Program-made: the position numbers and the translations under genes | NCBI GenBank assembly: GCA_017303675.1 | Contig: JAFLBX010000001.1 | Location: 1,127,970 to 1,191,969 of the forward strand | DNA from: Ignavibacteria bacterium | Lineage (GTDB): Bacteria; Bacteroidota; Ignavibacteria; Tepidaquicellales; OLB5 | Length of the DNA: 64,000 bases | Direction: 5' to 3' | The notes under the pieces: model-generated | Told to the model about the DNA's origin: nothing | Database searches by the model: none | Seen by the model: the letters and a program-made list of their open reading frames with translations, nothing else | Shown: positions 1 through 64,000 of the stretch, piece after piece | Layout of the letters: the number at the start of each line of letters is the position of its first letter | Position numbering within the stretch: position 1 is the first letter of the stretch

Positions 1-157
1 CCTAATTTAGTATCCCCAAATGAAAATGTTGTTTGATTTTATGAAAAAATTGATTATTATTGTAACCGGGGGTATGCGCAAGTAATATTATGCATTAATG
101 GCTTAGTTATAAAGTAACACTTTAAAGAAGCTATTTTTCAATCATTTAAAAAAATTT

Positions 158-1135
158 ATGTTGAAGAGATTACTCCCAATTTTCTTGATTTTCGCTGTAA
201 ATTACTATGTTTTATACTCTCAGGAATTTGTTAACTCCGGCAGCTATGCGGATAGGACAAACTCAGTATCTGATATTGGAAATTTAGATTTTTCTTTAAA
301 ATTAAAGAATAACGGCGAAAATAAATATTCCACATCTTCTTCATCTTTCAGTGAAAGAAAGGCCGGTTTAAATCCCTTCAAAAAAACTTCAACCCAGGAG
401 ATCGGTTCATTCAAGTTAAAGGAAAAAGTTACCAAAGCCGGTAAAAAATACATAGATGTTTATTTCCATAACTTTTATGATTCTTACCAGGAAAATTACA
501 TAGCGAATTTTATAGGACACCTTCATTTTGGAGTGGGTCCCGGATTTTTTGTTGGACCGTATCTTGATGTTTATGCAGATTCAAGATCAAGCAAAGCTCT
601 TATTTATAATGATAGGTTTGTTGAAATTGGGTTTTTCTTAAGATATTATTTCTTTAAGAATCTTTATTTTGAAGGCAGGATAGGCTATACAAGGCAGATA
701 GACCTTGATTCAAACAAAATAAACTTTAAGCCTATGCTGGTTTATTTTTACAGGTTCGGAGAGCCGGTATTTAAACGCACAAAATCCAGCGATCCAAAGA
801 CAAGTCTTTACCTCGATATATATTACGCCGCAATGTATGATTACAAATACAAAAATGCGTTCTTACAGGGGATACTTACCCAGGCTTTGAGGTTCAGCAT
901 GAAGGGTTATTCATACTTCGAAAATTACCTGTTCCAGTCAGGGCAGTTTGACGGCAGGAAGGTTGATTACAATAACTATTTTGAAATTGGTACAGGCGTA
1001 AGGTTCAAGCCGAATATGCTTGTGGGTCCGGTAATTTTTGTTGAGCCCACATATAAAATATATTTCTTCGGTGATAAGAAAAATTCGTTCCAGCTAAAGG
1101 CAGGGTTTATACTGAACTTCTTCCTGGAAATGTAA
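158..1135 (+). CDS. Exported outer-membrane beta-barrel-like protein
   Basis: No named family recognised. The 325-residue protein starts with a Sec signal peptide (about residues 1-21, hydrophobic LLPIFLIFAV, likely cleaved after YSQ). The C-terminal two thirds (from about residue 95) is rich in alternating aromatic and polar residues: GFFLRYYFFKNLYFEGRIGYTR, MLVYFYRF, LYLDIYYAAMYDY. It ends in short strand-like segments finishing LNFFLEM. This fits an integral outer-membrane beta-barrel. Residues 22-90 are low-complexity, Ser/Lys/Asn-rich and probably periplasmic or disordered. It lies upstream of, and co-directional with, a membrane glycosyltransferase 55 bp away, so it could be co-transcribed with it. 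Function unknown; the barrel call rests on composition only. Confidence 0.7.
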   Translation: MLKRLLPIFLIFAVNYYVLYSQEFVNSGSYADRTNSVSDIGNLDFSLKLKNNGENKYSTSSSSFSERKAGLNPFKKTSTQEIGSFKLKEKVTKAGKKYIDVYFHNFYDSYQENYIANFIGHLHFGVGPGFFVGPYLDVYADSRSSKALIYNDRFVEIGFFLRYYFFKNLYFEGRIGYTRQIDLDSNKINFKPMLVYFYRFGEPVFKRTKSSDPKTSLYLDIYYAAMYDYKYKNAFLQGILTQALRFSMKGYSYFENYLFQSGQFDGRKVDYNNYFEIGTGVRFKPNMLVGPVIFVEPTYKIYFFGDKKNSFQLKAGFILNFFLEM

Positions 1136-1190
1136 TTATACACAAATTTTATTTTTGAAAGAAAAAATTATAAAAGTTAATTAAAACTAT

Positions 1191-2525
1191 ATGCAAGAAG
1201 TTTTCACAGTATTACTCTGGATCTGTTCAATTCTGCTGATAATAAGCGGAATAGACGATGTGCTGGTTGACCTGCTTTACTGGTTCAACCGCTGGAAATA
1301 TAACAGGAGCCTGCCTAATATGGATGATGTGCTGGCAGCCGGTGAGAACAATATTGCTCTTGTTATCTGCGCATGGCGCGAATATAAAGTTATAGGCAGA
1401 ACGCTTACTTACGCGCTCAGCAAAATGAGGTATTCCAATTTTACTATTTTTGTGGGGATATACCCCAATGATACAAAAACCCTTGAAGTTGTTAAGCGTA
1501 TCGCGCAGAAGAACAACAAAGTTGTTATCTGCGTGAACTCTCATGACGGGCCGACTACAAAAGCCGATAACCTTAACAATGTTTATGAATCAATTAAACG
1601 CTTCGAAAAGGATAACGGAAAGAACTTTGATGTTATTTCAATTCACGACAGCGAAGATTTTATACACCCGTTAACGCTTAAAATTGATAACTACCTTATA
1701 ATGCACCAGGGCATTGATGCCGTGCAGATACCTGTTGTGCCTATTAAAGATGACAGGGGAAAGTTCATTCACAGAACTTACTGCGATGCTTTTGCGGAAG
1801 TACACTCAAAGGATCTTATTGTAAGACAGGCGCTAAAGGTATTTATACCTTTTGCGGGAACCGGGATGTCATTTCGCCGCGAAATTTTTATGAACTTAGA
1901 CGCGCATTACCCGCAGGTGTTCAATGAAGCGAATTTAACAGAAGATTACGAGCTTGGCTTAAGGTTATTTAAGATGGGCTATAAAACAGCTTATATTAAC
2001 CTTTTAATTGATAAAAACAATCCCAACAGCCGTGTTGCGACCGGTGAATACTTCCCGAATACTTTCTGGGCTGCTGTTAAGCAGCGCTCAAGATGGACAG
2101 CCGGCATTTGCTTCCAGAACTGGAAGATGCACAAGTGGGCAGGTAACCTGAAAACAAAATATTTCCTGATGCGTGACAGGAAAACCATCTTCAGCAACTT
2201 TATGGTGCTCTTAAGCAATCTGGTTTTCGCGCTCTTCCTTCTTTACCTGCTTGGCTTTGGATTGGGTATAAGAGTGTTTGAGTCAGCGGTTGAGCAGAAC
2301 ACAGCATTGTGGTTCTTCCTGTGGGCATGTTTTTTCTTTATGGTGTGGCGTCTGGTTCACAGGTTCATATTCACTTACAGCTGGTACGGCCTCAAGTACG
2401 CCTTCTTCAGCTTAATAAGGCTTAACTTTGATAACCTGATAAACTTCTTCGCGACCTTCAGGGCTATGAAGGTATTTATGAACATGAAGAACAAAGTTGT
2501 ATGGGAATCAACTGATCATTATTGA
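1191..2525 (+). CDS. Membrane-bound family 2 glycosyltransferase (NfrB-like)
   Basis: An inner-membrane processive-type GT2 enzyme. It has one N-terminal membrane helix (about residues 5-25), a cytoplasmic GT-A domain (about 53-310) and at least two C-terminal helices (about 338-360 and 372-395). The GT2 signatures are visible: DSED at 153-156 (metal/nucleotide-sugar aspartates), TEDYE at 250-254 (catalytic-base region) and QRSRW at 298-302 (the Q..RW motif of processive enzymes). TKADNLNN at 123-130 and HDSEDFIHP resemble the glycosyltransferase domain of NfrB, the phage N4 adsorption protein B family. It lacks the extra cytoplasmic domain found in full NfrB (444 residues here). Donor and product cannot be read from the sequence; exopolysaccharide synthesis is inferred. 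Confidence 0.85.
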   Translation: MQEVFTVLLWICSILLIISGIDDVLVDLLYWFNRWKYNRSLPNMDDVLAAGENNIALVICAWREYKVIGRTLTYALSKMRYSNFTIFVGIYPNDTKTLEVVKRIAQKNNKVVICVNSHDGPTTKADNLNNVYESIKRFEKDNGKNFDVISIHDSEDFIHPLTLKIDNYLIMHQGIDAVQIPVVPIKDDRGKFIHRTYCDAFAEVHSKDLIVRQALKVFIPFAGTGMSFRREIFMNLDAHYPQVFNEANLTEDYELGLRLFKMGYKTAYINLLIDKNNPNSRVATGEYFPNTFWAAVKQRSRWTAGICFQNWKMHKWAGNLKTKYFLMRDRKTIFSNFMVLLSNLVFALFLLYLLGFGLGIRVFESAVEQNTALWFFLWACFFFMVWRLVHRFIFTYSWYGLKYAFFSLIRLNFDNLINFFATFRAMKVFMNMKNKVVWESTDHY

Positions 2526-2559
2526 TCAAAAAGAAATTTTAAAATTACCATGGTACACT

Positions 2560-2592
2560 AAGGGGGCGGTCTGAACATAGGTCGCCCTTTTT
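2560..2592 (+). terminator. Intrinsic terminator after the GT2 gene
   Basis: A GGGCG/CGCCC stem with a long loop is followed by a run of T, 35 bp after the stop codon. Confidence 0.6.
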
Positions 2593-2655
2593 ATTTATCT
2601 TGAAAAACCCTTAAAGATACATTAGATTAGAATAATAAATTATAACCACACCGCA

Positions 2656-3900
2656 ATGAAAAGACTTATACTTTTCGAGCTTATCGTACTATTTTTAGCC
2701 ACAACCTTTGAAAGTGACTCTCCTCCCGGCTGGTTCCAGCAGACATTGCCCAGAACAGATATTACGGTGCAGGATATTTATTTTATTGATAGTTTAATGG
2801 GTTTTTGTGTTGTCAGAAAAAATACAAATGACAGTGCTTTCATTTATAAAACAAGTGATGGAGGGAACAACTGGGCTACAGCATTTGGTGAAAACATATA
2901 TCTGACAACCATTCAATTTGTTGATAATAATACAGGCTATAGCGTTGGTTCAGGGGGTGGGGGAGGCATAGTCAAAAAAACAATAAATGGTGGTGTAAAC
3001 TGGTATACTTCTGCTTTGGTTTCAGGTTTTCCGCTTTCAGATGTTTTTTTTGTAAACGAAAATACCGGTTGGACATGCAGTGAAGATATTTTTGGTGCAG
3101 GGTTACTAAAAACGACCAACGGCGGAGTAAACTGGCAGAGCCAGCTAGGCGCAAGCTTTAAGCCAACAAAACTTTTTTTCCTGAATGAAGATACAGGCTG
3201 GGTTAATTGCAATGGTGTTGTGAACAGCGGAACATACAGAACTACAGATGCTGGAGTAAGTTGGGTTAAAATGGATAATATTGGTTTTGGTGATATATAT
3301 TTTTTTAATAAATTAGTAGGTATAAGAGCCAGCGGTGAATTTTATAAAACTACAAATGGTGGTATAAACTGGTTCGTAACTTCAAGTCTTGCCGGTGGCA
3401 AGCTTTCTTTTGTAACTGATTCAATTGGCTGGGCTGGGAATAATTTTAATAATATTACAAAAACCACCACAGGTGGTAATACATGGTTTTATCAGTCATC
3501 ACCAATCTTCAATAATCTGAGTATCAGTGCTGTTGAAACATTAAAAGCATGGGCGGGTGGAAATGGCTTAGTACATACAACAGATGGTGGCGGACCGCCA
3601 GTAGGAATTGAACCAGTCGGAACAGAAATTCCATCAGAATATAAATTATTCCAGAATTACCCAAATCCTTTTAATCCGGTTACAAATATCGGATTTCGGA
3701 TTGCCGGTTTCGGATTGGTTACACTCAAAATATTTGATATAACTGGAAAAGAAATTACCACTCTTATTAATGAAGAATTAAGGGCAGGAGAATATAAAAC
3801 TGACTGGAATGCTTCAGGTTTTTCATCAGGGGTGTATTTTTATTCATTAACTGTTGAGGGACAAATTATAGATACCAAAAAAATGTTGATGATTAAGTAA
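2656..3900 (+). CDS. T9SS-sorted protein with Ycf48/BNR-like repeats
   Basis: A secreted 414-residue protein. It has a signal peptide (about 1-20, RLILFELIVLFLATTF). Residues ~30-310 hold about seven imperfect ~40-residue repeats of the form 'KT.DGG.NW......... I.F.D..TGY..G', typical of the Ycf48-like/BNR beta-propeller fold. The C-terminal type A sorting domain (about 325-414) starts with LFQNYPNPFNPVTNIGF, continues with the SGVYFYSL strand and ends KKMLMIK. The sorting domain directs export through the type IX system and is normally cleaved for surface attachment. The propeller is probably an adhesion or scaffold module; no catalytic site is visible. It is related in layout to the gene at 43873-45087. 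Confidence 0.88.
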   Translation: MKRLILFELIVLFLATTFESDSPPGWFQQTLPRTDITVQDIYFIDSLMGFCVVRKNTNDSAFIYKTSDGGNNWATAFGENIYLTTIQFVDNNTGYSVGSGGGGGIVKKTINGGVNWYTSALVSGFPLSDVFFVNENTGWTCSEDIFGAGLLKTTNGGVNWQSQLGASFKPTKLFFLNEDTGWVNCNGVVNSGTYRTTDAGVSWVKMDNIGFGDIYFFNKLVGIRASGEFYKTTNGGINWFVTSSLAGGKLSFVTDSIGWAGNNFNNITKTTTGGNTWFYQSSPIFNNLSISAVETLKAWAGGNGLVHTTDGGGPPVGIEPVGTEIPSEYKLFQNYPNPFNPVTNIGFRIAGFGLVTLKIFDITGKEITTLINEELRAGEYKTDWNASGFSSGVYFYSLTVEGQIIDTKKMLMIK

Positions 3901-4010
3901 GAATTACTTAATCAGAAATCCCTATTTATCGGGAATTCTTATCAAAAATATTATCTAAAAAAACGCTTTAAATAATTAACTGAAATTTTAAACCCTAAAA
4001 ATTAAAAGTT

Positions 4011-7000
4011 ATGAAAACTTTACTCAGGATCACAGTTACACTTGCATTACCGGTTATATACTTTATCATTGCTTCGGCATTTAAGCCCACTGAACCTTTA
4101 AAAGTAACAGATGCCTCAAAAGTGAACTTAATACAACCACCAACAGCCCAAATACCTAAGGACTTTACACATTTTATACTTAACTATGGTATTCAGGATG
4201 GAGATAACGAGTGGGATAATTTTACAGCGTTCTGGCCATATTATAAAGATACCCTGCATTATAACGGAATACAGTTATATGATTACGGGGCGGATACTAC
4301 TGGACAGTTTGGAGTACCATTAAGAACAGACCAGATAGCTACTGTAAACTCGCTAATAACCGGAACGCAGAACCGTGGATTAAGAAGTAATTTTCAGCGT
4401 ATAAATATATCCAAGCTTTGCCAGGATGGTCAAAGAATGGTATTTGAATCAGAAGGCGGCAATGAAGGATACTCATACAGTTCCAGAATGTCCGGCTCAG
4501 GGCCGGTTTCCGATAGCGGACGAAGTGTGATAAAGGGTTGCGCATCGTGTCCGCCAAGTATGCCGGCAGGTATGCTTTGTGAAAGCGTAACAGAAAATCT
4601 GCAATTTGCGCTATCATATACATATGACTGGGCGCCCCAGCAGAATTGGCATCTGAAGCCGGTTATGAGAATTAAACAAAGTGACTTCAGCGCAAATGAT
4701 ACAAGACCTGTGGTTGCAATTTATACAAGGAACTTTGATGGTGTTTACATTGATACTGTAATTCTGAGAGTAAGAAATTTTGCAAATGGAAGTGGTCAGT
4801 ATTTTGGACAATATACGGACAAATACACTTTTCAGGGTTCAGATGATTCAATGTTAGTTAACGGCAGGAAAGATACAGCTACAGGCTTAATGTATGGCTA
4901 TACACGCGAGAACGTTAACGCAAGCCAGATTGATTTTAAGATATACTGGTTCGGGCAGGTTGATGTATGGTTTGATAAACTGGTTGTGGATAATGATATT
5001 GCTAACAGACTTTTTCTAACAGATACACTGGCAAATTTTAACCAATATTTAAATGCTGAAGTTAATAACTTCGGGAATAATCTTGACATGTTTTTTGTAG
5101 ATGAGTGTGTAACAACTAACCTGCCATGCATTAAATACGTAAACGATTATATCAAAAACTCAGGTTTACCTTCGCCGCCCTTAAGTTATGCGGTTTCATA
5201 TAATATGAATTTCCACTATACAAGAAATGATGCAAACACTTTTAAGATGTATCTTGATACAGTTAAACCGGATATAATTCAGGTAGATGCCCACGCGTTG
5301 CAGTTTCATGACCAGGGTGAACCCGGCTGCATACCGATTAATTCATTTGACTCATTGCTTGTTGATCCTAAAGTCCCCGCAGACTGGAAAGTAAATAATC
5401 AAACTTATAATACATATCTGCAGGAGTGTTTAGGTCAAAAAGATAGCTATGTTTGGCCTATGGAAGGTTCGTTTATTTACCAGATACATAAGACCCGGGA
5501 AAATATTACGTCAGCTTCAAATAATACACGCATATCAATTCAGCCTCAGATACAGGGCTGGCTAATACACAACAACATTAACGGCAAATTCAGGTATGGC
5601 TGCCGCGAGCCGTTAAATGAAGAAATAAGCGCTCAGGCATGGATAGCACTTTCATACGGCGCAGATTACCTGAACTGGTTCTGGCTGCCAACAATGACAC
5701 CGCTTACCGCCGATGTATCTCAGCGGAACGGTCCGATGGATATGAGTGTAGATCCTGGTGACGAGACATACACTTTTGGCGTGTTTGATACACCATCTCA
5801 ACCCAGAAGACAAAACCTATATGGACAGAACAAATTTGATTACCTCTGTACCCTAAACTCAAAGATCCTGAATTTAAAACCAACCCTTGACGCAATTACC
5901 TGGAACTCAGCATACAGTGTGCACAGTGAAGGTGCGAATCATGGATACATACAAGATATTATGAGCATATTGCCCGGTATAAACGGGCAAAACCCATGTG
6001 TAGAAGATCATCCCAACGGACCTTACATGGATTGTACTGACGATAGATATTGGGAAATGGGATTTTATAACGATATTGGAACAGCAAAATATTTTGTTAT
6101 GGTTAACCGCAGATGTATTCCTTCAGGCGGCGGATATGCAGGTGATAACAGGGTATTAAGGATAAAATTCAACTTGACCGGACCTGTTAATTGGCAAATA
6201 AGTGAAGTTGGAAGTTCTGTAAGACTAAAAGTATTTGACAGAACTAAATACGCTTCATTCGGTGAAAATCCCGGTGAAATGGGCTGGTTCAATCCCGGTG
6301 AAGGTAAGTTGTTTAAAATTGAACCGGCATTCCCTAAAGGTGGCATACTTGTAGCTGATGAAGTTATCTCCGGCGGTGAATTTACCTGCGAAGCACCCGT
6401 TTACAATAATGGCTATAACATAACGATCGGCGCAAACACAACTATACATTTTAATGATAGCTCTAAGTTCGTAATGGATGGTGGTGTGTTTACAGTGGGC
6501 GACCAGAACACATCCGCTCCGCAGAATATAACAAGCGATGCAGCAACAGGAACCTCCTGGAGTGGTCACAGATTCACTAATTGCGAAGTTAAAATTTACG
6601 GCGCAACATTTACCGGACTCGCAAACGATACAACTTATGCTGTAAATATAATAGATTGCCCCGTTGTTGATATACGGAACTGTACATTTAACATTAACAG
6701 TTCACTCAAAGGCGGAGTTAATGCTGTTTTCTTTAGTGACCCCAACAATGAAATAAGCTTAAGCAATATTTATATTGGAGCAAATACTTTTAATTCATCA
6801 GGTTCAACAATACCGACTGTTAATATTTCATCGTATGCAGGTGAAACAACTCCATTAATCATAGAAAACAATACATTCAATGAAGGAAACACAGCAATAT
6901 TTCTAAGCGGCATAACTGGCGGAGCAATAAAAGGTAATTCTATCACAGATAATTTCATCGGTATAAACGCTTTAACATCTTCCATTGATATAAAATCAAA

Positions 7001-8639
7001 TACAATATCATCTACTGTAAACAACGCACTAGGTATATTTGCCGCAGGCGGCAGTGAGCTTAAAATGAATAATGCCGGCAGTAAAACGCTCGGCGGTTTG
7101 AATGATATCTCTAATTCAGGCACAGCGGCAAACAATATTGTTGTTGATGGTTCTGTTTTCCTGCTCGATGGCGGTCAGAATATATTCAATATAACCGATG
7201 ACCAGACTTCAAAGCATTTATACGGTTACTTCCCGCTGTTCACAGCAGTAAGTTATGATGAGACAAATAACTGCTTTAAACTGAACTCCTCGCCTGTTGA
7301 CCCGCCGTATAATGTGGTAACATCAGGATTTCAGGGTTCACAAATAACATTTAACTTCACTCCATATCTATCAGGCTGTGAAGCAAATGAAGGCGGAGAC
7401 GGCTTTGCAATAAACCTTGGTGATGGCATTTACGATACAATTTACAACGAAGGCTCCGGTTCAGGCGGAAGCAGTCATTCATCACGTCTCCTCCTTGCCA
7501 AGGGGGAGTACCCGCAGGGGGAGGGGGTCTATTATAAACAGGCTCAGATCCCGCCAAGGCGGGACTTCGAAATGACTTCGTCATTTCTTGAATACGATTC
7601 CATCAGCGTACTCATGCGTTACCGTAACTACACACAGGCAAAAACAAAATGCCTTGACCTAATCAACACATACCCTGATAGCATTCAGAGCTTGAATGCT
7701 GTATCAAAGCTGTTCTTATCCACTGTTGCCAGTGATACATCTTACAATGCAGTAAATGAGCTGAAGATATATTACGAAGATCTTATTCTTAATCACGGGT
7801 ATAATACTTCTCTTGTAAAACGCGCAAATTATTACATTCTGAAGTGTAAAGTAAGAATGCGTGAATACACACAGGCTTTGGCAGGCTTCCAGCAGATAAT
7901 TAATCAAAATCCATACAGCTACGAAGGACTTATAGCAAGGTGGGATTATATGGCAACTTCATTGCTTATTCAGGGACAAGGCGGCGCTTTCAGCAACTTA
8001 AATATAGAAGTATCAAGCAGCATTGACATAGTCAATGCACTCCAAAGAGAAGCCAATGATGACGACCGCTCACCGTTTACCAAGGAACAACGGCAGGATA
8101 TCAGGAAATCGATTAATACAGCTATAGAAATATCAAAAGATGAAGATGACAGGAAAATAAAAACACTGGAAGTAAAGTCAGAGCAGGGTGATGTTAATGC
8201 TTCCAAAGAGCTTGAACAGATCAGATCATTAAAACAGGTAGTAAAAACTGAAAAGCCAAAAAGCATAATTGAACATGTACGGATAGTATCAGAAGATATA
8301 AGGAAAGTATTTGGCTCAAATACCAGCGGTAAAGGCAATGAACCGAAGAATATTCCAATGGTATTCAGGCTATCACAGAATTATCCAAACCCGTTTAATC
8401 CAGTAACCAAGATAAATTACGACTTGCCGAAAGATTCAAAGGTAAGGATCGTAATCTATGATATACTTGGCAGGGAAGTTAAACGGCTTGTGAACAGTGA
8501 ACTCAAAACCGCAGGTTCATACATTGTTGACTTCAATGCATCAAACTATGCAAGCGGTGTTTACTTCTACCGCATAGAAGCCGAAGAGCCTAACGGCAAT
8601 AAATTTGTGGATAGCAAGAAGATGGTGCTATTGAAGTAG
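4011..8639 (+). CDS. Giant multidomain T9SS-sorted surface protein with beta-helix
   Basis: A 1542-residue exported protein. A signal peptide (about 1-25) leads into a ~600-residue region resembling a glycoside-hydrolase-type alpha/beta barrel (strand-like segments LDMFFVDE and PDIIQVDAH, then YGADYLNWFW). A specific GH family could not be assigned. Residues ~780-1080 form a right-handed parallel beta-helix with repeated 'IENNTFN...IKGNSITDN.IGI' turns. Residues ~1200-1320 look like helical TPR-type repeats, followed by a charged helical stretch. The type A sorting domain starts near residue 1447 (QNYPNPFNPVTKINY) and ends KKMVLLK. Residues ~1159-1194 are encoded by GC-rich palindromic DNA that looks inserted. 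Probably a polysaccharide-active or adhesive surface protein; that role is inference. Confidence 0.85.
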   Translation: MKTLLRITVTLALPVIYFIIASAFKPTEPLKVTDASKVNLIQPPTAQIPKDFTHFILNYGIQDGDNEWDNFTAFWPYYKDTLHYNGIQLYDYGADTTGQFGVPLRTDQIATVNSLITGTQNRGLRSNFQRINISKLCQDGQRMVFESEGGNEGYSYSSRMSGSGPVSDSGRSVIKGCASCPPSMPAGMLCESVTENLQFALSYTYDWAPQQNWHLKPVMRIKQSDFSANDTRPVVAIYTRNFDGVYIDTVILRVRNFANGSGQYFGQYTDKYTFQGSDDSMLVNGRKDTATGLMYGYTRENVNASQIDFKIYWFGQVDVWFDKLVVDNDIANRLFLTDTLANFNQYLNAEVNNFGNNLDMFFVDECVTTNLPCIKYVNDYIKNSGLPSPPLSYAVSYNMNFHYTRNDANTFKMYLDTVKPDIIQVDAHALQFHDQGEPGCIPINSFDSLLVDPKVPADWKVNNQTYNTYLQECLGQKDSYVWPMEGSFIYQIHKTRENITSASNNTRISIQPQIQGWLIHNNINGKFRYGCREPLNEEISAQAWIALSYGADYLNWFWLPTMTPLTADVSQRNGPMDMSVDPGDETYTFGVFDTPSQPRRQNLYGQNKFDYLCTLNSKILNLKPTLDAITWNSAYSVHSEGANHGYIQDIMSILPGINGQNPCVEDHPNGPYMDCTDDRYWEMGFYNDIGTAKYFVMVNRRCIPSGGGYAGDNRVLRIKFNLTGPVNWQISEVGSSVRLKVFDRTKYASFGENPGEMGWFNPGEGKLFKIEPAFPKGGILVADEVISGGEFTCEAPVYNNGYNITIGANTTIHFNDSSKFVMDGGVFTVGDQNTSAPQNITSDAATGTSWSGHRFTNCEVKIYGATFTGLANDTTYAVNIIDCPVVDIRNCTFNINSSLKGGVNAVFFSDPNNEISLSNIYIGANTFNSSGSTIPTVNISSYAGETTPLIIENNTFNEGNTAIFLSGITGGAIKGNSITDNFIGINALTSSIDIKSNTISSTVNNALGIFAAGGSELKMNNAGSKTLGGLNDISNSGTAANNIVVDGSVFLLDGGQNIFNITDDQTSKHLYGYFPLFTAVSYDETNNCFKLNSSPVDPPYNVVTSGFQGSQITFNFTPYLSGCEANEGGDGFAINLGDGIYDTIYNEGSGSGGSSHSSRLLLAKGEYPQGEGVYYKQAQIPPRRDFEMTSSFLEYDSISVLMRYRNYTQAKTKCLDLINTYPDSIQSLNAVSKLFLSTVASDTSYNAVNELKIYYEDLILNHGYNTSLVKRANYYILKCKVRMREYTQALAGFQQIINQNPYSYEGLIARWDYMATSLLIQGQGGAFSNLNIEVSSSIDIVNALQREANDDDRSPFTKEQRQDIRKSINTAIEISKDEDDRKIKTLEVKSEQGDVNASKELEQIRSLKQVVKTEKPKSIIEHVRIVSEDIRKVFGSNTSGKGNEPKNIPMVFRLSQNYPNPFNPVTKINYDLPKDSKVRIVIYDILGREVKRLVNSELKTAGSYIVDFNASNYASGVYFYRIEAEEPNGNKFVDSKKMVLLK
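7487..7590. repeat. Palindromic repeat insert inside a coding region
   Basis: A GC-rich stretch inside the T9SS gene at 4011-8639, with three dyads. The first is CTCCTT-GCC-AAGGGGGAG around 7490-7508, followed by a G-rich tract. The second is TCCCGCC-aa-GGCGGGA at 7549-7564. The third is GAAATGA-cttcg-TCATTTC at 7569-7587. The encoded peptide is unlike its surroundings. The hairpin at 7549-7564 with flanking GAT and ATGAC resembles the intergenic hairpin at 10024-10043, which suggests a dispersed REP-like family. Confidence 0.6.
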
Positions 8640-8696
8640 GAATTTTTAGATTTGTCGATTAAGAAAAATCATTAAGTAATGTAATCGCAGAATTTT

Positions 8697-8720
8697 AGGA
8701 GCCTTAAGGGCTCCTTTTTT
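8697..8720 (+). terminator. Strong intrinsic terminator after the giant T9SS gene
   Basis: AGGAGCC-TTAAG-GGCTCCT stem followed directly by six or more T, 57 bp after the stop codon. Confidence 0.85.
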
Positions 8721-8790
8721 ATCTTTATTTTTTACATTTTCTCACGGTAAAACGGTATAAATCTTCGTTTTATCTTAATTTACGGTTAGT

Positions 8791-8798
8791 TATCTTTG
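8791..8798 (+). promoter_or_regulatory. Bacteroidota-type -7 promoter box for wecB
   Basis: TATCTTTG matches TAnnTTTG and lies 20 bp before the ATG at 8819. No clear TTG element is seen at the expected -33 spacing, so the call is moderate. It supports 8819 over the internal Met19 as the start. Confidence 0.45.
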
Positions 8799-8818
8799 TT
8801 ATCTGAAAAAGAAAAATT

Positions 8819-10012
8819 ATGTCTGAAAATACAAATATTGGCGGTTTTAATGTAGGTTTAAATCCCGAAGAAATGAAAGGGAAGAAGGTAATTGTAATAA
8901 TTTTCGGTACCAGGCCTGAAATTATTAAGCTCTTTGTTTTATACAGGATACTTAAGAAATCCGATGAATTTTACCCGCTGCTTTATAACACAGCGCAGCA
9001 GAAGATATCCGGGGATATTTTAACCAAAATCGGTATCCACCCTGATATTACCGCTGCTGAAAAACCAAACCGCTCAAGCGACTTAAATGAGCTTATTGCT
9101 CACCTGCTTACTGATTTTAACGAAAAGTTCGGTGAAAGATCACCGATAAAAAAATCAGACCTGCACGGCATCATTGTTCAGGGCGATACAGCTTCAGCCT
9201 TTACGGGCGCGCTGTGGGGCTTCCTGAACCAGATACCGGTATTCCACGCTGAAGCAGGACTGCGCACATACGATAAATTAAATCCCTTCCCTGAAGAGTT
9301 TATGCGCGAAGCGGTTGCAAGAATGACAACACTTCACTTTGCGCCAAAAGGAATCAACCGCGATAACCTGATAAGAGAAGGCATTAAGCCTGAAAATGTG
9401 TTTGTTATTGGAAATACAATCAATGATGCTATCTTCACACTTATAAAAGAAAAGAAGATAAAGGAACCGAAGGAAAAAAATTATATACTCAGTACATTTC
9501 ACCGCAGAGAGAACTGGGGCTATGTTTCAGATTACGCAAGGATACTTAATTCAGTAATGAATGATGTATCAGGTTACAGCGAGATACTGCATTTAATGCA
9601 TCCCAACCCGCTTATTCAGCGCAGCTTTGATGAGGTTATGAACGGTAATGCCCATGCAAAGCTTAAAATTATGAACCCCATTCACGACTATTTTGAAATG
9701 CTGGGGTATGTTAAAAATGCTGAATGTATTTTAACAGATTCAGGCGGCCTGCAGGAAGAATCACTGTTCTTTAACGTTCCCTGCGGAGTGTTAAGGAAAA
9801 CCACAGAGCGCCCGGAAGTATTGAAAAAGAACGCAAAGCTGCTCCCCATTGAAAAGCCTGATATTACCAGCTTTTTAACGGAAGCTATCGATTACCGAAA
9901 GGTACACCAGTCAAAATATAACTATACATACGGCTTTGGTGACTCAAGCTACCTGATATACGAATTACTCAAGAAGTTTTACGGTATACAAACCGAATTT
10001 TCGTTCATATAA
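8819..10012 (+). CDS. wecB: UDP-N-acetylglucosamine 2-epimerase (non-hydrolysing)
   Basis: Cytoplasmic enzyme interconverting UDP-GlcNAc and UDP-ManNAc, the entry to ManNAc-derived surface sugars. The 397-residue length is close to the family norm (about 375) apart from a ~20-residue N-terminal extension before the first beta strand. Family signatures are clear: GTRPE at 30-34, QGDT at 121-124, HAEAGLRT at 143-150, HRREN at 228-232, HPNP at 261-264 and TDSGGLQEE at 306-314. It is monocistronic, with a terminator on each side. A WbpB-like UDP-sugar dehydrogenase (21455) and a sugar phosphate transferase (16419) in the same window suggest a shared surface-polysaccharide pathway, though they are not in one operon. 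Confidence 0.95.
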   Translation: MSENTNIGGFNVGLNPEEMKGKKVIVIIFGTRPEIIKLFVLYRILKKSDEFYPLLYNTAQQKISGDILTKIGIHPDITAAEKPNRSSDLNELIAHLLTDFNEKFGERSPIKKSDLHGIIVQGDTASAFTGALWGFLNQIPVFHAEAGLRTYDKLNPFPEEFMREAVARMTTLHFAPKGINRDNLIREGIKPENVFVIGNTINDAIFTLIKEKKIKEPKEKNYILSTFHRRENWGYVSDYARILNSVMNDVSGYSEILHLMHPNPLIQRSFDEVMNGNAHAKLKIMNPIHDYFEMLGYVKNAECILTDSGGLQEESLFFNVPCGVLRKTTERPEVLKKNAKLLPIEKPDITSFLTEAIDYRKVHQSKYNYTYGFGDSSYLIYELLKKFYGIQTEFSFI

Positions 10013-10023
10013 AATTTATCAAG

Positions 10024-10043
10024 ATTCCTGCTTTCGCAGGAAT
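10024..10043. repeat. Small REP-like palindrome
   Basis: ATTCCTGC-tttc-GCAGGAAT, a perfect 8-bp stem with a 4-nt loop, lies 11 bp after the wecB stop and before its terminator. It shares the arrangement GAT[T]CC.GC...GC.GGA...GAC with the hairpin inside the gene at 4011-8639. Confidence 0.55.
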
Positions 10044-10060
10044 GACAAAGTACTTTTGAG

Positions 10061-10086
10061 AAAGCCGGTTTTGACCGGCTTTTTTG
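10061..10086 (+). terminator. Intrinsic terminator after wecB
   Basis: AAAGCCGGT-TTTG-ACCGGCTTTTTT: a perfect stem and T run. Confidence 0.9.
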
Positions 10087-10184
10087 TTTAATATATACGA
10101 CTCACTAACAAATTAACCCTTGTTTTAAACATCCGTTTTTCTCATTTTATATAAATTCACTGAAGCATTTAACAGTATAACCAA

Positions 10185-10820
10185 ATGACAAAACATGTTA
10201 TTAAAATACTGTTGGTATCTTACTGTATATTGCCGCACACATTATCCCAGGATAAAGTTCAGGTATTGAATGAAAGTGATAATGTTAAACTGAACAGTAC
10301 GAAAAGTATAATTAGTGTTGAGCCGTCCGTGAATGAATCCTTACACGAAACTCAAATTAAATCCAAAAGCGAAGAGCTTTACCGTTACTCATTTGATCTT
10401 CTTCAAAAAAGTAAAGTATTAAAGGAAGAACGTACTTTTAATATTGTATCATCATTCAGGCAGAATATCAGGTTCGGGGGATTCTGGGACCGCTACGCAA
10501 TTGTTAACTTTACTCCTGATATGTATATCAAGCCGTTTGATTTCCTAAGTGTTTACGCAGTTCATAATTCAAGTTACTTCATACCTGTAAAGGCAATTAA
10601 AGAGCATTTCAGGCTTTTGGCAATTCAAAGCGCCGCAATCCTGGTTATTGATAATTCAGTTAAGCATCTTATGCCGGCGGGGAAAATGATAAGAACAATT
10701 ACGGGCTTCCTGCTTAAGAATATTGTTATAAACACCCTGCTTGATGATATTTTAAGCCGGGGCAGTGACCGGATATTTGAACAGGGAAGTTACTATTGCG
10801 CTGTAAGTATCAGGTTTTAA
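10185..10820 (+). CDS. Exported protein of unknown function
   Basis: No family recognised. The 211-residue protein has a signal peptide (about 1-22, IKILLVSYCILPHTLSQ). A low-complexity polar segment follows (about 25-70). From ~85 there is a more ordered part with the aromatic strand SSFRQNIRFGGFWDRYAIVNFTP, then a hydrophobic helix-prone stretch (about 140-190). It ends SYYCAVSIRF, where a terminal Phe preceded by alternating residues is common in outer-membrane proteins. It is a single gene between terminators. Membrane association is suggested, no more. Confidence 0.6.
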   Translation: MTKHVIKILLVSYCILPHTLSQDKVQVLNESDNVKLNSTKSIISVEPSVNESLHETQIKSKSEELYRYSFDLLQKSKVLKEERTFNIVSSFRQNIRFGGFWDRYAIVNFTPDMYIKPFDFLSVYAVHNSSYFIPVKAIKEHFRLLAIQSAAILVIDNSVKHLMPAGKMIRTITGFLLKNIVINTLLDDILSRGSDRIFEQGSYYCAVSIRF

Positions 10821-10834
10821 GATGATATTAAAAC

Positions 10835-10864
10835 AAAAAACCCGGCTCAAGACCGGGTTTTTAA
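10835..10864. terminator. Bidirectional intrinsic terminator
   Basis: AAAAAACCCGG-ctcaaga-CCGGGTTTTT. The A/T symmetry lets it serve both the upstream plus-strand gene and the convergent minus-strand hydrolase gene. Confidence 0.85.
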
Positions 10865-10881
10865 ATAAATTTATGATGTAT

Positions 10882-12822
10882 TTATTTTACCAGAATCATT
10901 TTTTTTACTTCTGAAAAATCATTTGTTATCATTCTGTAAAAATATACCCCGGAGGCATAAGCACCACCATTAAAATCCGTTTCATAAGTACCGGGTGAAA
11001 AGTTCTCATCAACAAGTGTTGTTACCAGTTTACCTGTTACATCATACACCGCAATTTTTACGAAATTATTTTTACCGGTTGAAGGTACTGTAAACCTTAT
11101 TTTTGTTACGGGATTGAAGGGGTTCGGGTAATTTTGCTTCAGGCTGAAATTCTGCGGAATTTCAGCTGAAAGCTGGTTAATGCCAATTACAAAATTCATC
11201 AGCGGAAGCTCGATATATGATCTTGAATTATTGCTGATATATACCTTGTTAGAGCCCGCTCTTAGCGAGGGCAGCATGAACGGATTAGTTCTTAAGAAAG
11301 TATCAGTGGTATCGCCGTTAAAATCATACAGAGGAACGTTATCAAGATTTGTTAATTTAACCCTTATTTTTTCTCCTGTTCTGAAGACATGTGAATATGA
11401 CTGCCCGTTGACATATTTTTGTTTCACCTGGTTTGCAGTGTAGTCCCTGTCAGTCCAGTTTATGCGGGTTACAAGCTTTTCGTTGCCGTTTGGCCTTACA
11501 GCATATATCTGCATGTTATACTGGCAAATTTCATTTGCTGTTGATGAGTAATACAGGTATGCATATGGTGTTCCCGCCATAACAGCATCCTGAAGCAATG
11601 CCGGGGTATCAAAATAAATTTCATCCTTCTGGAATTTAGCTTCGAACAATGGCCCGCGGAACTCTGTATTCACAAGGTATTCCATGCTCACATTCGGATC
11701 AAGTACATCGTTTGTAAAGCTCACATTGGTTTGCGTACCGCCGTAACCGTAAACCTGAAGCTGGTTTGAGGGATGAAAATACAGCTTTACGTTTTCAACG
11801 CCTGCCGGCGGCCAAGTTGGCGAGTTATATCTGTTCCATGTCCACTGGCTTTCACTCGCAGGGAACCTGCTGGAAGCATAAGTAAACTTATTGTTAACAT
11901 TCATGATATTGTTCTGTATTCCGTGCAGGTGGTAATCAATCCAGTCAAGCAGGACCTGGTCTTTATAGGTCTCTTCAGCTTCCACAAGATCACTGCCGTG
12001 ACCATCCATTGCCCCGAAATACATTTTAATATTATTGTAGGGTAAAATATACGCGCTTTGAATCATACCAAGGGTATTAAAAAATTTATCCTGCCATGCA
12101 TTTTGCACAAGTACAGGTATCTGGCAATTGCCCACTTGATTAATAAAATCCCTGTTGATCGGTAAGTAGTAATTAAGACTGTCCCATTTTTCTTTTGTGT
12201 TTGCATAGATCCACGGTTTAAACCTGCTTACCAGCGGATTGTAGCGCACAATGTTTGTAGGGTAACCGCTTGTCCACAGGAAGGTCATTTTAATACCTCC
12301 GTTCTCTATCCAGTTAGAGCCCGCTGTTGGTGATGCAAGATCGGTAATGATAGTTTTTACATTTAACCCTGTGCATACAGCCATGAATGGTATTATTCCG
12401 CCCTGTGAGCCGCCGTGAATAAATATCTTGTTATCGTTTGTGTTGGCGTCATTTTTTATATATTGAACTACTTCTTTCAGGTCATTGGCTTCTGTAGTAC
12501 TGATAAAATTGGAAAGTCCTTCTGATACTCCCTGTCCGCGCATACTGTACACAAACGAATAATAATTATCGTTAGCAAATTCTTCTGCGCTTGGAAGCTC
12601 GATCAACTTTGAAAGTCCGTACCCGTGCGTAATAATTGCTACAGGCCAGCCTCCGGCCGGCGGTGTACCGTTTGGAATTAATTTTGTGCAATCAAGCTTA
12701 ATCCCATCGGTTAGTGTCAGCATAAAATCAACACGTGTATAAGTTCCGCTGTTAGGGTTTGAATTTACCGAATTAACTGAAAATATGATGGAAAACAGGA
12801 AAAACAGTATTAAACTTTTCAT
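10882..12822 (-). CDS. T9SS-sorted alpha/beta hydrolase (CocE/NonD, X-Pro dipeptidyl-peptidase S15-like)
   Basis: A secreted 646-residue serine hydrolase. Signal peptide about 1-21. The alpha/beta-hydrolase domain has the oxyanion segment ITHGYGLS (64-71), the nucleophile elbow GGSQGG with Ser139, and probable acid and base Asp245 (WQDKF) and His275 (DGHGS). A beta-sandwich of the PepX C-terminal type follows (about 330-540). The type A sorting domain is at ~560-646 (QNYPNPFNPVTKIRF, ending KKMILVK). S15/CocE relatives cleave X-Pro peptides, acyl esters or beta-lactams; the substrate cannot be told here. The export signal places it on the cell surface or outside, where peptide scavenging is plausible. 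Confidence 0.88.
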   Translation of the reverse strand: MKSLILFFLFSIIFSVNSVNSNPNSGTYTRVDFMLTLTDGIKLDCTKLIPNGTPPAGGWPVAIITHGYGLSKLIELPSAEEFANDNYYSFVYSMRGQGVSEGLSNFISTTEANDLKEVVQYIKNDANTNDNKIFIHGGSQGGIIPFMAVCTGLNVKTIITDLASPTAGSNWIENGGIKMTFLWTSGYPTNIVRYNPLVSRFKPWIYANTKEKWDSLNYYLPINRDFINQVGNCQIPVLVQNAWQDKFFNTLGMIQSAYILPYNNIKMYFGAMDGHGSDLVEAEETYKDQVLLDWIDYHLHGIQNNIMNVNNKFTYASSRFPASESQWTWNRYNSPTWPPAGVENVKLYFHPSNQLQVYGYGGTQTNVSFTNDVLDPNVSMEYLVNTEFRGPLFEAKFQKDEIYFDTPALLQDAVMAGTPYAYLYYSSTANEICQYNMQIYAVRPNGNEKLVTRINWTDRDYTANQVKQKYVNGQSYSHVFRTGEKIRVKLTNLDNVPLYDFNGDTTDTFLRTNPFMLPSLRAGSNKVYISNNSRSYIELPLMNFVIGINQLSAEIPQNFSLKQNYPNPFNPVTKIRFTVPSTGKNNFVKIAVYDVTGKLVTTLVDENFSPGTYETDFNGGAYASGVYFYRMITNDFSEVKKMILVK

Positions 12823-12954
12823 TTAAATGGGGGATAATTAACGTAATATCGTTATAAATTTAGTATTTAAAAATGAATGTTGCAATAGGAGTTATTACAT
12901 AAAATAAAAATATGTAATATTACTCAATTTCTTTATATATACGTCCCTTTTAAT

Positions 12955-12962
12955 TATATTTG
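12955..12962 (+). promoter_or_regulatory. Candidate -7 box very close to a start codon
   Basis: TATATTTG fits TAnnTTTG and ends only 5 bp before the ATG at 12968. If used, the transcript would be nearly leaderless. No clear -33 TTG is visible. Confidence 0.35.
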
Positions 12963-12967
12963 TAGCT

Positions 12968-13927
12968 ATGGAACAACTCGTAATATCTACATGGAAACAC
13001 GGCCTGGCGGCCAATGAAAAAGCCAATGAAGTCTTGAATTCCGGCGGTTCTTCGCTGGATGCTGTTGAACAGGGGGTCAGGGTTGCCGAAGATGACCCGA
13101 ATGTGCTGAGTGTCGGTTACGGCGGTTTGCCTGATGCCGAAGGCAGGGTGACCCTTGATGCTGCTATTATGGACTGGAAAGCCAGGATTGGCTCGGTAAT
13201 TTGTGTTGAACACATTAAAAATCCGGTATCAGTTGCTAGGCTTATACTTGAAAACACTGAACACGTCAGCCTTGCAGGGGAAGGCGCATATAATTTTGCA
13301 ATTACTAACGGCTTTCAGCCGGATATCCTGCATACTGAAGGGTCGATTAAAAAGTATATTGAATGGAAAAACGGCCGCTACGGCAGGTCGCAGGAATTTC
13401 ACACAGACGAATATAAAGTAAAAAAATCCAACGGACTTGGAATAAACGACGACGGCAATCACGATACGATCGGTATGGTTGCCATAGATAAGAATGGCTA
13501 TATATCAGCATCTTGTACTACCAGCGGAACCGCATGGAAGCTGCACGGCAGGGTGGGTGATACCCCGATTATAGGCGCAGGTTTGTATGTAGATGGCGAA
13601 GTAGGCGGAGCAGCTTCAACAGGCAGAGGTGAAGAATGCGTGCGTGCCTGCGGAAGCTTTCTTGTTGTAGAAATGATGGGCAGGGGGATGACACCGCAGG
13701 AAGCTTGTGAATATGCTGCAAAAAGAGTGATAAAGCTTAACCTGCTTTCTCATAAGAACCGTGACCATGATTACCAGGTGGGTTTCATAGCAGTTAATGT
13801 TAAAGGTGAATACGGAGCTGCAAGCGTAAGAGAAGGCTTTGAATACGCATTGCATTCCGCAGGCAAAAATACCCTTAATAAAAGTAAATACATTATTGAT
13901 GAAAAATTTGTAATTGAAGATCTTTGA
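12968..13927 (+). CDS. N4-(beta-N-acetylglucosaminyl)-L-asparaginase family Ntn-hydrolase
   Basis: A self-processing Ntn hydrolase of the glycosylasparaginase/isoaspartyl-peptidase superfamily. The autocleavage site is GNHDTIGMV, with Thr167 as the predicted new N-terminal nucleophile. The substrate-pocket segment GRVGDTPIIGAG and the loop AASTGRGEE follow. GG.PD..G.VTLDAA.MD in the alpha chain matches the glycosylasparaginase branch. The length (319) fits. Secreted homologues exist, but no signal peptide is seen here, so a cytoplasmic role in Asn-GlcNAc or isoaspartyl dipeptide breakdown is likely. The stop codon overlaps the TTG start of the next gene (TTGA), implying translational coupling to the degenerate amidohydrolase. 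Confidence 0.92.
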   Translation: MEQLVISTWKHGLAANEKANEVLNSGGSSLDAVEQGVRVAEDDPNVLSVGYGGLPDAEGRVTLDAAIMDWKARIGSVICVEHIKNPVSVARLILENTEHVSLAGEGAYNFAITNGFQPDILHTEGSIKKYIEWKNGRYGRSQEFHTDEYKVKKSNGLGINDDGNHDTIGMVAIDKNGYISASCTTSGTAWKLHGRVGDTPIIGAGLYVDGEVGGAASTGRGEECVRACGSFLVVEMMGRGMTPQEACEYAAKRVIKLNLLSHKNRDHDYQVGFIAVNVKGEYGAASVREGFEYALHSAGKNTLNKSKYIIDEKFVIEDL

Positions 13928-15696
13928 AAATATTAAAAAATGCATACGTTCTTACGTTTAACCGTTCTGATGAATTTGGAAGGTATTCAATACTTTTAAA
14001 CGGGAACAGGATCACCGATATGGCTGATGATACAGCCAAAGGGAAAGCCAAGCTTGATAAATGGATCGAGCAGTACAGCGCTTCTGCTGAGATCATTGAT
14101 TGCTCAAGAAAACTGGTTATGCCGCCTCTTGTGAATTCATGTCTTCGCTCAGAAGGCGCATTGATACACTACCTGTTAAAACGAAGACATTATGAAAAAG
14201 CTGAAGATGATTTGTGTACTGACCTGATATTCAACTATCTTTATCAGGAATTACCCGGTGAAGGAATACAATCAGACCTATTGAATATTTATGAATATTC
14301 CTTCAGCCGTTCACTTAAATCAGGCGTAGGTTATTTAAATGAGTTTTCACTCAGAAAAGATACAAATCACTTAACCCCTCTTACAAATGCTATGAAAAAA
14401 ACAGGTCAAAGCATTTCTGTATGCTATCCGATTAAACAGGATGCAAATACAATAAGAGACTATAAGTATTTAAACCCTTCATTTTATGTTACCCAGGAAA
14501 ACCTTCTTACAGTATATGATATTTCCGGTATTACAGAGCTGAAAAACCATAATTTGAGCAGGCTGTTTCTTGAAGTAGCAGTAAATAAAGATGTAACTGA
14601 ACAGTTCCGCCAAACATTTCACAAATCTGTAATTTCATTATTTGATGAGTACGGGCTTATTGATTCAAGGACATCATTGATAAATCCTTTGTACCTGGAT
14701 TATAATGATATGAAAATCATTGAAGATAAAAAAGCCAACATAATAATATGCCCGCGCGATCTGAATTATTTCACTTCCAGGTATTTCCCGATCGATGACT
14801 TTATAGGGCATGGAATAAACTATTCAATAGCTACAGGATGGCTGGGTGAAGATATCCTGAAAGATCTGAGGTTGTTCAGGAATAAATACAGGGAGCTGAA
14901 CCTTTCAAGTAAAGAATTGCTTGATTCTGTTACAAGGACTCCGCATTCTTTATATTTTGAAAGTGAGCCTGAAAGCGACCTGAGTTATATGATAGATATC
15001 AATAAACCCGCAACATTCGCATTCATAGATTTTGCTGATCTCCGCTTTCAGTTCTTCCCTGAAGAATTAAGTTTCAGCGGTGTTTGTGATTTTATTATTG
15101 ATAACCTTACATCCAATAATTTTTCAGATATTATGATAGAGGGTGAGTTTAAAGTGAAAAACCATAAATTGATTAATGCTGATGAAGACGGTTTAATTGA
15201 ACGAATTAACAATACAAGGGAGGTTTTATACAAAACCGGTAAATATGACGAGTTAAAAAAGAAACAAAAAGCCAGAGAAAGCTCAGAAAAGCTTGATATG
15301 ACGGGAAGAACAGATGATGAGATCAAAATGTTTTCAGATAATTCTGAAAGCAGTGTTGTTACCGAAGAGAAAGATGAATTCCGGATAAAAACAAAGATCC
15401 CTGCTTTCAGACCTAAAAAGACCCCCGGGCAAAGAAGCTTATTTGAAGAGTTTGAGCATGTAAGCATTGTTCAGTCAGATGATGAGCAGGATACACCAAT
15501 GCTAAATCTGTTGGTAACAGATCCTGATTCAAGCAAAAGCGTTGAAGATGAAATTGTCCAGGCAAAAATAGTTGATGAAACAATTATAAAAAGGCTTGGT
15601 AATGAAAAAAGGCCAGAGAATGTTAATAAGCCGGTAAATACTGAAAGTAAAATTGAACTTCCAAAGAATGTTAAGCTGAAATTCGGGGATGATTGA
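13924..15696 (+). CDS. Amidohydrolase-like protein lacking metal ligands (probable pseudoenzyme)
   Basis: The TTG start at 13924 overlaps the preceding stop. Residues 1-~400 follow the layout of SsnA/chlorohydrolase-type amidohydrolases: an N-terminal beta-sandwich strand (KNAYVLTF...ILLNGNRITDM), the strand-turn 'KLVMPPLVNS' where active enzymes read P.L.N.H.H, a late 'NIIICPRDLNYF' segment, and 'GINYSIATG' where the metal-binding Asp normally lies. The HxH is replaced by CLR and the GTD by ATG, so the usual metal ligands are missing. Residues ~430-590 are a highly charged, probably disordered tail absent from the enzyme family. A structural or regulatory role with the coupled glycosylasparaginase is possible. 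Unrelated convergence is less likely. Confidence 0.65.
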   Translation: MKILKNAYVLTFNRSDEFGRYSILLNGNRITDMADDTAKGKAKLDKWIEQYSASAEIIDCSRKLVMPPLVNSCLRSEGALIHYLLKRRHYEKAEDDLCTDLIFNYLYQELPGEGIQSDLLNIYEYSFSRSLKSGVGYLNEFSLRKDTNHLTPLTNAMKKTGQSISVCYPIKQDANTIRDYKYLNPSFYVTQENLLTVYDISGITELKNHNLSRLFLEVAVNKDVTEQFRQTFHKSVISLFDEYGLIDSRTSLINPLYLDYNDMKIIEDKKANIIICPRDLNYFTSRYFPIDDFIGHGINYSIATGWLGEDILKDLRLFRNKYRELNLSSKELLDSVTRTPHSLYFESEPESDLSYMIDINKPATFAFIDFADLRFQFFPEELSFSGVCDFIIDNLTSNNFSDIMIEGEFKVKNHKLINADEDGLIERINNTREVLYKTGKYDELKKKQKARESSEKLDMTGRTDDEIKMFSDNSESSVVTEEKDEFRIKTKIPAFRPKKTPGQRSLFEEFEHVSIVQSDDEQDTPMLNLLVTDPDSSKSVEDEIVQAKIVDETIIKRLGNEKRPENVNKPVNTESKIELPKNVKLKFGDD

Positions 15697-15728
15697 TATC
15701 ATAATGCGCAATTTCCGTGTAAAGAGTA

Positions 15729-16121
15729 ATGTATAAAAAACTGGTATGGGTACTGGCAGTAATATTGTTAATACTTGTTGCTGACAGGCTGGTTTTTACC
15801 TCATCTGATATCAAGGTAAGCCAGGTACCCGGGGTGCTGAAAGCAAGCTTAAGCTCTGAAATGAAAATTGAGGTCTACAGGGTAAATATACTTGGCTTTA
15901 AAGTACCTTACAGTAAAATAGATGTTTATTTTGTGATTGAAGACGGCAGGAATTTAATTGAGCTTTCTGAAGCAAATGAAGAGGGCAGTGTTAAGATAAG
16001 ATCAAAAGGTGTAGAAGGTGAAGCTGTATTGGGAATATATTCGGTGAAATCCGGAATGCAGATACGAAAAATTATGATAAGCGTACTTCCAAGGGATGTT
16101 GCTTATTTGAATCAGTATTAA
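15729..16121 (+). CDS. Small membrane-anchored protein of unknown function
   Basis: 130 residues with one N-terminal hydrophobic helix (about 5-24, KLVWVLAVILLILVADRLVF), which acts as an anchor or uncleaved signal. The soluble part (about 30-130) is rich in beta-strand pattern (KIEVYRVNILGFKVPYSKIDVYFVIEDG...GVEGEAVLGIYSV), like a single Ig-type domain facing the periplasm. It lies 32 bp after the amidohydrolase-like gene on the same strand and is probably its operon partner. Family not recognised. Confidence 0.6.
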   Translation: MYKKLVWVLAVILLILVADRLVFTSSDIKVSQVPGVLKASLSSEMKIEVYRVNILGFKVPYSKIDVYFVIEDGRNLIELSEANEEGSVKIRSKGVEGEAVLGIYSVKSGMQIRKIMISVLPRDVAYLNQY

Positions 16122-16122
16122 A

Positions 16123-16416
16123 CTATATTACCTGTTTCCTTACGGTACTTTTAGCAAAATAAAATTTATAAAAAATAATTTCCAGTAACGTAAGTAAAGC
16201 CAGTGAAAATGCGGCTTTAGTCAGGAACCTTGTCAAGCCGTCATCGGGAATAAAAAATCCTATCACAAACGCTGAAAAAGTCCACCCAACAGTAAAAATA
16301 ATAATTAAAAAAATCGTACTTAAAAACGCGCTGACAGTATTTTGTTCAACATAATTTTTTGCAAATATATACACGAAAAAAACTGCGTGCGCGTAAAAAA
16401 GAATAACTTCTATCAT
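16123..16416 (-). CDS. Small integral membrane protein
   Basis: 97 residues forming about three membrane helices (roughly 4-20, 29-54 and 66-86) with a Lys/Arg-rich C-terminus. Its start lies 2 bp beyond the stop of the sugar transferase, so it is the downstream gene of that operon. No family recognised; an accessory role in polysaccharide synthesis is only a guess from position. Confidence 0.55.
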   Translation of the reverse strand: MIEVILFYAHAVFFVYIFAKNYVEQNTVSAFLSTIFLIIIFTVGWTFSAFVIGFFIPDDGLTRFLTKAAFSLALLTLLEIIFYKFYFAKSTVRKQVI

Positions 16417-16418
16417 AA

Positions 16419-17867
16419 TTAAAAAGCCGCCTTGGAGAAAAACATCTCCTTTATGGTTTTAATGATTATTTTCATATCAAATACAATTGACCAGTGCTCA
16501 ATGTAATAAATATCATATTCAATTCTTTTTTCAATTGATGTGTCACTTCCTCTTAAACCGTTAACCTGGGCCCATCCGGTAATTCCGCATTTTATGCGGT
16601 GTCTTTCAAGGTACTTGGGTATTTTTCCTTTAAACAGGTTGATAAAATATTCCCTTTCTGGCCGGGGACCTACAATGCTCATATCGCCTTTTAAAACATT
16701 TAAAAACTGGGGAAGTTCATCCAGGGAATATTTTCTCAGCATTTCGCCGATGGGAGTATATCTTGAATCTCCCTTTTTAACGTATACAGCCCCGGTGTTC
16801 TTTTCGGCATCAACAACCATTGAACGGAACTTGATCATTTCAAATTTCTTGCCTGTCATACTCAGACGTTCCTGTTTGTAAAATACCGGTCCTTTTGAGC
16901 TGAATTTTACAGCAAGCGCTAGAAATATAAACAGTGGTGAGGTAAGTATCATAACTCCCAATGCAAATGAAAAATCAAAAGCCCTTTTCAGGATCCTGTT
17001 CCAAACATTCATCGGAATACTCTTTATCTTAAGGAAGGGTATGCCGTCAATTTCCTGTACCCTAACTGAAGATGTTATTACTTCCAGGAAATCAGGTACC
17101 ATAAGGAATTCAACATTTTCTCCTTCACTCGACTTCATCATTTCAAACAACTTTTCATGTTCTGTCGAAGGGATAGTAACAAGTACAGTTTCGATATTTA
17201 ATTTTTGAACCAGGTCAGTAATATCATTATAAGTTCCTAATTTCATATTATCAGGAAGCATTCCGCCTGACTTCCCCTGAAATTCTTCAACGAAACCTAT
17301 GATGTTAAATCCGGCATATTTATGCTTTGAAAACTTATGATAAATATCATAAGCTGTTTGATTGTTTCCGGCTAAGATAGTATCCTTTAAACCTTTGCCT
17401 TTATTGTATAATGTTTTCTCATATTTTAAAACCGCATATCTTCCAATGGTAATTAATATGATGGAAATTATCCAAACCAGAACGAATACTACCCTTGAAT
17501 ATGGAAATACCCTGTAGAAAAATATCAGACCGAAGGAAAATATTATGCCGAATGTGACAAGCCTGGAGATCAGGAAAAATTCATCAAATATGAATACAAT
17601 CCTTTTGGGGCGGAACATTTTTCTTGATTGGAATATAAGCAGCCATACCGGCAATACTATAAGCGCCAGTATAATATATCCATTCAATGGTGGAATATCC
17701 CCGTTAAACGGAATAATATTTACAAATGGAGAAAAATAAAATCTGATATAGTAAGAAATAATAAAGGCGCCCACTATAGATAATGAATCGGATAAAATGT
17801 TTAATAAAGGTATTAAAAACTCTGTCCTTTGCGAATTTTTATTAAATTTTTGATCTATATAATTCAT
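16419..17867 (-). CDS. Undecaprenyl-phosphate sugar-1-phosphate transferase (polyprenyl glycosylphosphotransferase)
   Basis: Inner-membrane enzyme that starts capsule, exopolysaccharide or O-unit assembly by loading a sugar-1-phosphate on undecaprenyl phosphate. The 482-residue protein has the two-part WbaP/EpsE layout. Four or five N-terminal helices (about 20-150) and a CoA-binding-like central domain (about 160-290) come first. The catalytic bacterial sugar transferase domain follows (about 295-482), with KRAFDF, PVFYKQERLS, KFRSM, SLDELPQFLNVLKGDMS, VGPRPE and GITGWAQVNG. An AGGAG ribosome-binding site sits 3 bp before the ATG. Glucose or galactose specificity cannot be decided. Confidence 0.92.
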   Translation of the reverse strand: MNYIDQKFNKNSQRTEFLIPLLNILSDSLSIVGAFIISYYIRFYFSPFVNIIPFNGDIPPLNGYIILALIVLPVWLLIFQSRKMFRPKRIVFIFDEFFLISRLVTFGIIFSFGLIFFYRVFPYSRVVFVLVWIISIILITIGRYAVLKYEKTLYNKGKGLKDTILAGNNQTAYDIYHKFSKHKYAGFNIIGFVEEFQGKSGGMLPDNMKLGTYNDITDLVQKLNIETVLVTIPSTEHEKLFEMMKSSEGENVEFLMVPDFLEVITSSVRVQEIDGIPFLKIKSIPMNVWNRILKRAFDFSFALGVMILTSPLFIFLALAVKFSSKGPVFYKQERLSMTGKKFEMIKFRSMVVDAEKNTGAVYVKKGDSRYTPIGEMLRKYSLDELPQFLNVLKGDMSIVGPRPEREYFINLFKGKIPKYLERHRIKCGITGWAQVNGLRGSDTSIEKRIEYDIYYIEHWSIVFDMKIIIKTIKEMFFSKAAF

Positions 17868-18094
17868 TTACTCCTCAAATATATATATTAGAAATTACAA
17901 TTTATATGATTGAAATTTTCATTTTTTATGATTTCAGTATGTATAATGAAAACAGATATTTAGTATAAATTTAAGGTGGTCTTAAAACCAAAAGATTGAA
18001 TTTTGCCAATTATAAGCATATTTCATTGAAACATTTTTTTTATTAAATTGTATAAATAATATTCAGATTTATTAATTTATTAGAAAGGGTCAAA

Positions 18095-18499
18095 ATGACT
18101 AAATTTAAATTGTTTTTAGGGGTTTTTGCTTTAATGTTTGTTTTAGGGTTAACTTCTGAACTTAAAGCTCAGAACGGTCCCGTACTTTATTTCTGCGAAA
18201 AATACGGTTCAGGCGGCGAAGTATCCATCAGCGACAGGTTCTATACAGGTCCGGTTACTGTTATGGTAAAATGTGACTATGCTTTAGGCTTAAAAGATTG
18301 CTCTATCCAGTTTGATAAATACAATGGATACAGTTTTGATTACTATAAAAAAGTAGATTTCGACGTTTCAGCTGATATGAAATATATCTATTTTGAATCA
18401 AGTGATTTAAGAGTTGACTCTCCCGGTATCTACAGATGTTTCCTGCTTGACAGCAAGAAGAACACTGTTGCAAGCGCTCTTGTAGAATTCATACGATAA
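18095..18499 (+). CDS. Small exported protein, LYFCE[KR]Y family
   Basis: 134 residues with a signal peptide (about 1-25, FLGVFALMFVLGLTSELKAQ). The mature part is a ~108-residue beta-rich domain starting with LYFCEKY, then F.TGPVTVMVK, YIYFES and a C-terminal GIYRCFLLDS...VEFI. It lines up along its whole length with the lipoprotein at 35078-35485 (LYFCERY, ITVMVK, YIHFDD, GKYKVSCL, VEII), so both belong to one small exported family that I cannot name. An AGAAAGGGT ribosome-binding site precedes the ATG, and a strong terminator follows. It stands alone. Confidence 0.7.
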   Translation: MTKFKLFLGVFALMFVLGLTSELKAQNGPVLYFCEKYGSGGEVSISDRFYTGPVTVMVKCDYALGLKDCSIQFDKYNGYSFDYYKKVDFDVSADMKYIYFESSDLRVDSPGIYRCFLLDSKKNTVASALVEFIR

Positions 18500-18520
18500 C
18501 AGGCAGTTAATATTATATAT

Positions 18521-18550
18521 AAAAAAGGGAGTTATTAACTCCCTTTTTTA
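18521..18550. terminator. Bidirectional intrinsic terminator
   Basis: AAAAAAGGGAGTT-att-AACTCCCTTTTTT, a perfect stem between convergent genes. Confidence 0.92.
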
Positions 18551-18555
18551 ATTTC

Positions 18556-19188
18556 TTATCTAACAGGTAACAGTACAAATATCGTCAGATCCCATAATGC
18601 ATGAGATATCAAACCCGGCCAAACGGATTTATATTTTTTAAATACCCATCCCCAGAACAATCCGCAAATCAGCGCAGCCATAAAAAGCATAAAATTCATT
18701 GCTACAATATGTACTCCGCCATAAATCAACGAAGCTATAATCCATCCTTTATTCTCGCCGAATTTTTCAGCAAGTGTATCCTGTACAAAACCGCGCCAAA
18801 ATATTTCTTCAGCCGGACCGATAATAAATAAAAGCAGCAGCCCTATTACAGCAGGATCAAGTAAAGATTTATTATTGTAAACGCCGATAACCTGTTTATC
18901 TGCAAACGGCAGTATAAGTTTAGATATTATATCACCTGTATAAAACACCAGGTAAAGAAGTGCTGCAGAAACAATACCTATTAATAAAAATTTTGGCTCA
19001 AAAAAATATAGCCTGTAATTAATTGCCTCACCGTTACGGTGGTTAATATATAAGCCCAGTCCTGCAAGCAGCGAAGCTGCAAACGTCATTTCAAGCCAGA
19101 AGTTGAAAGTCTTTAAAACAAACATTTCAAGCCAGAACACACAAGCCAGTAAAATCAGGAATACCAGTGGTTTAATACGTTGTGTCAT
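18556..19188 (-). CDS. CPBP-family intramembrane glutamic protease (CAAX protease-like)
   Basis: 210 residues with about six to seven membrane helices. The CPBP/Abi motifs are all present: EEIFWRG (the EExxxR catalytic pair, about residues 127-133), GGVHIV (the FxxxH-like second motif) and ISHALWD (third motif). Family members cleave or process membrane-associated substrates, and some give phage or bacteriocin immunity. No bacteriocin gene is next to it. It lies 24 bp downstream of recG on the same strand, so it may be co-transcribed with it. Confidence 0.88.
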   Translation of the reverse strand: MTQRIKPLVFLILLACVFWLEMFVLKTFNFWLEMTFAASLLAGLGLYINHRNGEAINYRLYFFEPKFLLIGIVSAALLYLVFYTGDIISKLILPFADKQVIGVYNNKSLLDPAVIGLLLLFIIGPAEEIFWRGFVQDTLAEKFGENKGWIIASLIYGGVHIVAMNFMLFMAALICGLFWGWVFKKYKSVWPGLISHALWDLTIFVLLPVR

Positions 19189-19212
19189 TGTATAATTTAA
19201 TTTTATATAATT

Positions 19213-21303
19213 TTAAGCAATTTTAATTAACTCCATTGATTCGCGGTAATTTGTAAGGAAGTGTTCCCTTATGGTTGAATTTTCAAAGCTCCTAAGCTGT
19301 GGGTCTTCTGAAATGATCTTAAATGCGGAATCCCGTGCTTTTTCTACCAAAGGCATATCTTTTACTAGATCTGCCGCTGTAAATTTGAGATCTCCGGATT
19401 GCCTTGTACCGAAAACCTCACCGGGTCCGCGAAGCCTCAGGTCAGTTTCAGATATCCTGAACCCGTCATTAGTTTCGGTCATTATTTTGAGCCTTTCACC
19501 GGAAATTTCTCCTGTTGTTTCAGCCATTAAAATGCAATATGATTGTTCTGCGCCCCTGCCTACCCTACCGCGAAGCTGGTGAAGCTGGGAAAGGCCGAAA
19601 CGCTGAGCTTCTTCTATGAGCATAATAGTTGCATTTGGTATATCAATACCTACTTCAATAACTGTTGTTGATACCAGGATGTGCAGTTCCCTGTTTTTAA
19701 ATGACTCTATAGTTTCATCAATATCCTGCCATTTCATTTTTCCGTGAACTAATCCTAATTTAAGTTCCGGAAAGATCTCCTTTTGGAGTATCCCGTAATG
19801 TTTAACAGCAGATTTCAGGTCAAGTTTTTCCGATTCTTCAATGATCGGATATACTATATAAGCCTGCCGTCCGTTATTTACCTCATCTTTGATGAACTTA
19901 TATACTTTCAGCCTGTCTGTTTCACCCCGCAGCGCTGTTTTTATATCTTTCCGGTTTTTGGGCAGTTCATCAATAACTGATACATCAAGATCTCCGTAAA
20001 CTGTTAATGAAAGCGTCCTTGGAATTGGCGTAGCGGTCATAACAAGCACATCAGGATTATTACCTTTTGCCTTCAGCTTTGCACGCTGCATTACCCCGAA
20101 CTTATGCTGTTCATCAATTACAGTAAAGCCAAGTGATCTGAACTCAACTGAATTCTGAATCAATGCATGAGTACCAACAACAACCTGCGCTTTACCTGTT
20201 CTGATATCTTCAAGAACTTCATCACGTTGTTTCTTTTTTTGCCCGCCGGTAAGAAGAACGGCGTATAAACCGAGTTTTTCAAAATAGTTCTTTAAAGTTT
20301 TATAATGCTGTTCTGCCAGGATTTCAGTGGGGCACATAAAAGCAGATTGATACCCGTTTTCAGCAGCAACCAGAAAGCAAAAAACCGCGACTATAGTTTT
20401 TCCGCTGCCTACATCTCCCTGCAGCAATCTGTTCATTGATTTACCTGAACGCATATCTGAGAGAATTTCTTTAATTACCCTTTTTTGGGCTTCTGTCAGC
20501 TCAAAACCCAGGTGCTCCTTAAAAAGTTTTTCAAAATTACCGCCGATCTTTTCGAAATGGATTCCCTTTTCCGCGGTTTCTGCCGCTCTTTTTTTTAAAG
20601 CCATTGCAAGCTGAAGGTAAAACAATTCTTCAAAGGCAAGAGTTTGCCGGGTAAGCTCAATATCCTCTGCGGATCTGGGGTAGTGCATTCTGAGTATTGC
20701 TGAGCGGTGATCCAAAAGGTCATTGCCTATCCTTACCGGTTCACTCAATACTTCATTGATGCTCTCAGAAGAGTTTTTAAGTGCGTTAAAAATAATTTTT
20801 GTTAAAGTAAGAGGTTTTATCCAGGTTTTTTTAAGCTCTTCTGATAAAATATATACGGGAATTAAAGGATATTTCATCATTTCCTCATCACCTGCTTCAA
20901 ATTTCTTGTGGTCACGCATATCAAATTTTACATTTCTTTCATATGCATTATAAACAATTTTTCCCCAGAATATATATTCATCTCCTATTTTAAATTGTTT
21001 TTCCCTGTAAAAGGTATTACCCCACATCAAGGATTCAATTTTTCCTGTATCATCTGATATTGTGATCCGTGTAGGATGGTTTGGCTTGAAGGGCAAACGT
21101 TTATCGATAATTGATCCTTTTATGATGACATTCTGATCATGCAGTTTTGCCAGGCCGCTGATATTTGTATTTATCAGGTACATTCTGGGATAAACTGATA
21201 GCAGGTCTGTTGAGTATTTCAGTCCCAGCTTTTCAAATGCTTCAGCTCGTTTAGGACCAACTCCTTTAATATAGGCTATTTCTGTCTTCTTTATCGCAGG
21301 CAA
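19213..21303 (-). CDS. recG: ATP-dependent DNA helicase RecG
   Basis: Branch-migrating helicase for stalled forks and Holliday junctions. The 696 residues follow the RecG plan. A wedge/OB domain comes first (IKGVGPKRAEAFEKLGL near the N-terminus, ISDDTGKIESLMWG). The superfamily 2 core has QGDVGSGKT (Walker A), MCPTEILAEQH, GTHALIQ, DEQHKFGV and TATPIPRT. The second RecA lobe has STTVIEVGIDIPNA and QLRGRVGRG. The start is TTG at 21303. No ATG lies near it upstream of the conserved HhH-like segment, and a TATATTTG box sits 16 bp upstream. Confidence 0.96.
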   Translation of the reverse strand: MPAIKKTEIAYIKGVGPKRAEAFEKLGLKYSTDLLSVYPRMYLINTNISGLAKLHDQNVIIKGSIIDKRLPFKPNHPTRITISDDTGKIESLMWGNTFYREKQFKIGDEYIFWGKIVYNAYERNVKFDMRDHKKFEAGDEEMMKYPLIPVYILSEELKKTWIKPLTLTKIIFNALKNSSESINEVLSEPVRIGNDLLDHRSAILRMHYPRSAEDIELTRQTLAFEELFYLQLAMALKKRAAETAEKGIHFEKIGGNFEKLFKEHLGFELTEAQKRVIKEILSDMRSGKSMNRLLQGDVGSGKTIVAVFCFLVAAENGYQSAFMCPTEILAEQHYKTLKNYFEKLGLYAVLLTGGQKKKQRDEVLEDIRTGKAQVVVGTHALIQNSVEFRSLGFTVIDEQHKFGVMQRAKLKAKGNNPDVLVMTATPIPRTLSLTVYGDLDVSVIDELPKNRKDIKTALRGETDRLKVYKFIKDEVNNGRQAYIVYPIIEESEKLDLKSAVKHYGILQKEIFPELKLGLVHGKMKWQDIDETIESFKNRELHILVSTTVIEVGIDIPNATIMLIEEAQRFGLSQLHQLRGRVGRGAEQSYCILMAETTGEISGERLKIMTETNDGFRISETDLRLRGPGEVFGTRQSGDLKFTAADLVKDMPLVEKARDSAFKIISEDPQLRSFENSTIREHFLTNYRESMELIKIA

Positions 21304-21319
21304 GTGTATATTATTTCTA

Positions 21320-21327
21320 CAAATATA
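21320..21327 (-). promoter_or_regulatory. Candidate -7 promoter box for recG
   Basis: Read on the minus strand, TATATTTG (TAnnTTTG) ends 16 bp before the recG TTG start. Confidence 0.4.
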
Positions 21328-21454
21328 GCAAAATATACAAAATAATCATTCTCATTTTTTAGGTTTATGGTTATAAATTAAGATATAATTTAATTTATTT
21401 TACATATTTCTATTTCTATATTTTTGTTATTTTCGTGTTTACAATATTGAATAT

Positions 21455-22396
21455 ATGACAAAAAATAACTTTGCTTTAATTGGTGCCGGGGGATTTGTTG
21501 CTCCAAGGCATTTGCGTGCTATCAGGGATAATAATCAAAACCTGCTTGCAATTCTTGACCCAAATGATTCAGTTGGAATTATTGATTCATACTTTCCTGA
21601 AGCATCATTTTTTACTGAATTTGAGAGGTTTGACCGTCACTGTGAAAAATTAAGAAGAGACGGGGATAATAAACGTATTCATTATGTAAGTATCTGCTCT
21701 CCCAATTACCTTCATGATGCACATATAAGATTTGCTCTCAGGGCTGATGCGAATGCAATTTGCGAAAAACCGCTTGTTCTGAATCCATGGAATGCTGACG
21801 CATTAAGATCACTTGAAAAGGAAACCGGGAAGAATGTTTTTACTATTCTTCAGCTAAGGCTTCATCCTTCAATAATTGAGCTTAAGAAAAAAATTGAAGC
21901 AGCCGGCAATAAAAAGAAATATGATATAGTACTCACATATATCACACCGCGGGGTAAATGGTACCATTATTCCTGGAAAGGTGATATGCTTAAATCAGGC
22001 GGGATAGCGACTAATATTGGAATACATTTTTTTGATATGTTAACATGGATATTCGGTGACCCTAAGTCTAATATTCTTCATTATTATAAAGATGATAAAG
22101 CTGCGGGACTCCTGGAGCTTGAAAACGCAAATGTAAAGTGGTTCCTTTCGATCGATAAAAATGACCTTAAGGAAGGCGATAAAACTTTCAGATCAATTAC
22201 AATGGATGGTGAAGAAATTGAATTTTCCGAAGGCTTCACGGACCTTCATACAAACAGCTATACTGAGATATTGAACGGGAATGGTTTCAGGATAGATGAA
22301 GCAATGCCATCTATTGAAGCGGTTTATGAGATCAGAACCTCTACACCAATAGGCATAAAAGGTGATTATCATCCGTTCCTGAATAAATTCAAATAG
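21455..22396 (+). CDS. wbpB: Gfo/Idh/MocA oxidoreductase, WbpB/WlbA-like UDP-sugar dehydrogenase
   Basis: NAD-dependent oxidoreductase (313 residues) of the branch that oxidises C3 of UDP-GlcNAc-uronic acid on the way to di-N-acetylated uronic acids of O-antigen or capsule. Visible features are the Rossmann glycine motif GAGGFVAPRH at the N-terminus, DSVGIIDS, SICSPNYLH and CEKPLVLNP (the catalytic EKP lysine). GGIATNIGIHFFD carries the GG...G.H.FD active-site helix. The pattern closely follows WbpB/WlbA. The partner genes (wbpA, wbpE, wbpD) are not in the window. No ribosome-binding site is obvious before the ATG. Confidence 0.88.
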   Translation: MTKNNFALIGAGGFVAPRHLRAIRDNNQNLLAILDPNDSVGIIDSYFPEASFFTEFERFDRHCEKLRRDGDNKRIHYVSICSPNYLHDAHIRFALRADANAICEKPLVLNPWNADALRSLEKETGKNVFTILQLRLHPSIIELKKKIEAAGNKKKYDIVLTYITPRGKWYHYSWKGDMLKSGGIATNIGIHFFDMLTWIFGDPKSNILHYYKDDKAAGLLELENANVKWFLSIDKNDLKEGDKTFRSITMDGEEIEFSEGFTDLHTNSYTEILNGNGFRIDEAMPSIEAVYEIRTSTPIGIKGDYHPFLNKFK

Positions 22397-22557
22397 GCTG
22401 TTAAATTTAAATAGTATCCGGATATTGATTAAGTCTTTTACACAAGAAGGCTTTAAGTTGGTTTTTCAATTTTTCAAAACAGCTACAATCTCTTGATCTT
22501 TATATTCCGTTATTAGTTTTTTTCAAGATAAAAAAGGTTAAAATCTTAAAATTATAT

Positions 22558-24399
22558 ATGAATAATAAAGTAAATGAAACTGTAAAATCCCGCATTATCC
22601 CTTTGGAAGATTTTTTTAAAAATCCTGAAAATACAAACTACCTGATATCACCCAACGGAAAGTATATTTCTTATCTTGCACCTTATAACCAAAGATTAAA
22701 CATTTATGTACAGGAAATAAGTACCGGTAATGTAAAAAGGCTGACCGGGGTAACTGAGCGCGATATCAGCGGGTATTTCTGGGGAAATGATAATGTGATC
22801 ATTTATTTAAGGGATAATGCAGGTGATGAGAATTTTCATTTTTACTCTGTGAACATTCAAAACGGTACTAATATAGATCTTACTCCATTCGAAGGGGTGC
22901 GCGCTAATCTGATAGATGAACTTGAAGATATAGATTCTGAGATACTGATTGAAATGAATAAACGTAACCCTGAAATTTTTGATGTTTACAGACTGAATTT
23001 TGAAACAGGTGAGCTAATCATAGCAGCAGAAAACCCGGGTAATATTTCAGGCTGGGTAACCGATCATAATGGTAAAATAAGGGCTGCTATTACCACTGAC
23101 GGCGTAAACACAAGCCTGCTGTACCGCGAAAATGAAAATGAATCGTGGCATACTGTCATTACCACAAATTTTAAGGAAAGCCTTACACCTTTGTTTTTCA
23201 CGTTTGATAATAAATTCCTGTATGCATCCAGTAACATAGGAAGAGATAAGAATGCTGTTATAAGGTATGATATAAAAAATGCTGCAGAAGCGGAAGTCAT
23301 TTACGAACATCCGGAAGTGGATGTATATACACTCACTTACAGCAGAAAAAGAAAAGTTATCACTTCTGTTATCTTCAATACCTGGAAGCGTGAAAGGGTT
23401 ATTCTTGATAATGAAACCGAAAAAATGTTTAAAAGGCTGGAAAAGGATCTTGGCCAGTACGAGATATTAATTACGGATAACGATGACAATGAAGAGAAAT
23501 TTATTATCCGCACATACAGTGACCGCTCACTTGGCGCTTATTATATTTTTGATAAAGCTGCTGATACTTTAACAAAAATTTCTGATGTAAGCCCATGGAT
23601 TAATGAGAAAGAAATGGCTGAAATGAAGCCTGTTACATATCAAAGCAGGGATGGGTTATTGATTCACGGTTATTTATCTTTGCCCCTGGGCGCAGAACAC
23701 AAAAATCTGCCTGTTGTGATCAATCCACACGGTGGACCCTGGGCGCGCGATTATTGGGGTTTTAACCCTGAAATTCAGTTTTTAGTTAACCGTGGTTACG
23801 CAGTGCTGCAGATGAACTTCAGGGGTTCAGTCGGTTTCGGCAGAAAGTTCTGGGAATGCTCATTTAAAGAGTGGGGCAAAACCATGCAGAATGATATATC
23901 TGACGGTGTTAACTGGATAGTTGAGCAGGGAATTGCAGACCCTGCGCGTATAGCAATATATGGCGGCAGTTACGGAGGATATGCAGTACTTGCCGGACTT
24001 GCTTTTACCCCTGATCTTTATGCGGCAGGAGTTGATTATGTAGGCGTGAGCAATCTTTTTACATTTATGAATTCAATCCCTGCATACTGGAAGCCATATC
24101 TTGAAATGCTGTATGTAATGGTAGGCCACCCTGAAAGAGACAAAAAATTAATGGAAGATGCCTCGCCTGTATTTCATGTGGATAAAATGAAAGCACCGCT
24201 GTTTATTGCGCAGGGAAAAATGGATCCCCGTGTAAACATTAATGAATCTGACCAGATGGTAAAAGCGTTAAAAGAACGCGGCATTGATGTACCTTACATG
24301 GTGAAGGAGAACGAAGGGCATGGCTTCCTGAACCAGGAAAACAAGTTTGATTTTTACAGGGAAATGGAAACATTTCTTGCCAAACATTTAAAAGCCTGA
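22558..24399 (+). CDS. Prolyl oligopeptidase-family serine peptidase (S9)
   Basis: 613 residues, no signal peptide, so probably a cytoplasmic acylaminoacyl- or dipeptidyl-peptidase acting on short peptides. The N-terminal ~350 residues form a seven-bladed beta-propeller (TDHNGKIRAAI, SRKRKVITS and similar blades). The C-terminal alpha/beta-hydrolase domain has HGGPWARD (390-397), the nucleophile GGSYGGY with Ser471, QGKMDPRV with Asp556 and NEGHGF with His588, giving a complete triad. The start ATG follows a short A-rich leader; MNNKVNE is retained because no alternative with a better ribosome-binding site is visible. Confidence 0.93.
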   Translation: MNNKVNETVKSRIIPLEDFFKNPENTNYLISPNGKYISYLAPYNQRLNIYVQEISTGNVKRLTGVTERDISGYFWGNDNVIIYLRDNAGDENFHFYSVNIQNGTNIDLTPFEGVRANLIDELEDIDSEILIEMNKRNPEIFDVYRLNFETGELIIAAENPGNISGWVTDHNGKIRAAITTDGVNTSLLYRENENESWHTVITTNFKESLTPLFFTFDNKFLYASSNIGRDKNAVIRYDIKNAAEAEVIYEHPEVDVYTLTYSRKRKVITSVIFNTWKRERVILDNETEKMFKRLEKDLGQYEILITDNDDNEEKFIIRTYSDRSLGAYYIFDKAADTLTKISDVSPWINEKEMAEMKPVTYQSRDGLLIHGYLSLPLGAEHKNLPVVINPHGGPWARDYWGFNPEIQFLVNRGYAVLQMNFRGSVGFGRKFWECSFKEWGKTMQNDISDGVNWIVEQGIADPARIAIYGGSYGGYAVLAGLAFTPDLYAAGVDYVGVSNLFTFMNSIPAYWKPYLEMLYVMVGHPERDKKLMEDASPVFHVDKMKAPLFIAQGKMDPRVNINESDQMVKALKERGIDVPYMVKENEGHGFLNQENKFDFYREMETFLAKHLKA

Positions 24400-24471
24400 T
24401 ATAACAATTTTAAGGTTTTATTTTCTTTGCCCCTGTATCTGTAAACACATTTTAATATCTTTACTTTATAA

Positions 24472-27400
24472 ATGGAAAATTTTCTTATATACAGGTCTTC
24501 AGCAGGCTCAGGCAAAACCTTTACACTTGTTAAGGAGTACCTTAAGCTTGTCTTAAATTCACCTGACTCTTTTAAAAATATACTTGCGGTAACCTTTACA
24601 AACAAATCAGCAGCAGAAATGAAGCAAAGGATAATATCCGCTTTGAAGGAGCTTTCCAAAGGGGAAGCTGCTTCATTGGAGAAATTACTTATATCAGAGG
24701 GTGTAAAAGGGGATATCAGGCACTCTGCTTCACGGGTCCTGCAGAACATACTTCATAAATATTCATATTTTTCGGTTTCAACTATCGATAGCTTTTTCCA
24801 CCGTGTGATACGTTCATTTGCGCGTGAGCTAAGGCTGCAGCTTGGATATAATATAGAGCTTGACCAGCAGGCTGTGCTTGATAAGATAACAGATAAGCTT
24901 CTTGATGAAGCAGGTGAAAATAAAGAGCTGACAGGTTTTCTGGAAGATTTTATTTATTACAGCATAGATGATGAAAAAGGCTGGAAGATAGACTTAAAAA
25001 TCAAAGAGCTTGCAAAGGAAATATTTTCTGAAAGATATTTCATTAAAACCGGCAGCCAGGGCAGCCTGTTTGAAGGTAAAGAAAAGCTGAATGAGTTTGT
25101 AAAGCTGCTTTTTGCAATTAAAAATGATTTTGAAGGCAGGATGAAAGAGATTTCTATTAAAGCCGGCGAAATAGTGGATATGTACAGCCTTACAATCGAT
25201 GATTTCCCTTTTAAAAGATCCGGCTTTATGAATTTCCTTTTAAACCGTATCAATACCGGCGATGATTATGATCCTAAACAGCGGGCTAGAGACGCGGTTC
25301 AGGATATTAAAAAGTGGTATGGTAAAGGCTCAAAGCCTGCTGTTAAAGCAGCCGCTGAAGCGGGTTTATATGAGCTGCTGTGCGAAGCGGTTGCGCTTTA
25401 TGATTCTGAAATAACAAAATATAATACTGCGGTACATTTAGTTAAAACTATATATGTTACGGGAATATTTAAAGACCTGCGCGACAGGCTTAAGAAATAC
25501 CGTGATGAAAATAACGTGCTGCTTATTTCAGATATTAACAGCCTGCTGCTGAATGTTATTTCAGGAGAAGGGAGCCCCTTTGTTTATGAAAAGATCGGCA
25601 CCTATTACAAGAATTTCCTTATCGATGAATTCCAGGATACTTCCACATTCCAGTGGCAGAATTTCTTTCCGCTGGTTGAAAATGCATTAAGCGAAGGCAA
25701 CGGCTCTATGATAGTTGGCGATGTAAAGCAATCAATTTACCGCTGGCGCAACGGCAATATGAAGCTGCTGCTTGAAGATGTGAAAAATTCGCTTGGCGGC
25801 TTTGAAAGCCGCATCATGGAAAAAGACCTTGATGTAAATTATCGCAGCAAAAAGCTGATAGTTGAGTTCAATAACACCTTTTTTAAACAGGCTGCCGAAA
25901 ACGTTTCACTAAATGCTGATGAGGCGTACCGGGGTATCTTTGCAAAAGCCTATATTGATTCAGCTCAGGTACCAAATGATAACTCTGATAACGGGTATAT
26001 AAGCATCAGGCAGTTTGCCGGTGACCGGGAAAATGAAATTCCGGCAAATGAGTTTGCCATTGCCGATATGATAAATAATATCAAACAACAGCTTACACTT
26101 GGCTACAGGCAGCGCGATATACTGGTGCTGGTCAGGAAAAATCCTGAAGCGGTTGAAGCAGCCCATGCATTGATAGAAGCAAAGCTTAAAGTAATTTCAG
26201 GTGATTCATTGCTTTTAACAAACTCTCCCAAAGTAAGGCTGCTTGTGAATATTTTTAAGTTTATATCTGACCCGGCAAATGAAATTGCAAGGCCTGAAAT
26301 CCTTTATAATTACCTGGTATATATCAAACAGTCGTTTAGTGAGCTTAACAGCCTTTTTTCAGATAAGCTCAACAGCAATAAGCTGTTTATAAGGCTGATG
26401 CCAAAAGGATTTCTTGCAGGTGAAGGCTTAAGCTTAAACAGTGAGCTTTCAGGCAAAGGAATATATGATCTGACGGAATCTCTGCTCAGAATATTCGGGC
26501 TGCTGGATTCAGCCGATGTTTATCTTTTGAGATTCCTTGATGTTATTAAAAAATACTCCGATGAAAACTCAGGTGATGTATACGGCTTTATTAACTGGTG
26601 GGAAGACCACAAGGAAGAAAATACGGTTATTGTTCCCGAAGAGGAAGATGCCATCAGAGTTATGACAATACATAAAGCCAAAGGGCTACAGGCGCCTGTT
26701 GTGTATATTCCTTTTGCCAACTGGGATTTTACCATCAACCAGCAGTCATCGCTTATGTGGGTTTCTTCCGGTAAAAAACCATTCAACAGCGCGCCGGCAT
26801 ATTTTGTAAAGGCAGCTTCTGCTTTAAAAGATACTTATTTTTCACACGATTACCTTGAAGAAGAAGCTTTGACAATTCTGGATAACCTTAATTTATTATA
26901 TGTTGCCTTTACCCGTGCTGAAGAAAAGCTATTTGTTGGCATTCCCTTAAAAGAAAAAAAGTCATTCAATGCCGGAAGCGTTATTATTGATGCCGTTTCA
27001 GGTAACACAGAGCTGTTAAATAATTATGATGCTGAACACTCGTATTATGAAAAGGGAAATGAAAAATATTTCAGCGGCAGCTCTTCAAAATTACAAGAGA
27101 ATCCTGTTTACAGGATGAAAAGGCTTATATCGGGTGATTTCACCCAAAAAATAAAAATTAAAACTGAGCTTGAAGGTTTTGAACCTGAAAAAATCAAAAG
27201 AACAAAGGAACATAAAAACCGGGGAATAGTTCTGCATAAGGCTCTTTCATATATTAAAGATTCATCTGAAGAAGAAATTTCCTCGGCTTTAAACAGGCTG
27301 CTTTTGCAGGGTTATATTACCTCAGAAAAGCTACCCGGTCTTAATAAAGAGCTTAGGGAGATAATTCTTACCGGAGAAGCTGCTGATTGGTTTAAACCCG

Positions 27401-27639
27401 GCAATAAAATAATGAATGAAAATGATATCATTATGCCCGGCGGCTTAATATACCGGCCGGATAAAGTTATTATAAAAAATGATACTGCATCGATCATCGA
27501 TTTCAAGTCAGGCATCAGGCTTAAAGAGCATGAAAAACAATTAAAGCAGTATGGAAATGTACTGCTTGAAATGGGATATAAAAAAATAGAGATGTATCTA
27601 TATTATTTAACTGAAAAGAAAATTATTACAATAGCATAA
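24472..27639 (+). CDS. addA: UvrD-type helicase/nuclease, AddA (RecB-like) subunit
   Basis: The helicase-nuclease subunit of the double-strand-break resection complex. 1055 residues: Walker A SSAGSGKTFTLV at 9-20, TFTNKSAAEMK (motif Ia), FLIDEFQDTS (Walker B/motif II), VGDVKQSIYRWR (motif III), VNYRSKK (motif IV), VMTIHKAKGLQ (motif V) and LYVAFTRAEEKL (motif VI). The C-terminal PD-(D/E)XK nuclease part has GIVLHKALS and IIDFKSG. The next gene starts 2 bp after the stop (TAA-A-TTG) and encodes the AddB-like partner, so the two are co-translated. The Bacteroidota form is somewhat shorter than Bacillus AddA (~1230). Confidence 0.92.
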   Translation: MENFLIYRSSAGSGKTFTLVKEYLKLVLNSPDSFKNILAVTFTNKSAAEMKQRIISALKELSKGEAASLEKLLISEGVKGDIRHSASRVLQNILHKYSYFSVSTIDSFFHRVIRSFARELRLQLGYNIELDQQAVLDKITDKLLDEAGENKELTGFLEDFIYYSIDDEKGWKIDLKIKELAKEIFSERYFIKTGSQGSLFEGKEKLNEFVKLLFAIKNDFEGRMKEISIKAGEIVDMYSLTIDDFPFKRSGFMNFLLNRINTGDDYDPKQRARDAVQDIKKWYGKGSKPAVKAAAEAGLYELLCEAVALYDSEITKYNTAVHLVKTIYVTGIFKDLRDRLKKYRDENNVLLISDINSLLLNVISGEGSPFVYEKIGTYYKNFLIDEFQDTSTFQWQNFFPLVENALSEGNGSMIVGDVKQSIYRWRNGNMKLLLEDVKNSLGGFESRIMEKDLDVNYRSKKLIVEFNNTFFKQAAENVSLNADEAYRGIFAKAYIDSAQVPNDNSDNGYISIRQFAGDRENEIPANEFAIADMINNIKQQLTLGYRQRDILVLVRKNPEAVEAAHALIEAKLKVISGDSLLLTNSPKVRLLVNIFKFISDPANEIARPEILYNYLVYIKQSFSELNSLFSDKLNSNKLFIRLMPKGFLAGEGLSLNSELSGKGIYDLTESLLRIFGLLDSADVYLLRFLDVIKKYSDENSGDVYGFINWWEDHKEENTVIVPEEEDAIRVMTIHKAKGLQAPVVYIPFANWDFTINQQSSLMWVSSGKKPFNSAPAYFVKAASALKDTYFSHDYLEEEALTILDNLNLLYVAFTRAEEKLFVGIPLKEKKSFNAGSVIIDAVSGNTELLNNYDAEHSYYEKGNEKYFSGSSSKLQENPVYRMKRLISGDFTQKIKIKTELEGFEPEKIKRTKEHKNRGIVLHKALSYIKDSSEEEISSALNRLLLQGYITSEKLPGLNKELREIILTGEAADWFKPGNKIMNENDIIMPGGLIYRPDKVIIKNDTASIIDFKSGIRLKEHEKQLKQYGNVLLEMGYKKIEMYLYYLTEKKIITIA

Positions 27640-27640
27640 A

Positions 27641-30505
27641 TTGAAACCGTTCCTCGAAAAATTAGCTGAAACATTATACAATAAATACGGAGATGATATA
27701 TCTTCCGTTCAGCTTATATTTCCTTCACGCAGGGCGGGACTTTATTTTAAACATTACTTATCCGTTTTGATAAAAGCTCCCTTATGGTCGCCGGTTACCA
27801 GCAGTATCAGTGAGTTTATCAGAGAACATGCCCCGTGTACCGTTGCAGATGACCTTACGCTGATCTTTGAATTATACGAAATTTATAAAAAGTATAACCC
27901 TGATGTTTCCTTTGATAAGTTCTACCCCTGGGGTGAAATTATTCTCAGAGATTTTGATGAAACCGATAAAAATCTGGTTCAGGCAGGTTATTTATTCAGA
28001 ATACTTAAAGAACATAAAAAAGTAGAAGAAGATTTTGATTTTAATGCGGCAGATATTGATGAATTCTACCGTTTTTGGCAAAGCTTTTCATTCAAAGAAA
28101 TTAACAAGCTTGAAGATGATTTCATAAAAACGTGGGAAGTGCTGGGTAAGGTCTATACCGAATACCGAACAGCGCTTGAAAACAAAAATATATGCTATGA
28201 AGGTATGGCTTACCGGCTGCTTTATGAAAGCATTAAGAATGGCAGCTTTAAGCCTGAAAAGAAAAAATATATTTTTGCCGGCTTTAACCTGCTGAATAAA
28301 TGCGAGGAAAATATTATAAGTGAGCTGCTAAAGCAGGGTATAGCAGAAACATTCTGGGATGCTGATAATTTTTATTTAAAAGATACATCCAGGGAAGCCG
28401 GAAAGTTTTTGAGGAGCAATTTTGCAAGGCTGAATATCGGTCAGCCGGATTGGAAAACCGATGACCTGACAAAATCTGCAAAAAATATCAAGATCATCGG
28501 TTCACCGCTTGAAGTATCTCAGGCTAAAATTCTTGGTAACGAGCTCTCGGCAATTCCCGCAGATAAGCTGATGAGAACAGCCGTAGTTCTGCCTGATGAT
28601 ACAATGCTTATCCCGGTTTTACACTCACTGCCTGAGAATGTTGAGAAAATAAATATAACAATGGGTTACTCTTTTAAAAACTCAATGTTATACAGCTTTA
28701 TTGATGCTTTAAAGAATCTGCAGGCAGGCGCAAAAGGCAAAGGAAGCTCCGCAGTCTTTTACCACAGGGATGTACTTAATATCCTGCAGCATCCTTTTAT
28801 CAGGAAGTTCAGCAATATTGCAGCAGGCAAAGCGGTTAATACAATAAATAAACGCAATATTGTTTACGTTTCGGGCAATATGCTGCTGAAATTATTTGAT
28901 GATACCGTGGGTATAATTGCACAGATATTTAAAACTGCAGAAACATCAACAGAAGCACTGGATTATTTTAATGCAATACTTATCAGCCTGTTCAAAATTG
29001 TTACGGTTGAAAATATTAACGAAACAAATACATCAACAGGTAATAATATATATGAAGTTGAATTTTTAAATAAAGCGTATGCGGAGCTTAACCGAATAAA
29101 TGACCTTCTTGCTGATTACAGCTCTGATGTAAGCCGGGATACGTTCTGGAATATTCTAATTGAATGTTTCCGAAGCATAAAGATTCCGTTTTCAGGTGAG
29201 CCGCTTGAAGGGCTTCAGGTAATGGGAATGCTGGAAACGAGGCTTCTTGATTTTGAAAATGTATTTATACTATCGGTTAATGAAGGCATCCTTCCGCCGG
29301 AGGCAGGCAGCAGCTCGTTTATACCCTATAGCCTTAAAAAAGCTTTCAGGCTGCCGGTTCCCGAAGATATAGAAGCTGACTATGCTTATTATTTTTACAG
29401 GCTGCTGCAGAAAGCTGAAAATGTTACTCTTATATATAACACCGAAACTGGCGTAATTAAAGCCGGCGAAAAAAGCCGATTTATAATGCAGGTTGTTAAT
29501 GAGCTGACAGAAGAAAATAAGAATATCAAAGTTGAAGAGCTGCTGCTATCAGGTGATATTGAGCTTCCTGTAAGAAAGGAAATTTCGATCGAAAAGACAG
29601 ATGAAGTAATCAAAATTTTAAAAGAACAAAAGCAGTATTCAGCTACTACAATACTTTCTTATATAAACTGCCCTTTGCAGTTCTATTTTAAAAAGGCTGC
29701 CGGACTTAAGGAAGAAGATGAGGTTGAGGAGTATTTTTCAGCTGCCGCATTCGGCAATATTTTTCACCAGGTAATGGAAGATCTTTATACCGGTGATACA
29801 GGTAAAGATGTTACTGCTGCAATGATAGATGAAAAGTTAAACCTTGCGAAAAATAATTTTGATGAACTATGGAAGGCAGCCTGCAGTAAGTATGAAGAGT
29901 ATGCTGAGTTTTCTGATGTTAAGCTCGGTAAGAACCTGCTGTATAAAAGAGTGATTCAAAAGCTTGTACAAAAAGTACTGCAGGCTGATAAAGAGCAGGC
30001 ACCTTTTAAAATACTGGCTTTGGAAACTGAAGCAGAAAGAGAGCTGAGCATTAAAGCAAATGGTGAAAGTTATAAGGTAAAGCTTTTTGGCAGGCTGGAT
30101 AGAATTGAGCAAAAGGAAAGCATAACACGTATAGTTGACTATAAATCAGGGACTGTTGACCTTAAAAATAAACCCATAAAGATCTCTGATAATGAACATA
30201 TTGATAATATGTTTGAGAACATTAAAAGAAAAGAAAATTTCCAACAGATGTTCTATGCCTCGCTTTATCTTAATACAAACAAAAACCAAAAGCTGATAAT
30301 AGGGGTTTACCCGCTTAAAAAGCTTTCAGGCGGAATTTTCTGGTTTGAAGATGAGCCTATTACACCGGATAAAAAGGAGTATTTTGATTCAAAGCTCACT
30401 GCTTTATTCACAGAAATCTTCGATAAGAACACACCCTTCAGGCAGACCCGTAATGATGAACACTGCACATATTGCCCGTATAATTCACTTTGCTACCGCA
30501 ATTGA
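27641..30505 (+). CDS. addB: PD-(D/E)XK nuclease, AddB-like subunit with Fe-S cysteines
   Basis: Partner of AddA in an AddAB-type exonuclease. 954 residues starting at TTG. The N-terminal inactivated helicase fold opens with 'VQLIFPSRRAGLYFKHYL', which has no Walker A lysine motif (typical of AddB). The C-terminal nuclease domain has ATTILSYINCPLQFYFKKAAG, FGNIFHQVMEDL (motif with catalytic His), IVDYKSG (catalytic Asp/Lys) and the end HCTYCPYNSLC. The Cys in INCPLQ plus the three Cys at the C-terminus reproduce the four-cysteine iron-sulfur staple of AddB nucleases. The operon with addA fixes the assignment. Confidence 0.9.
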   Translation: MKPFLEKLAETLYNKYGDDISSVQLIFPSRRAGLYFKHYLSVLIKAPLWSPVTSSISEFIREHAPCTVADDLTLIFELYEIYKKYNPDVSFDKFYPWGEIILRDFDETDKNLVQAGYLFRILKEHKKVEEDFDFNAADIDEFYRFWQSFSFKEINKLEDDFIKTWEVLGKVYTEYRTALENKNICYEGMAYRLLYESIKNGSFKPEKKKYIFAGFNLLNKCEENIISELLKQGIAETFWDADNFYLKDTSREAGKFLRSNFARLNIGQPDWKTDDLTKSAKNIKIIGSPLEVSQAKILGNELSAIPADKLMRTAVVLPDDTMLIPVLHSLPENVEKINITMGYSFKNSMLYSFIDALKNLQAGAKGKGSSAVFYHRDVLNILQHPFIRKFSNIAAGKAVNTINKRNIVYVSGNMLLKLFDDTVGIIAQIFKTAETSTEALDYFNAILISLFKIVTVENINETNTSTGNNIYEVEFLNKAYAELNRINDLLADYSSDVSRDTFWNILIECFRSIKIPFSGEPLEGLQVMGMLETRLLDFENVFILSVNEGILPPEAGSSSFIPYSLKKAFRLPVPEDIEADYAYYFYRLLQKAENVTLIYNTETGVIKAGEKSRFIMQVVNELTEENKNIKVEELLLSGDIELPVRKEISIEKTDEVIKILKEQKQYSATTILSYINCPLQFYFKKAAGLKEEDEVEEYFSAAAFGNIFHQVMEDLYTGDTGKDVTAAMIDEKLNLAKNNFDELWKAACSKYEEYAEFSDVKLGKNLLYKRVIQKLVQKVLQADKEQAPFKILALETEAERELSIKANGESYKVKLFGRLDRIEQKESITRIVDYKSGTVDLKNKPIKISDNEHIDNMFENIKRKENFQQMFYASLYLNTNKNQKLIIGVYPLKKLSGGIFWFEDEPITPDKKEYFDSKLTALFTEIFDKNTPFRQTRNDEHCTYCPYNSLCYRN

Positions 30506-30559
30506 GCTGTAATTGTAACAATATGTAAAGAATTAAATCAATATTAAACTTTTTCCTGT

Positions 30560-30567
30560 TAGATTTG
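30560..30567 (+). promoter_or_regulatory. -7 promoter box that fixes the start of the next gene
   Basis: TAGATTTG (TAnnTTTG) covers the TTG at 30565. That TTG is in frame with the downstream protein but would place the start inside the promoter, so it is better read as promoter. The true ATG is at 30619. Confidence 0.5.
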
Positions 30568-30618
30568 TCTTATTTTCAGGAGGTAAATTTTATAAATTTA
30601 TTCAAAAAAAGGACAAAA

Positions 30619-31053
30619 ATGAACAAAAAAACCAAAATTTTAAATGTATTCTTAAGCTTAATGATCTTATTTATAGCCGGTCAAACAATAACAGCCCAGG
30701 ATTTTAAAAAGGATAGAGTGAAAAAAACTCCGGAAGAAAGAGCAAGGCTTCATACAGATAAGATGACAAAAAAACTGGGACTCACCGACGACCAGGCAAA
30801 ACAGGTTTATGATATTATTTATTCTCAGGCAACGCAAATGGAATCTTTAAGGAATAATTCTGAAATTACAAAAGAGGCCCGTAAAGAACAGAAGAAAGCA
30901 ATATTCCAGGATACAGACAGCAAGCTTCAGGGAGTTTTTTCAAAAGACCAGACTGAAAAATGGAATAAATGGAAAGAGAAGAAAAAAGAAAAACATATGA
31001 ATAAGAAAAAGGGTAAGAAACATAATAAACAGGGAAAGAAAAATAAGGAATAA
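30619..31053 (+). CDS. Spy/CpxP-like periplasmic protein with Lys-rich tail
   Basis: The ATG at 30619 is chosen over an in-frame TTG at 30565. It gives a 144-residue protein with a clean signal peptide (about 1-27, NVFLSLMILFIAGQTITAQ) preceded by AGGAC, and the TTG overlaps a promoter box. The mature protein is all helical. It carries LGLTDDQAKQVYDI and a second FSKDQTEKWNKW, the LTxxQ-type motifs of Spy/CpxP-like envelope proteins. The last ~35 residues are almost all Lys, Asn, Gly and Glu. Family assignment is by motif and layout. A role as ATP-independent chaperone or stress sensor is inference. Confidence 0.72.
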   Translation: MNKKTKILNVFLSLMILFIAGQTITAQDFKKDRVKKTPEERARLHTDKMTKKLGLTDDQAKQVYDIIYSQATQMESLRNNSEITKEARKEQKKAIFQDTDSKLQGVFSKDQTEKWNKWKEKKKEKHMNKKKGKKHNKQGKKNKE

Positions 31054-31065
31054 AATAAATTTTAT

Positions 31066-31095
31066 AAAAAAGCAGAGTACTACTCTGCTTTTTTA
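31066..31095. terminator. Bidirectional intrinsic terminator
   Basis: AAAAAGCAGAGT-act-ACTCTGCTTTTTT between convergent genes. Confidence 0.9.
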
Positions 31096-31118
31096 TTTTC
31101 ATCAATTATTTAAGCTTA

Positions 31119-32390
31119 TCAGGTTTTCATTTTTTTCTTTTTAGCCGCGGGAAAAAGAACGTTGTTAAGTATCAACCGGTACCCGGGTGAATTTTTATGC
31201 AATGAAAGATCTGTTTTAGGGTCACCCACTGCATGCTGGTAATCTTCAGGGTCATGGCCTCCGTATAAAGTAAATGTTCCTCTTCCGTAATTTCCGTGTA
31301 CATATCTCACCCAGTTTGTCCCGTCATTTTTGGCGAGTATGGTCATATTAGGCTTTATAAATTCTTCCCTGAAGCCGGATTCCTGACCAAGGTAACCTTT
31401 TATTGCAGCCGTATGGCATTGAATCAGCATTGTAGGGACGGGGTCTATTTTAGCTGAAAAATCAAATAGTGTGAAATAGTCATTATATTGCCCTGCCATA
31501 AGTTCAGCATCTGTTATATCTATATCAGAATATTCATATACATACGGATTCAGCTGTATCTGGAAATTCTGGAAGACCATACATTCGGAATAATCAAGCT
31601 TACTATTTGCATCAGGGTCAATTGGATCGCCGTCATACATAACGTCGCATATATCAGTATACTGCGAAGCAAGAGCGATATCCGGGGTAGTAGTACCTGA
31701 GCACATTGTGAACAAAAAGCCGCCGCCTGAAACATATTCCCTCAGTTTTTTTACAACAGCAAGCTTTAGCTGAGAAACTTTTGCAAATCCCAGCTTCTTT
31801 GCCATATCTTCATTTGTCTGTTTCTGTGTCATATACCATGCAGATGAACCGAATGCAGCAAAAAATTTTCCGTATTGTCCGGTAAAATCCTCGTGGTGAA
31901 GGTGTATCCAGTCATAATCCTTAAGCTTACCGTTCAAAACTTCTTCATCCCATACTTTATCATATGGAATTTCAACGTAATCTAAGGCAAGCTGAACAGC
32001 ATCATCCCATGGTAACGCATTGGGTGGTACATATACCGCGATCTTAGCAACTTTTTCAAGCCTAACAAGATCCATATTATTGTTTTCATTCTGCACTTCG
32101 GCATATACCTGCGCTGCCTGTGTGCCTGAAAGAAGCTCATAGCTTACATTTTTGGCAACACATTCGCCTGCCAGCTCATTGGTGTAATCGAACATAAAAG
32201 AGCCGCCCCTGTAATTAAGAAGCCAGTCAAGCTCCTTATTTCCAAGCAAATGCCTGTAAGCAATACCGTATGCTTTTAAATGGTCAGTTTGGGAATTTAC
32301 ATCCATAGGTATCAGCAGCTTTTGCTGAGCAAAGCCTGTGGTTGATAGTAAAAGCAGTATTATGGTTAAAAATTTCTTCAATATAGGCAA
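31119..32390 (-). CDS. Exported protein of a Bacteroidota family sometimes labelled 'asparagine synthetase B'
   Basis: 423 residues with a signal peptide (hydrophobic LTIILLLLSTTGFAQ). The mature protein starts QKLLIPMDVNSQTDHLKAYG. Conserved-looking blocks are DWLLNYRGGSFMFDY, AVYVPPNALPWDDAV, DWIHLHHEDFTGQYGKF and GGGFLFTMCSGTTTPDIALA, reminiscent of a class I glutamine-amidotransferase-like alpha/beta fold used on the periplasmic side. From memory, homologues are labelled asparagine synthetase B, but no ATP-pyrophosphatase motif or N-terminal nucleophile Cys is present, so that name looks wrong. The start may be the TTG at 32390 or the TTG at 32381 (giving MKKFLTII). Function unknown. Confidence 0.65.
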   Translation of the reverse strand: MPILKKFLTIILLLLSTTGFAQQKLLIPMDVNSQTDHLKAYGIAYRHLLGNKELDWLLNYRGGSFMFDYTNELAGECVAKNVSYELLSGTQAAQVYAEVQNENNNMDLVRLEKVAKIAVYVPPNALPWDDAVQLALDYVEIPYDKVWDEEVLNGKLKDYDWIHLHHEDFTGQYGKFFAAFGSSAWYMTQKQTNEDMAKKLGFAKVSQLKLAVVKKLREYVSGGGFLFTMCSGTTTPDIALASQYTDICDVMYDGDPIDPDANSKLDYSECMVFQNFQIQLNPYVYEYSDIDITDAELMAGQYNDYFTLFDFSAKIDPVPTMLIQCHTAAIKGYLGQESGFREEFIKPNMTILAKNDGTNWVRYVHGNYGRGTFTLYGGHDPEDYQHAVGDPKTDLSLHKNSPGYRLILNNVLFPAAKKKKMKT

Positions 32391-32500
32391 ATTATGGTAA
32401 TTTATTTAAGTAATCAATGAAACAATGATTTAAAGATCAATTTAAGCGGTTTATATTAGATTAAAGGAAAAAATCCTCTAATTTGTTTCATTTTATATAC

Positions 32501-32529
32501 AAAAAAACCGGGCAAAAATTCTGCCCGGT
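32501..32529 (-). terminator. Intrinsic terminator of the DUF4097 gene
   Basis: On the minus strand, ACCGGGCA-gaattttt-TGCCCGGT is followed by seven T, about 40 bp after the stop. Confidence 0.88.
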
Positions 32530-32566
32530 CAAATGAAAAGATTTCTGCTGTACTGCTTTTTTGAAG

Positions 32567-33460
32567 CTATTTTTTATTTACAGTTATATTTCCCGCTGAT
32601 GTTGTACATTTGAATGTTTCTCCGCCGTTATTGAACTTTGCCCTGATATAAGAAGAAACATGATTTTCCTTCTGAACTTTTGCAAAATCACATGAAATTT
32701 TTCCTGCAAGTGTGCCAATATCGGCATCAGCATCAAAATCACCGGGCAGTGTTGCTGTGATATTACCGCCGAGTGTACTGATATCTATACCCAGGTTTTT
32801 ACCTTCATAATCAAGCTTAATGCTTCCGCCGGCAGTAGAAGCATCTATCCGGCCGTTCTTACCGATAAGTACAATATCACCTCCGGCGGTTGAAACATCA
32901 ACATTACCGTTAAATTCATCGACTGAAATTTTACCGCCTGATGTTGATACCTTTACGTCTCCGCTGGATACCGAAATTGTTACATTTCCGCCGGCTGTAT
33001 AAGCTTCCAGGTTTCCGCTGGTATTATCGATCTTTATATTACCCCCTGAAGTATTCGTTTCAATTTTACCGGTTATATCTTTAACGGTAAGATTTCCGCC
33101 TGAACTGTATAGTTTCAGGTCATAGTTCTTTGGAACTGTTATTTCAACCCTGATGGTAAGATTCTTAAAATTATTTTTATCCTTTTGTTTTCCTTCAACC
33201 TTTACACCTGTTGATGTAGGTTCAGCAGAAAAAACGATCTTTTCTTCGGCTTCATCGTTGCCAAAAACCTTAACGTTTACTTCGTTTTTATCCCAGGTAG
33301 AAATTTCTATTCCGCCTGCAACTAAGCTTGTAATTAATTCCTTTCCGGATTCAGTGGGAATTGATTTTTCAAACAACAGTCTTGCATCGTCTGCAAATGT
33401 TAACTTTCCCATAAGCAATAATATTAGAAGACTTTTAAAAAATATTGAAATAATACGCAT
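32567..33460 (-). CDS. DUF4097-family exported beta-solenoid protein
   Basis: 297 residues with a signal peptide (about 1-23). From ~105 the protein is a run of ~20-residue repeats of the type 'G.I.I.T.GG.V.V...SG.V', e.g. NTSGGNIKIDNTSGNLEAYTAGGNV and DVSTAGGDIVLIGKNG. These form the stacked strands of the DUF4097 (putative auto-adhesin) fold. It ends GETFKCTTSAGNITVNKK with no T9SS sorting domain, so it is probably periplasmic or loosely surface associated. The repeats contribute an AT-poor, internally repetitive DNA segment. Function of the family is unknown. Confidence 0.85.
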   Translation of the reverse strand: MRIISIFFKSLLILLLMGKLTFADDARLLFEKSIPTESGKELITSLVAGGIEISTWDKNEVNVKVFGNDEAEEKIVFSAEPTSTGVKVEGKQKDKNNFKNLTIRVEITVPKNYDLKLYSSGGNLTVKDITGKIETNTSGGNIKIDNTSGNLEAYTAGGNVTISVSSGDVKVSTSGGKISVDEFNGNVDVSTAGGDIVLIGKNGRIDASTAGGSIKLDYEGKNLGIDISTLGGNITATLPGDFDADADIGTLAGKISCDFAKVQKENHVSSYIRAKFNNGGETFKCTTSAGNITVNKK

Positions 33461-33538
33461 AATTTTATTATTAAAATTTATTATAACTATATATTAGATG
33501 TAGTACGATCAAAATAGGTTTAGTTCTTAAATTAAAAA

Positions 33539-33562
33539 AGCCGTAGTTTTAATTACGGCTTA
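33539..33562 (-). terminator. Intrinsic terminator at the end of the small-protein cluster
   Basis: On the minus strand, AAGCCGTA-attaaaa-TACGGCTT runs into T-rich sequence, 70 bp past the stop of the gene at 33630-34103. Confidence 0.8.
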
Positions 33563-33629
33563 TTGGGGGGTGATTCTTATTGAAAATATAATCAAGCAGA
33601 TTATATACTTTTTATGTTTACTGCTGTAT

Positions 33630-34103
33630 TTACATATATTTAGCGGAAGCAATGTTCAATAGATCGAAGTATTTCTGTGAATATTCATCCCTGGCAGTTT
33701 TGGGAGCCCAGTAGCCTGAAAATTCTGTCCATTTAAGAGGTGCCAGGTTGTTTTGTTTTAATATTTCTGAATATTCCATAATTTCATTATTATTAGCAGG
33801 GTCTTTCCTGTAATAAAACTGGGCATTCAGATCTGCAAATTCTTCCAATGTGCAGGGCGGGTTGCCGTTGTTTTTTCTTTCAATTGCTGCTTCAAGAGCA
33901 TTGTTATAATCCTGCTGCAGCGTTAGATAATTTTCCGGTTTGAATAATTCTGCGTTCCATCCGTCTTTAACCGGCTGCCATGCATCCTTTGAAATACCTT
34001 CCTTTTCCAGCGCCTGCCAGAATTCTTCTTCAGTAACTGTATCGGTAGTGGCACAGATAAGTTCTGCATATCTTTGTATTGTTATTCCGTTTATTTCCTG
34101 CAT
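33630..34103 (-). CDS. Two-copy YAEL/GW repeat-domain protein
   Basis: 157 residues, no signal peptide. The first ~75 residues are a domain with GITIQRYAEL near the start, a GISKDAW turn and a DGWNAEL segment. It aligns well with the complete 81-residue protein at 34700-34945. Residues ~80-150 look like a second diverged copy (CTLEEFADLNAQ...NLAPLKWTEFSGYWAPK). Each unit reads 'I..YAEL ... G[IL]....W.....GW'. Predicted helical and cytoplasmic. It lies 14 bp downstream of the DUF1877 gene and is last in the minus-strand run. I cannot name the domain with certainty. Confidence 0.65.
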   Translation of the reverse strand: MQEINGITIQRYAELICATTDTVTEEEFWQALEKEGISKDAWQPVKDGWNAELFKPENYLTLQQDYNNALEAAIERKNNGNPPCTLEEFADLNAQFYYRKDPANNNEIMEYSEILKQNNLAPLKWTEFSGYWAPKTARDEYSQKYFDLLNIASAKYM

Positions 34104-34117
34104 TAGTAATATTAATA

Positions 34118-34666
34118 TTATTGATGGTATTTTATAATAATACCTGTTCTTAATCCTGCTGTTTTGCTTATAAACTCAGCTAGCCTTAAGTAATTACCTG
34201 TTAAAAATTCTTTTGCTGCCAGTTCTGAAGGTGAAAGACTGTTGACAAGCCTTTTTATTCCGCGGACTTGTTTCCATATGCCCGGGTAAATTTTATTTAC
34301 TGCAAGCTTGCCTGAATTATAGTTTTTTCTGAAAATTTCTGCAGATATTTTACTCAGGCAATTGTTTATTTTATTAGTCTGTGCTGAATCAAACAGTCTC
34401 ATATCAGTTACATTAACGCCGTAAATCTCGCTCCAGTTATATTTTCTCAGAACAGTACCTTGATTTAACAAAAATCCTGCTTCGTATTCTGCTGAAATGC
34501 TGCTTAAAATATAATTAATTCCGTGCCATGCTTTATCAAGTTCAAACCAGTTTTCCGGATCTGTATCCTGGATAAATCTGTAAAGCCCGTTTTGATCATC
34601 TGCAAGCTTTATACATTTATCAATCTTGTCATCCGGTATCCTGATTATATCACAGTATAAACCCAT
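34118..34666 (-). CDS. DUF1877-family (YfbM-like) cytoplasmic protein
   Basis: 182 residues starting MGLYCDIIRIPDDKIDKCI, followed by WFELDKAWHGINYILS. That Leu-Asp-Lys-Ala-Trp-His block is typical of DUF1877/YfbM proteins. It has no signal peptide or membrane segment. Neighbours on both sides encode the YAEL/GW repeat domain, with spacings of 33 and 14 bp, so the three are likely one transcript. The biochemical role of DUF1877 is unknown to me. Confidence 0.75.
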   Translation of the reverse strand: MGLYCDIIRIPDDKIDKCIKLADDQNGLYRFIQDTDPENWFELDKAWHGINYILSSISAEYEAGFLLNQGTVLRKYNWSEIYGVNVTDMRLFDSAQTNKINNCLSKISAEIFRKNYNSGKLAVNKIYPGIWKQVRGIKRLVNSLSPSELAAKEFLTGNYLRLAEFISKTAGLRTGIIIKYHQ

Positions 34667-34699
34667 TAAAAAAAGTTTTAAGCCGGTAAATAATTCAGT

Positions 34700-34945
34700 T
34701 TATTTATTCCTGTTATTTTTTGCATCTTTCCAGTGAGCAACAAATACTGATGCAGTTCTTCCCATATCTGAAGGATCTGTTATCCTTTCCTGCCAACCGG
34801 AGTGTGCAGCTTCCCAGTCTGCTCTTTTGATCCCGTTTTCAGCGGCAATTTTAATGCATGCCTGCCTGTCGTTTAAAACATCATCCATATCCGCGCATAG
34901 TTCAGCATATTTTTTAATACTAATCCCTCTAATGTGTTCCATCAA
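34700..34945 (-). CDS. Single-copy YAEL/GW repeat-domain protein
   Basis: 81 residues, cytoplasmic, one copy of the domain found twice at 33630-34103: GISIKKYAELCADMDDV, then NGIKRADWEAAHSGW and a short DPSDMGRTASVFVAHW helix. The shared pattern over the full length shows a real, conserved coding unit despite its size. It is likely co-transcribed with the DUF1877 gene. Function unknown. Confidence 0.65.
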   Translation of the reverse strand: MMEHIRGISIKKYAELCADMDDVLNDRQACIKIAAENGIKRADWEAAHSGWQERITDPSDMGRTASVFVAHWKDAKNNRNK

Positions 34946-34998
34946 ATTATATATCCCGTTAATTGGTAGGGTAAATTAAATTTTTTTGTTTTTCCGTT

Positions 34999-35024
34999 TC
35001 TCAGCCGGCTGCCTCCGGCTGAGA
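34999..35024. repeat. GC-rich perfect hairpin in an AT-rich gap
   Basis: TCTCAGCCGG-ctgcct-CCGGCTGAGA has a perfect 10-bp stem. On neither strand is it followed by a T run, so it does not look like a simple terminator. It may be a REP-like element or an mRNA-stabilising structure downstream of the lipoprotein gene. Confidence 0.6.
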
Positions 35025-35077
35025 TTGGAAATTATTTAATGATTATAATTATTTTAATCTGCTTATTAATTTAATAA

Positions 35078-35485
35078 TTATATTATCTCTACTTCACCGC
35101 TGCAGATAACGTCACCGTTCTTTTTAAGGCAGCTGACCTTATATTTTCCCTTATCTTTGAATTCAACATCATCAAAGTGGATATAATCCCAGCTTGGCTG
35201 CACAGTGAAAGGAAATGTATCAACAGCTTTGCCGGTTGCAGCATCAGTTACGTTGATATCTACTTCCTTTTCTCCTATCGGATTCTGGAGCTTAACCATA
35301 ACTGTGATCTTTCCTGCTTTGAACTTGGTATCTTCGCCGATCTCTTTGGTAACATATCTTTCACAGAAATACAGCCTGTCTCCTGAAAATTTATCTGTGA
35401 TCTGCTGGATCTGTTTTATCCTGCCGCAGCCTGAAAATACAACAAGTACTGCAAATAAAAGTAAAGCTAATTTTGTGAATCTCAT
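35078..35485 (-). CDS. Small lipoprotein, LYFCE[KR]Y family
   Basis: 135 residues with a lipoprotein signal (LALLLFAVLVVFSGC, Cys at about residue 20). After a short linker the domain DRLYFCERY...FKAGKITVMVKLQNPIGEKE...WDYIHFDD...GKYKVSCLKKNGDVICSGEVEII matches the secreted protein at 18095-18499 throughout. It is therefore the lipid-anchored member of the pair, in the periplasm or on the outer membrane. GGAGG lies 7 bp before the ATG. It sits in the minus-strand run of small genes but is separated from the next by ~130 bp containing a hairpin. Confidence 0.75.
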   Translation of the reverse strand: MRFTKLALLLFAVLVVFSGCGRIKQIQQITDKFSGDRLYFCERYVTKEIGEDTKFKAGKITVMVKLQNPIGEKEVDINVTDAATGKAVDTFPFTVQPSWDYIHFDDVEFKDKGKYKVSCLKKNGDVICSGEVEII

Positions 35486-35518
35486 TTTTTGAATTCCTCC
35501 TGTATTGTTTAAATATTT

Positions 35519-35929
35519 TTATACAACCAGTACCTGTGAAGTATTTGCCGGGTTGTATTTTATGTTAATTTTATCTCCTACTCTGGGGATGGCAATTTTT
35601 GATACTGCTGTTTCTGATGTTGTTTCAAAAGCAGGACCGAACTGCGGGGTTATCCTTAATTTCATTCTGACAACCGGATTGAAGTTTATTAAAGCGCCGG
35701 TATCTTCGATGCTTAATACTTCAGCGGTTCCGCCCATACCTGTCTGGTTCAGGTTGCTGGTATCTGTATAATTTTTTGCCATGTTTAAGGAAGCATTGGT
35801 CTGGTCAACAAAATCCTGACCCATGAATGTTTTTGTTAAAAAGCCTGTTACCCCTGAATTAATTGCTTTATCTGCGTTTTCAATAGCTTTTTTGGGGTCT
35901 TTTTCGATTTTTTTTCCGAATCCGAACAT
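35519..35929 (-). CDS. Small cytoplasmic beta-barrel-domain protein of unknown function
   Basis: The ATG at 35929 (MFGFGKK) is preferred over an upstream in-frame ATG at 36004, because it has AAAGGA at proper spacing and the longer version adds an unlikely N-terminus. 136 residues: a charged helical N-terminal part (about 1-60), then a ~70-residue beta domain GTAEVLSIEDTGALINFNPVVRMKLRI...IPRVGDKINIKYNPANTSQVLVV. That second half matches a widespread bacterial domain with 'DTG..[IV]N.NP.V.[ML].L.[IV]' and 'VPR.G....V.Y.P..PS.V', often seen with SHOCT proteins. Function unknown. Confidence 0.7.
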   Translation of the reverse strand: MFGFGKKIEKDPKKAIENADKAINSGVTGFLTKTFMGQDFVDQTNASLNMAKNYTDTSNLNQTGMGGTAEVLSIEDTGALINFNPVVRMKLRITPQFGPAFETTSETAVSKIAIPRVGDKINIKYNPANTSQVLVV

Positions 35930-36740
35930 TTTGTAAATCCTTTCTGATTTTTGTTTGTAAATTTTACTTGTTACAAAAATACTTCTGAATAGTAAGCAAT
36001 ACAAAGAAATGATTTTATATTTGTTTATCTTTTGTTTCCTGCACTGTTTTGATCAGAATAATAACGCCACCCTAAACTATTGTATATTATAGATTAAAAC
36101 TTGGAAATTTATACTTTATTGTTTTAGTACCCGATTTTTCGAAAGATTTTTACGATTGTTTTCAAAAATTGCAGTTAATAACTATCGTGGTAAAAAATCA
36201 GTAATTGAACGAAAATTTAACAAAATTGAAAGTTAGCATTATTTAAATAAAGCATTTTTTTTGATTCAGTGAACTTTGCTGTTTCAATCCTGTATTAATA
36301 TACCTCTGAAGACAGGTATAACATTAAGTAGTTTATTAAAGTCTGCCCGGACATGATCAGCGATACCTTCAGGGCTTCCTATTACGGGCTAAGCAATATC
36401 ATCATAGAAAAGTGATCATTTTATTTTACATACAAATATATTCTCAAATTTTACAGTGAACAAAGAAAGGATTTATTTATTGTTGTCAGGTTTTTATCTA
36501 AATTTTCTGTTTAAATTTTGCGGATAATCATTAAGACAATTATAAATAATGTATATAGCATAGGAATGAGAATTTATATTGTTCACAAATTCTTGTTTTA
36601 GAATAGTATTTTAAGATGTTTTTAAAAATGCGGGTTTTTTTAAGTTAAATATTTTTAAAAACGGTAATTATTGTCGTAAAAATGCGTTTTATATGGTTAA
36701 AAAGTATCATATATTGTTTTAATTTTCCGAATAAAAATAT
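35930..36740. other. 811-bp AT-rich non-coding gap with a possible coding remnant
   Basis: No convincing gene, tRNA or repeat is seen. The only notable part is a less AT-rich stretch around 36284-36388 where a minus-strand frame reads 'PVIGSPEGIADHVRADF' up to a stop at 36284. An in-frame stop interrupts it at 36389-36391 (FYDDIA lies upstream of that stop). It may be a decayed gene end. The last ~150 bp before 36741 is very AT-rich and probably holds the promoter of the following gene pair. Confidence 0.45.
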
Positions 36741-38198
36741 ATGATTAGTTCTACGCTTCTGGGAATTCTCAGTAAATTTTCTGTAAAGGAATTCAAAGAA
36801 TTCGGTGAATTCGTGAAGTCTCCGTTTTTCAATAAAAATATTCATGTAAAACATCTTTACGAATATCTGAAAAAGTTTTATCCGGAATTCAAAGATAAAA
36901 ACCTTGATAAACAAATTGTATTTGAAAAACTTTTTGGGGATAAAGAATACAATGACGGTTTTTTAAGAACGGTTATTTATAATCTGGGAAAGCTGGCTGA
37001 AGATTACCTGGCATATATTAATTTCAGAAAGGATGATCTGAACAGGGGACTGAACCTTTTAAAAGAGCTGAATGAAAGAAAACTTGAAAAGGTTTTTCTA
37101 AAGTACTACAATGAAATTGAAGAGGATATAAATTCTATAACTTTTCATGACCCCGATTATTTCTTCAAAAAGTATGAGCTCCAGAACCAGAAAGAGATCT
37201 ATATGGACTGGACAAAGTTCAAACAAAAAGATTTTAAGAATTATACGACTAATACCGTTACATATATTGATGATGAGTTAACCAGTTATTACCTTTCCAA
37301 AGCCCTTAATCATTACCGTTTTATGCTTGATAAGAACATGTATGAGCAAATTGAACACAATTTTGATTTTATTGAGCATATAATGGATTACCTTTTAACC
37401 AAAGATAATTATTTCAGGGAAAAGCTGAAGATAAAACTTCATCTTTATGAAGTTTTACTGATAAAAGAAAAGAAAGAAGAACATTTTGAGATCTTAAAAG
37501 ATATCTTTTATACCAGCTTTAACAACCTTTCCAGAAGCGATCTTTACAGCCTGCATAATATACTGCAAAGCTACTGCGTGTATATGGGCTATAATAATAA
37601 GCCGGGGTATATTCAAACCCGTTTTGAGCTGTATAAAATTTGTATTGAACAAAAACTTTATGCGGCAGCCGAACATATTTATTTTGATGATCTTATGTTC
37701 GGGAATATAGTCAGTACTGCACTGGCAGTATCTGAATTTAAGTGGGCAGAAGATTTTATTGAGGAGTATAAATCAATGCTTTCACCCGAAAATACAGATG
37801 TAGTGATAAACTATTCCTATTCAAGGCTGCATTTCAGCAAAGGCGATTATGAAAAGGCTCTATTGTTTATTAACAGCATCCGCACCATAAAGCACATACA
37901 GTATAAGCTTCCCGTTAGGGATCTTACTCTGAAAATTTATTATGAGCTGGGCATGCTGGTGCAATCTGCTTACCAGATTGATTCTTACAGGCATTTTTTG
38001 AATAATAATAAAATGTCACTTTCCGATGAAAGGTTTGCCAGAATTCTGAACTTTCTGAAGTTTTACACGCGCCTGGTTAAGATAAAAGAAAAAAATTCAT
38101 CAAAAGACCTTTTAAAATTACAGGAGGATATAGAAAGCACTCCAAATACCCTTGAAAGATCATGGCTGATAAATAAAACAGGAGAAATATTAAATTGA
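36741..38198 (+). CDS. Unknown-family ~480-residue protein, paralogue 1
   Basis: 485 residues, no signal peptide or membrane helix, mostly helical with many aromatic and charged residues. The N-terminal signature LSKFSVKEFKEFGEFVKSPFFNKN, then LYEYLKKFYPEF and a 'KLFGD' turn, is shared with the next gene (LFS block FSQKEMKEFSEFVSSPFFNKN) and, more distantly, with 47118-48605. A C-terminal pair of TPR-like helices (SRLHFSKGDYEKALLFINSI) and the ending 'ERSWLINKTGEIL' also recur. No domain is recognised. It is probably cytoplasmic and regulatory or scaffolding. It is the first gene of a two-gene unit. Confidence 0.7.
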   Translation: MISSTLLGILSKFSVKEFKEFGEFVKSPFFNKNIHVKHLYEYLKKFYPEFKDKNLDKQIVFEKLFGDKEYNDGFLRTVIYNLGKLAEDYLAYINFRKDDLNRGLNLLKELNERKLEKVFLKYYNEIEEDINSITFHDPDYFFKKYELQNQKEIYMDWTKFKQKDFKNYTTNTVTYIDDELTSYYLSKALNHYRFMLDKNMYEQIEHNFDFIEHIMDYLLTKDNYFREKLKIKLHLYEVLLIKEKKEEHFEILKDIFYTSFNNLSRSDLYSLHNILQSYCVYMGYNNKPGYIQTRFELYKICIEQKLYAAAEHIYFDDLMFGNIVSTALAVSEFKWAEDFIEEYKSMLSPENTDVVINYSYSRLHFSKGDYEKALLFINSIRTIKHIQYKLPVRDLTLKIYYELGMLVQSAYQIDSYRHFLNNNKMSLSDERFARILNFLKFYTRLVKIKEKNSSKDLLKLQEDIESTPNTLERSWLINKTGEILN

Positions 38199-39631
38199 AC
38201 CGAAGCAGTCTCATAGAAGCATTCAGAACATTTTCGCAAAAAGAAATGAAGGAGTTTTCGGAATTCGTATCTTCTCCATTTTTTAATAAAAACGTTAATG
38301 TTGTAAAGCTGTTCGAGTTGATCAAAAAAAATTACCCGGATTTTGAGCCGGTTAAAATAGAAAAAGAAAAAGTATTTTCAAAGCTTTTTCCGGGGAAGCC
38401 GTTTAAAGACAGTACTCTAAGGTTATTGATGTACTATTTATATGAGCTTGTTGAAAAATTCCTGGCTTATAACAGATTCTGTGAAGATAAGTTCAGGCAA
38501 AAAGATATTTTGCTTGAAGAATTGTTCTCAAGAAAGTTATTTAAAGATTACGAGAAGTTAATCGATGCAGCAAATGAGGACCTGGACGCATTTAATGTTC
38601 ACGATAATAATTATTTCAGGAACCGGTACCTGTTCGCTGAGCATAAACTCAACTATCTTGCTGAAATTTACATGGGTAAATATGAAAAGTATCTTACTAA
38701 AGATAATATCCAGCTTTTCAGCGATAATATCACGAATTTTTACCTCGTAAGTGTATTGAAATATTATGCCATCACCCTGAACACGGTTTATTTATATAAT
38801 GTAAAAGTTGATACATCGGTTCTTGAAAATATTCTTGTAAATTTTAATATTCATCAGTTTGAAAGTGTTCCCTTGATAATTATATACTACAGGGTAATAA
38901 TGCTGTTCATTAAACCCGAAGATGAAGAGAACTATCATAAGCTGAAAGAGCTGGTTATAAAACATGAAAATGAGATAGGTGATTCCATTGGTGATCTTTA
39001 TATCAATATGGAAAATTATTGTGTAAGGTGTTTAAGAATGGGTAAGCAGGAGTATCTTGACGAATCATTTACAATTTATGAGCTTGAACTAAAAAAGAAT
39101 ACATACAAAAATCACGGTTACATGCCGAATTCTTTTTTTTCAAGTATGGTGGTAACTGCTTCAAAACTAAAACGATTTGAATGGCTCAGAAATTTTATTA
39201 AGGATCATAAAGATGAGATTCATGAATCTTCGAGGGAAGCATATTATTACTACGGGATGGCTTATCTTGAAAATGAAGAAGGAAATTATGAAAAAGCGCT
39301 TGAATACCTGGCCAAAAGCAAGCCTGAAGAAGTATATCTTAAAATGGACCTTAGAATCCTGCAGTCAAGGATATATTACGGATTAAACTGGACACTGCCG
39401 CTTCAATCTTTGCTTGATACTTTTAAAAAGACTGTGCAGAATAATAAATTTATGACTGATATGAGAAAAACTCAATATCACAAATTTATTAAATATACCA
39501 ATTACTTAAATAATATCAGGTATAAAGAAGATAAGCCGGCAGCTCTTGAGCTTTTATACGAACTTGAACGGGATGAATATTTTGCTTATAAACTATGGAT
39601 AGTTGAAGAAGTGAAGAAATTAACTGAATAA
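38195..39631 (+). CDS. Unknown-family ~480-residue protein, paralogue 2 (translationally coupled)
   Basis: 478 residues starting at TTG 38195, which overlaps the stop of paralogue 1 (TTGA); GGAG lies 12 bp upstream. Same plan as the preceding gene: an N-terminal FSQKEMKEFSEFVSSPFFNKN block, 'LFELIKKNYPDFEPV', 'KLFPGKPFKDSTLRLLMYYLYEL', a long helical middle and a TPR-like C-terminal part (YYYGMAYLENEEGNYEKALEYL). Coupled translation suggests the two paralogues act together, perhaps as a heteromer; that is inference. No known domain recognised. Confidence 0.7.
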   Translation: MNRSSLIEAFRTFSQKEMKEFSEFVSSPFFNKNVNVVKLFELIKKNYPDFEPVKIEKEKVFSKLFPGKPFKDSTLRLLMYYLYELVEKFLAYNRFCEDKFRQKDILLEELFSRKLFKDYEKLIDAANEDLDAFNVHDNNYFRNRYLFAEHKLNYLAEIYMGKYEKYLTKDNIQLFSDNITNFYLVSVLKYYAITLNTVYLYNVKVDTSVLENILVNFNIHQFESVPLIIIYYRVIMLFIKPEDEENYHKLKELVIKHENEIGDSIGDLYINMENYCVRCLRMGKQEYLDESFTIYELELKKNTYKNHGYMPNSFFSSMVVTASKLKRFEWLRNFIKDHKDEIHESSREAYYYYGMAYLENEEGNYEKALEYLAKSKPEEVYLKMDLRILQSRIYYGLNWTLPLQSLLDTFKKTVQNNKFMTDMRKTQYHKFIKYTNYLNNIRYKEDKPAALELLYELERDEYFAYKLWIVEEVKKLTE

Positions 39632-39639
39632 AACAGATT

Positions 39640-40281
39640 TTATGGAGCAAGCCTTTCAATTTTCCAGCCGGATTTATTTTTGATATATCTCACTCTGTCG
39701 TGAAGCCTGTTTGGTCTTCCCTGCCAGAACTCGAATGAGTCCGGTATCAGCCGGTAACCGCCCCAAACATCAGGCAGGGGAACGTGGTTTTTGAATTTCA
39801 TCATATACTTTAAAAATTCCTTTACAATTGCCGAACGGCTTTCGATCACACTGCTTTGTTTGGATGCCCATGCGCCGACCCTGCTTTTATAAGGGCGTGT
39901 ATTGAAATATTCTTCACTTTCCTTTTGTGAAACTTTCTCTATTGTTCCTTCAATTCTTATCTGTCTCTCAAGCTTATCCCAGTAAAACAATAAACTTCCG
40001 AAAGGATTTTCTTCAATTTCTTTCCCTTTTTTACTTTTATAATTGGTATAAAAAACAAACCCGTTATCATGGATTCCTTTCAGCAATACAATCCTTGCGG
40101 AAGGTTTACCTGCTTTTGTAGCAGTCGCCAGGGTCATAGCATTAGGCTCTAAGAATCCTGATTTTAAAACATCCTGAAACCATTTTTCGAATTGTTTGAA
40201 AGGGTCTTTGCTTACGCTGCTTGCAGATAAGGTGCTTTTGGAATACTGTCTTCTTAGATTCTGAATTTCTTTATCATCCAT
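39640..40281 (-). CDS. pdxH: Pyridoxamine 5'-phosphate oxidase
   Basis: FMN enzyme producing pyridoxal 5'-phosphate from pyridoxine or pyridoxamine phosphate. 213 residues, the usual size. Diagnostic segments are EPNAMTLATATKAGKPSARIVLLKG, GFVFYTNYKSKKGKEI, FYWDKLERQIRIEG, SRVGAWASKQS and the C-terminal WGGYRLIPDSFEFWQGRPNRLHDR...GWKIERLAP. All FMN and substrate contacts recognisable from the family are present. A full promoter (TTG-N21-TAAATTTG) lies directly upstream. Confidence 0.97.
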   Translation of the reverse strand: MDDKEIQNLRRQYSKSTLSASSVSKDPFKQFEKWFQDVLKSGFLEPNAMTLATATKAGKPSARIVLLKGIHDNGFVFYTNYKSKKGKEIEENPFGSLLFYWDKLERQIRIEGTIEKVSQKESEEYFNTRPYKSRVGAWASKQSSVIESRSAIVKEFLKYMMKFKNHVPLPDVWGGYRLIPDSFEFWQGRPNRLHDRVRYIKNKSGWKIERLAP

Positions 40282-40285
40282 AATA

Positions 40286-40317
40286 CAAATTTACCAATAG
40301 AATGATAAATTTAACAA
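40286..40317 (-). promoter_or_regulatory. Bacteroidota-type promoter of pdxH
   Basis: Read on the minus strand: TTG (40317-40315), 21 nt, then TAAATTTG (40293-40286), ending 4 bp before the ATG. Both elements fit TTG-N19-21-TAnnTTTG, and the spacing implies a very short leader. Confidence 0.6.
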
Positions 40318-40331
40318 CCTATAATATCACT

Positions 40332-40730
40332 CTATTTTTTTCTGTAAATAATATAGGCATTTCCTGCTTTTTCAAACCCGATCTTGGGGTAATACTCCAT
40401 TGCTTCAGGTGCAGAAAGCAATACCAGGTTGGATTCATCGCCGATGAGCTTTTGAATTTCATTTACTAATTCATGACCAATTCCCTGGTTCTGGTAATCT
40501 TTGTTTACTGCCAGATCAGAAAGATAACAGCAATAGGCAAAATCACTTAATGCCCTGGCAATTCCAACAAGTTTTTCTCCATCCCAGGCAGTAACTATCA
40601 GATTGGAATTATCTATCATATTTTTGATCCTGTTAAGATCTTCCACCGGACGCTTGATCCCCGATGCCTTAAACAGCTCCGATAGCTCATGTGCTTCTAA
40701 TTTTGCGTTGGTTTTATAACTTATTACCAT
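40332..40730 (-). CDS. GNAT-family N-acetyltransferase
   Basis: 132 residues, one complete GNAT fold. It has strand beta4 'CCYLSDLAVNKDYQNQGIGHELVNEI', carrying the acetyl-CoA pyrophosphate loop Q-N-Q-G-I-G, then 'LVLLSAPEAMEYYPKIGFEKAGNAYII', the C-terminal YxxxGF motif. Substrate not predictable. It precedes pdxH on the same strand at 50 bp, with an SRPBCC-like gene 13 bp upstream. Confidence 0.9.
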   Translation of the reverse strand: MVISYKTNAKLEAHELSELFKASGIKRPVEDLNRIKNMIDNSNLIVTAWDGEKLVGIARALSDFAYCCYLSDLAVNKDYQNQGIGHELVNEIQKLIGDESNLVLLSAPEAMEYYPKIGFEKAGNAYIIYRKK

Positions 40731-40743
40731 AAACTCAAATTAT

Positions 40744-41178
40744 TTATCTGAAATATGATCTGTAAACTGGTTTTCTATAATAAAATTGCATAAAAAATGC
40801 GGGAAACAGCAAAAAATCCATCAATTTATTTCCTGATTTATATGTAATATCATCAATAATTATACTACTATCAACAGAATTTTCTATTATGTGTTTATGT
40901 TTCCAGTACTTTAATGGCTTTGGCAGAACTTTTCCTTCATCAATAAAATATATTTCCTTTTCGTTTTGAACCTGTTCTGTTATCAATGATGTCCATTGCT
41001 GTTTGAAACCTAAAATATTAACTTCCACCTGCACAATATCACCTTCGCTGCATCCCTCAAACCTTTTTACTTTTAAACCAACCAAAGGGGGTTTAAGTTT
41101 CATAAATAGATTAATATCAAAGCCTTGGAAAACTTTTCTGTAATTTTGACCTACTTTTGTCTTTATTAATATGCGCAT
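40744..41178 (-). CDS. SRPBCC (START-like) ligand-binding domain protein
   Basis: 144 residues with the order of a Bet v1/START-like fold: 'MRILIKTKVGQNYRKVFQGFDINLFMKL', then 'VKRFEGCSEGDIVQVEV' and 'WTSLITEQVQNEKEIYFIDEG', and a long C-terminal helix 'GNKLMDFLLFPAFFMQFYYRKPVYRSYF'. Ligand unknown. Assignment is by fold pattern only. It lies between the icd terminator and the GNAT gene and probably forms a unit with the latter. Confidence 0.65.
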   Translation of the reverse strand: MRILIKTKVGQNYRKVFQGFDINLFMKLKPPLVGLKVKRFEGCSEGDIVQVEVNILGFKQQWTSLITEQVQNEKEIYFIDEGKVLPKPLKYWKHKHIIENSVDSSIIIDDITYKSGNKLMDFLLFPAFFMQFYYRKPVYRSYFR

Positions 41179-41183
41179 TTAAA

Positions 41184-41217
41184 ATAAAAACGGCTCTGTT
41201 TTTAAAACAGAGCCGTA
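41184..41217 (-). terminator. Intrinsic terminator of isocitrate dehydrogenase
   Basis: On the minus strand, ACGGCTCTGTTTT-AAAAACAGAGCCG is followed by TTTTATTTT, about 23 bp after the icd stop. It is also just 6 bp before the next ATG, so it may isolate or attenuate the downstream genes. Confidence 0.9.
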
Positions 41218-41239
41218 AGTAAAATATCTAAAGATAAAT

Positions 41240-42694
41240 TTATTGACCCTGAGCCAGAGAAAATCCGGGCACGCCATCAAAAGTACAGAGATTTTCAATT
41301 TTGATAAAATCAAAACCTGCATTTTTAATAGCTTCAAGCTGTTTAATGATCTGCTCATGAGAAACTGCTTCCCCGTCATTTATGGACTGAAAACGGCATC
41401 TCCAGTGATCAACGCAGAATGTTTCTGAATGTCCGCCCGGATAAACTTTTACACCGCGGTTGGATATCATTACAAGCTTTAATCCTTCTATTGCAATCTT
41501 TTTCATTTGTTCACCGAGCTCATTTGCTGAACCTGAATTCCAGTGAATATATATATCAGAGCCTACGGTTTCTTTTTTTGCTTTTTTAATATTCCTGTAG
41601 TCATAATGATCGTAAACCTTTAAATTAAAATCATTGTATGCTACTTCTTTTAATTTAGATGGTTTTTGTCCCAGTCTTGCAATAACTGCTTCACCAAATT
41701 CTTTAGTGCCAACTTTTTCTTTACTGTTACCTTCTTTATATATATCATAAGTATGTACGCCGTCTTCAATAGTTTTTAGCCATGCGTTATGAACTTTTTG
41801 CGCAACTTCTGTCTGGTTAATATGTGCTAACATCATTACAGCGCCAAGTAACAGACCTGAAGGGTTTGCTGAATTCTGTCCGGCTCTCCTGGGAGCAGAA
41901 CCGTGAATAGCTTCAAACATAGCGCATTTATCGCCTATATTGGCAGAACCTGCAAGACCTACTGAGCCGGTCATCTGCGCTGTAACATCTGAAAGTATAT
42001 CACCGTAAAGATTTTCCATCACTATCACATCAAACTGTTCAGGTGTTGTAGCAAGCTTGGCAGCGCCTATATCAACAATCCAGGTTTCATTTTCAAGATC
42101 GGGATATTCCAGCGCAATTTTATCAAATATTTTATGAAATAACCCGTCAGTTATCTTCATAATATTATCTTTAACAAAACAGGTAACTTTTTTTCTGTTG
42201 TTTGCCCTGGCATATTCAAATGCATACCTGATAATTTTTTCTGATCCGGGTTCAGTAATAATTTTTAAACACTGGGTAACCTGGTCAGTATGTCTGTATT
42301 CAATTCCGGCATAAGTATCTTCTTCATTTTCTCTAACGATTACTACATCCATTACAGGATGTTTTGTTTCCACAAATGGAAAATAGGAATAACACGGTCT
42401 TACATTGGCATATAAACCGAGTGTTTTTCTTGTGGTAACATTCAGGCTTTTAAAGCCGCCGCCCTGCGGGGTAGTAATTGGAGCTTTTAAGAAAACTTTT
42501 GTTCTCATTAATGAATCCCATGCACTGGGTTCAATACCGGCAGAGTTTCCCCTGGCATATACTTTTTCGCCAATTTCAATAACTTCAATATCAATTTTTG
42601 CACCGGCTGCTTTAATTATATCTAATGTAGCCTGCATAATTTCAGGACCTATTCCATCGCCATAAGCCACTGTAATTGGAGTATTTTCAGACAT
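41240..42694 (-). CDS. icd: Isocitrate dehydrogenase (NADP-dependent, Thermus-like long form)
   Basis: TCA-cycle enzyme converting isocitrate to 2-oxoglutarate. 484 residues: the beta-decarboxylating dehydrogenase core (about 1-335) plus a C-terminal extension (about 340-484) as in the Thermus thermophilus enzyme. Signatures are AYGDGIGPEI, TTRKTLGLYANVRPCYSY (isocitrate-binding Thr/Arg residues), VIVRENEEDTYAGIEY, NLYGDILSDVTAQMTGSVGLAGSANIG and MFEAIHGSAPRRAGQNSANPSG. The C-terminal domain ends with a short DGVPGFSLAQGQ tail. Cofactor preference is inferred from overall similarity, not from specific residues. Confidence 0.94.
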   Translation of the reverse strand: MSENTPITVAYGDGIGPEIMQATLDIIKAAGAKIDIEVIEIGEKVYARGNSAGIEPSAWDSLMRTKVFLKAPITTPQGGGFKSLNVTTRKTLGLYANVRPCYSYFPFVETKHPVMDVVIVRENEEDTYAGIEYRHTDQVTQCLKIITEPGSEKIIRYAFEYARANNRKKVTCFVKDNIMKITDGLFHKIFDKIALEYPDLENETWIVDIGAAKLATTPEQFDVIVMENLYGDILSDVTAQMTGSVGLAGSANIGDKCAMFEAIHGSAPRRAGQNSANPSGLLLGAVMMLAHINQTEVAQKVHNAWLKTIEDGVHTYDIYKEGNSKEKVGTKEFGEAVIARLGQKPSKLKEVAYNDFNLKVYDHYDYRNIKKAKKETVGSDIYIHWNSGSANELGEQMKKIAIEGLKLVMISNRGVKVYPGGHSETFCVDHWRCRFQSINDGEAVSHEQIIKQLEAIKNAGFDFIKIENLCTFDGVPGFSLAQGQ

Positions 42695-42864
42695 TTAATA
42701 TCCTTTCTTGAATATATTTTATATTTTTTATATAATTTCGGAGTGTATGTGCAAAATTACGAATTTAATGGGTAAAATTAAATGTAGTTTTTGGGTTTCA
42801 AAATGAAACTATAGGTCTCTAAATTGCATCTAATAATGAAAGAAAACCTCAAAAAAATCAAATT

Positions 42865-43809
42865 TTGAACATAGCCTTCTTTAAAAATTTTCCTGATTTC
42901 TCAAGCCCCGGATTTAACGAAAAAGATTATTACAATATTTACATGAATTCCAGTGTGCTGATTAACGCACGATCAAGAAATGTAAAATATCCTGAAAATC
43001 CGGGGGGACCTCTTACAATTAAATATGTTTTTAAAGGCGAAGAATTTTATTTTAGCAATAACAGATTTTACCGGGTGAATAAAAATAATTTTCTCTTATT
43101 TAACCAGTCGCAGAAATACAGCAGTTATATTAACAGTACAGAAGATACTCATTCTTTTTCCGTTTTTTTTGAAAGCTCGTTTGTTGAGCATGTTCTGGGA
43201 TCTTTGCTTGATCCAGTTGATAAAATTCTTGAATCCCCCGATACTTTTAAAAATATACCTGGTCGTTTTAATTTTATCGAAACACTTTATCCGGCCGATA
43301 GTATCATAATACCTGCTCTTACTGAGATAAGGCAGAGCATGTATCTTAACAATTACCCTAAAGAATATTACACAGAGCGGTTGAGTATACTGCTTGAAGA
43401 GATTTTAAAACTTAACAGGCAGCTTTACAGCAGAATCGATAAAGTCCAGGCTGTAAAGCAATCTACTAAAATTGAAGTTTACAGGAGATTATGTATTGCC
43501 CGCGACTATATTGAGTCATCAATTGAAAAGAAAATTTCCCTTTCAGAAATTGCAAAAGCTTCATGTATGTGTGAGCATCACCTTCTTCGGGAATTCAGGA
43601 AATATTACAGTCTGACTCCCTATCAGTATTTGATCAGAGCCAGGCTAAATAATGCAAAAGAACTGCTTGCTGTTTCTGAAAAGCCAATTTCGGAAATTTC
43701 AATAGAATCAGGGTTTGAATATTTAAGCTCTTTCAGCGAATCGTTTATCCGCCATTTCAAAATCACTCCAACTGATTACCGCAAATCTCAAAAAGTCAAT
43801 TCTAAGTAA
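42865..43809 (+). CDS. AraC-family transcriptional regulator
   Basis: 314 residues, starting at TTG 42865. The N-terminal ~190 residues are a cupin-like sensor domain (GEEFYFSNNRFYRVNKNNFLLFNQSQKYSSYI). The C-terminal ~100 residues contain the two helix-turn-helix units of AraC: 'KKISLSEIAKASCMCEHHLLREFRKYYSLTPYQYLIRARLNNAKELLAVSEKPISEISIESGFEYLSSFSESFIRHFKITPTDYRK'. It is divergent from icd across a 170-bp gap and could control it or the downstream T9SS gene. The effector is unknown. Confidence 0.93.
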   Translation: MNIAFFKNFPDFSSPGFNEKDYYNIYMNSSVLINARSRNVKYPENPGGPLTIKYVFKGEEFYFSNNRFYRVNKNNFLLFNQSQKYSSYINSTEDTHSFSVFFESSFVEHVLGSLLDPVDKILESPDTFKNIPGRFNFIETLYPADSIIIPALTEIRQSMYLNNYPKEYYTERLSILLEEILKLNRQLYSRIDKVQAVKQSTKIEVYRRLCIARDYIESSIEKKISLSEIAKASCMCEHHLLREFRKYYSLTPYQYLIRARLNNAKELLAVSEKPISEISIESGFEYLSSFSESFIRHFKITPTDYRKSQKVNSK

Positions 43810-43830
43810 ATCTGTTTTTAAGGTAAGCAT

Positions 43831-43838
43831 TATTTTTG
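43831..43838 (+). promoter_or_regulatory. Candidate -7 box for the T9SS gene at 43873
   Basis: TATTTTTG (TAnnTTTG), 34 bp before the ATG; no clear -33 TTG. Confidence 0.35.
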
Positions 43839-43872
43839 TTCAGTTAAATTAATACAGCCAAATAAAGTAATT

Positions 43873-45087
43873 ATGAAATATAAATTTTTAATTCTCCTTG
43901 TTTTTCTGATACAAAGTAATGTTTCGGCGCAAAATGGCTGGCAGCAGCAGGCCAGCGGCACTACATCAACCTTGCTGGGCGTAGTAACTGTAAATAATAA
44001 TAATGCCTATGTTTGCGGTATTAACGGAGTAATCCTGAAAACAACCAACAGCGGATTAAACTGGTTTACATTAAATACAGGCACTAACAGGTTCCTGAGA
44101 AGCATTACATACGTTAATTCAGAAACAATCATTGCCGCCGGCGAGCTTGGAATAATAATCAAAACTACCAATAGCGGTGTAAACTGGCTTACACTTACCA
44201 GCGGAACTAACAGTACTTTAGTGAACATTCATTTCTCTGATGCACTGAACGGCACTGCAGTTGGCTTAAACGGCACAATTTCCAGAACGAACAACGGAGG
44301 CGATTCATGGCAGGTGCAGCAAAGCGGTGTGAATGCTGAATTGACCGGCGTCTTTTTTACAGACCCTTTAAATGGATATATTTCAGGATTCGGAGGACTG
44401 GTTTTAAGAACTACAAACAATGGAATGAACTGGTTTCAAACCCCCTCAAATTTAACTAATGATCTGAGGGCAATATATTTTACAGATAGTAATAACGGAA
44501 TTGTATGCAGAATGGGCGGCAGCTTGATAAGAACAACTGATGCAGGGGCTACGTGGACAAACATTTCAAGCGGCACAACTAACGGATTATATTCAGTGAG
44601 TTTTACAGGCCCTGTAACCGGTTATATTTGCGGAACAGGCAGAATTCTGAAAACTTCTAACAGCGGTTTGAATTGGACCAATCAGCCTGTAAATATATCA
44701 GGCGATCTGTACAGCATTGATTTTTCAGATGAATTAAACGGACTAGCTGTTGGTCAAAACGGAACAATATTGAGAACAATTAGCGGCGGAATTGGTATCA
44801 AACAAATATCAAATGAAATACCTGTAAATTTTGCTCTGCATCAAAATTACCCGAACCCGTTTAATCCTTCAACTGATATTAACTTCGATCTTTCTGAATC
44901 AACTCAAGTCAAAATGACTGTATTTGATATCACCGGCAGGCTTATTGAAGTAATTGCTGATGAATTTCTGCATCCGGGAAAGTATAAAACAGTCTGGTAC
45001 CCTGGTGAGCTGCCAAGCGGAATTTATCTCTGCCGAATAGAAACTGAAAAGTATACTTCTGCAGTAAAAATGATATTTTTGAAATAA
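43873..45087 (+). CDS. T9SS-sorted protein with Ycf48-like repeats
   Basis: 404 residues. Signal peptide about 1-20 (FLILLVFLIQSNVSAQ). Residues ~25-305 are seven ~42-residue repeats of the form '[IV]LKTTNSGLNW......GT...L..I.F.D..NG.AVG.NGT', the Ycf48-like beta-propeller. The type A sorting domain is at ~315-404 (HQNYPNPFNPSTDINF, ending VKMIFLK). It shares design with 2656-3900 but has more regular repeats. An extracellular propeller used for binding is likely; no catalytic residues are apparent. Confidence 0.9.
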   Translation: MKYKFLILLVFLIQSNVSAQNGWQQQASGTTSTLLGVVTVNNNNAYVCGINGVILKTTNSGLNWFTLNTGTNRFLRSITYVNSETIIAAGELGIIIKTTNSGVNWLTLTSGTNSTLVNIHFSDALNGTAVGLNGTISRTNNGGDSWQVQQSGVNAELTGVFFTDPLNGYISGFGGLVLRTTNNGMNWFQTPSNLTNDLRAIYFTDSNNGIVCRMGGSLIRTTDAGATWTNISSGTTNGLYSVSFTGPVTGYICGTGRILKTSNSGLNWTNQPVNISGDLYSIDFSDELNGLAVGQNGTILRTISGGIGIKQISNEIPVNFALHQNYPNPFNPSTDINFDLSESTQVKMTVFDITGRLIEVIADEFLHPGKYKTVWYPGELPSGIYLCRIETEKYTSAVKMIFLK

Positions 45088-45174
45088 ATATCGCAATAAT
45101 AAATTTTTGAAACCTTATAAGCCTTTAAACCATCTAAATAAAAAGCTCTCCTAATTTATTAATCTGCATACATT

Positions 45175-47106
45175 ATGAACAGAATAACAGTCTTCCGTAT
45201 CATTACGGCTTTAATGCTGTTTGTTGCCGTTTCTGAAGCCATCTCACAAAATATACCGGGCAGCAGATCATCTCAGAATAAATTATCAGCAGAAAAATGG
45301 GCTGAAGATATTGATTACTTTGTGAATGAAATGCCAAAAATTCACATTGCTCCGTACAAAAATACTTCAAAGGAAAATCTTGAGTTATATTCTGAAGTTT
45401 TGAAAAGCAGACTCAAAAATATGAACGATAACGAAGCATTATGCGAAATAGCGAAAATGACTGCCATGATAGGTGATGGACATACTGCATTAAACATTTT
45501 TAATTTTCATATTTCAGCTAATAAAGAAAGTTATAAACTGAATGTATTTCCGCTGAAGATGTACCAATTTTCTGATGGTATGTATGTAACTGCTTCTGCT
45601 CCGCAATACAACGAACTGATAGCCTGTAAAGTTATAAAAATAAACGGGAAGGCAATTGAGGATGTAATTGAGATTGTAAAACCAATTGTTCCGTGTGATA
45701 ATGAATACTCACAGAAGTTCAACCTTCCTTATTATATGGTAATTGCTGAATTTATGAACGGACTTGGAATAACAACCAATCCTTATGAAATGGAATTAAC
45801 AGTGATAGATAAGAACGGCTCTGAAAAATACATAAAACTCGATGCAATAGAAATCAGCCGCATGCAGCACAATTCGGTTGCTTCAGATAATAATGGGCTG
45901 CCTCTATATATGAAAAACGAAGAAAAGAATTACTGGTTCGAATACCTGAATGAAAATAAAACCCTGTACATTAATTACAAAAGAGTGCTTAACGATCCGG
46001 AAGACAGCCTGAAACATTTCTGTAAAAGGCTTGAAGAGTTTATTAATTCAAATGATATAGAAAAAACTGTAATTGATATAAGGAATAACAGCGGCGGAAA
46101 CAATGCAACATGCCAGCCATTTGTGAATCTTATCAGTAACAATAAAAGAATTAACCGAAAGGGAAAGCTGTTTGTAATAATAGGAAAACAGACATTTTCT
46201 GCGGCATCATATTTAACAACAAAGCTTGAATTCAATACAAAGGCTATTTTTGCCGGTGAACCAACCGGAGCTTCACCAAATCATTATGGCGATAACAGAC
46301 CGCTTATTCTTCCGAATTCTAAACTGGAAGTAAGACTCTCTTCAATTTTCTGGCAAAACAGTTTTCCCGTGGATAACAGAAAAGCCACCGAACCGCATAT
46401 TAAAATTGAACTCAGCTCAGCTGATTATTTTTCGGGTAAAGATCCTGTGCTTGACGCGGTGTTAAATTACAGCTACGAAGGCCATACCAGCGGTGGTGTA
46501 AATAAAAATGTTAAGGGAATTTATTCTTACAGCCCGATACAAAGCCTTGAAATAACCGAAGAAGCCGGCGCTATGAAAATGAAGGTCATGCAAATGGATT
46601 TTGTCGGAAGAAATGTCAGCTTTATTTCAACCGGGTTGTATCCTGAAGCCGGCGGTTCGCTAAGCACTGATATTGCCGGCTTGAAAATAATTCCGGCAAA
46701 TAAAGACCTGAAAATAAATTATATGGGTAATGAATGGGTTATAAAAAGATATGAAGGAGTTTTTAAAACTCCGCAGCACCTGCTTGATGAAGGTAAAAAT
46801 GAAGAAGCTGCGGATCTGTTGAGAGCGGCTAAAATTAACAACCCTTCTTACCAGGGATTGAACGAAAATATTATAAACGGTATAGGATATTATGCACTGG
46901 GTAAAAAAAACTTTGATGGAGCTATAAAAATTTTCAGCCTTAACTGCGACCTGTATCCGCAATCATGGAATGTATATGACAGCCTTGGAGAAGCATATTT
47001 ATTATCCGGAAATACTTTGGCTGCAATTGAAAATTATAAAAGGTCAGTTGAGCTTAATCCCGATAATAAAAATGGAAAAAAGATAATTGAGAATCTGACT
47101 AAATAA
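45175..47106 (+). CDS. S41-family (C-terminal processing-type) peptidase with TPR tail
   Basis: 643 residues. Signal peptide about 1-24. The S41 core shows a PDZ-like segment (ACKVIKINGKAIEDVIEIV), 'TVIDIRNNSGGNN' (about 298-310, the strand before the active site), the nucleophile region 'GKQTFSAASYL' (Ser342 proposed) and 'AIFAGEPTGASPNHYGD'. The C-terminal ~90 residues form two TPR-like units (GYYALGKKNFDGAIKIFSLN, AYLLSGNTLAAIENYKRSVELNPD). No T9SS sorting domain, so it is periplasmic or released. An in-cleft substrate is unknown. It may process exported proteins. Confidence 0.88.
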   Translation: MNRITVFRIITALMLFVAVSEAISQNIPGSRSSQNKLSAEKWAEDIDYFVNEMPKIHIAPYKNTSKENLELYSEVLKSRLKNMNDNEALCEIAKMTAMIGDGHTALNIFNFHISANKESYKLNVFPLKMYQFSDGMYVTASAPQYNELIACKVIKINGKAIEDVIEIVKPIVPCDNEYSQKFNLPYYMVIAEFMNGLGITTNPYEMELTVIDKNGSEKYIKLDAIEISRMQHNSVASDNNGLPLYMKNEEKNYWFEYLNENKTLYINYKRVLNDPEDSLKHFCKRLEEFINSNDIEKTVIDIRNNSGGNNATCQPFVNLISNNKRINRKGKLFVIIGKQTFSAASYLTTKLEFNTKAIFAGEPTGASPNHYGDNRPLILPNSKLEVRLSSIFWQNSFPVDNRKATEPHIKIELSSADYFSGKDPVLDAVLNYSYEGHTSGGVNKNVKGIYSYSPIQSLEITEEAGAMKMKVMQMDFVGRNVSFISTGLYPEAGGSLSTDIAGLKIIPANKDLKINYMGNEWVIKRYEGVFKTPQHLLDEGKNEEAADLLRAAKINNPSYQGLNENIINGIGYYALGKKNFDGAIKIFSLNCDLYPQSWNVYDSLGEAYLLSGNTLAAIENYKRSVELNPDNKNGKKIIENLTK

Positions 47107-47117
47107 TACTTAATCTA

Positions 47118-48605
47118 TTATTTTTGGTGCCTGGAAGCTGTGTTTAATAATTCAGTGCCTTTTTCGTACAACCAGCTTCCCAGTCCCACATTTTTAATGG
47201 GTTCCATTTGTTTAATGTAATATTCTGTTTCGGTTTTATCAAAATTATGGCTTAATTTAAGCAGGTTTTCATAGATCTTTATAAACTTTTGATAACCTGA
47301 TTTAAGATATGCCGGAATATCTTTATGTTTTCTTATATAATCTTTAAGCCTTGCAGTTTCAGCGTAAGAATTTTCGGGGTCATTTAATTCGTAAAAAATT
47401 ATTAATTTATAAACGCTTGTATCAAGATACTGCAAATATCTTTTTCTTCTTACTTTTTTCAGGTAATTCAAAGCATTCACGAAATCTCTCTTATATACCT
47501 TTAAAATACCTGAGTTCAGGTTTACCTCATCTTCGCGTATATCCTCCGGGAGCTCCTTTGAATGCATGTTAATAAAGCTCTCTGCCCAGTCAAATTCATT
47601 TAGCCTAAGTGCGGCGAAAATAAAATTCCTGAAATTATTGGTTTTGGAATTCACAACATTCAGGTCTTTAAATAATCCTTCCTGTATTATACTGTTATTC
47701 AGTGTAAAGATCTCCTTGTAATACCCGGCTTCACCTTTGTTTGTTTTATCAATACAGTAATTCCTTAAATACTGATACACTTCATTTTTATATTCTGCGG
47801 AGAACATGTTTCTGTTCTTCAGGAACATATCCCTTGCCGAAAAATAAAATTCCGAACCATCAGGTTCTTTAAATGACCAATACAAGAGGTAATATATTTC
47901 CGCCGGAATAGATACCACGGGAAGATTCTTTTTGACAATTGAAAGAAGCTTTTCTTTATCGATGCAGTCCAGTAGTTTATTTGAAAGTTCTGAAGATATA
48001 TCAATATTATTTTTCTTTTGCAGTTCAGTATCCAGAAGGTGCTTAAATAAAACTATCAGGAAATGAAGCATCCAGTATTCTGACTGCTGCTTATAATAAA
48101 ATACTGATTCCGATCTATTGTTATGCTCGGTATAAAAAGTGCTGATCTTCTGATATAAAAGATGTACAGCAAAGTAAGTATCGAGTTCTATCTTTTCATT
48201 TAATGCTGATTTTTTAGCGGTAGTAAGCTGAAGCCTTAACAGATTATTAAGTTTACGGACAGAGTATTCTTCCAATAGCAGATTGTTCCTTTGAAGTTTT
48301 TTCCTGTTAATGTTTTGAAAGACAAGGTAACTTTCTGAAATTTTATTTAATTCCGAAAGCCTGTTCCACAATGCCCTTTTGCTTAATTTTAGTTCATTTT
48401 GCAATAATTCTTCAATAGATTGGTATTCTGAGGTATTATTCGAATTTTGAAGTTTTAATAATATGTTAAGTAAAGGTTTATGATTGCGTTTTCCGCTGAA
48501 ATATGGATTTTGAGCAAACTTTATGAAGTTTTTCTTCTCTTTTATTTCAAAATTGAAGAATAATTCAATAAATTTAGAATATCTCTGTTTATGGGTAATT
48601 TTCAT
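47118..48605 (-). CDS. Unknown-family ~495-residue protein, paralogue 3
   Basis: 495 residues, no signal or membrane segment. The N-terminal block 'IELFFNFEIKEKKNFIKFAQNPYFSGKRN' corresponds to 'KFSVKEFKEFGEFVKSPFFNKN' in the genes at 36741 and 38195. The downstream pattern is the same: a helical region with 'LSELNKISESYLVFQNI', the 'RLNEFDWAESFI' motif (EFKWAEDFI in paralogue 1), 'VYKRDFVNALNYLKKVRRKRYL' and the end 'GSWLYEKGTELLN'. It is convergent with the S41 peptidase gene and divergent from a T9SS gene. Diverged but clearly related; no known domain. Confidence 0.68.
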   Translation of the reverse strand: MKITHKQRYSKFIELFFNFEIKEKKNFIKFAQNPYFSGKRNHKPLLNILLKLQNSNNTSEYQSIEELLQNELKLSKRALWNRLSELNKISESYLVFQNINRKKLQRNNLLLEEYSVRKLNNLLRLQLTTAKKSALNEKIELDTYFAVHLLYQKISTFYTEHNNRSESVFYYKQQSEYWMLHFLIVLFKHLLDTELQKKNNIDISSELSNKLLDCIDKEKLLSIVKKNLPVVSIPAEIYYLLYWSFKEPDGSEFYFSARDMFLKNRNMFSAEYKNEVYQYLRNYCIDKTNKGEAGYYKEIFTLNNSIIQEGLFKDLNVVNSKTNNFRNFIFAALRLNEFDWAESFINMHSKELPEDIREDEVNLNSGILKVYKRDFVNALNYLKKVRRKRYLQYLDTSVYKLIIFYELNDPENSYAETARLKDYIRKHKDIPAYLKSGYQKFIKIYENLLKLSHNFDKTETEYYIKQMEPIKNVGLGSWLYEKGTELLNTASRHQK

Positions 48606-48746
48606 GGGTATATTGCTTTTTAATAGTACAATATAGCTAAATATTAAAAATTAAGGTGGGTAAATATGAATAATATTCTATTTGATTGTATATCATAGTA
48701 AAAGTATTTTTATAGAACATTCTTGCGGAAAACTATAATTTTTAAA

Positions 48747-50498
48747 ATGAAATTGAGATACTTTAAATTTTTTACCCTGATTTTATTATTCACTCCGGTA
48801 ATAAGTTCTTATGCGCAATGGAATCCGAATACTTCGGTAAATACTCTTGTTAGTGATGAAACAGGTGAGCAATCAGTGCAAAAGCTTGCATTATGCCCGG
48901 ATGGCTCAACTTATTATTCATGGTTTGATAACAGGGGAGGAAGTTATGCTGTTTATTTACAGAAGCTGGATGTTAACGGTAATGCTCAGTTTACACCCGG
49001 CGGTATATTAATCAGCAGCAATCCGCAGAACTCATCACTGGTTGATTGGGATATGATAGCTGATAACAATAATAATTGTATATTAACCTTTACCGATATC
49101 AGAAGCGGAGGACAGATCAACCCGTTTGCTTATATGGTAAGCCCTTCAGGTACACAAATGTGGGGAGCTAACGGTATCACTCTTTCTGATTCAGTAAATT
49201 CATTTCAGCCAAATCCTAAAGTAGTTCAAACAAGTGACGGTAACTATGTTTTTTTCTGGAGAATCGGAACCGGACCTCAAAAGCTTGCATTGCAGAAAGT
49301 AAATGCTGCTGGAGTAAAACAATGGGGCACTTCTCCTGTAATATGGACAAGCGGAACCAATGAAAATTATGACTGGCCGGCAATTGTACCTTCTGATAAC
49401 GGCAGTGTAATCGTTATGTTCTCTGGTTATACCGGCTCGTTTATCAGTCCCGCAAACTATAGGATATACAGCCAGAAAGTTTCTTCAACCGGCGCAAGGG
49501 TATGGAATGCAACACAGGATACAGTTTATTCATTAGGCAGGATTTCAGGATTTTATACACCTCGTTTATTTTCAGATGGAAACAACGGTGCAGTTTACTG
49601 CTGGCATGATGACAGAAATTCTGTAAATCTGACAACAGGCTATATTCAAAGAAAAAATTCTGCAGGAACGGTTCTATTTCCTGTAAACGGAACAGCGGTA
49701 TCAGGCAACACAACCAATAATCATTTTTCACCGGTAGCTGCTTATATGCCGGCAACAGGAGAAACATATGTTGTCTGGCAGGAAGCAAACAGCGGACAGA
49801 CACAGTGGGGTTTTTACGCTCAGAAAATAAATTCTTCAGGTGTAAGGCAATGGGGTGATGGAATTGCAATTCAATCACTTGGTACAGACCAGGTTGGTTT
49901 GTATACTGTGATGACAAGAGATACATCTGCAATAATATGTTTTAACCAGTCTGCGCCATCCAATACTAATCTGATCAAAGCTTCAAAACTTGGTCCTTCC
50001 GGGTCTTACCACTGGCCTGGAAATATTGTTACAGCAAGCAGTATTTCCAGTTCCAAGATAAGAATTAATTCTGTTATAAATCAAACTAACGGGAACAGTG
50101 TTTTATGCTGGCAGGATAAAAGGCTCGATGGCGGCGGAATATATGCTCAGAATATTAAATTTGACGGGACATTCGGACCTCTGACAGGGATTACAACCAT
50201 AAACAGCAATATCCCTGCTAATTTCAGTTTAATGCAGAATTATCCAAACCCGTTCAACCCTGTCACTAAGATAAGATACAGCATTAAAGCAAGCGCTGAT
50301 GTTAATATATCAGTGTATGATATATTAGGCAATAAAGTTGAACAAATTGTAAGCAATTTTCAAAATGCCGGAACTTATGAAACAGAATTTCATGCAGAAC
50401 ACATTGCTTCCGGAATATATATTTACAGGCTCAGGGTTGAAACTGCTGATGGCGGGAAAATATTTACTGAAACTAAAAAGATGATCTTGATCAAATAA
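48747..50498 (+). CDS. T9SS-sorted beta-rich secreted protein
   Basis: The ATG at 48747 is preferred over an in-frame TTG at 48723, giving 583 residues with a standard signal peptide (KFFTLILLFTPVISSYAQ). The middle ~430 residues contain repeated strands of the type 'G..YVVWQEANSG....YAQKINSSG.RQWG' (e.g. YAVYLQKLDVNGNAQF, LALQKVNAAGVKQWG, FYAQKINSSGVRQWG, IYAQNIKFDG). These make a probable beta-propeller with Trp/Asp-rich blades. The sorting domain is at ~490-583 (QNYPNPFNPVTKIRY, ending KKMILIK). Surface or extracellular; no enzyme motif. Confidence 0.85.
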   Translation: MKLRYFKFFTLILLFTPVISSYAQWNPNTSVNTLVSDETGEQSVQKLALCPDGSTYYSWFDNRGGSYAVYLQKLDVNGNAQFTPGGILISSNPQNSSLVDWDMIADNNNNCILTFTDIRSGGQINPFAYMVSPSGTQMWGANGITLSDSVNSFQPNPKVVQTSDGNYVFFWRIGTGPQKLALQKVNAAGVKQWGTSPVIWTSGTNENYDWPAIVPSDNGSVIVMFSGYTGSFISPANYRIYSQKVSSTGARVWNATQDTVYSLGRISGFYTPRLFSDGNNGAVYCWHDDRNSVNLTTGYIQRKNSAGTVLFPVNGTAVSGNTTNNHFSPVAAYMPATGETYVVWQEANSGQTQWGFYAQKINSSGVRQWGDGIAIQSLGTDQVGLYTVMTRDTSAIICFNQSAPSNTNLIKASKLGPSGSYHWPGNIVTASSISSSKIRINSVINQTNGNSVLCWQDKRLDGGGIYAQNIKFDGTFGPLTGITTINSNIPANFSLMQNYPNPFNPVTKIRYSIKASADVNISVYDILGNKVEQIVSNFQNAGTYETEFHAEHIASGIYIYRLRVETADGGKIFTETKKMILIK

Positions 50499-50629
50499 TC
50501 TATTAAAAAAGTGTGGTTAGTTAACGTTTTTGATACATATGGAATTATTGTAAATGTGGAATTAGAGGAGAAAAAGAAGGCAATTTAACGATTTAATGGC
50601 ATCCTTTTATATATGTTTTACCCCAAATC

Positions 50630-50664
50630 AACTCCTTCGGTCTTTTGATTGAAGGAGTTTTTTT
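50630..50664 (+). terminator. Intrinsic terminator downstream of the T9SS gene
   Basis: AACTCCTTC-ggtcttttgatt-GAAGGAGTT followed by seven T, about 130 bp after the stop. Confidence 0.85.
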
Positions 50665-50670
50665 GTGAAG

Positions 50671-51291
50671 TTAATTATACTTCATTACCTCTGCAATATC
50701 GCAAAGTTCATGCATCACTAATTCAAGCCTCATTAAGGCATCATTGTTATTTATCAGTTCGGGTTCCATATACAGCAGCTTATTGCCTTCAAGCGCTATC
50801 AATCCGTTAAACCCTAAAGCATTTACCTGGTCAAGTTTGAATTTAGTATTAAAATCAAATATATTTTTTAATTTTTGCGGATTGTTGGTTATTAAAATAA
50901 ATTTATCATCAAACTCATTATCTTCAATAAGAGTTGAACCTGCACTGTGGCTATTTGAATTACGTTTATTTCTTTTTATAACTTTAAAATGAAAATTATC
51001 ACTGTTTGAACAATCAACGGATAAAACAGTATGCGGAACTACTTTTTTACCGTCTAATGAATCCCGAACAATACTTTCAATTTTTACCTGCCGGTTTCTG
51101 TAAATACCTTCTGCAGAAGGATGAGTTTTCATCCCAACTTTTTTAGTGAAATCAGAGATTAGCTGGTACTTTTCTGAAAGTTTTTTAAAATTGGATATTA
51201 CTTTCTTATTTGAAGAAATAAAAACGAAATAAAATACGATCCATGGTACGATCAGAACGGGAATTAAAACCAGCAGGAATTTAGTTTCCAT
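50671..51291 (-). CDS. Membrane-anchored protein of unknown function
   Basis: 206 residues with one N-terminal membrane helix (about 5-27, FLLVLIPVLIVPWIVFYFVFI). A ~175-residue soluble, mostly cytoplasmic-looking domain follows: strand-rich in the middle (RQVKIESIVRDSLDGKKVVPHTVLSVDC), ending in a helix 'DALMRLELVMHELCDIAEVMKYN'. No family recognised. Single gene, 109 bp from terC on the same strand. Confidence 0.6.
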   Translation of the reverse strand: METKFLLVLIPVLIVPWIVFYFVFISSNKKVISNFKKLSEKYQLISDFTKKVGMKTHPSAEGIYRNRQVKIESIVRDSLDGKKVVPHTVLSVDCSNSDNFHFKVIKRNKRNSNSHSAGSTLIEDNEFDDKFILITNNPQKLKNIFDFNTKFKLDQVNALGFNGLIALEGNKLLYMEPELINNNDALMRLELVMHELCDIAEVMKYN

Positions 51292-51400
51292 AAATAAGCT
51301 AAAATTATTTATTTAATTGCTGAAATATTGCTGCAATTAATCATTAATTTTATTAAAAATAAATACCTAATTCCTGCTAATCGTGTTATATCCTATTTTA

Positions 51401-52351
51401 TCAGGCTTGTTTATCGCCTGGTTTTAAAAGTGATGCTATTACAGATCCTGCAAGTATTAATACAATAAGAATCAGTGAAAGTTCAGTGGAAATTATCTTT
51501 GCTGAATAATAATGGTTGAGGATCATCTTTGAACCAACCAATATAAGTATAGCTGCCAGACCATAATGCAGGTATTTAAACAGCTTAACAAGTCCGGCTA
51601 GAGCAAAATATAATGAACGCAAGCCAAGTATGGCAAATACATTTGAGCTGTAAACAATAAAAGGATCCTGTGTAACTGCTAATATTGCCGGTATAGAATC
51701 AACTGCAAATATCAAATCTGTGGTTTCGATCATGATCAAAACCACAAAAAGCGGAGTAGCAGCCTTGCGGTGATTATATATCGTGAAAAACTTTCCGCCT
51801 TCATAAGTATCAGTAACCCTGAAAAATCTTTTAAACAGCTTTAACAGCGGATTTTTTTCAGGGTGAATTTCCTTATCCTTTTGTGCTACAAGCTTTATTC
51901 CGGTAAAGATTAAAAACGCACCGAAAATATAAATGATCCAGGCAAACTTATTTATTAATGCAACTCCGGCAAAAATAAATATTACCCTCATAATGAGTGC
52001 ACCTATAATTCCCCAAAATAATACCTTATGCTGGTAAATTGCGGGTACTTTGAAGTATGTGAAAATAAGTACAAATACAAAAATATTATCTACGCTTAAG
52101 GATTTTTCAATTACATATCCCGTTAAAAACTGAAGTGCAGAGTCAGCACGTGTATATCCTTCAGGAGGGGTGTAGAAATAATATAAACCTGCATTAAAGA
52201 TCAAAGCCAGCGATATCCAAACTCCGCTCCAGATCAATGCTTCTTTCATTTTAACTTCATGAGCTTTCCTGTTGAATACCCCTAAGTCCAATGCAAGCAT
52301 CAGAAGTACAAAAACATTGAATAAGATCCAGTATAGTGATTTATCTTCCAA
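51401..52351 (-). CDS. TerC/Alx-family membrane protein
   Basis: 316 residues with about nine membrane helices. TerC features are visible: 'LALDLGVFNRKAHEVKMKEALIWSGVWI', 'FLTGYVIEKSLSVDNIFVF' (the conserved E-K-S-L-S-x-D-N), 'VLFWGIIGALIMRVIFIF' and 'LIMIETTDLIFAVDSIPAILAVTQDPFIVYSSNVFAILGLRSLYF' (the second acidic pair). TerC-type proteins are implicated in tellurite resistance and in manganese or proton-linked metal handling (Alx). No other ter genes are nearby, so the metal-homeostasis role is the better guess. Confidence 0.93.
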   Translation of the reverse strand: MEDKSLYWILFNVFVLLMLALDLGVFNRKAHEVKMKEALIWSGVWISLALIFNAGLYYFYTPPEGYTRADSALQFLTGYVIEKSLSVDNIFVFVLIFTYFKVPAIYQHKVLFWGIIGALIMRVIFIFAGVALINKFAWIIYIFGAFLIFTGIKLVAQKDKEIHPEKNPLLKLFKRFFRVTDTYEGGKFFTIYNHRKAATPLFVVLIMIETTDLIFAVDSIPAILAVTQDPFIVYSSNVFAILGLRSLYFALAGLVKLFKYLHYGLAAILILVGSKMILNHYYSAKIISTELSLILIVLILAGSVIASLLKPGDKQA

Positions 52352-52486
52352 TATTACTCCGAATAATTGTGTTATGATACTGTAATTGCAGGGGTTATGG
52401 TAATAGTTTCTTAATTTTTGCTTGACTTTTAATTTAATCCATAAGTTTATGTAAAAACAATAGAATTATTTTTTAAAAACATATAT

Positions 52487-53794
52487 TTAGGTTGTTGCTT
52501 TTAAGGCGGATTTATAAGCTGAAAGTGTTCTTTCTCTTGCAGCTTTGTGGTCTACTATAGGAGCCGGGTAGTTTAAGGAATTTAATTCCGGGATCCACTT
52601 ATTAATATATTTTAGGTCAGGGTCAAATTTTTGCTGCTGGCTGAGCGGGTTGAATATCCTGAAATATGGAGCCGCATCACAGCCGGAACCGGCAGCCCAT
52701 TGCCAGTTACCTACATTTGAAGACATTTCATAATCAAGCAGCTTTTCAGCAAAATATCTTTCACCCCATCTCCAGTCTATTAAAAGATCCTTACACAGGA
52801 AGCTGGCAGTTATCATTCTTACCCTGTTATGCATAAAACCTGTGGCATTCAGCTCCCGCATTCCAGCATCAACAATGGGAAATCCGGTTTGCCCAGAACA
52901 CCAGGCATCGAACTCAGCTTCGTTATTTCTCCACTTGATCCTGTCATACTCCGGCTTAAATGATGATCCCGCTGAATGAGGATGGTGATAAAGTATCATC
53001 ATAAAAAATTCACGCCAGATAAGCTCATTTAACCAGGTATCGTTGAGCTTCAAGGTCTTCTTTACAAGCTGCCTAATACTTACAGTCCCAAAACGTAAAT
53101 GTACACTTAATCTCGAGGTACCATCAATGAACGGTAAATCGCGGGTCTTATCATAATTTTTTATTATATCCTGTCTGATATCATTAGAAGGAAATTTTAA
53201 ACCCGCTGCTTTGAATCCTAATTCATTTAAACTAAGAACGTTTGCCGAGAATTTATAAAAATTATTTTCTTTACCCTTTATGTTTTTTTCTGTCAGGTCG
53301 TTTTCCTTTAGATTTGCCCGCCACGTTTTGCTGTATGGAGTGAATACAGAATATGGGCTGCCGTCCGGTTTAACAATTTCACTTTTTTCAAAAATTACCT
53401 GGTCTTTAAATGTACTGAATGCTGTATTGTTTTCATTAAGATATGTTTTGATCTCTGAATCTCTTTTTATTGCATAGGGTTCATAATCATGGTTCGTGAA
53501 TACTTCAGAAACATCATAATCATTTAAAATTTTTTTCCAGATATCCTGCGTCCTGCCGGCAAGAGTCAATAAAGAGGTATTATACTGCTTAAGCTCTTTA
53601 TCGATTTCCAACAGAGAGTTATGTATGAACTCAACTCTTGCATCAGACCTGTTTTCAAGCTTATCGAGAATTTCGCTGTCAAAAATAAACAGGGGCAATA
53701 CCGGCAGTCCGGCCTGCAGCGCGTGATAAAGGCCTGTATTATCATTCAGCCTCAGATCACGTCTGAACCAGAATATGTTTATTTTATTTTTCAA
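52487..53794 (-). CDS. phrB: Deoxyribodipyrimidine photolyase (class I CPD type)
   Basis: Light-driven repair of cyclobutane pyrimidine dimers. 435 residues (E. coli 472). The N-terminal photolyase domain (about 1-130, FWFRRDLRLNDNTGLYHAL) is followed by the FAD domain with 'TSRLSVHLRFGTVSIRQLV', 'ELIWREFFMMILYHHP', 'WCSGQTGFPIVDAGMRELNATGFMHNRVRMITASFL' and 'GNWQWAAGSGCDAAPYFRIFNP'. The conserved Trp/Asn/Arg residues of the FAD and dimer pocket are all recognisable. Not operonic. Confidence 0.96.
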   Translation of the reverse strand: MKNKINIFWFRRDLRLNDNTGLYHALQAGLPVLPLFIFDSEILDKLENRSDARVEFIHNSLLEIDKELKQYNTSLLTLAGRTQDIWKKILNDYDVSEVFTNHDYEPYAIKRDSEIKTYLNENNTAFSTFKDQVIFEKSEIVKPDGSPYSVFTPYSKTWRANLKENDLTEKNIKGKENNFYKFSANVLSLNELGFKAAGLKFPSNDIRQDIIKNYDKTRDLPFIDGTSRLSVHLRFGTVSIRQLVKKTLKLNDTWLNELIWREFFMMILYHHPHSAGSSFKPEYDRIKWRNNEAEFDAWCSGQTGFPIVDAGMRELNATGFMHNRVRMITASFLCKDLLIDWRWGERYFAEKLLDYEMSSNVGNWQWAAGSGCDAAPYFRIFNPLSQQQKFDPDLKYINKWIPELNSLNYPAPIVDHKAARERTLSAYKSALKATT

Positions 53795-54003
53795 TCGTTC
53801 TCAAATATACAATAATTTCAGTCGAAGGCAGTTCAGTTTCTTCAAGCTCTCTTCGCATGATAACTAACTGCCGGAAAACTGTTTGTGAAATTGAACAGAT
53901 GCTTTTTTGCTCTTTATAGAGTATATATTAAAGTTATGTTTTAGTTTAAATCAGACCATTTCATTTGATCGTAAGTTGTACGAATCATAATTTAGAAGCT
54001 TTA

Positions 54004-54699
54004 TCATTTTTTCCCTGTAAACTTACGCTGTTTATTCTTTATGAAATTAATTCCTGCTTTAATATTGAAATAATGTTCTTTTACAATTAAACCCGGCCCG
54101 TTATATGAAGAATTTAAAGGAGGTGAATAGTTTAATTCTATGAATGTTTTAAAAGGAAACAACTGATTGAATTCAATTCCTCCGCCAAAGTTGAGAGAAT
54201 AATTCTCTTTTTTGAATTGATCCAACGGGAAATCAAATCCATACAGGGTTGTTCTATCATCTTCAGGTTTTACAGAATAACTTAACAAAATGTCAAGTTT
54301 TGGTCCAATTAATAAATATGGAGTGATCTTATTTGCCGGAATTTTTATTTTAAATAATATACCTGTTGTATAGTAAAAGGTTCGTTCATATATATTCATA
54401 TCCGGTAACGGGTTGCCGAATTCATCATATGGTTTGCTTACGTAAGTATAGCCTCTTTGTTCAATGCCGCTTTCCAGTACAAGGTTAAAATTCCTGCTAT
54501 TGAGAAACTCAACAAACAGGCTGGAATTAAAGCCCAATAAATATTTTGTTTCCGGTTCAAAATCGAAATTCTTATATTCGTAATTCTGGTTAGAAAGCGT
54601 AGCCCCACCTTTTAAGCCAAATCCAGTAATGAACTGAGCATATGTATTAATTGCAAGTGTAAATATTAATATTGGTAGTACGAATTTTATGTTTTTCAT
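54004..54699 (-). CDS. Outer-membrane beta-barrel (porin-like) protein
   Basis: 231 residues. Signal peptide about 1-22 (FVLPILIFTLAINTYAQ). Typical opening of eight-stranded OMP barrels: 'GFGLKGGATLSNQNY'. Alternating-strand segments follow: 'FNSSLFVEFLNSRNFNLVLESGIEQRGYTYV', 'ITPYLLIGPKLDILLSY', 'YSLNFGGGIEFNQL' and 'FIELNYSPPLNSSY'. Resembles the Bacteroidota outer-membrane beta-barrel families found with surface transporters; no function can be assigned. It is 41 bp from the gene upstream and could be co-transcribed. Confidence 0.8.
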   Translation of the reverse strand: MKNIKFVLPILIFTLAINTYAQFITGFGLKGGATLSNQNYEYKNFDFEPETKYLLGFNSSLFVEFLNSRNFNLVLESGIEQRGYTYVSKPYDEFGNPLPDMNIYERTFYYTTGILFKIKIPANKITPYLLIGPKLDILLSYSVKPEDDRTTLYGFDFPLDQFKKENYSLNFGGGIEFNQLFPFKTFIELNYSPPLNSSYNGPGLIVKEHYFNIKAGINFIKNKQRKFTGKK

Positions 54700-54740
54700 A
54701 ATTTGTTTGTATACATAATCGGTTTGTTAACATAATTAAT

Positions 54741-55400
54741 TTACTTTTCAGGTAAATATTCCTTTACAGCTTTTAAAACTATTCTTCCCGGCAGCGGTTC
54801 ATATATCTTTTCCGGGTCGGTTTTGATAAACTCAGAACGCGCTTCGATAATTTCAGCCTTATAAAGCTTTGAGTCTATCCACAGCAGGTCACCTTTAACA
54901 AGAGTAATGGTTTCAATGATACCGGTATTTTGTGTTACCGTCATATATGCAGTAACCACTCCGCCTTCATTACGGATTGAAGAGATATGCCAGCTGTGAA
55001 CACCAAAGCTGTAAGAACCCTGGTCCTCCATGATTATTTCATCCTTCCTGATGCCTAAATGGCTCTCAGGCGGTGTTTTGGAAAGTATTACAGAGCCTTT
55101 GACGCCATTACTTCCGTTTTTCATTATTGAAAATACAAAATATGTACAGCCTGGTTCGCTTGAAATTGTAATTTCATCGCCGGTCCCGTATCCGCCGGTA
55201 ACAGGTTTTGAGTTCATTTGTTCAAGTACAGAAATATCTGCCTTAACAGAGCCGTTATTCATCCATAAGGCATCAACAATAACAATTTTTCCGCAGAGAT
55301 TCACTTCATTGCCTTCGGTAATGCTTACGGTATCTGATTGTGAAAGAATTCCGGAAGTAAAAAAAACAAGAAATGAAAAGAATAATATTAATTTCCTCAT
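54741..55400 (-). CDS. Exported protein with an internal two-fold repeat
   Basis: 219 residues, signal peptide about 1-20 (LILFFSFLVFFTSGILSQ). The mature part appears to be two related ~90-residue beta-rich units (about 23-110 and 115-215). In each, a strand with 'NNGSVKADISV' or 'NEGGVVTAYMTV' is followed by 'GDEITISSEPGCTY' or 'GDLLWIDSKLYKAE' and 'GSVILSK' or 'GRIVLKA'. No family recognised. The repeat suggests duplication of a small Ig- or OB-like domain. Periplasmic or surface. Confidence 0.65.
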   Translation of the reverse strand: MRKLILFFSFLVFFTSGILSQSDTVSITEGNEVNLCGKIVIVDALWMNNGSVKADISVLEQMNSKPVTGGYGTGDEITISSEPGCTYFVFSIMKNGSNGVKGSVILSKTPPESHLGIRKDEIIMEDQGSYSFGVHSWHISSIRNEGGVVTAYMTVTQNTGIIETITLVKGDLLWIDSKLYKAEIIEARSEFIKTDPEKIYEPLPGRIVLKAVKEYLPEK

Positions 55401-55654
55401 ACTGATTTATATCGTATTAATTGCGGGATAATATTAAATATTGAATAAAAGATATATAAGTTACATCTTATATATTTACACTATAATATCTTTGATAAGT
55501 TCCGCAGGATGTTAAAAAAATACGGGCAAACATATAAGCTCTTTTAATAAAAGAGTAATACGTTAACCCGCAATTACCTCCGCTTGTGCTGCAAAAATTG
55601 TATAAAGCAAATTAATAAGAAAAAACAATAAAACAAATGGAATCTTTTATAAAT
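55401..55654. other. AT-rich intergenic region
   Basis: I see no gene, tRNA or clear repeat here. It probably holds the promoter of the minus-strand gene at 54741-55400. Confidence 0.5.
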
Positions 55655-55682
55655 AAAAAACCCGGAACATGGTTCCGGGTTA
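55655..55682 (-). terminator. Intrinsic terminator of the subtilisin-like protease gene
   Basis: On the minus strand, ACCCGGAAC-cat-GTTCCGGGT is followed by six T, 20 bp after the stop. Confidence 0.9.
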
Positions 55683-55700
55683 ATAATACTTAAAGTTTTG

Positions 55701-57356
55701 TTATTTAATAAGCGACATTTTTCTCACATCACTGAAACCTTCAGTTACGAACTTATAAAAATAAATTCCGCTGGGAAGCGAAGACGCATTGAAGACTTTC
55801 TGGTAAGAACCGGCTTTAACTATTCCGTCTATTAATACAGCAACTTCCTGCCCGATGGAGTTATAAATTTTCAATGAAGCAAATCCTTCTTTTGGCATAT
55901 CAAATGCAAGTACTGTCGAAGGATTGAACGGATTTGGATAGTTCTGGTAAAGCCTGAACAGTGCCGGAACCTGGTTATTCTGGTTGCCAACACTAACCAG
56001 ATTCTGCATCAAAATAGCGCTGTTGTTCAGGTTTAGCCTGCCGCCTGATACTGTATTAACCATAGAAGGCTTAATATCTACACCCTGCATAATTTTTTGT
56101 TTAACCTGCAAAGCATATGGTCCGGGCGTTAGCTTATACTGCTGTATCCATGATAGCGGCGCAACCGCATACATAAATGCAATAGCTCCGGCTACATGCG
56201 GCGTAGCCATTGATGTGCCCGTTGATGTGCCGTAGTTGCTTGCAGTTGTAGTTGAAAGTATGCTTGTGCCGGGAGCACCGAGATCAATAGTTGTAAGCCC
56301 GTAAGCTGCGCCTGAGTTTTTTGCATCTGTGTTTGTGGTATTTGTAACTGCTACCATCCAGTCACTCGGGCAAGCTGTCGGGATATCACCCTGTACATCA
56401 ACGTTGATATTCAGATTTGCTGTAGCGCAGGCACTTAAAATTCCGGCGCTGCCGAGTGAATCATAAAATGCGCACCATAACGGGAAATTTGCGGGCTGGC
56501 CATAGTCAACGCCAAAAGATGAGTTTGTTGAAACGATAAATGCCCCTTTTACTCCGTTTGTCTGGTTATACATCCTTCTTAATTTAAGCGCATAACCGTA
56601 AGCTCTCAATACAATTGATTCAGTTCCTGATGAACCCTGGATAGCTACTATTTTAATATTCCAGTTAACGCCTGTAACACCCAGATTATTATTCCCGCGT
56701 GCACCGATCGTACCTGATACATGAGTTCCGTGTGTTCCGCTGGCAGTTACATTACCGTTATTATTGTATGCATTCCAGCCATTCACATCATCAACGTAAC
56801 CGTTTGTATCGTCATCAATTCCGTTGCCGGGAATTTCATACCAGTTCTTCCAGAAGTTCATATCAATGTGATTGAGGTAAAAACCTCCGTCAATTACCGC
56901 TGAAGCAATTGAATCACCTGTTGCTGTCAAGCCGCTGGTAGTTAAGCTCCATGCTTCAGGAGCGTCAATATCGGCATCAACTGTTCCTCCGGTTTGCCCG
57001 GTATTGTTAAGTCCCCACATTTCACCAAAACGGGTATCGTTCGGAGTTACAGATCTTTCTGTAACATAATGATTGAACTGTGCAACACTTACTGAAGGAT
57101 GTTTTTTTACTTCATTCAGCATTGTTTCAGCATTAATCCTGCTGTTATCAAACTTGTAGAGCCAGATATTCATATATTCAACAACGGGCTCTTTAACTGT
57201 TAACCCTATAAAACCGAATGAGTTTGAAAGCTTGTTCACGCTTTCACCGGCTTTGAGCATTACTATTATTTCGCCGGGTACATAATTATTATCTTCAGAA
57301 TGAACAGTAATTGTACCTAAGAAACAAAAAATAACTGCAATTAGTAAATATTTCAT
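55701..57356 (-). CDS. T9SS-sorted subtilisin-like serine protease (S8)
   Basis: A secreted endopeptidase of 551 residues. Signal peptide about 1-20, propeptide with 'YVPGEIIVMLKAGESVNKLS' (about 25-100) and catalytic domain. The triad is Asp156 (AVIDGGFY), His209 (GTHGTHVSG) and Ser382 (GTSMATPHVAG); the oxyanion Asn is near 'SACATANLNINVD'. The type A sorting domain is at ~463-551 (YQNYPNPFNPSTVLAF, ending RKMSLIK). Probably degrades external protein for nutrition. It has a recognisable promoter (TTG-N20-TATATTTG) and its own terminator, so it is a single gene. Confidence 0.94.
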   Translation of the reverse strand: MKYLLIAVIFCFLGTITVHSEDNNYVPGEIIVMLKAGESVNKLSNSFGFIGLTVKEPVVEYMNIWLYKFDNSRINAETMLNEVKKHPSVSVAQFNHYVTERSVTPNDTRFGEMWGLNNTGQTGGTVDADIDAPEAWSLTTSGLTATGDSIASAVIDGGFYLNHIDMNFWKNWYEIPGNGIDDDTNGYVDDVNGWNAYNNNGNVTASGTHGTHVSGTIGARGNNNLGVTGVNWNIKIVAIQGSSGTESIVLRAYGYALKLRRMYNQTNGVKGAFIVSTNSSFGVDYGQPANFPLWCAFYDSLGSAGILSACATANLNINVDVQGDIPTACPSDWMVAVTNTTNTDAKNSGAAYGLTTIDLGAPGTSILSTTTASNYGTSTGTSMATPHVAGAIAFMYAVAPLSWIQQYKLTPGPYALQVKQKIMQGVDIKPSMVNTVSGGRLNLNNSAILMQNLVSVGNQNNQVPALFRLYQNYPNPFNPSTVLAFDMPKEGFASLKIYNSIGQEVAVLIDGIVKAGSYQKVFNASSLPSGIYFYKFVTEGFSDVRKMSLIK

Positions 57357-57387
57357 AAAATATTAGTTAAAATTTTTTGGATGATGC

Positions 57388-57418
57388 CAAATATAGCCAA
57401 GTGTAAAATGAATTACAA
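57388..57418 (-). promoter_or_regulatory. Bacteroidota-type promoter of the S8 protease gene
   Basis: Read on the minus strand: TTG (57418-57416), 20 nt, TATATTTG (57395-57388). The ATG is 32 bp further on. Confidence 0.6.
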
Positions 57419-57464
57419 TTGAATTTTAATAATTCAACAAGTAACTAAAAAACAATAAATTAAG

Positions 57465-57596
57465 TTACTTAATTAATATTTTTTTAGATTCTGTAAAATC
57501 TTTGGTAAGGATTTTGAAAAAGTATATCCCGCCCGGGCTTAAACCGGCATCCGGGATAAAAGCTGGATTAAAAGCAAAATAACATGAGGACAAATG
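57465..57596 (-). pseudogene. Decayed C-terminal end of a T9SS cargo gene
   Basis: On the minus strand a 43-codon open stretch with no start reads '...CYFAFNPAFIPDAGLSPGG', then 'IYFFKILTKDFTESKKILIK' and stop. This is the last part of a type A sorting domain; compare SGVYFYRMITNDFSEVKKMILVK in the gene at 10882-12822. The QNYPNPFNP half and any cargo domain are missing: a stop codon cuts the frame at 57597-57599. The remnant ends about 110 bp from the start of the intact S8 protease gene. Confidence 0.75.
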
Positions 57597-57637
57597 TTAA
57601 AATTAAAAATAAGTGTTTTTAATTTTCTATTTTTTAT

Positions 57638-58282
57638 TTAATACGATAAATAAAATGCAGGGCCAAACTTGAATTCAAAATTATTATAACTATTACTGTT
57701 TTCAGCGAAACCTATAAGCCTGTTGAAACATATATCAAAATTCACAGCAATTAATTTACTTATTTTCACTTCCAATCCAGTATTTATGCTAATACATAAA
57801 TATTGTTTTTTATTTTTACTATTATATATTTCATAATTCCCAAAACCAAGTCCGATAAATGGATTAAACAACTCTTTTCTTAAAATAAATTTGTAATACC
57901 CAAAAAAGAGAACAGCCATTCCTTTAAGTTTTTTATTGTATGAAGTATCCGAGCCTTCCGGGCTGTAATTTTCAATACTTGTATTCCAATATCTTAAGCT
58001 TAAACCTGCGTGCCATGAATTATTAAAAACACCCCCTGCTGAAAAATCTATCAGCCAGCTTCCTGCGAAGTTCTTATCGTATTCAGTTGAGTATGTTTGA
58101 TAGCCACCTTTCAAGCCCAGAAACAGAGCATCATCTTTAATCTTTTTTGTTTTAAATGAACCAATTGTTTTTTTAATTTCCCAACTATTGTTTAAAAGCG
58201 GTGTAATTTTATTATCTTGCGGTAAACTTTTAGTTGATATTAATAATACAGAGAAAAAAATTATGATAAAATATCTACACAT
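57638..58282 (-). CDS. Exported beta-barrel-like protein
   Basis: 214 residues. Signal peptide about 1-21 (FIIIFFSVLLISTKSLPQ). The rest looks like an eight-stranded barrel: 'DALFLGLKGGYQTYSTEY', 'WLIDFSAGGVFNNSWHAGLSLRYWN', 'MAVLFFGYYKF', 'FNPFIGLGFGNYEIY', 'CISINTGLEVKISKLIAVNFDICFNRLIG', and the end 'FEFKFGPAFYLSY'. No function known. It lies directly upstream of the T9SS remnant, and the decayed gene may once have been its operon neighbour. Confidence 0.7.
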   Translation of the reverse strand: MCRYFIIIFFSVLLISTKSLPQDNKITPLLNNSWEIKKTIGSFKTKKIKDDALFLGLKGGYQTYSTEYDKNFAGSWLIDFSAGGVFNNSWHAGLSLRYWNTSIENYSPEGSDTSYNKKLKGMAVLFFGYYKFILRKELFNPFIGLGFGNYEIYNSKNKKQYLCISINTGLEVKISKLIAVNFDICFNRLIGFAENSNSYNNFEFKFGPAFYLSY

Positions 58283-58534
58283 AATACTATCAATAAAGTG
58301 TTTGAAAAAATATCCGGGGTTTAAAATTTATGAAGGAATTTAAACTCATTTGTTTAATTAGCTAACTCTGCAATAGAAATTTTTGTTCAGGTACAATATT
58401 CTAATAAATAATTATTTTTGTAGAGTCAGTTCTTGCGGTTTTTGGATGGAAGTAAATGAATTATTAAGGCGGATTGATCAAACAAATATACACATGAAAT
58501 CTTGTTGATAAAATAACTAAATCTGGCGATATAG

Positions 58535-59656
58535 TTAACGACTATTGCACAACTCAATAATCTTTTCAGCAAGCTTTTTCCAGGAATGTTTTTGTTTATA
58601 GGCTTCAATGAATGGAATGAATTTGTTTTTCAGTCCGTCATTAAAGTATCGTTTTATTTCTTCTGATATTTTGGCTGTTTCAGGATTGGTGATAATTATT
58701 CCTGTTTTATTTTCTTCAACCATTTCTGCAAGACCGCCTGTATTTGTAACAATAACAGGAAGGTCAAAATGATATGATATTCCAACAATTCCGCTTTGAG
58801 TGGCAGAACGGTAAGGGAGTACGCAAACATCAGCCGCAGAAAAAAATACAGGTATCTCAGTTTCTGGTATATATCTTATCTGCAGATTTATTCTGCTGCG
58901 CAGACCAAGTTTATCTATCAGTTCATCATATTTTTTGAAGTTTCCGTAAACTTCACCTGCAATTAAAAGTAAGTGATCATCGGTCAGATCTTTCATTGAT
59001 TCAATTAGTAAATCCAAGCCCTTATAATCCCTGATAAACCCGAAAAATAAAATTACTTTTTTATCCGGGGCGATATTCAGCTTGTTTCTTGCTGCAACAG
59101 TATCCAGTTTGCTTCCGTAATGGTCGTAAAGGGGGTGAGAGTGAATTATATATTTCGCTTCCGGTTTTAATTCCAGCAAATCCTTTTCAGAGGTTTTATT
59201 TAAAAGAATAAAACTATCACACCTCTTAAAAAAATATTTTGTCAGGGCTTCATCTCCAAACCGTTTTTCGTGGGCAATAACATTATGCATCAGCCCAAGT
59301 ACCTTAATACCATTTTTCTTAAGCAGAGCCGCAATTTTTCCAAATGCCGGCGCAAAAAATGGCATCCAGTAACTGATAATTACAGATTCGGGTTTAAATT
59401 TTATTATTTCTTTAGCCGTTTTATACCATGTGAAAGGATTTACACTATCCAGCACCCTTGTAACCGGAATATTCCTGTTCAGGTCACTATTGGAAACAAA
59501 CTGGGTTTTCCCCGGAAATAATATACCGGGGTATTGGCGGGTGAAGGTGAAGGCTTTTACATCATTATTTTCTGATAATGCGATGTAAAGAGAGTCGCCA
59601 AATTGCGCAATCCCCCCTCTGAAAGGATAAAATGGTGATAAAAATGCGATTTTCAT
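58535..59656 (-). CDS. GT4-family glycosyltransferase
   Basis: 373 residues, two Rossmann-like GT-B domains. The N-terminal 'MKIAFLSPFYPFRGGIAQFGDSLYIAL' has the glycine loop. The C-terminal domain shows 'KKVILFFGFIRDYKGLDLLIESM' and 'ADVCVLPYRSATQSGIVGISYHFDLPVIVTNTGGLAEMVEENKTGIII', including the E..G....A-type donor-binding region typical of retaining GT4 enzymes. No membrane segment. It probably adds a sugar to a lipid-linked surface glycan; donor and acceptor unknown. It stands alone, divergent from the PH-domain gene. Confidence 0.92.
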   Translation of the reverse strand: MKIAFLSPFYPFRGGIAQFGDSLYIALSENNDVKAFTFTRQYPGILFPGKTQFVSNSDLNRNIPVTRVLDSVNPFTWYKTAKEIIKFKPESVIISYWMPFFAPAFGKIAALLKKNGIKVLGLMHNVIAHEKRFGDEALTKYFFKRCDSFILLNKTSEKDLLELKPEAKYIIHSHPLYDHYGSKLDTVAARNKLNIAPDKKVILFFGFIRDYKGLDLLIESMKDLTDDHLLLIAGEVYGNFKKYDELIDKLGLRSRINLQIRYIPETEIPVFFSAADVCVLPYRSATQSGIVGISYHFDLPVIVTNTGGLAEMVEENKTGIIITNPETAKISEEIKRYFNDGLKNKFIPFIEAYKQKHSWKKLAEKIIELCNSR

Positions 59657-59831
59657 TAATGTAAATTCTTAAATTATTAACACTTTTACAATTGAATTAA
59701 AAAAGTATGTTTAAATAACACCCGGGATGACATATGTCACAAAAAAGTATGACTTATATTATTTTTTATAATAGTATTAATCGCTATTTTTACCATGTAA
59801 TATTAGAAAATTATAGACCAAACCGAAATTT

Positions 59832-60338
59832 ATGAGTGAAACACAGGAACAAATAGTTTGGGAAGGCTCTCAATCTCAGGTACTTAACTTTGGAATTTTT
59901 ATTTCCATGGGTATTGTTTCATTAATAATATTGGTGCTAAGCTTATTGTTTTTCCCTTTGGCTGCTGTTCTTGTTATCATTCCGCTTATATACATTTTTA
60001 TAAAATGGTTGATCGTAAAAAATCACAGGTATAAAGTTACAACTGAACGGATCTTCTACACAACCGGAATATTTTCCAAAAAAACCGAAGCGCTTGAGCT
60101 ATACAGGGTCAGGGATGTTGATATGTATGAACCGTTCTGGCAAAGGCTTTTTAAGCTTGGGAATATAGCTTTAACAACCTCTGATAAAACATCTATGAAT
60201 TTCCTGCTGAAAGCGGTTCCAAACCCGGCAGAATTAATGAACAATATCAGGAAAAATGTTGAACAAAGACGTGATGTTAAACGCGTTAGGGGAGTTGAGT
60301 TCTTAGATGATGATGATACTGTTGAAAATTTAACATAA
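59832..60338 (+). CDS. PH-domain (bPH2/YdbS-like) membrane protein
   Basis: 168 residues with two adjacent membrane helices (about 17-63) followed by the bacterial PH2 domain (about 65-145): 'HRYKVTTERIFYTTGIFSKKTEALELYRVRDVDMYEPFWQRLFKLGNIALTT'. It has the usual 'Y..T..R.....G......E.......D' pattern. The C-terminus is acidic (VEFLDDDDTVENLT). It ends 3 bp before the CcmC start, so it is in the cytochrome maturation operon, but a direct role there is not established. Confidence 0.88.
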   Translation: MSETQEQIVWEGSQSQVLNFGIFISMGIVSLIILVLSLLFFPLAAVLVIIPLIYIFIKWLIVKNHRYKVTTERIFYTTGIFSKKTEALELYRVRDVDMYEPFWQRLFKLGNIALTTSDKTSMNFLLKAVPNPAELMNNIRKNVEQRRDVKRVRGVEFLDDDDTVENLT

Positions 60339-60341
60339 CAA

Positions 60342-60995
60342 ATGGATAAATTATTAAAATACGGTCTGTTTATCTGGCTAACGATAGTTATTTGCTTTGC
60401 AATTATTGCCCCCATTCCCGCAGTTGGCAATATGGGTGAGCGCGCCAGGATTTTATACTTTCACGTACCAACTGCCTGGGTAAGCACTGTTGCGTTTGTA
60501 ATGGCCCTGGTTTACGGCGCGCAGTATATCCGCAAGCGCGATATATTATACGATTATAAAGCAGCTTCATCAGCAGCTCTTGGATTGATCTTCGCTGTGC
60601 TTGCTACAGTTACCGGCGCTATCTGGGCAAAATTCGAATGGGGCGCTTTCTGGAACTGGGACCCGCGGCAAACATCTATATTTGTATTGATACTGGTGTA
60701 TGGCGCTTATTTCGCACTAAGAAGCGCAGTTGAATCTGAAGAACAAAGAGCCAAGCTCTCATCTGTTTATTCTATTTTAGCGGGTATTACAGTACCGTTC
60801 TTTATTTTTATATTCCCAAGAATTGTGGATTCACTGCATCCGGATCCGATTGTAAATTCAAGCGGGAAAGTTAAAATGAACACAAATATGCTTATTGTAT
60901 TTATAAGCTCACTTGCAGGATTTACCGGACTGTATATATGGATGCTTAACCTTAGGGTAAGATTAGCTAAACTGAATTTAAAGGAGAACCGTTAA
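60342..60995 (+). CDS. ccmC: Cytochrome c maturation protein CcmC/CcsA-type heme handler
   Basis: 217 residues with six membrane helices. The heme-handling WWD-type motif is 'WGAFWNWDPRQTS' (about 100-112), and the conserved His-containing periplasmic loops are 'YFHVPTAWVS' (about 37-46) and 'DSLHPDPI'. It delivers heme to the CcmE chaperone in the inner membrane. The stop codon overlaps the ATG of a CcmD-like small gene by one base. CcmA, B, F and H are not in this window. Confidence 0.88.
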   Translation: MDKLLKYGLFIWLTIVICFAIIAPIPAVGNMGERARILYFHVPTAWVSTVAFVMALVYGAQYIRKRDILYDYKAASSAALGLIFAVLATVTGAIWAKFEWGAFWNWDPRQTSIFVLILVYGAYFALRSAVESEEQRAKLSSVYSILAGITVPFFIFIFPRIVDSLHPDPIVNSSGKVKMNTNMLIVFISSLAGFTGLYIWMLNLRVRLAKLNLKENR

Positions 60996-61117
60996 TGGAT
61001 TTTTTTGCACAAAACCAGAATTTTATAGTACTTGGTGTTACATTGATCCTGTGGCTGGGAATTTTCCTTTATATGCTTTCAATTGATAAGAAAATAAAAA
61101 ATATCGAAAAGGAGTAA
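60995..61117 (+). CDS. ccmD: CcmD-like small membrane protein
   Basis: A 40-residue protein. Its ATG shares the A of the ccmC stop codon and is preceded by AAGGAG. It starts MDFFAQNQ, has one membrane helix (about 10-29, FIVLGVTLILWLGIFLYML) and a Lys-rich tail DKKIKNIEKE. Position between ccmC and ccmE, size and topology match CcmD, which helps release heme-loaded CcmE from CcmABC. Confidence 0.8.
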   Translation: MDFFAQNQNFIVLGVTLILWLGIFLYMLSIDKKIKNIEKE

Positions 61118-61122
61118 TAATT

Positions 61123-61515
61123 ATGAACAAACGCTATGTAATAGGCGCAATAATAATAGTGGTATTTCTGGTAGTTGGATTTTTTGCTTTTGTTGATACA
61201 AAAGTGGAATATGCTGATTTTAAACATGCCTCAGAAACCCACAAAAAAACACAGGTAAAAGGCACCTGGGTTAAAGATAAAGATGCAGGTTTTGATGCTG
61301 CCACCAACAAGTTTACTTTCTATATGAAAGATGAAAGTAATACAGAAATGAAAGTTGTGCTGGATGGTGCCGAGCCGAATAATTTTAAAATGGCAGAAAG
61401 TGTTGTTGCCAAAGGAAAGATAAAAGACGGCTATTTTCACGCTACAGAAGTGCTGACCAAATGCCCCTCAAAATATGAAGGTGACGGCCAGGATGTAAAG
61501 AAATCAAGTATGTAG
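61123..61515 (+). CDS. ccmE: CcmE heme chaperone, CXXXY variant
   Basis: 130 residues: an N-terminal membrane anchor (about 6-24) and a periplasmic OB-fold with 'VKGTWVKDKDAGFDAATNKFTFYMKD' and 'GYFHATEVLTKCPSKYEG'. In classical CcmE the heme-binding residue is the His of a HXXXY motif. Here the position is Cys114 with Tyr118 four residues on, the CXXXY form described in archaea and some sulfate reducers. A GGAG ribosome-binding site precedes the ATG. It is last in the PH-ccmC-ccmD-ccmE unit and is followed by a strong terminator. Confidence 0.9.
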   Translation: MNKRYVIGAIIIVVFLVVGFFAFVDTKVEYADFKHASETHKKTQVKGTWVKDKDAGFDAATNKFTFYMKDESNTEMKVVLDGAEPNNFKMAESVVAKGKIKDGYFHATEVLTKCPSKYEGDGQDVKKSSM

Positions 61516-61531
61516 TATTAAATAAGTGTAA

Positions 61532-61562
61532 TAAAAAAGCCCGGCTTAACCGGGCTTTTTTT
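61532..61562. terminator. Bidirectional intrinsic terminator
   Basis: AAAAAAGCCCGG-cttaa-CCGGGCTTTTTT between convergent ccmE and pyrG. Confidence 0.93.
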
Positions 61563-61573
61563 ATAGGTATAAT

Positions 61574-63196
<1,623 letters not shown>

Positions 63197-63237
63197 TTAG
63201 TTTAAAAATTATTCAGAATTTATTTGTTATTATAGGC

Positions 63238-63666
63238 TTATACTAATATTGCTTTAATCTTTTCAGCAATCGTATTTAAATCATTTCTTTCCGGAAGCTT
63301 TACTCTGTATCCTTCAGGAAAAATGAAACCAAATCCATCATTGTTGAAGCGCGGTATGAGATGTATATGTGTATGAAATACTTCCTGACCTGCTGCTTCG
63401 CCGTCAGCTAAAAAATAATTTATACCTTCAAGTCTTATTCCGGATTTTCTTAAAGCTATATTTATTCGGTTTGCAAGCCTCATCATTTTTGATGATGTTT
63501 CATCATCAAGATCAGAAATAAGCTCAACGTGTTTTTTAGGTATTATGAGTAAATGACCTGTGTTCACAGGCTGAATATCCATGAATGCAAGTATCGTTTC
63601 ATCTTCATAAATCTTGCTTGAAGTGTATTCACCCGAGACTATTTTGCAAAAAACACAATCTGCCAT
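63238..63666 (-). CDS. HIT-family nucleotide hydrolase
   Basis: 142 residues: 'CVFCKIVSGEYTSSKIYEDETILAFMDIQPVNTGHLLIIPKKHVE' and the histidine triad 'HTHIHLIPRF' (about 104-113), plus CxxC near the N-terminus (CVFC), a frequent zinc site in HIT proteins. Hydrolyses adenosine nucleotide derivatives (Hint/Fhit type). The ATG directly abuts the stop of kdsB (no intergenic base), so the two are co-transcribed; pyrG follows 47 bp after. Confidence 0.94.
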   Translation of the reverse strand: MADCVFCKIVSGEYTSSKIYEDETILAFMDIQPVNTGHLLIIPKKHVELISDLDDETSSKMMRLANRINIALRKSGIRLEGINYFLADGEAAGQEVFHTHIHLIPRFNNDGFGFIFPEGYRVKLPERNDLNTIAEKIKAILV

Positions 63667-64000
63667 TTACATACCATTGAACATTTTTCTGATTTTCTTT
63701 AAGTCTGCTGCTGTATCAACTGAATGTGAATCTATCTTTGTTTTAATTACTTTAATCTTTTCACCTGATTCCAATATTCGGAGTTGTTCAAGCTTTTCAG
63801 TAAGTTCAAGATTAGATGGCTTCATCTTTATGAAATTCATCAGGTAATCTTTTCTGTAAACATAAAGGCCAATATGCTTGAAATATTCTGTTTTGGAGTT
63901 ATCCCTGTTAAACGGAACTGCACTCCTTGAAAAGTATAATGCATTACTGTTTGAATCAAATACAACTTTTACAACATTAGGGTTATTGATAACTTTTATA
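63667..64000 (-). CDS. kdsB: 3-deoxy-manno-octulosonate cytidylyltransferase, 3' part
   Basis: Only the C-terminal ~110 residues are in the window; the gene continues past 64000. The readable part matches KdsB: 'AVPFNRDN', 'YFKHIGLYVYRKDYL', 'LELTEKLEQLRILESGEKIKV' and 'HSVDTAADLKKIR', the family-typical order of strand, helix and 'GVDTPEDL'-like end. KdsB activates Kdo with CTP for lipid A core synthesis, consistent with an outer membrane. It is upstream of, and directly adjacent to, the HIT gene. Confidence 0.9.
   Translation of the reverse strand, partial: IKVINNPNVVKVVFDSNSNALYFSRSAVPFNRDNSKTEYFKHIGLYVYRKDYLMNFIKMKPSNLELTEKLEQLRILESGEKIKVIKTKIDSHSVDTAADLKKIRKMFNGM

Follow-up and report, generated by a model that had tools for sequence, protein, structure and literature searches.

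What the proteins of an undescribed family do, whether the pairing of two of them is a key to their function and what is contained in the long AT-rich gap in front of the pair are the questions raised by one locus of an Ignavibacteria genome. The window analysed (a stretch of 64,000 nucleotides) harbors two adjacent members of this family, each of about 480 residues, and a third one farther downstream.

Gene pair and family

The three family members of the window and the gene facing the third one are the following:

36741..38198, plus strand: family protein 1, 485 aa, ATG start; cytosolic, with an N-terminal helical domain and a TPR-like superhelix (AlphaFold pLDDT 92.7)
38195..39631, plus strand: family protein 2, 478 aa; its TTG start (ATG or TTG in orthologues) overlaps the stop codon of gene 1
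47121..48605, minus strand: third family member in the window, 495 aa
48723..50495, plus strand: divergent partner of the third member, an intact exported protein of 591 aa with a sorting domain of the type IX secretion system (T9SS; PF18962)

The sequence-only reading had described proteins 1 and 2 as a translationally coupled pair of an undescribed family sharing an SPFFNKN block, a description that the analysis bears out. Both ORFs are present at these coordinates, the stop of gene 1 and the TTG start of gene 2 lie in a 4-base overlap (ATTGA), and the two proteins are full-length paralogues (29% identity, 51% positives, E 1e-52). The TTG start is to be considered real, since in six orthologous loci the same position is occupied by ATG (three loci) or TTG (three loci) behind a conserved GGAG. 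The SPFFNKN block is invariant in both genes of the pair in seven species. Neither a match to a characterised family nor a lack of similarity within the pair was found: in Pfam, NCBIfam, PADLOC and PDB, the window proteins and their relatives correspond to no named family, apart from TPR matches below the cut-off; PADLOC and PHROGs contain no defence or phage family matching them; and neither the family nor a divergently encoded regulator of T9SS cargo was found described in the open-licence literature.

A profile search for the family disclosed about 50 copies in the genome and a spread across classes of Bacteroidota. More precisely, the 3.65-Mb genome harbors 49 full-length copies and one separate fragment, as revealed by a genome search followed by an iterated profile run on the stretches fetched around the copies, where a 51st row represents part of another member truncated at the end of a locus. 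The copies have about 20–33% identity to protein 1; most are intact, and they are not recent. A truncated copy, corresponding to the N-terminal half, is located at C1:676044-676727 of the same genome and adjoins a full copy at 677318. In the order of the window genome, which within Ignavibacteria is near "Chlorobi bacterium OLB5" and UBA2360, the family is present in 42 of the 44 genomes, with 1 to at least 36 copies per genome; using a profile that included distant members, it was found in 135/199 genomes of another Bacteroidota order, outside Ignavibacteria, often in at least eight copies, and hardly at all in the rest of the class beyond the order of the window. The phages, viral contigs and plasmids searched gave nothing except one distant member, carried by a Pontibacter plasmid. 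The two proteins of the pair may form a heteromer, as the sequence-only reading hinted. Tandem pairs account for only 5 of the 45 transcription units of the genome, and pairing is not the rule. The defining feature of the family is a divergent exported partner, rather than the coupling of two paralogues.

Divergent T9SS cargo genes and the gap upstream of the pair

In order to describe the surroundings of the 45 units, genes were called with a home-made procedure that scores codon usage, which was also applied to random regions of this genome; the small ORFs lying between family gene and cargo are uncertain calls. The upstream neighbour is divergent in 44/45 units, compared with 19% of the genes in 20 random 20-kb regions (binomial p 8e-31). 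In 33 of the 45 units, one of the three leading genes of the divergent operon encodes a protein with a T9SS sorting domain, versus 4 of 70 random divergent genes (Fisher p 1e-14), in a genome with at least 150 such proteins; 12/45 units lack a T9SS tail at this distance. The downstream neighbour is convergent in 32/45 units, where the family gene is antisense to both flanks. The same layout occurs in other genomes, with divergent units in 21/23 cases in the same order and 12/13 outside it; in another order, the units are divergent in 20 of 21 cases, and all ten partners tested there possess Por_Secre_tail (PF18962) above cut-off, with bodies ranging from a bare 110-residue tail up to Ig and cadherin-like domains spanning 1282 residues. 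The exceptions to the layout in other genomes are four (L086, L095, L115 and L158); in L095, the family gene is codirectional, located on the same strand 14 bp behind the T9SS gene. The family is associated with divergent T9SS cargo genes; these proteins with a type-A sorting domain are its divergent partners and presumed targets, not its relatives. Genomes with more T9SS-tail candidates also tend to have more copies of the family (rho 0.63, uncorrected for phylogeny). Co-evolution of the family protein with the cargo body was not found, the similarity among family proteins being independent of that among cargo bodies (Mantel p 0.82).

On the Pontibacter plasmid (L136, NZ_CP134698.1 40469-57830), the family gene is divergent from a gene encoding an exported RHS-repeat protein of 1291 aa, followed by one for a DUF6443 protein; to judge from this locus, large exported proteins of other kinds may also be partners of the family.

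Other small genes were observed at these loci. ORFs of 61–69 aa with a ribbon-helix-helix-like motif in common (GYRLKPETHKMI...D) are located between family gene and T9SS cargo at C1:1036038-1036220, 1039503-1039703, 828073-828279 and 833209-833409 (L057, L044, L033); they have no Pfam match and could represent a further DNA-binding partner of small size. Short fibronectin type III ORFs (89–111 aa), without an obvious signal peptide, open the divergent operon in four units (C1:498740, 727811, 843733 and 1345706; L032, L031, L033, L034), and the two scanned both belong to PF00041. In the window itself, the small neighbouring genes at 33630-34945 (minus strand; 157 aa and 81 aa) have an I-x-xYAELxxA-like motif in common and form a small duplicated family.

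The pair of the window faces no intact T9SS cargo gene, and its upstream gap contains the following elements:

36250..36315, minus strand: stub of the lost partner gene, coding for the last part of a T9SS C-terminal sorting domain and containing an in-frame stop (LSSEVY*YRIETAKFTESKKML); tblastn E 8e-4 versus the intact orthologue L070
36431..36468, minus strand: conserved promoter-like elements, Bacteroidota type, of the lost partner, TTTCTTTGT ... TATATTTGTA (alignment of six orthologous loci)
36550..36629, plus strand: conserved inter-promoter blocks, candidate operator, TAGC..GGAA; GAATAGTA....ATGTTTTTAAA (alignment of six orthologous loci)
36680..36730, plus strand: promoter-like block in front of the pair, conserved in the same alignment, AATGCGTTTTATAT..AAAAAGTATCATATATTGTTTTAATTTTCC

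Five related genomes (L064–L067 and L070) have an intact divergent partner of 144–166 residues, in which a signal peptide is followed by a short body and a T9SS tail; of the two tails scanned, one passes the Pfam cut-off and the other narrowly misses it. At these loci, the family proteins are 79–81% identical, the partner tail 53% and the partner body 28%. The window pair has lost its own cargo gene, of which a stub remains. On the basis of the orthologous T9SS gene, the local stub and the promoter-like elements that were kept, the AT-rich gap consists of a promoter region common to both directions and a decayed gene. The proposal that this gap may hold regulation is thus right in part: it contains two back-to-back promoter-like elements with conserved blocks between them (a footprint drawn from one locus in six related species), while another part of it is the remnant of the T9SS partner. 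No RNA element was found in the gap with Rfam. The locus is syntenic in several species, and despite the lost partner the pair is intact (dN about 0.09, dS saturated), so that it may have other targets.

Fold and possible mode of action

The AlphaFold model of the family protein, which has no signal peptide, is an all-helical alpha-superhelix (pLDDT 92.7). The C-terminal helices had been called TPR-like in the sequence-only reading, and this holds for the structure, the model being a superhelix of antiparallel helix pairs, but not for the profiles, since the Pfam TPR matches of the window proteins are all below the curated cut-off and only scattered weak matches occur across the family. The nearest PDB folds retrieved by Foldseek are TPR proteins, including Rap and NprR, none with E <1e-3 and with TM-scores of only about 0.3 for Rap and NprR; a designed PPR protein is among the weak matches, and the comparison with viral models gave generic repeat proteins only. 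The N-terminal domain comprises about 110 residues. When the first 116 residues are modelled alone (pLDDT 94), the model has no wing strands and no fold match in the PDB (best E 2.7). This domain is basic (net +5.5), as is the C-terminal end. The helix 72-97 is conserved within orthologues and different between the two paralogues, as would be expected of a recognition helix, although two other segments match the same pattern.

A cytosolic protein encoded beside an exported one can act on the gene, on its mRNA or on the pre-protein, and the gene is favoured, because codirectional placement is nearly absent, the inter-promoter blocks are conserved and family similarity does not track the cargo body. 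The family is best read, with a probability of about 0.6, as a collection of local regulators, each dedicated to a single T9SS cargo gene, for which we infer the DNA binding, the direction of the regulation and the signal. Each member is a soluble cytosolic protein transcribed divergently from one gene, or one short operon, with a T9SS-exported product; its N-terminal domain would bind the DNA between the back-to-back promoters, its superhelix would sense a protein or peptide signal, and the regulator would switch the cargo gene together with its own. Some observations speak against this reading, that is, the lack of a known DNA-binding domain in Pfam among the members scanned, the N-terminal model with no PDB fold, the footprint drawn from a single locus, the units with no T9SS tail nearby, the window pair that stays intact after the loss of its partner and the codirectional L095 locus.

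A first alternative is that each protein is a cargo-specific cytosolic chaperone or targeting factor, whose superhelix holds the new pre-protein before Sec export. TPR-like superhelices often bind proteins, and the family protein is cytosolic and always beside an exported one; however, nothing in the role of a chaperone requires divergence, and codirectional genes are nearly missing, the similarity of the cargo bodies is not followed by that of the family, and the family protein evolves far slower than the cargo body. This explanation appears unlikely. A regulator whose target is RNA or RNA polymerase instead of an operator (the 5' end of the cargo transcript or a sigma factor, for instance) seems no more probable. 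The helical-repeat fold with its PPR neighbour, the basic ends of the protein and the lack of a recognised DNA-binding domain would agree with it, but the gap gave no Rfam match and the divergent placement better fits a DNA site common to two promoters. A selfish or mobile element inserting upstream of T9SS genes in one orientation might account for the many copies per genome and for their antisense position relative to both flanks, but it is disfavoured and very improbable: the copies are not recent and mostly intact, the window pair is syntenic, phage and viral collections lack the family, plasmids gave a single match and no associated recombinase was noticed in an unsystematic look. Least probable of all is an accessory component of the T9SS machine, as the constant association with T9SS cargo might suggest, since two genomes of the same order (G331 and G337) have SprA (SprA_N) and more than 100 T9SS-tail candidates and no family copy, so that the family is not part of the machine, and the copies differ greatly among themselves.

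The regulator reading can be compared with known systems. LysR-type and similar divergent local regulators are likewise located back-to-back with their target, with about 200–400 bp between the starts, and there is one regulator per target and many paralogues per genome; unlike them, the family has no recognisable helix-turn-helix or winged-helix, its presumed targets are T9SS-exported proteins and a TPR-like superhelix replaces the small-molecule domain. With the RNPP/Rap proteins (Rap, NprR and PlcR, which are TPR peptide sensors), the family shares a helical-repeat superhelix placed after a short N-terminal domain; it differs from them in the lack of HTH_3 and of sequence similarity, in the low TM-scores and in its occurrence in Bacteroidota, not Firmicutes. 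Neither the N-terminal HTH nor the three-helix bundle of Rap that accompanies the TPRs in that group was found by Pfam or PDB fold searches, and no clear Phr-like peptide gene was found near the family genes, whose neighbours are mostly large T9SS cargo, with small ORFs in some loci and no common peptide family. SARP/BTAD-type regulators have a similar domain order (N-terminal helical domain, then repeats) and, presumably, a vague resemblance in one motif (SREELhxxhWP versus TKExIFxKLFPGK); the members scanned have no Trans_reg_C or BTAD match in Pfam, the N-terminal model lacks wing strands, and the SARP-like motif in the N-terminal domain is unsupported by the fold search.

In Porphyromonas gingivalis, PorXY-SigP is a global pathway, made of a two-component system and an ECF sigma factor, for the genes of the T9SS machine, and PorA is a CTD protein relaying a surface signal (PMC7712824, PMC4800418). 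Transcription control tied to T9SS would be the common trait, and the small tail-only partner of the window pair might relay a signal as PorA does; the family differs in that its members, tens of proteins linked to cargo, are not response regulators, nor are they sigma factors.

Meaning for the exoproteome of Bacteroidota

It is conceivable, though we put it forward tentatively, that these proteins represent a new class of regulators, in which a DNA-binding fold absent from the PDB is joined to a TPR-like sensor and which controls T9SS cargo genes individually throughout Bacteroidota; lineages with a large exoproteome would then possess tens of such modules, where the exported protein is exchangeable and the regulator stays. 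In Bacteroidota, T9SS cargo ranks among the principal surface and exported proteins. The control of T9SS found in the literature is the global one exerted by PorXY-SigP, and the family offers a handle on the switching of single cargo genes. It also marks a possible new DNA-binding fold. Being unnamed in Pfam and NCBIfam, it would allow a function to be assigned to many "hypothetical proteins" at once and, as a practical marker, the presence of a member predicts an exported product for the divergent gene behind it.
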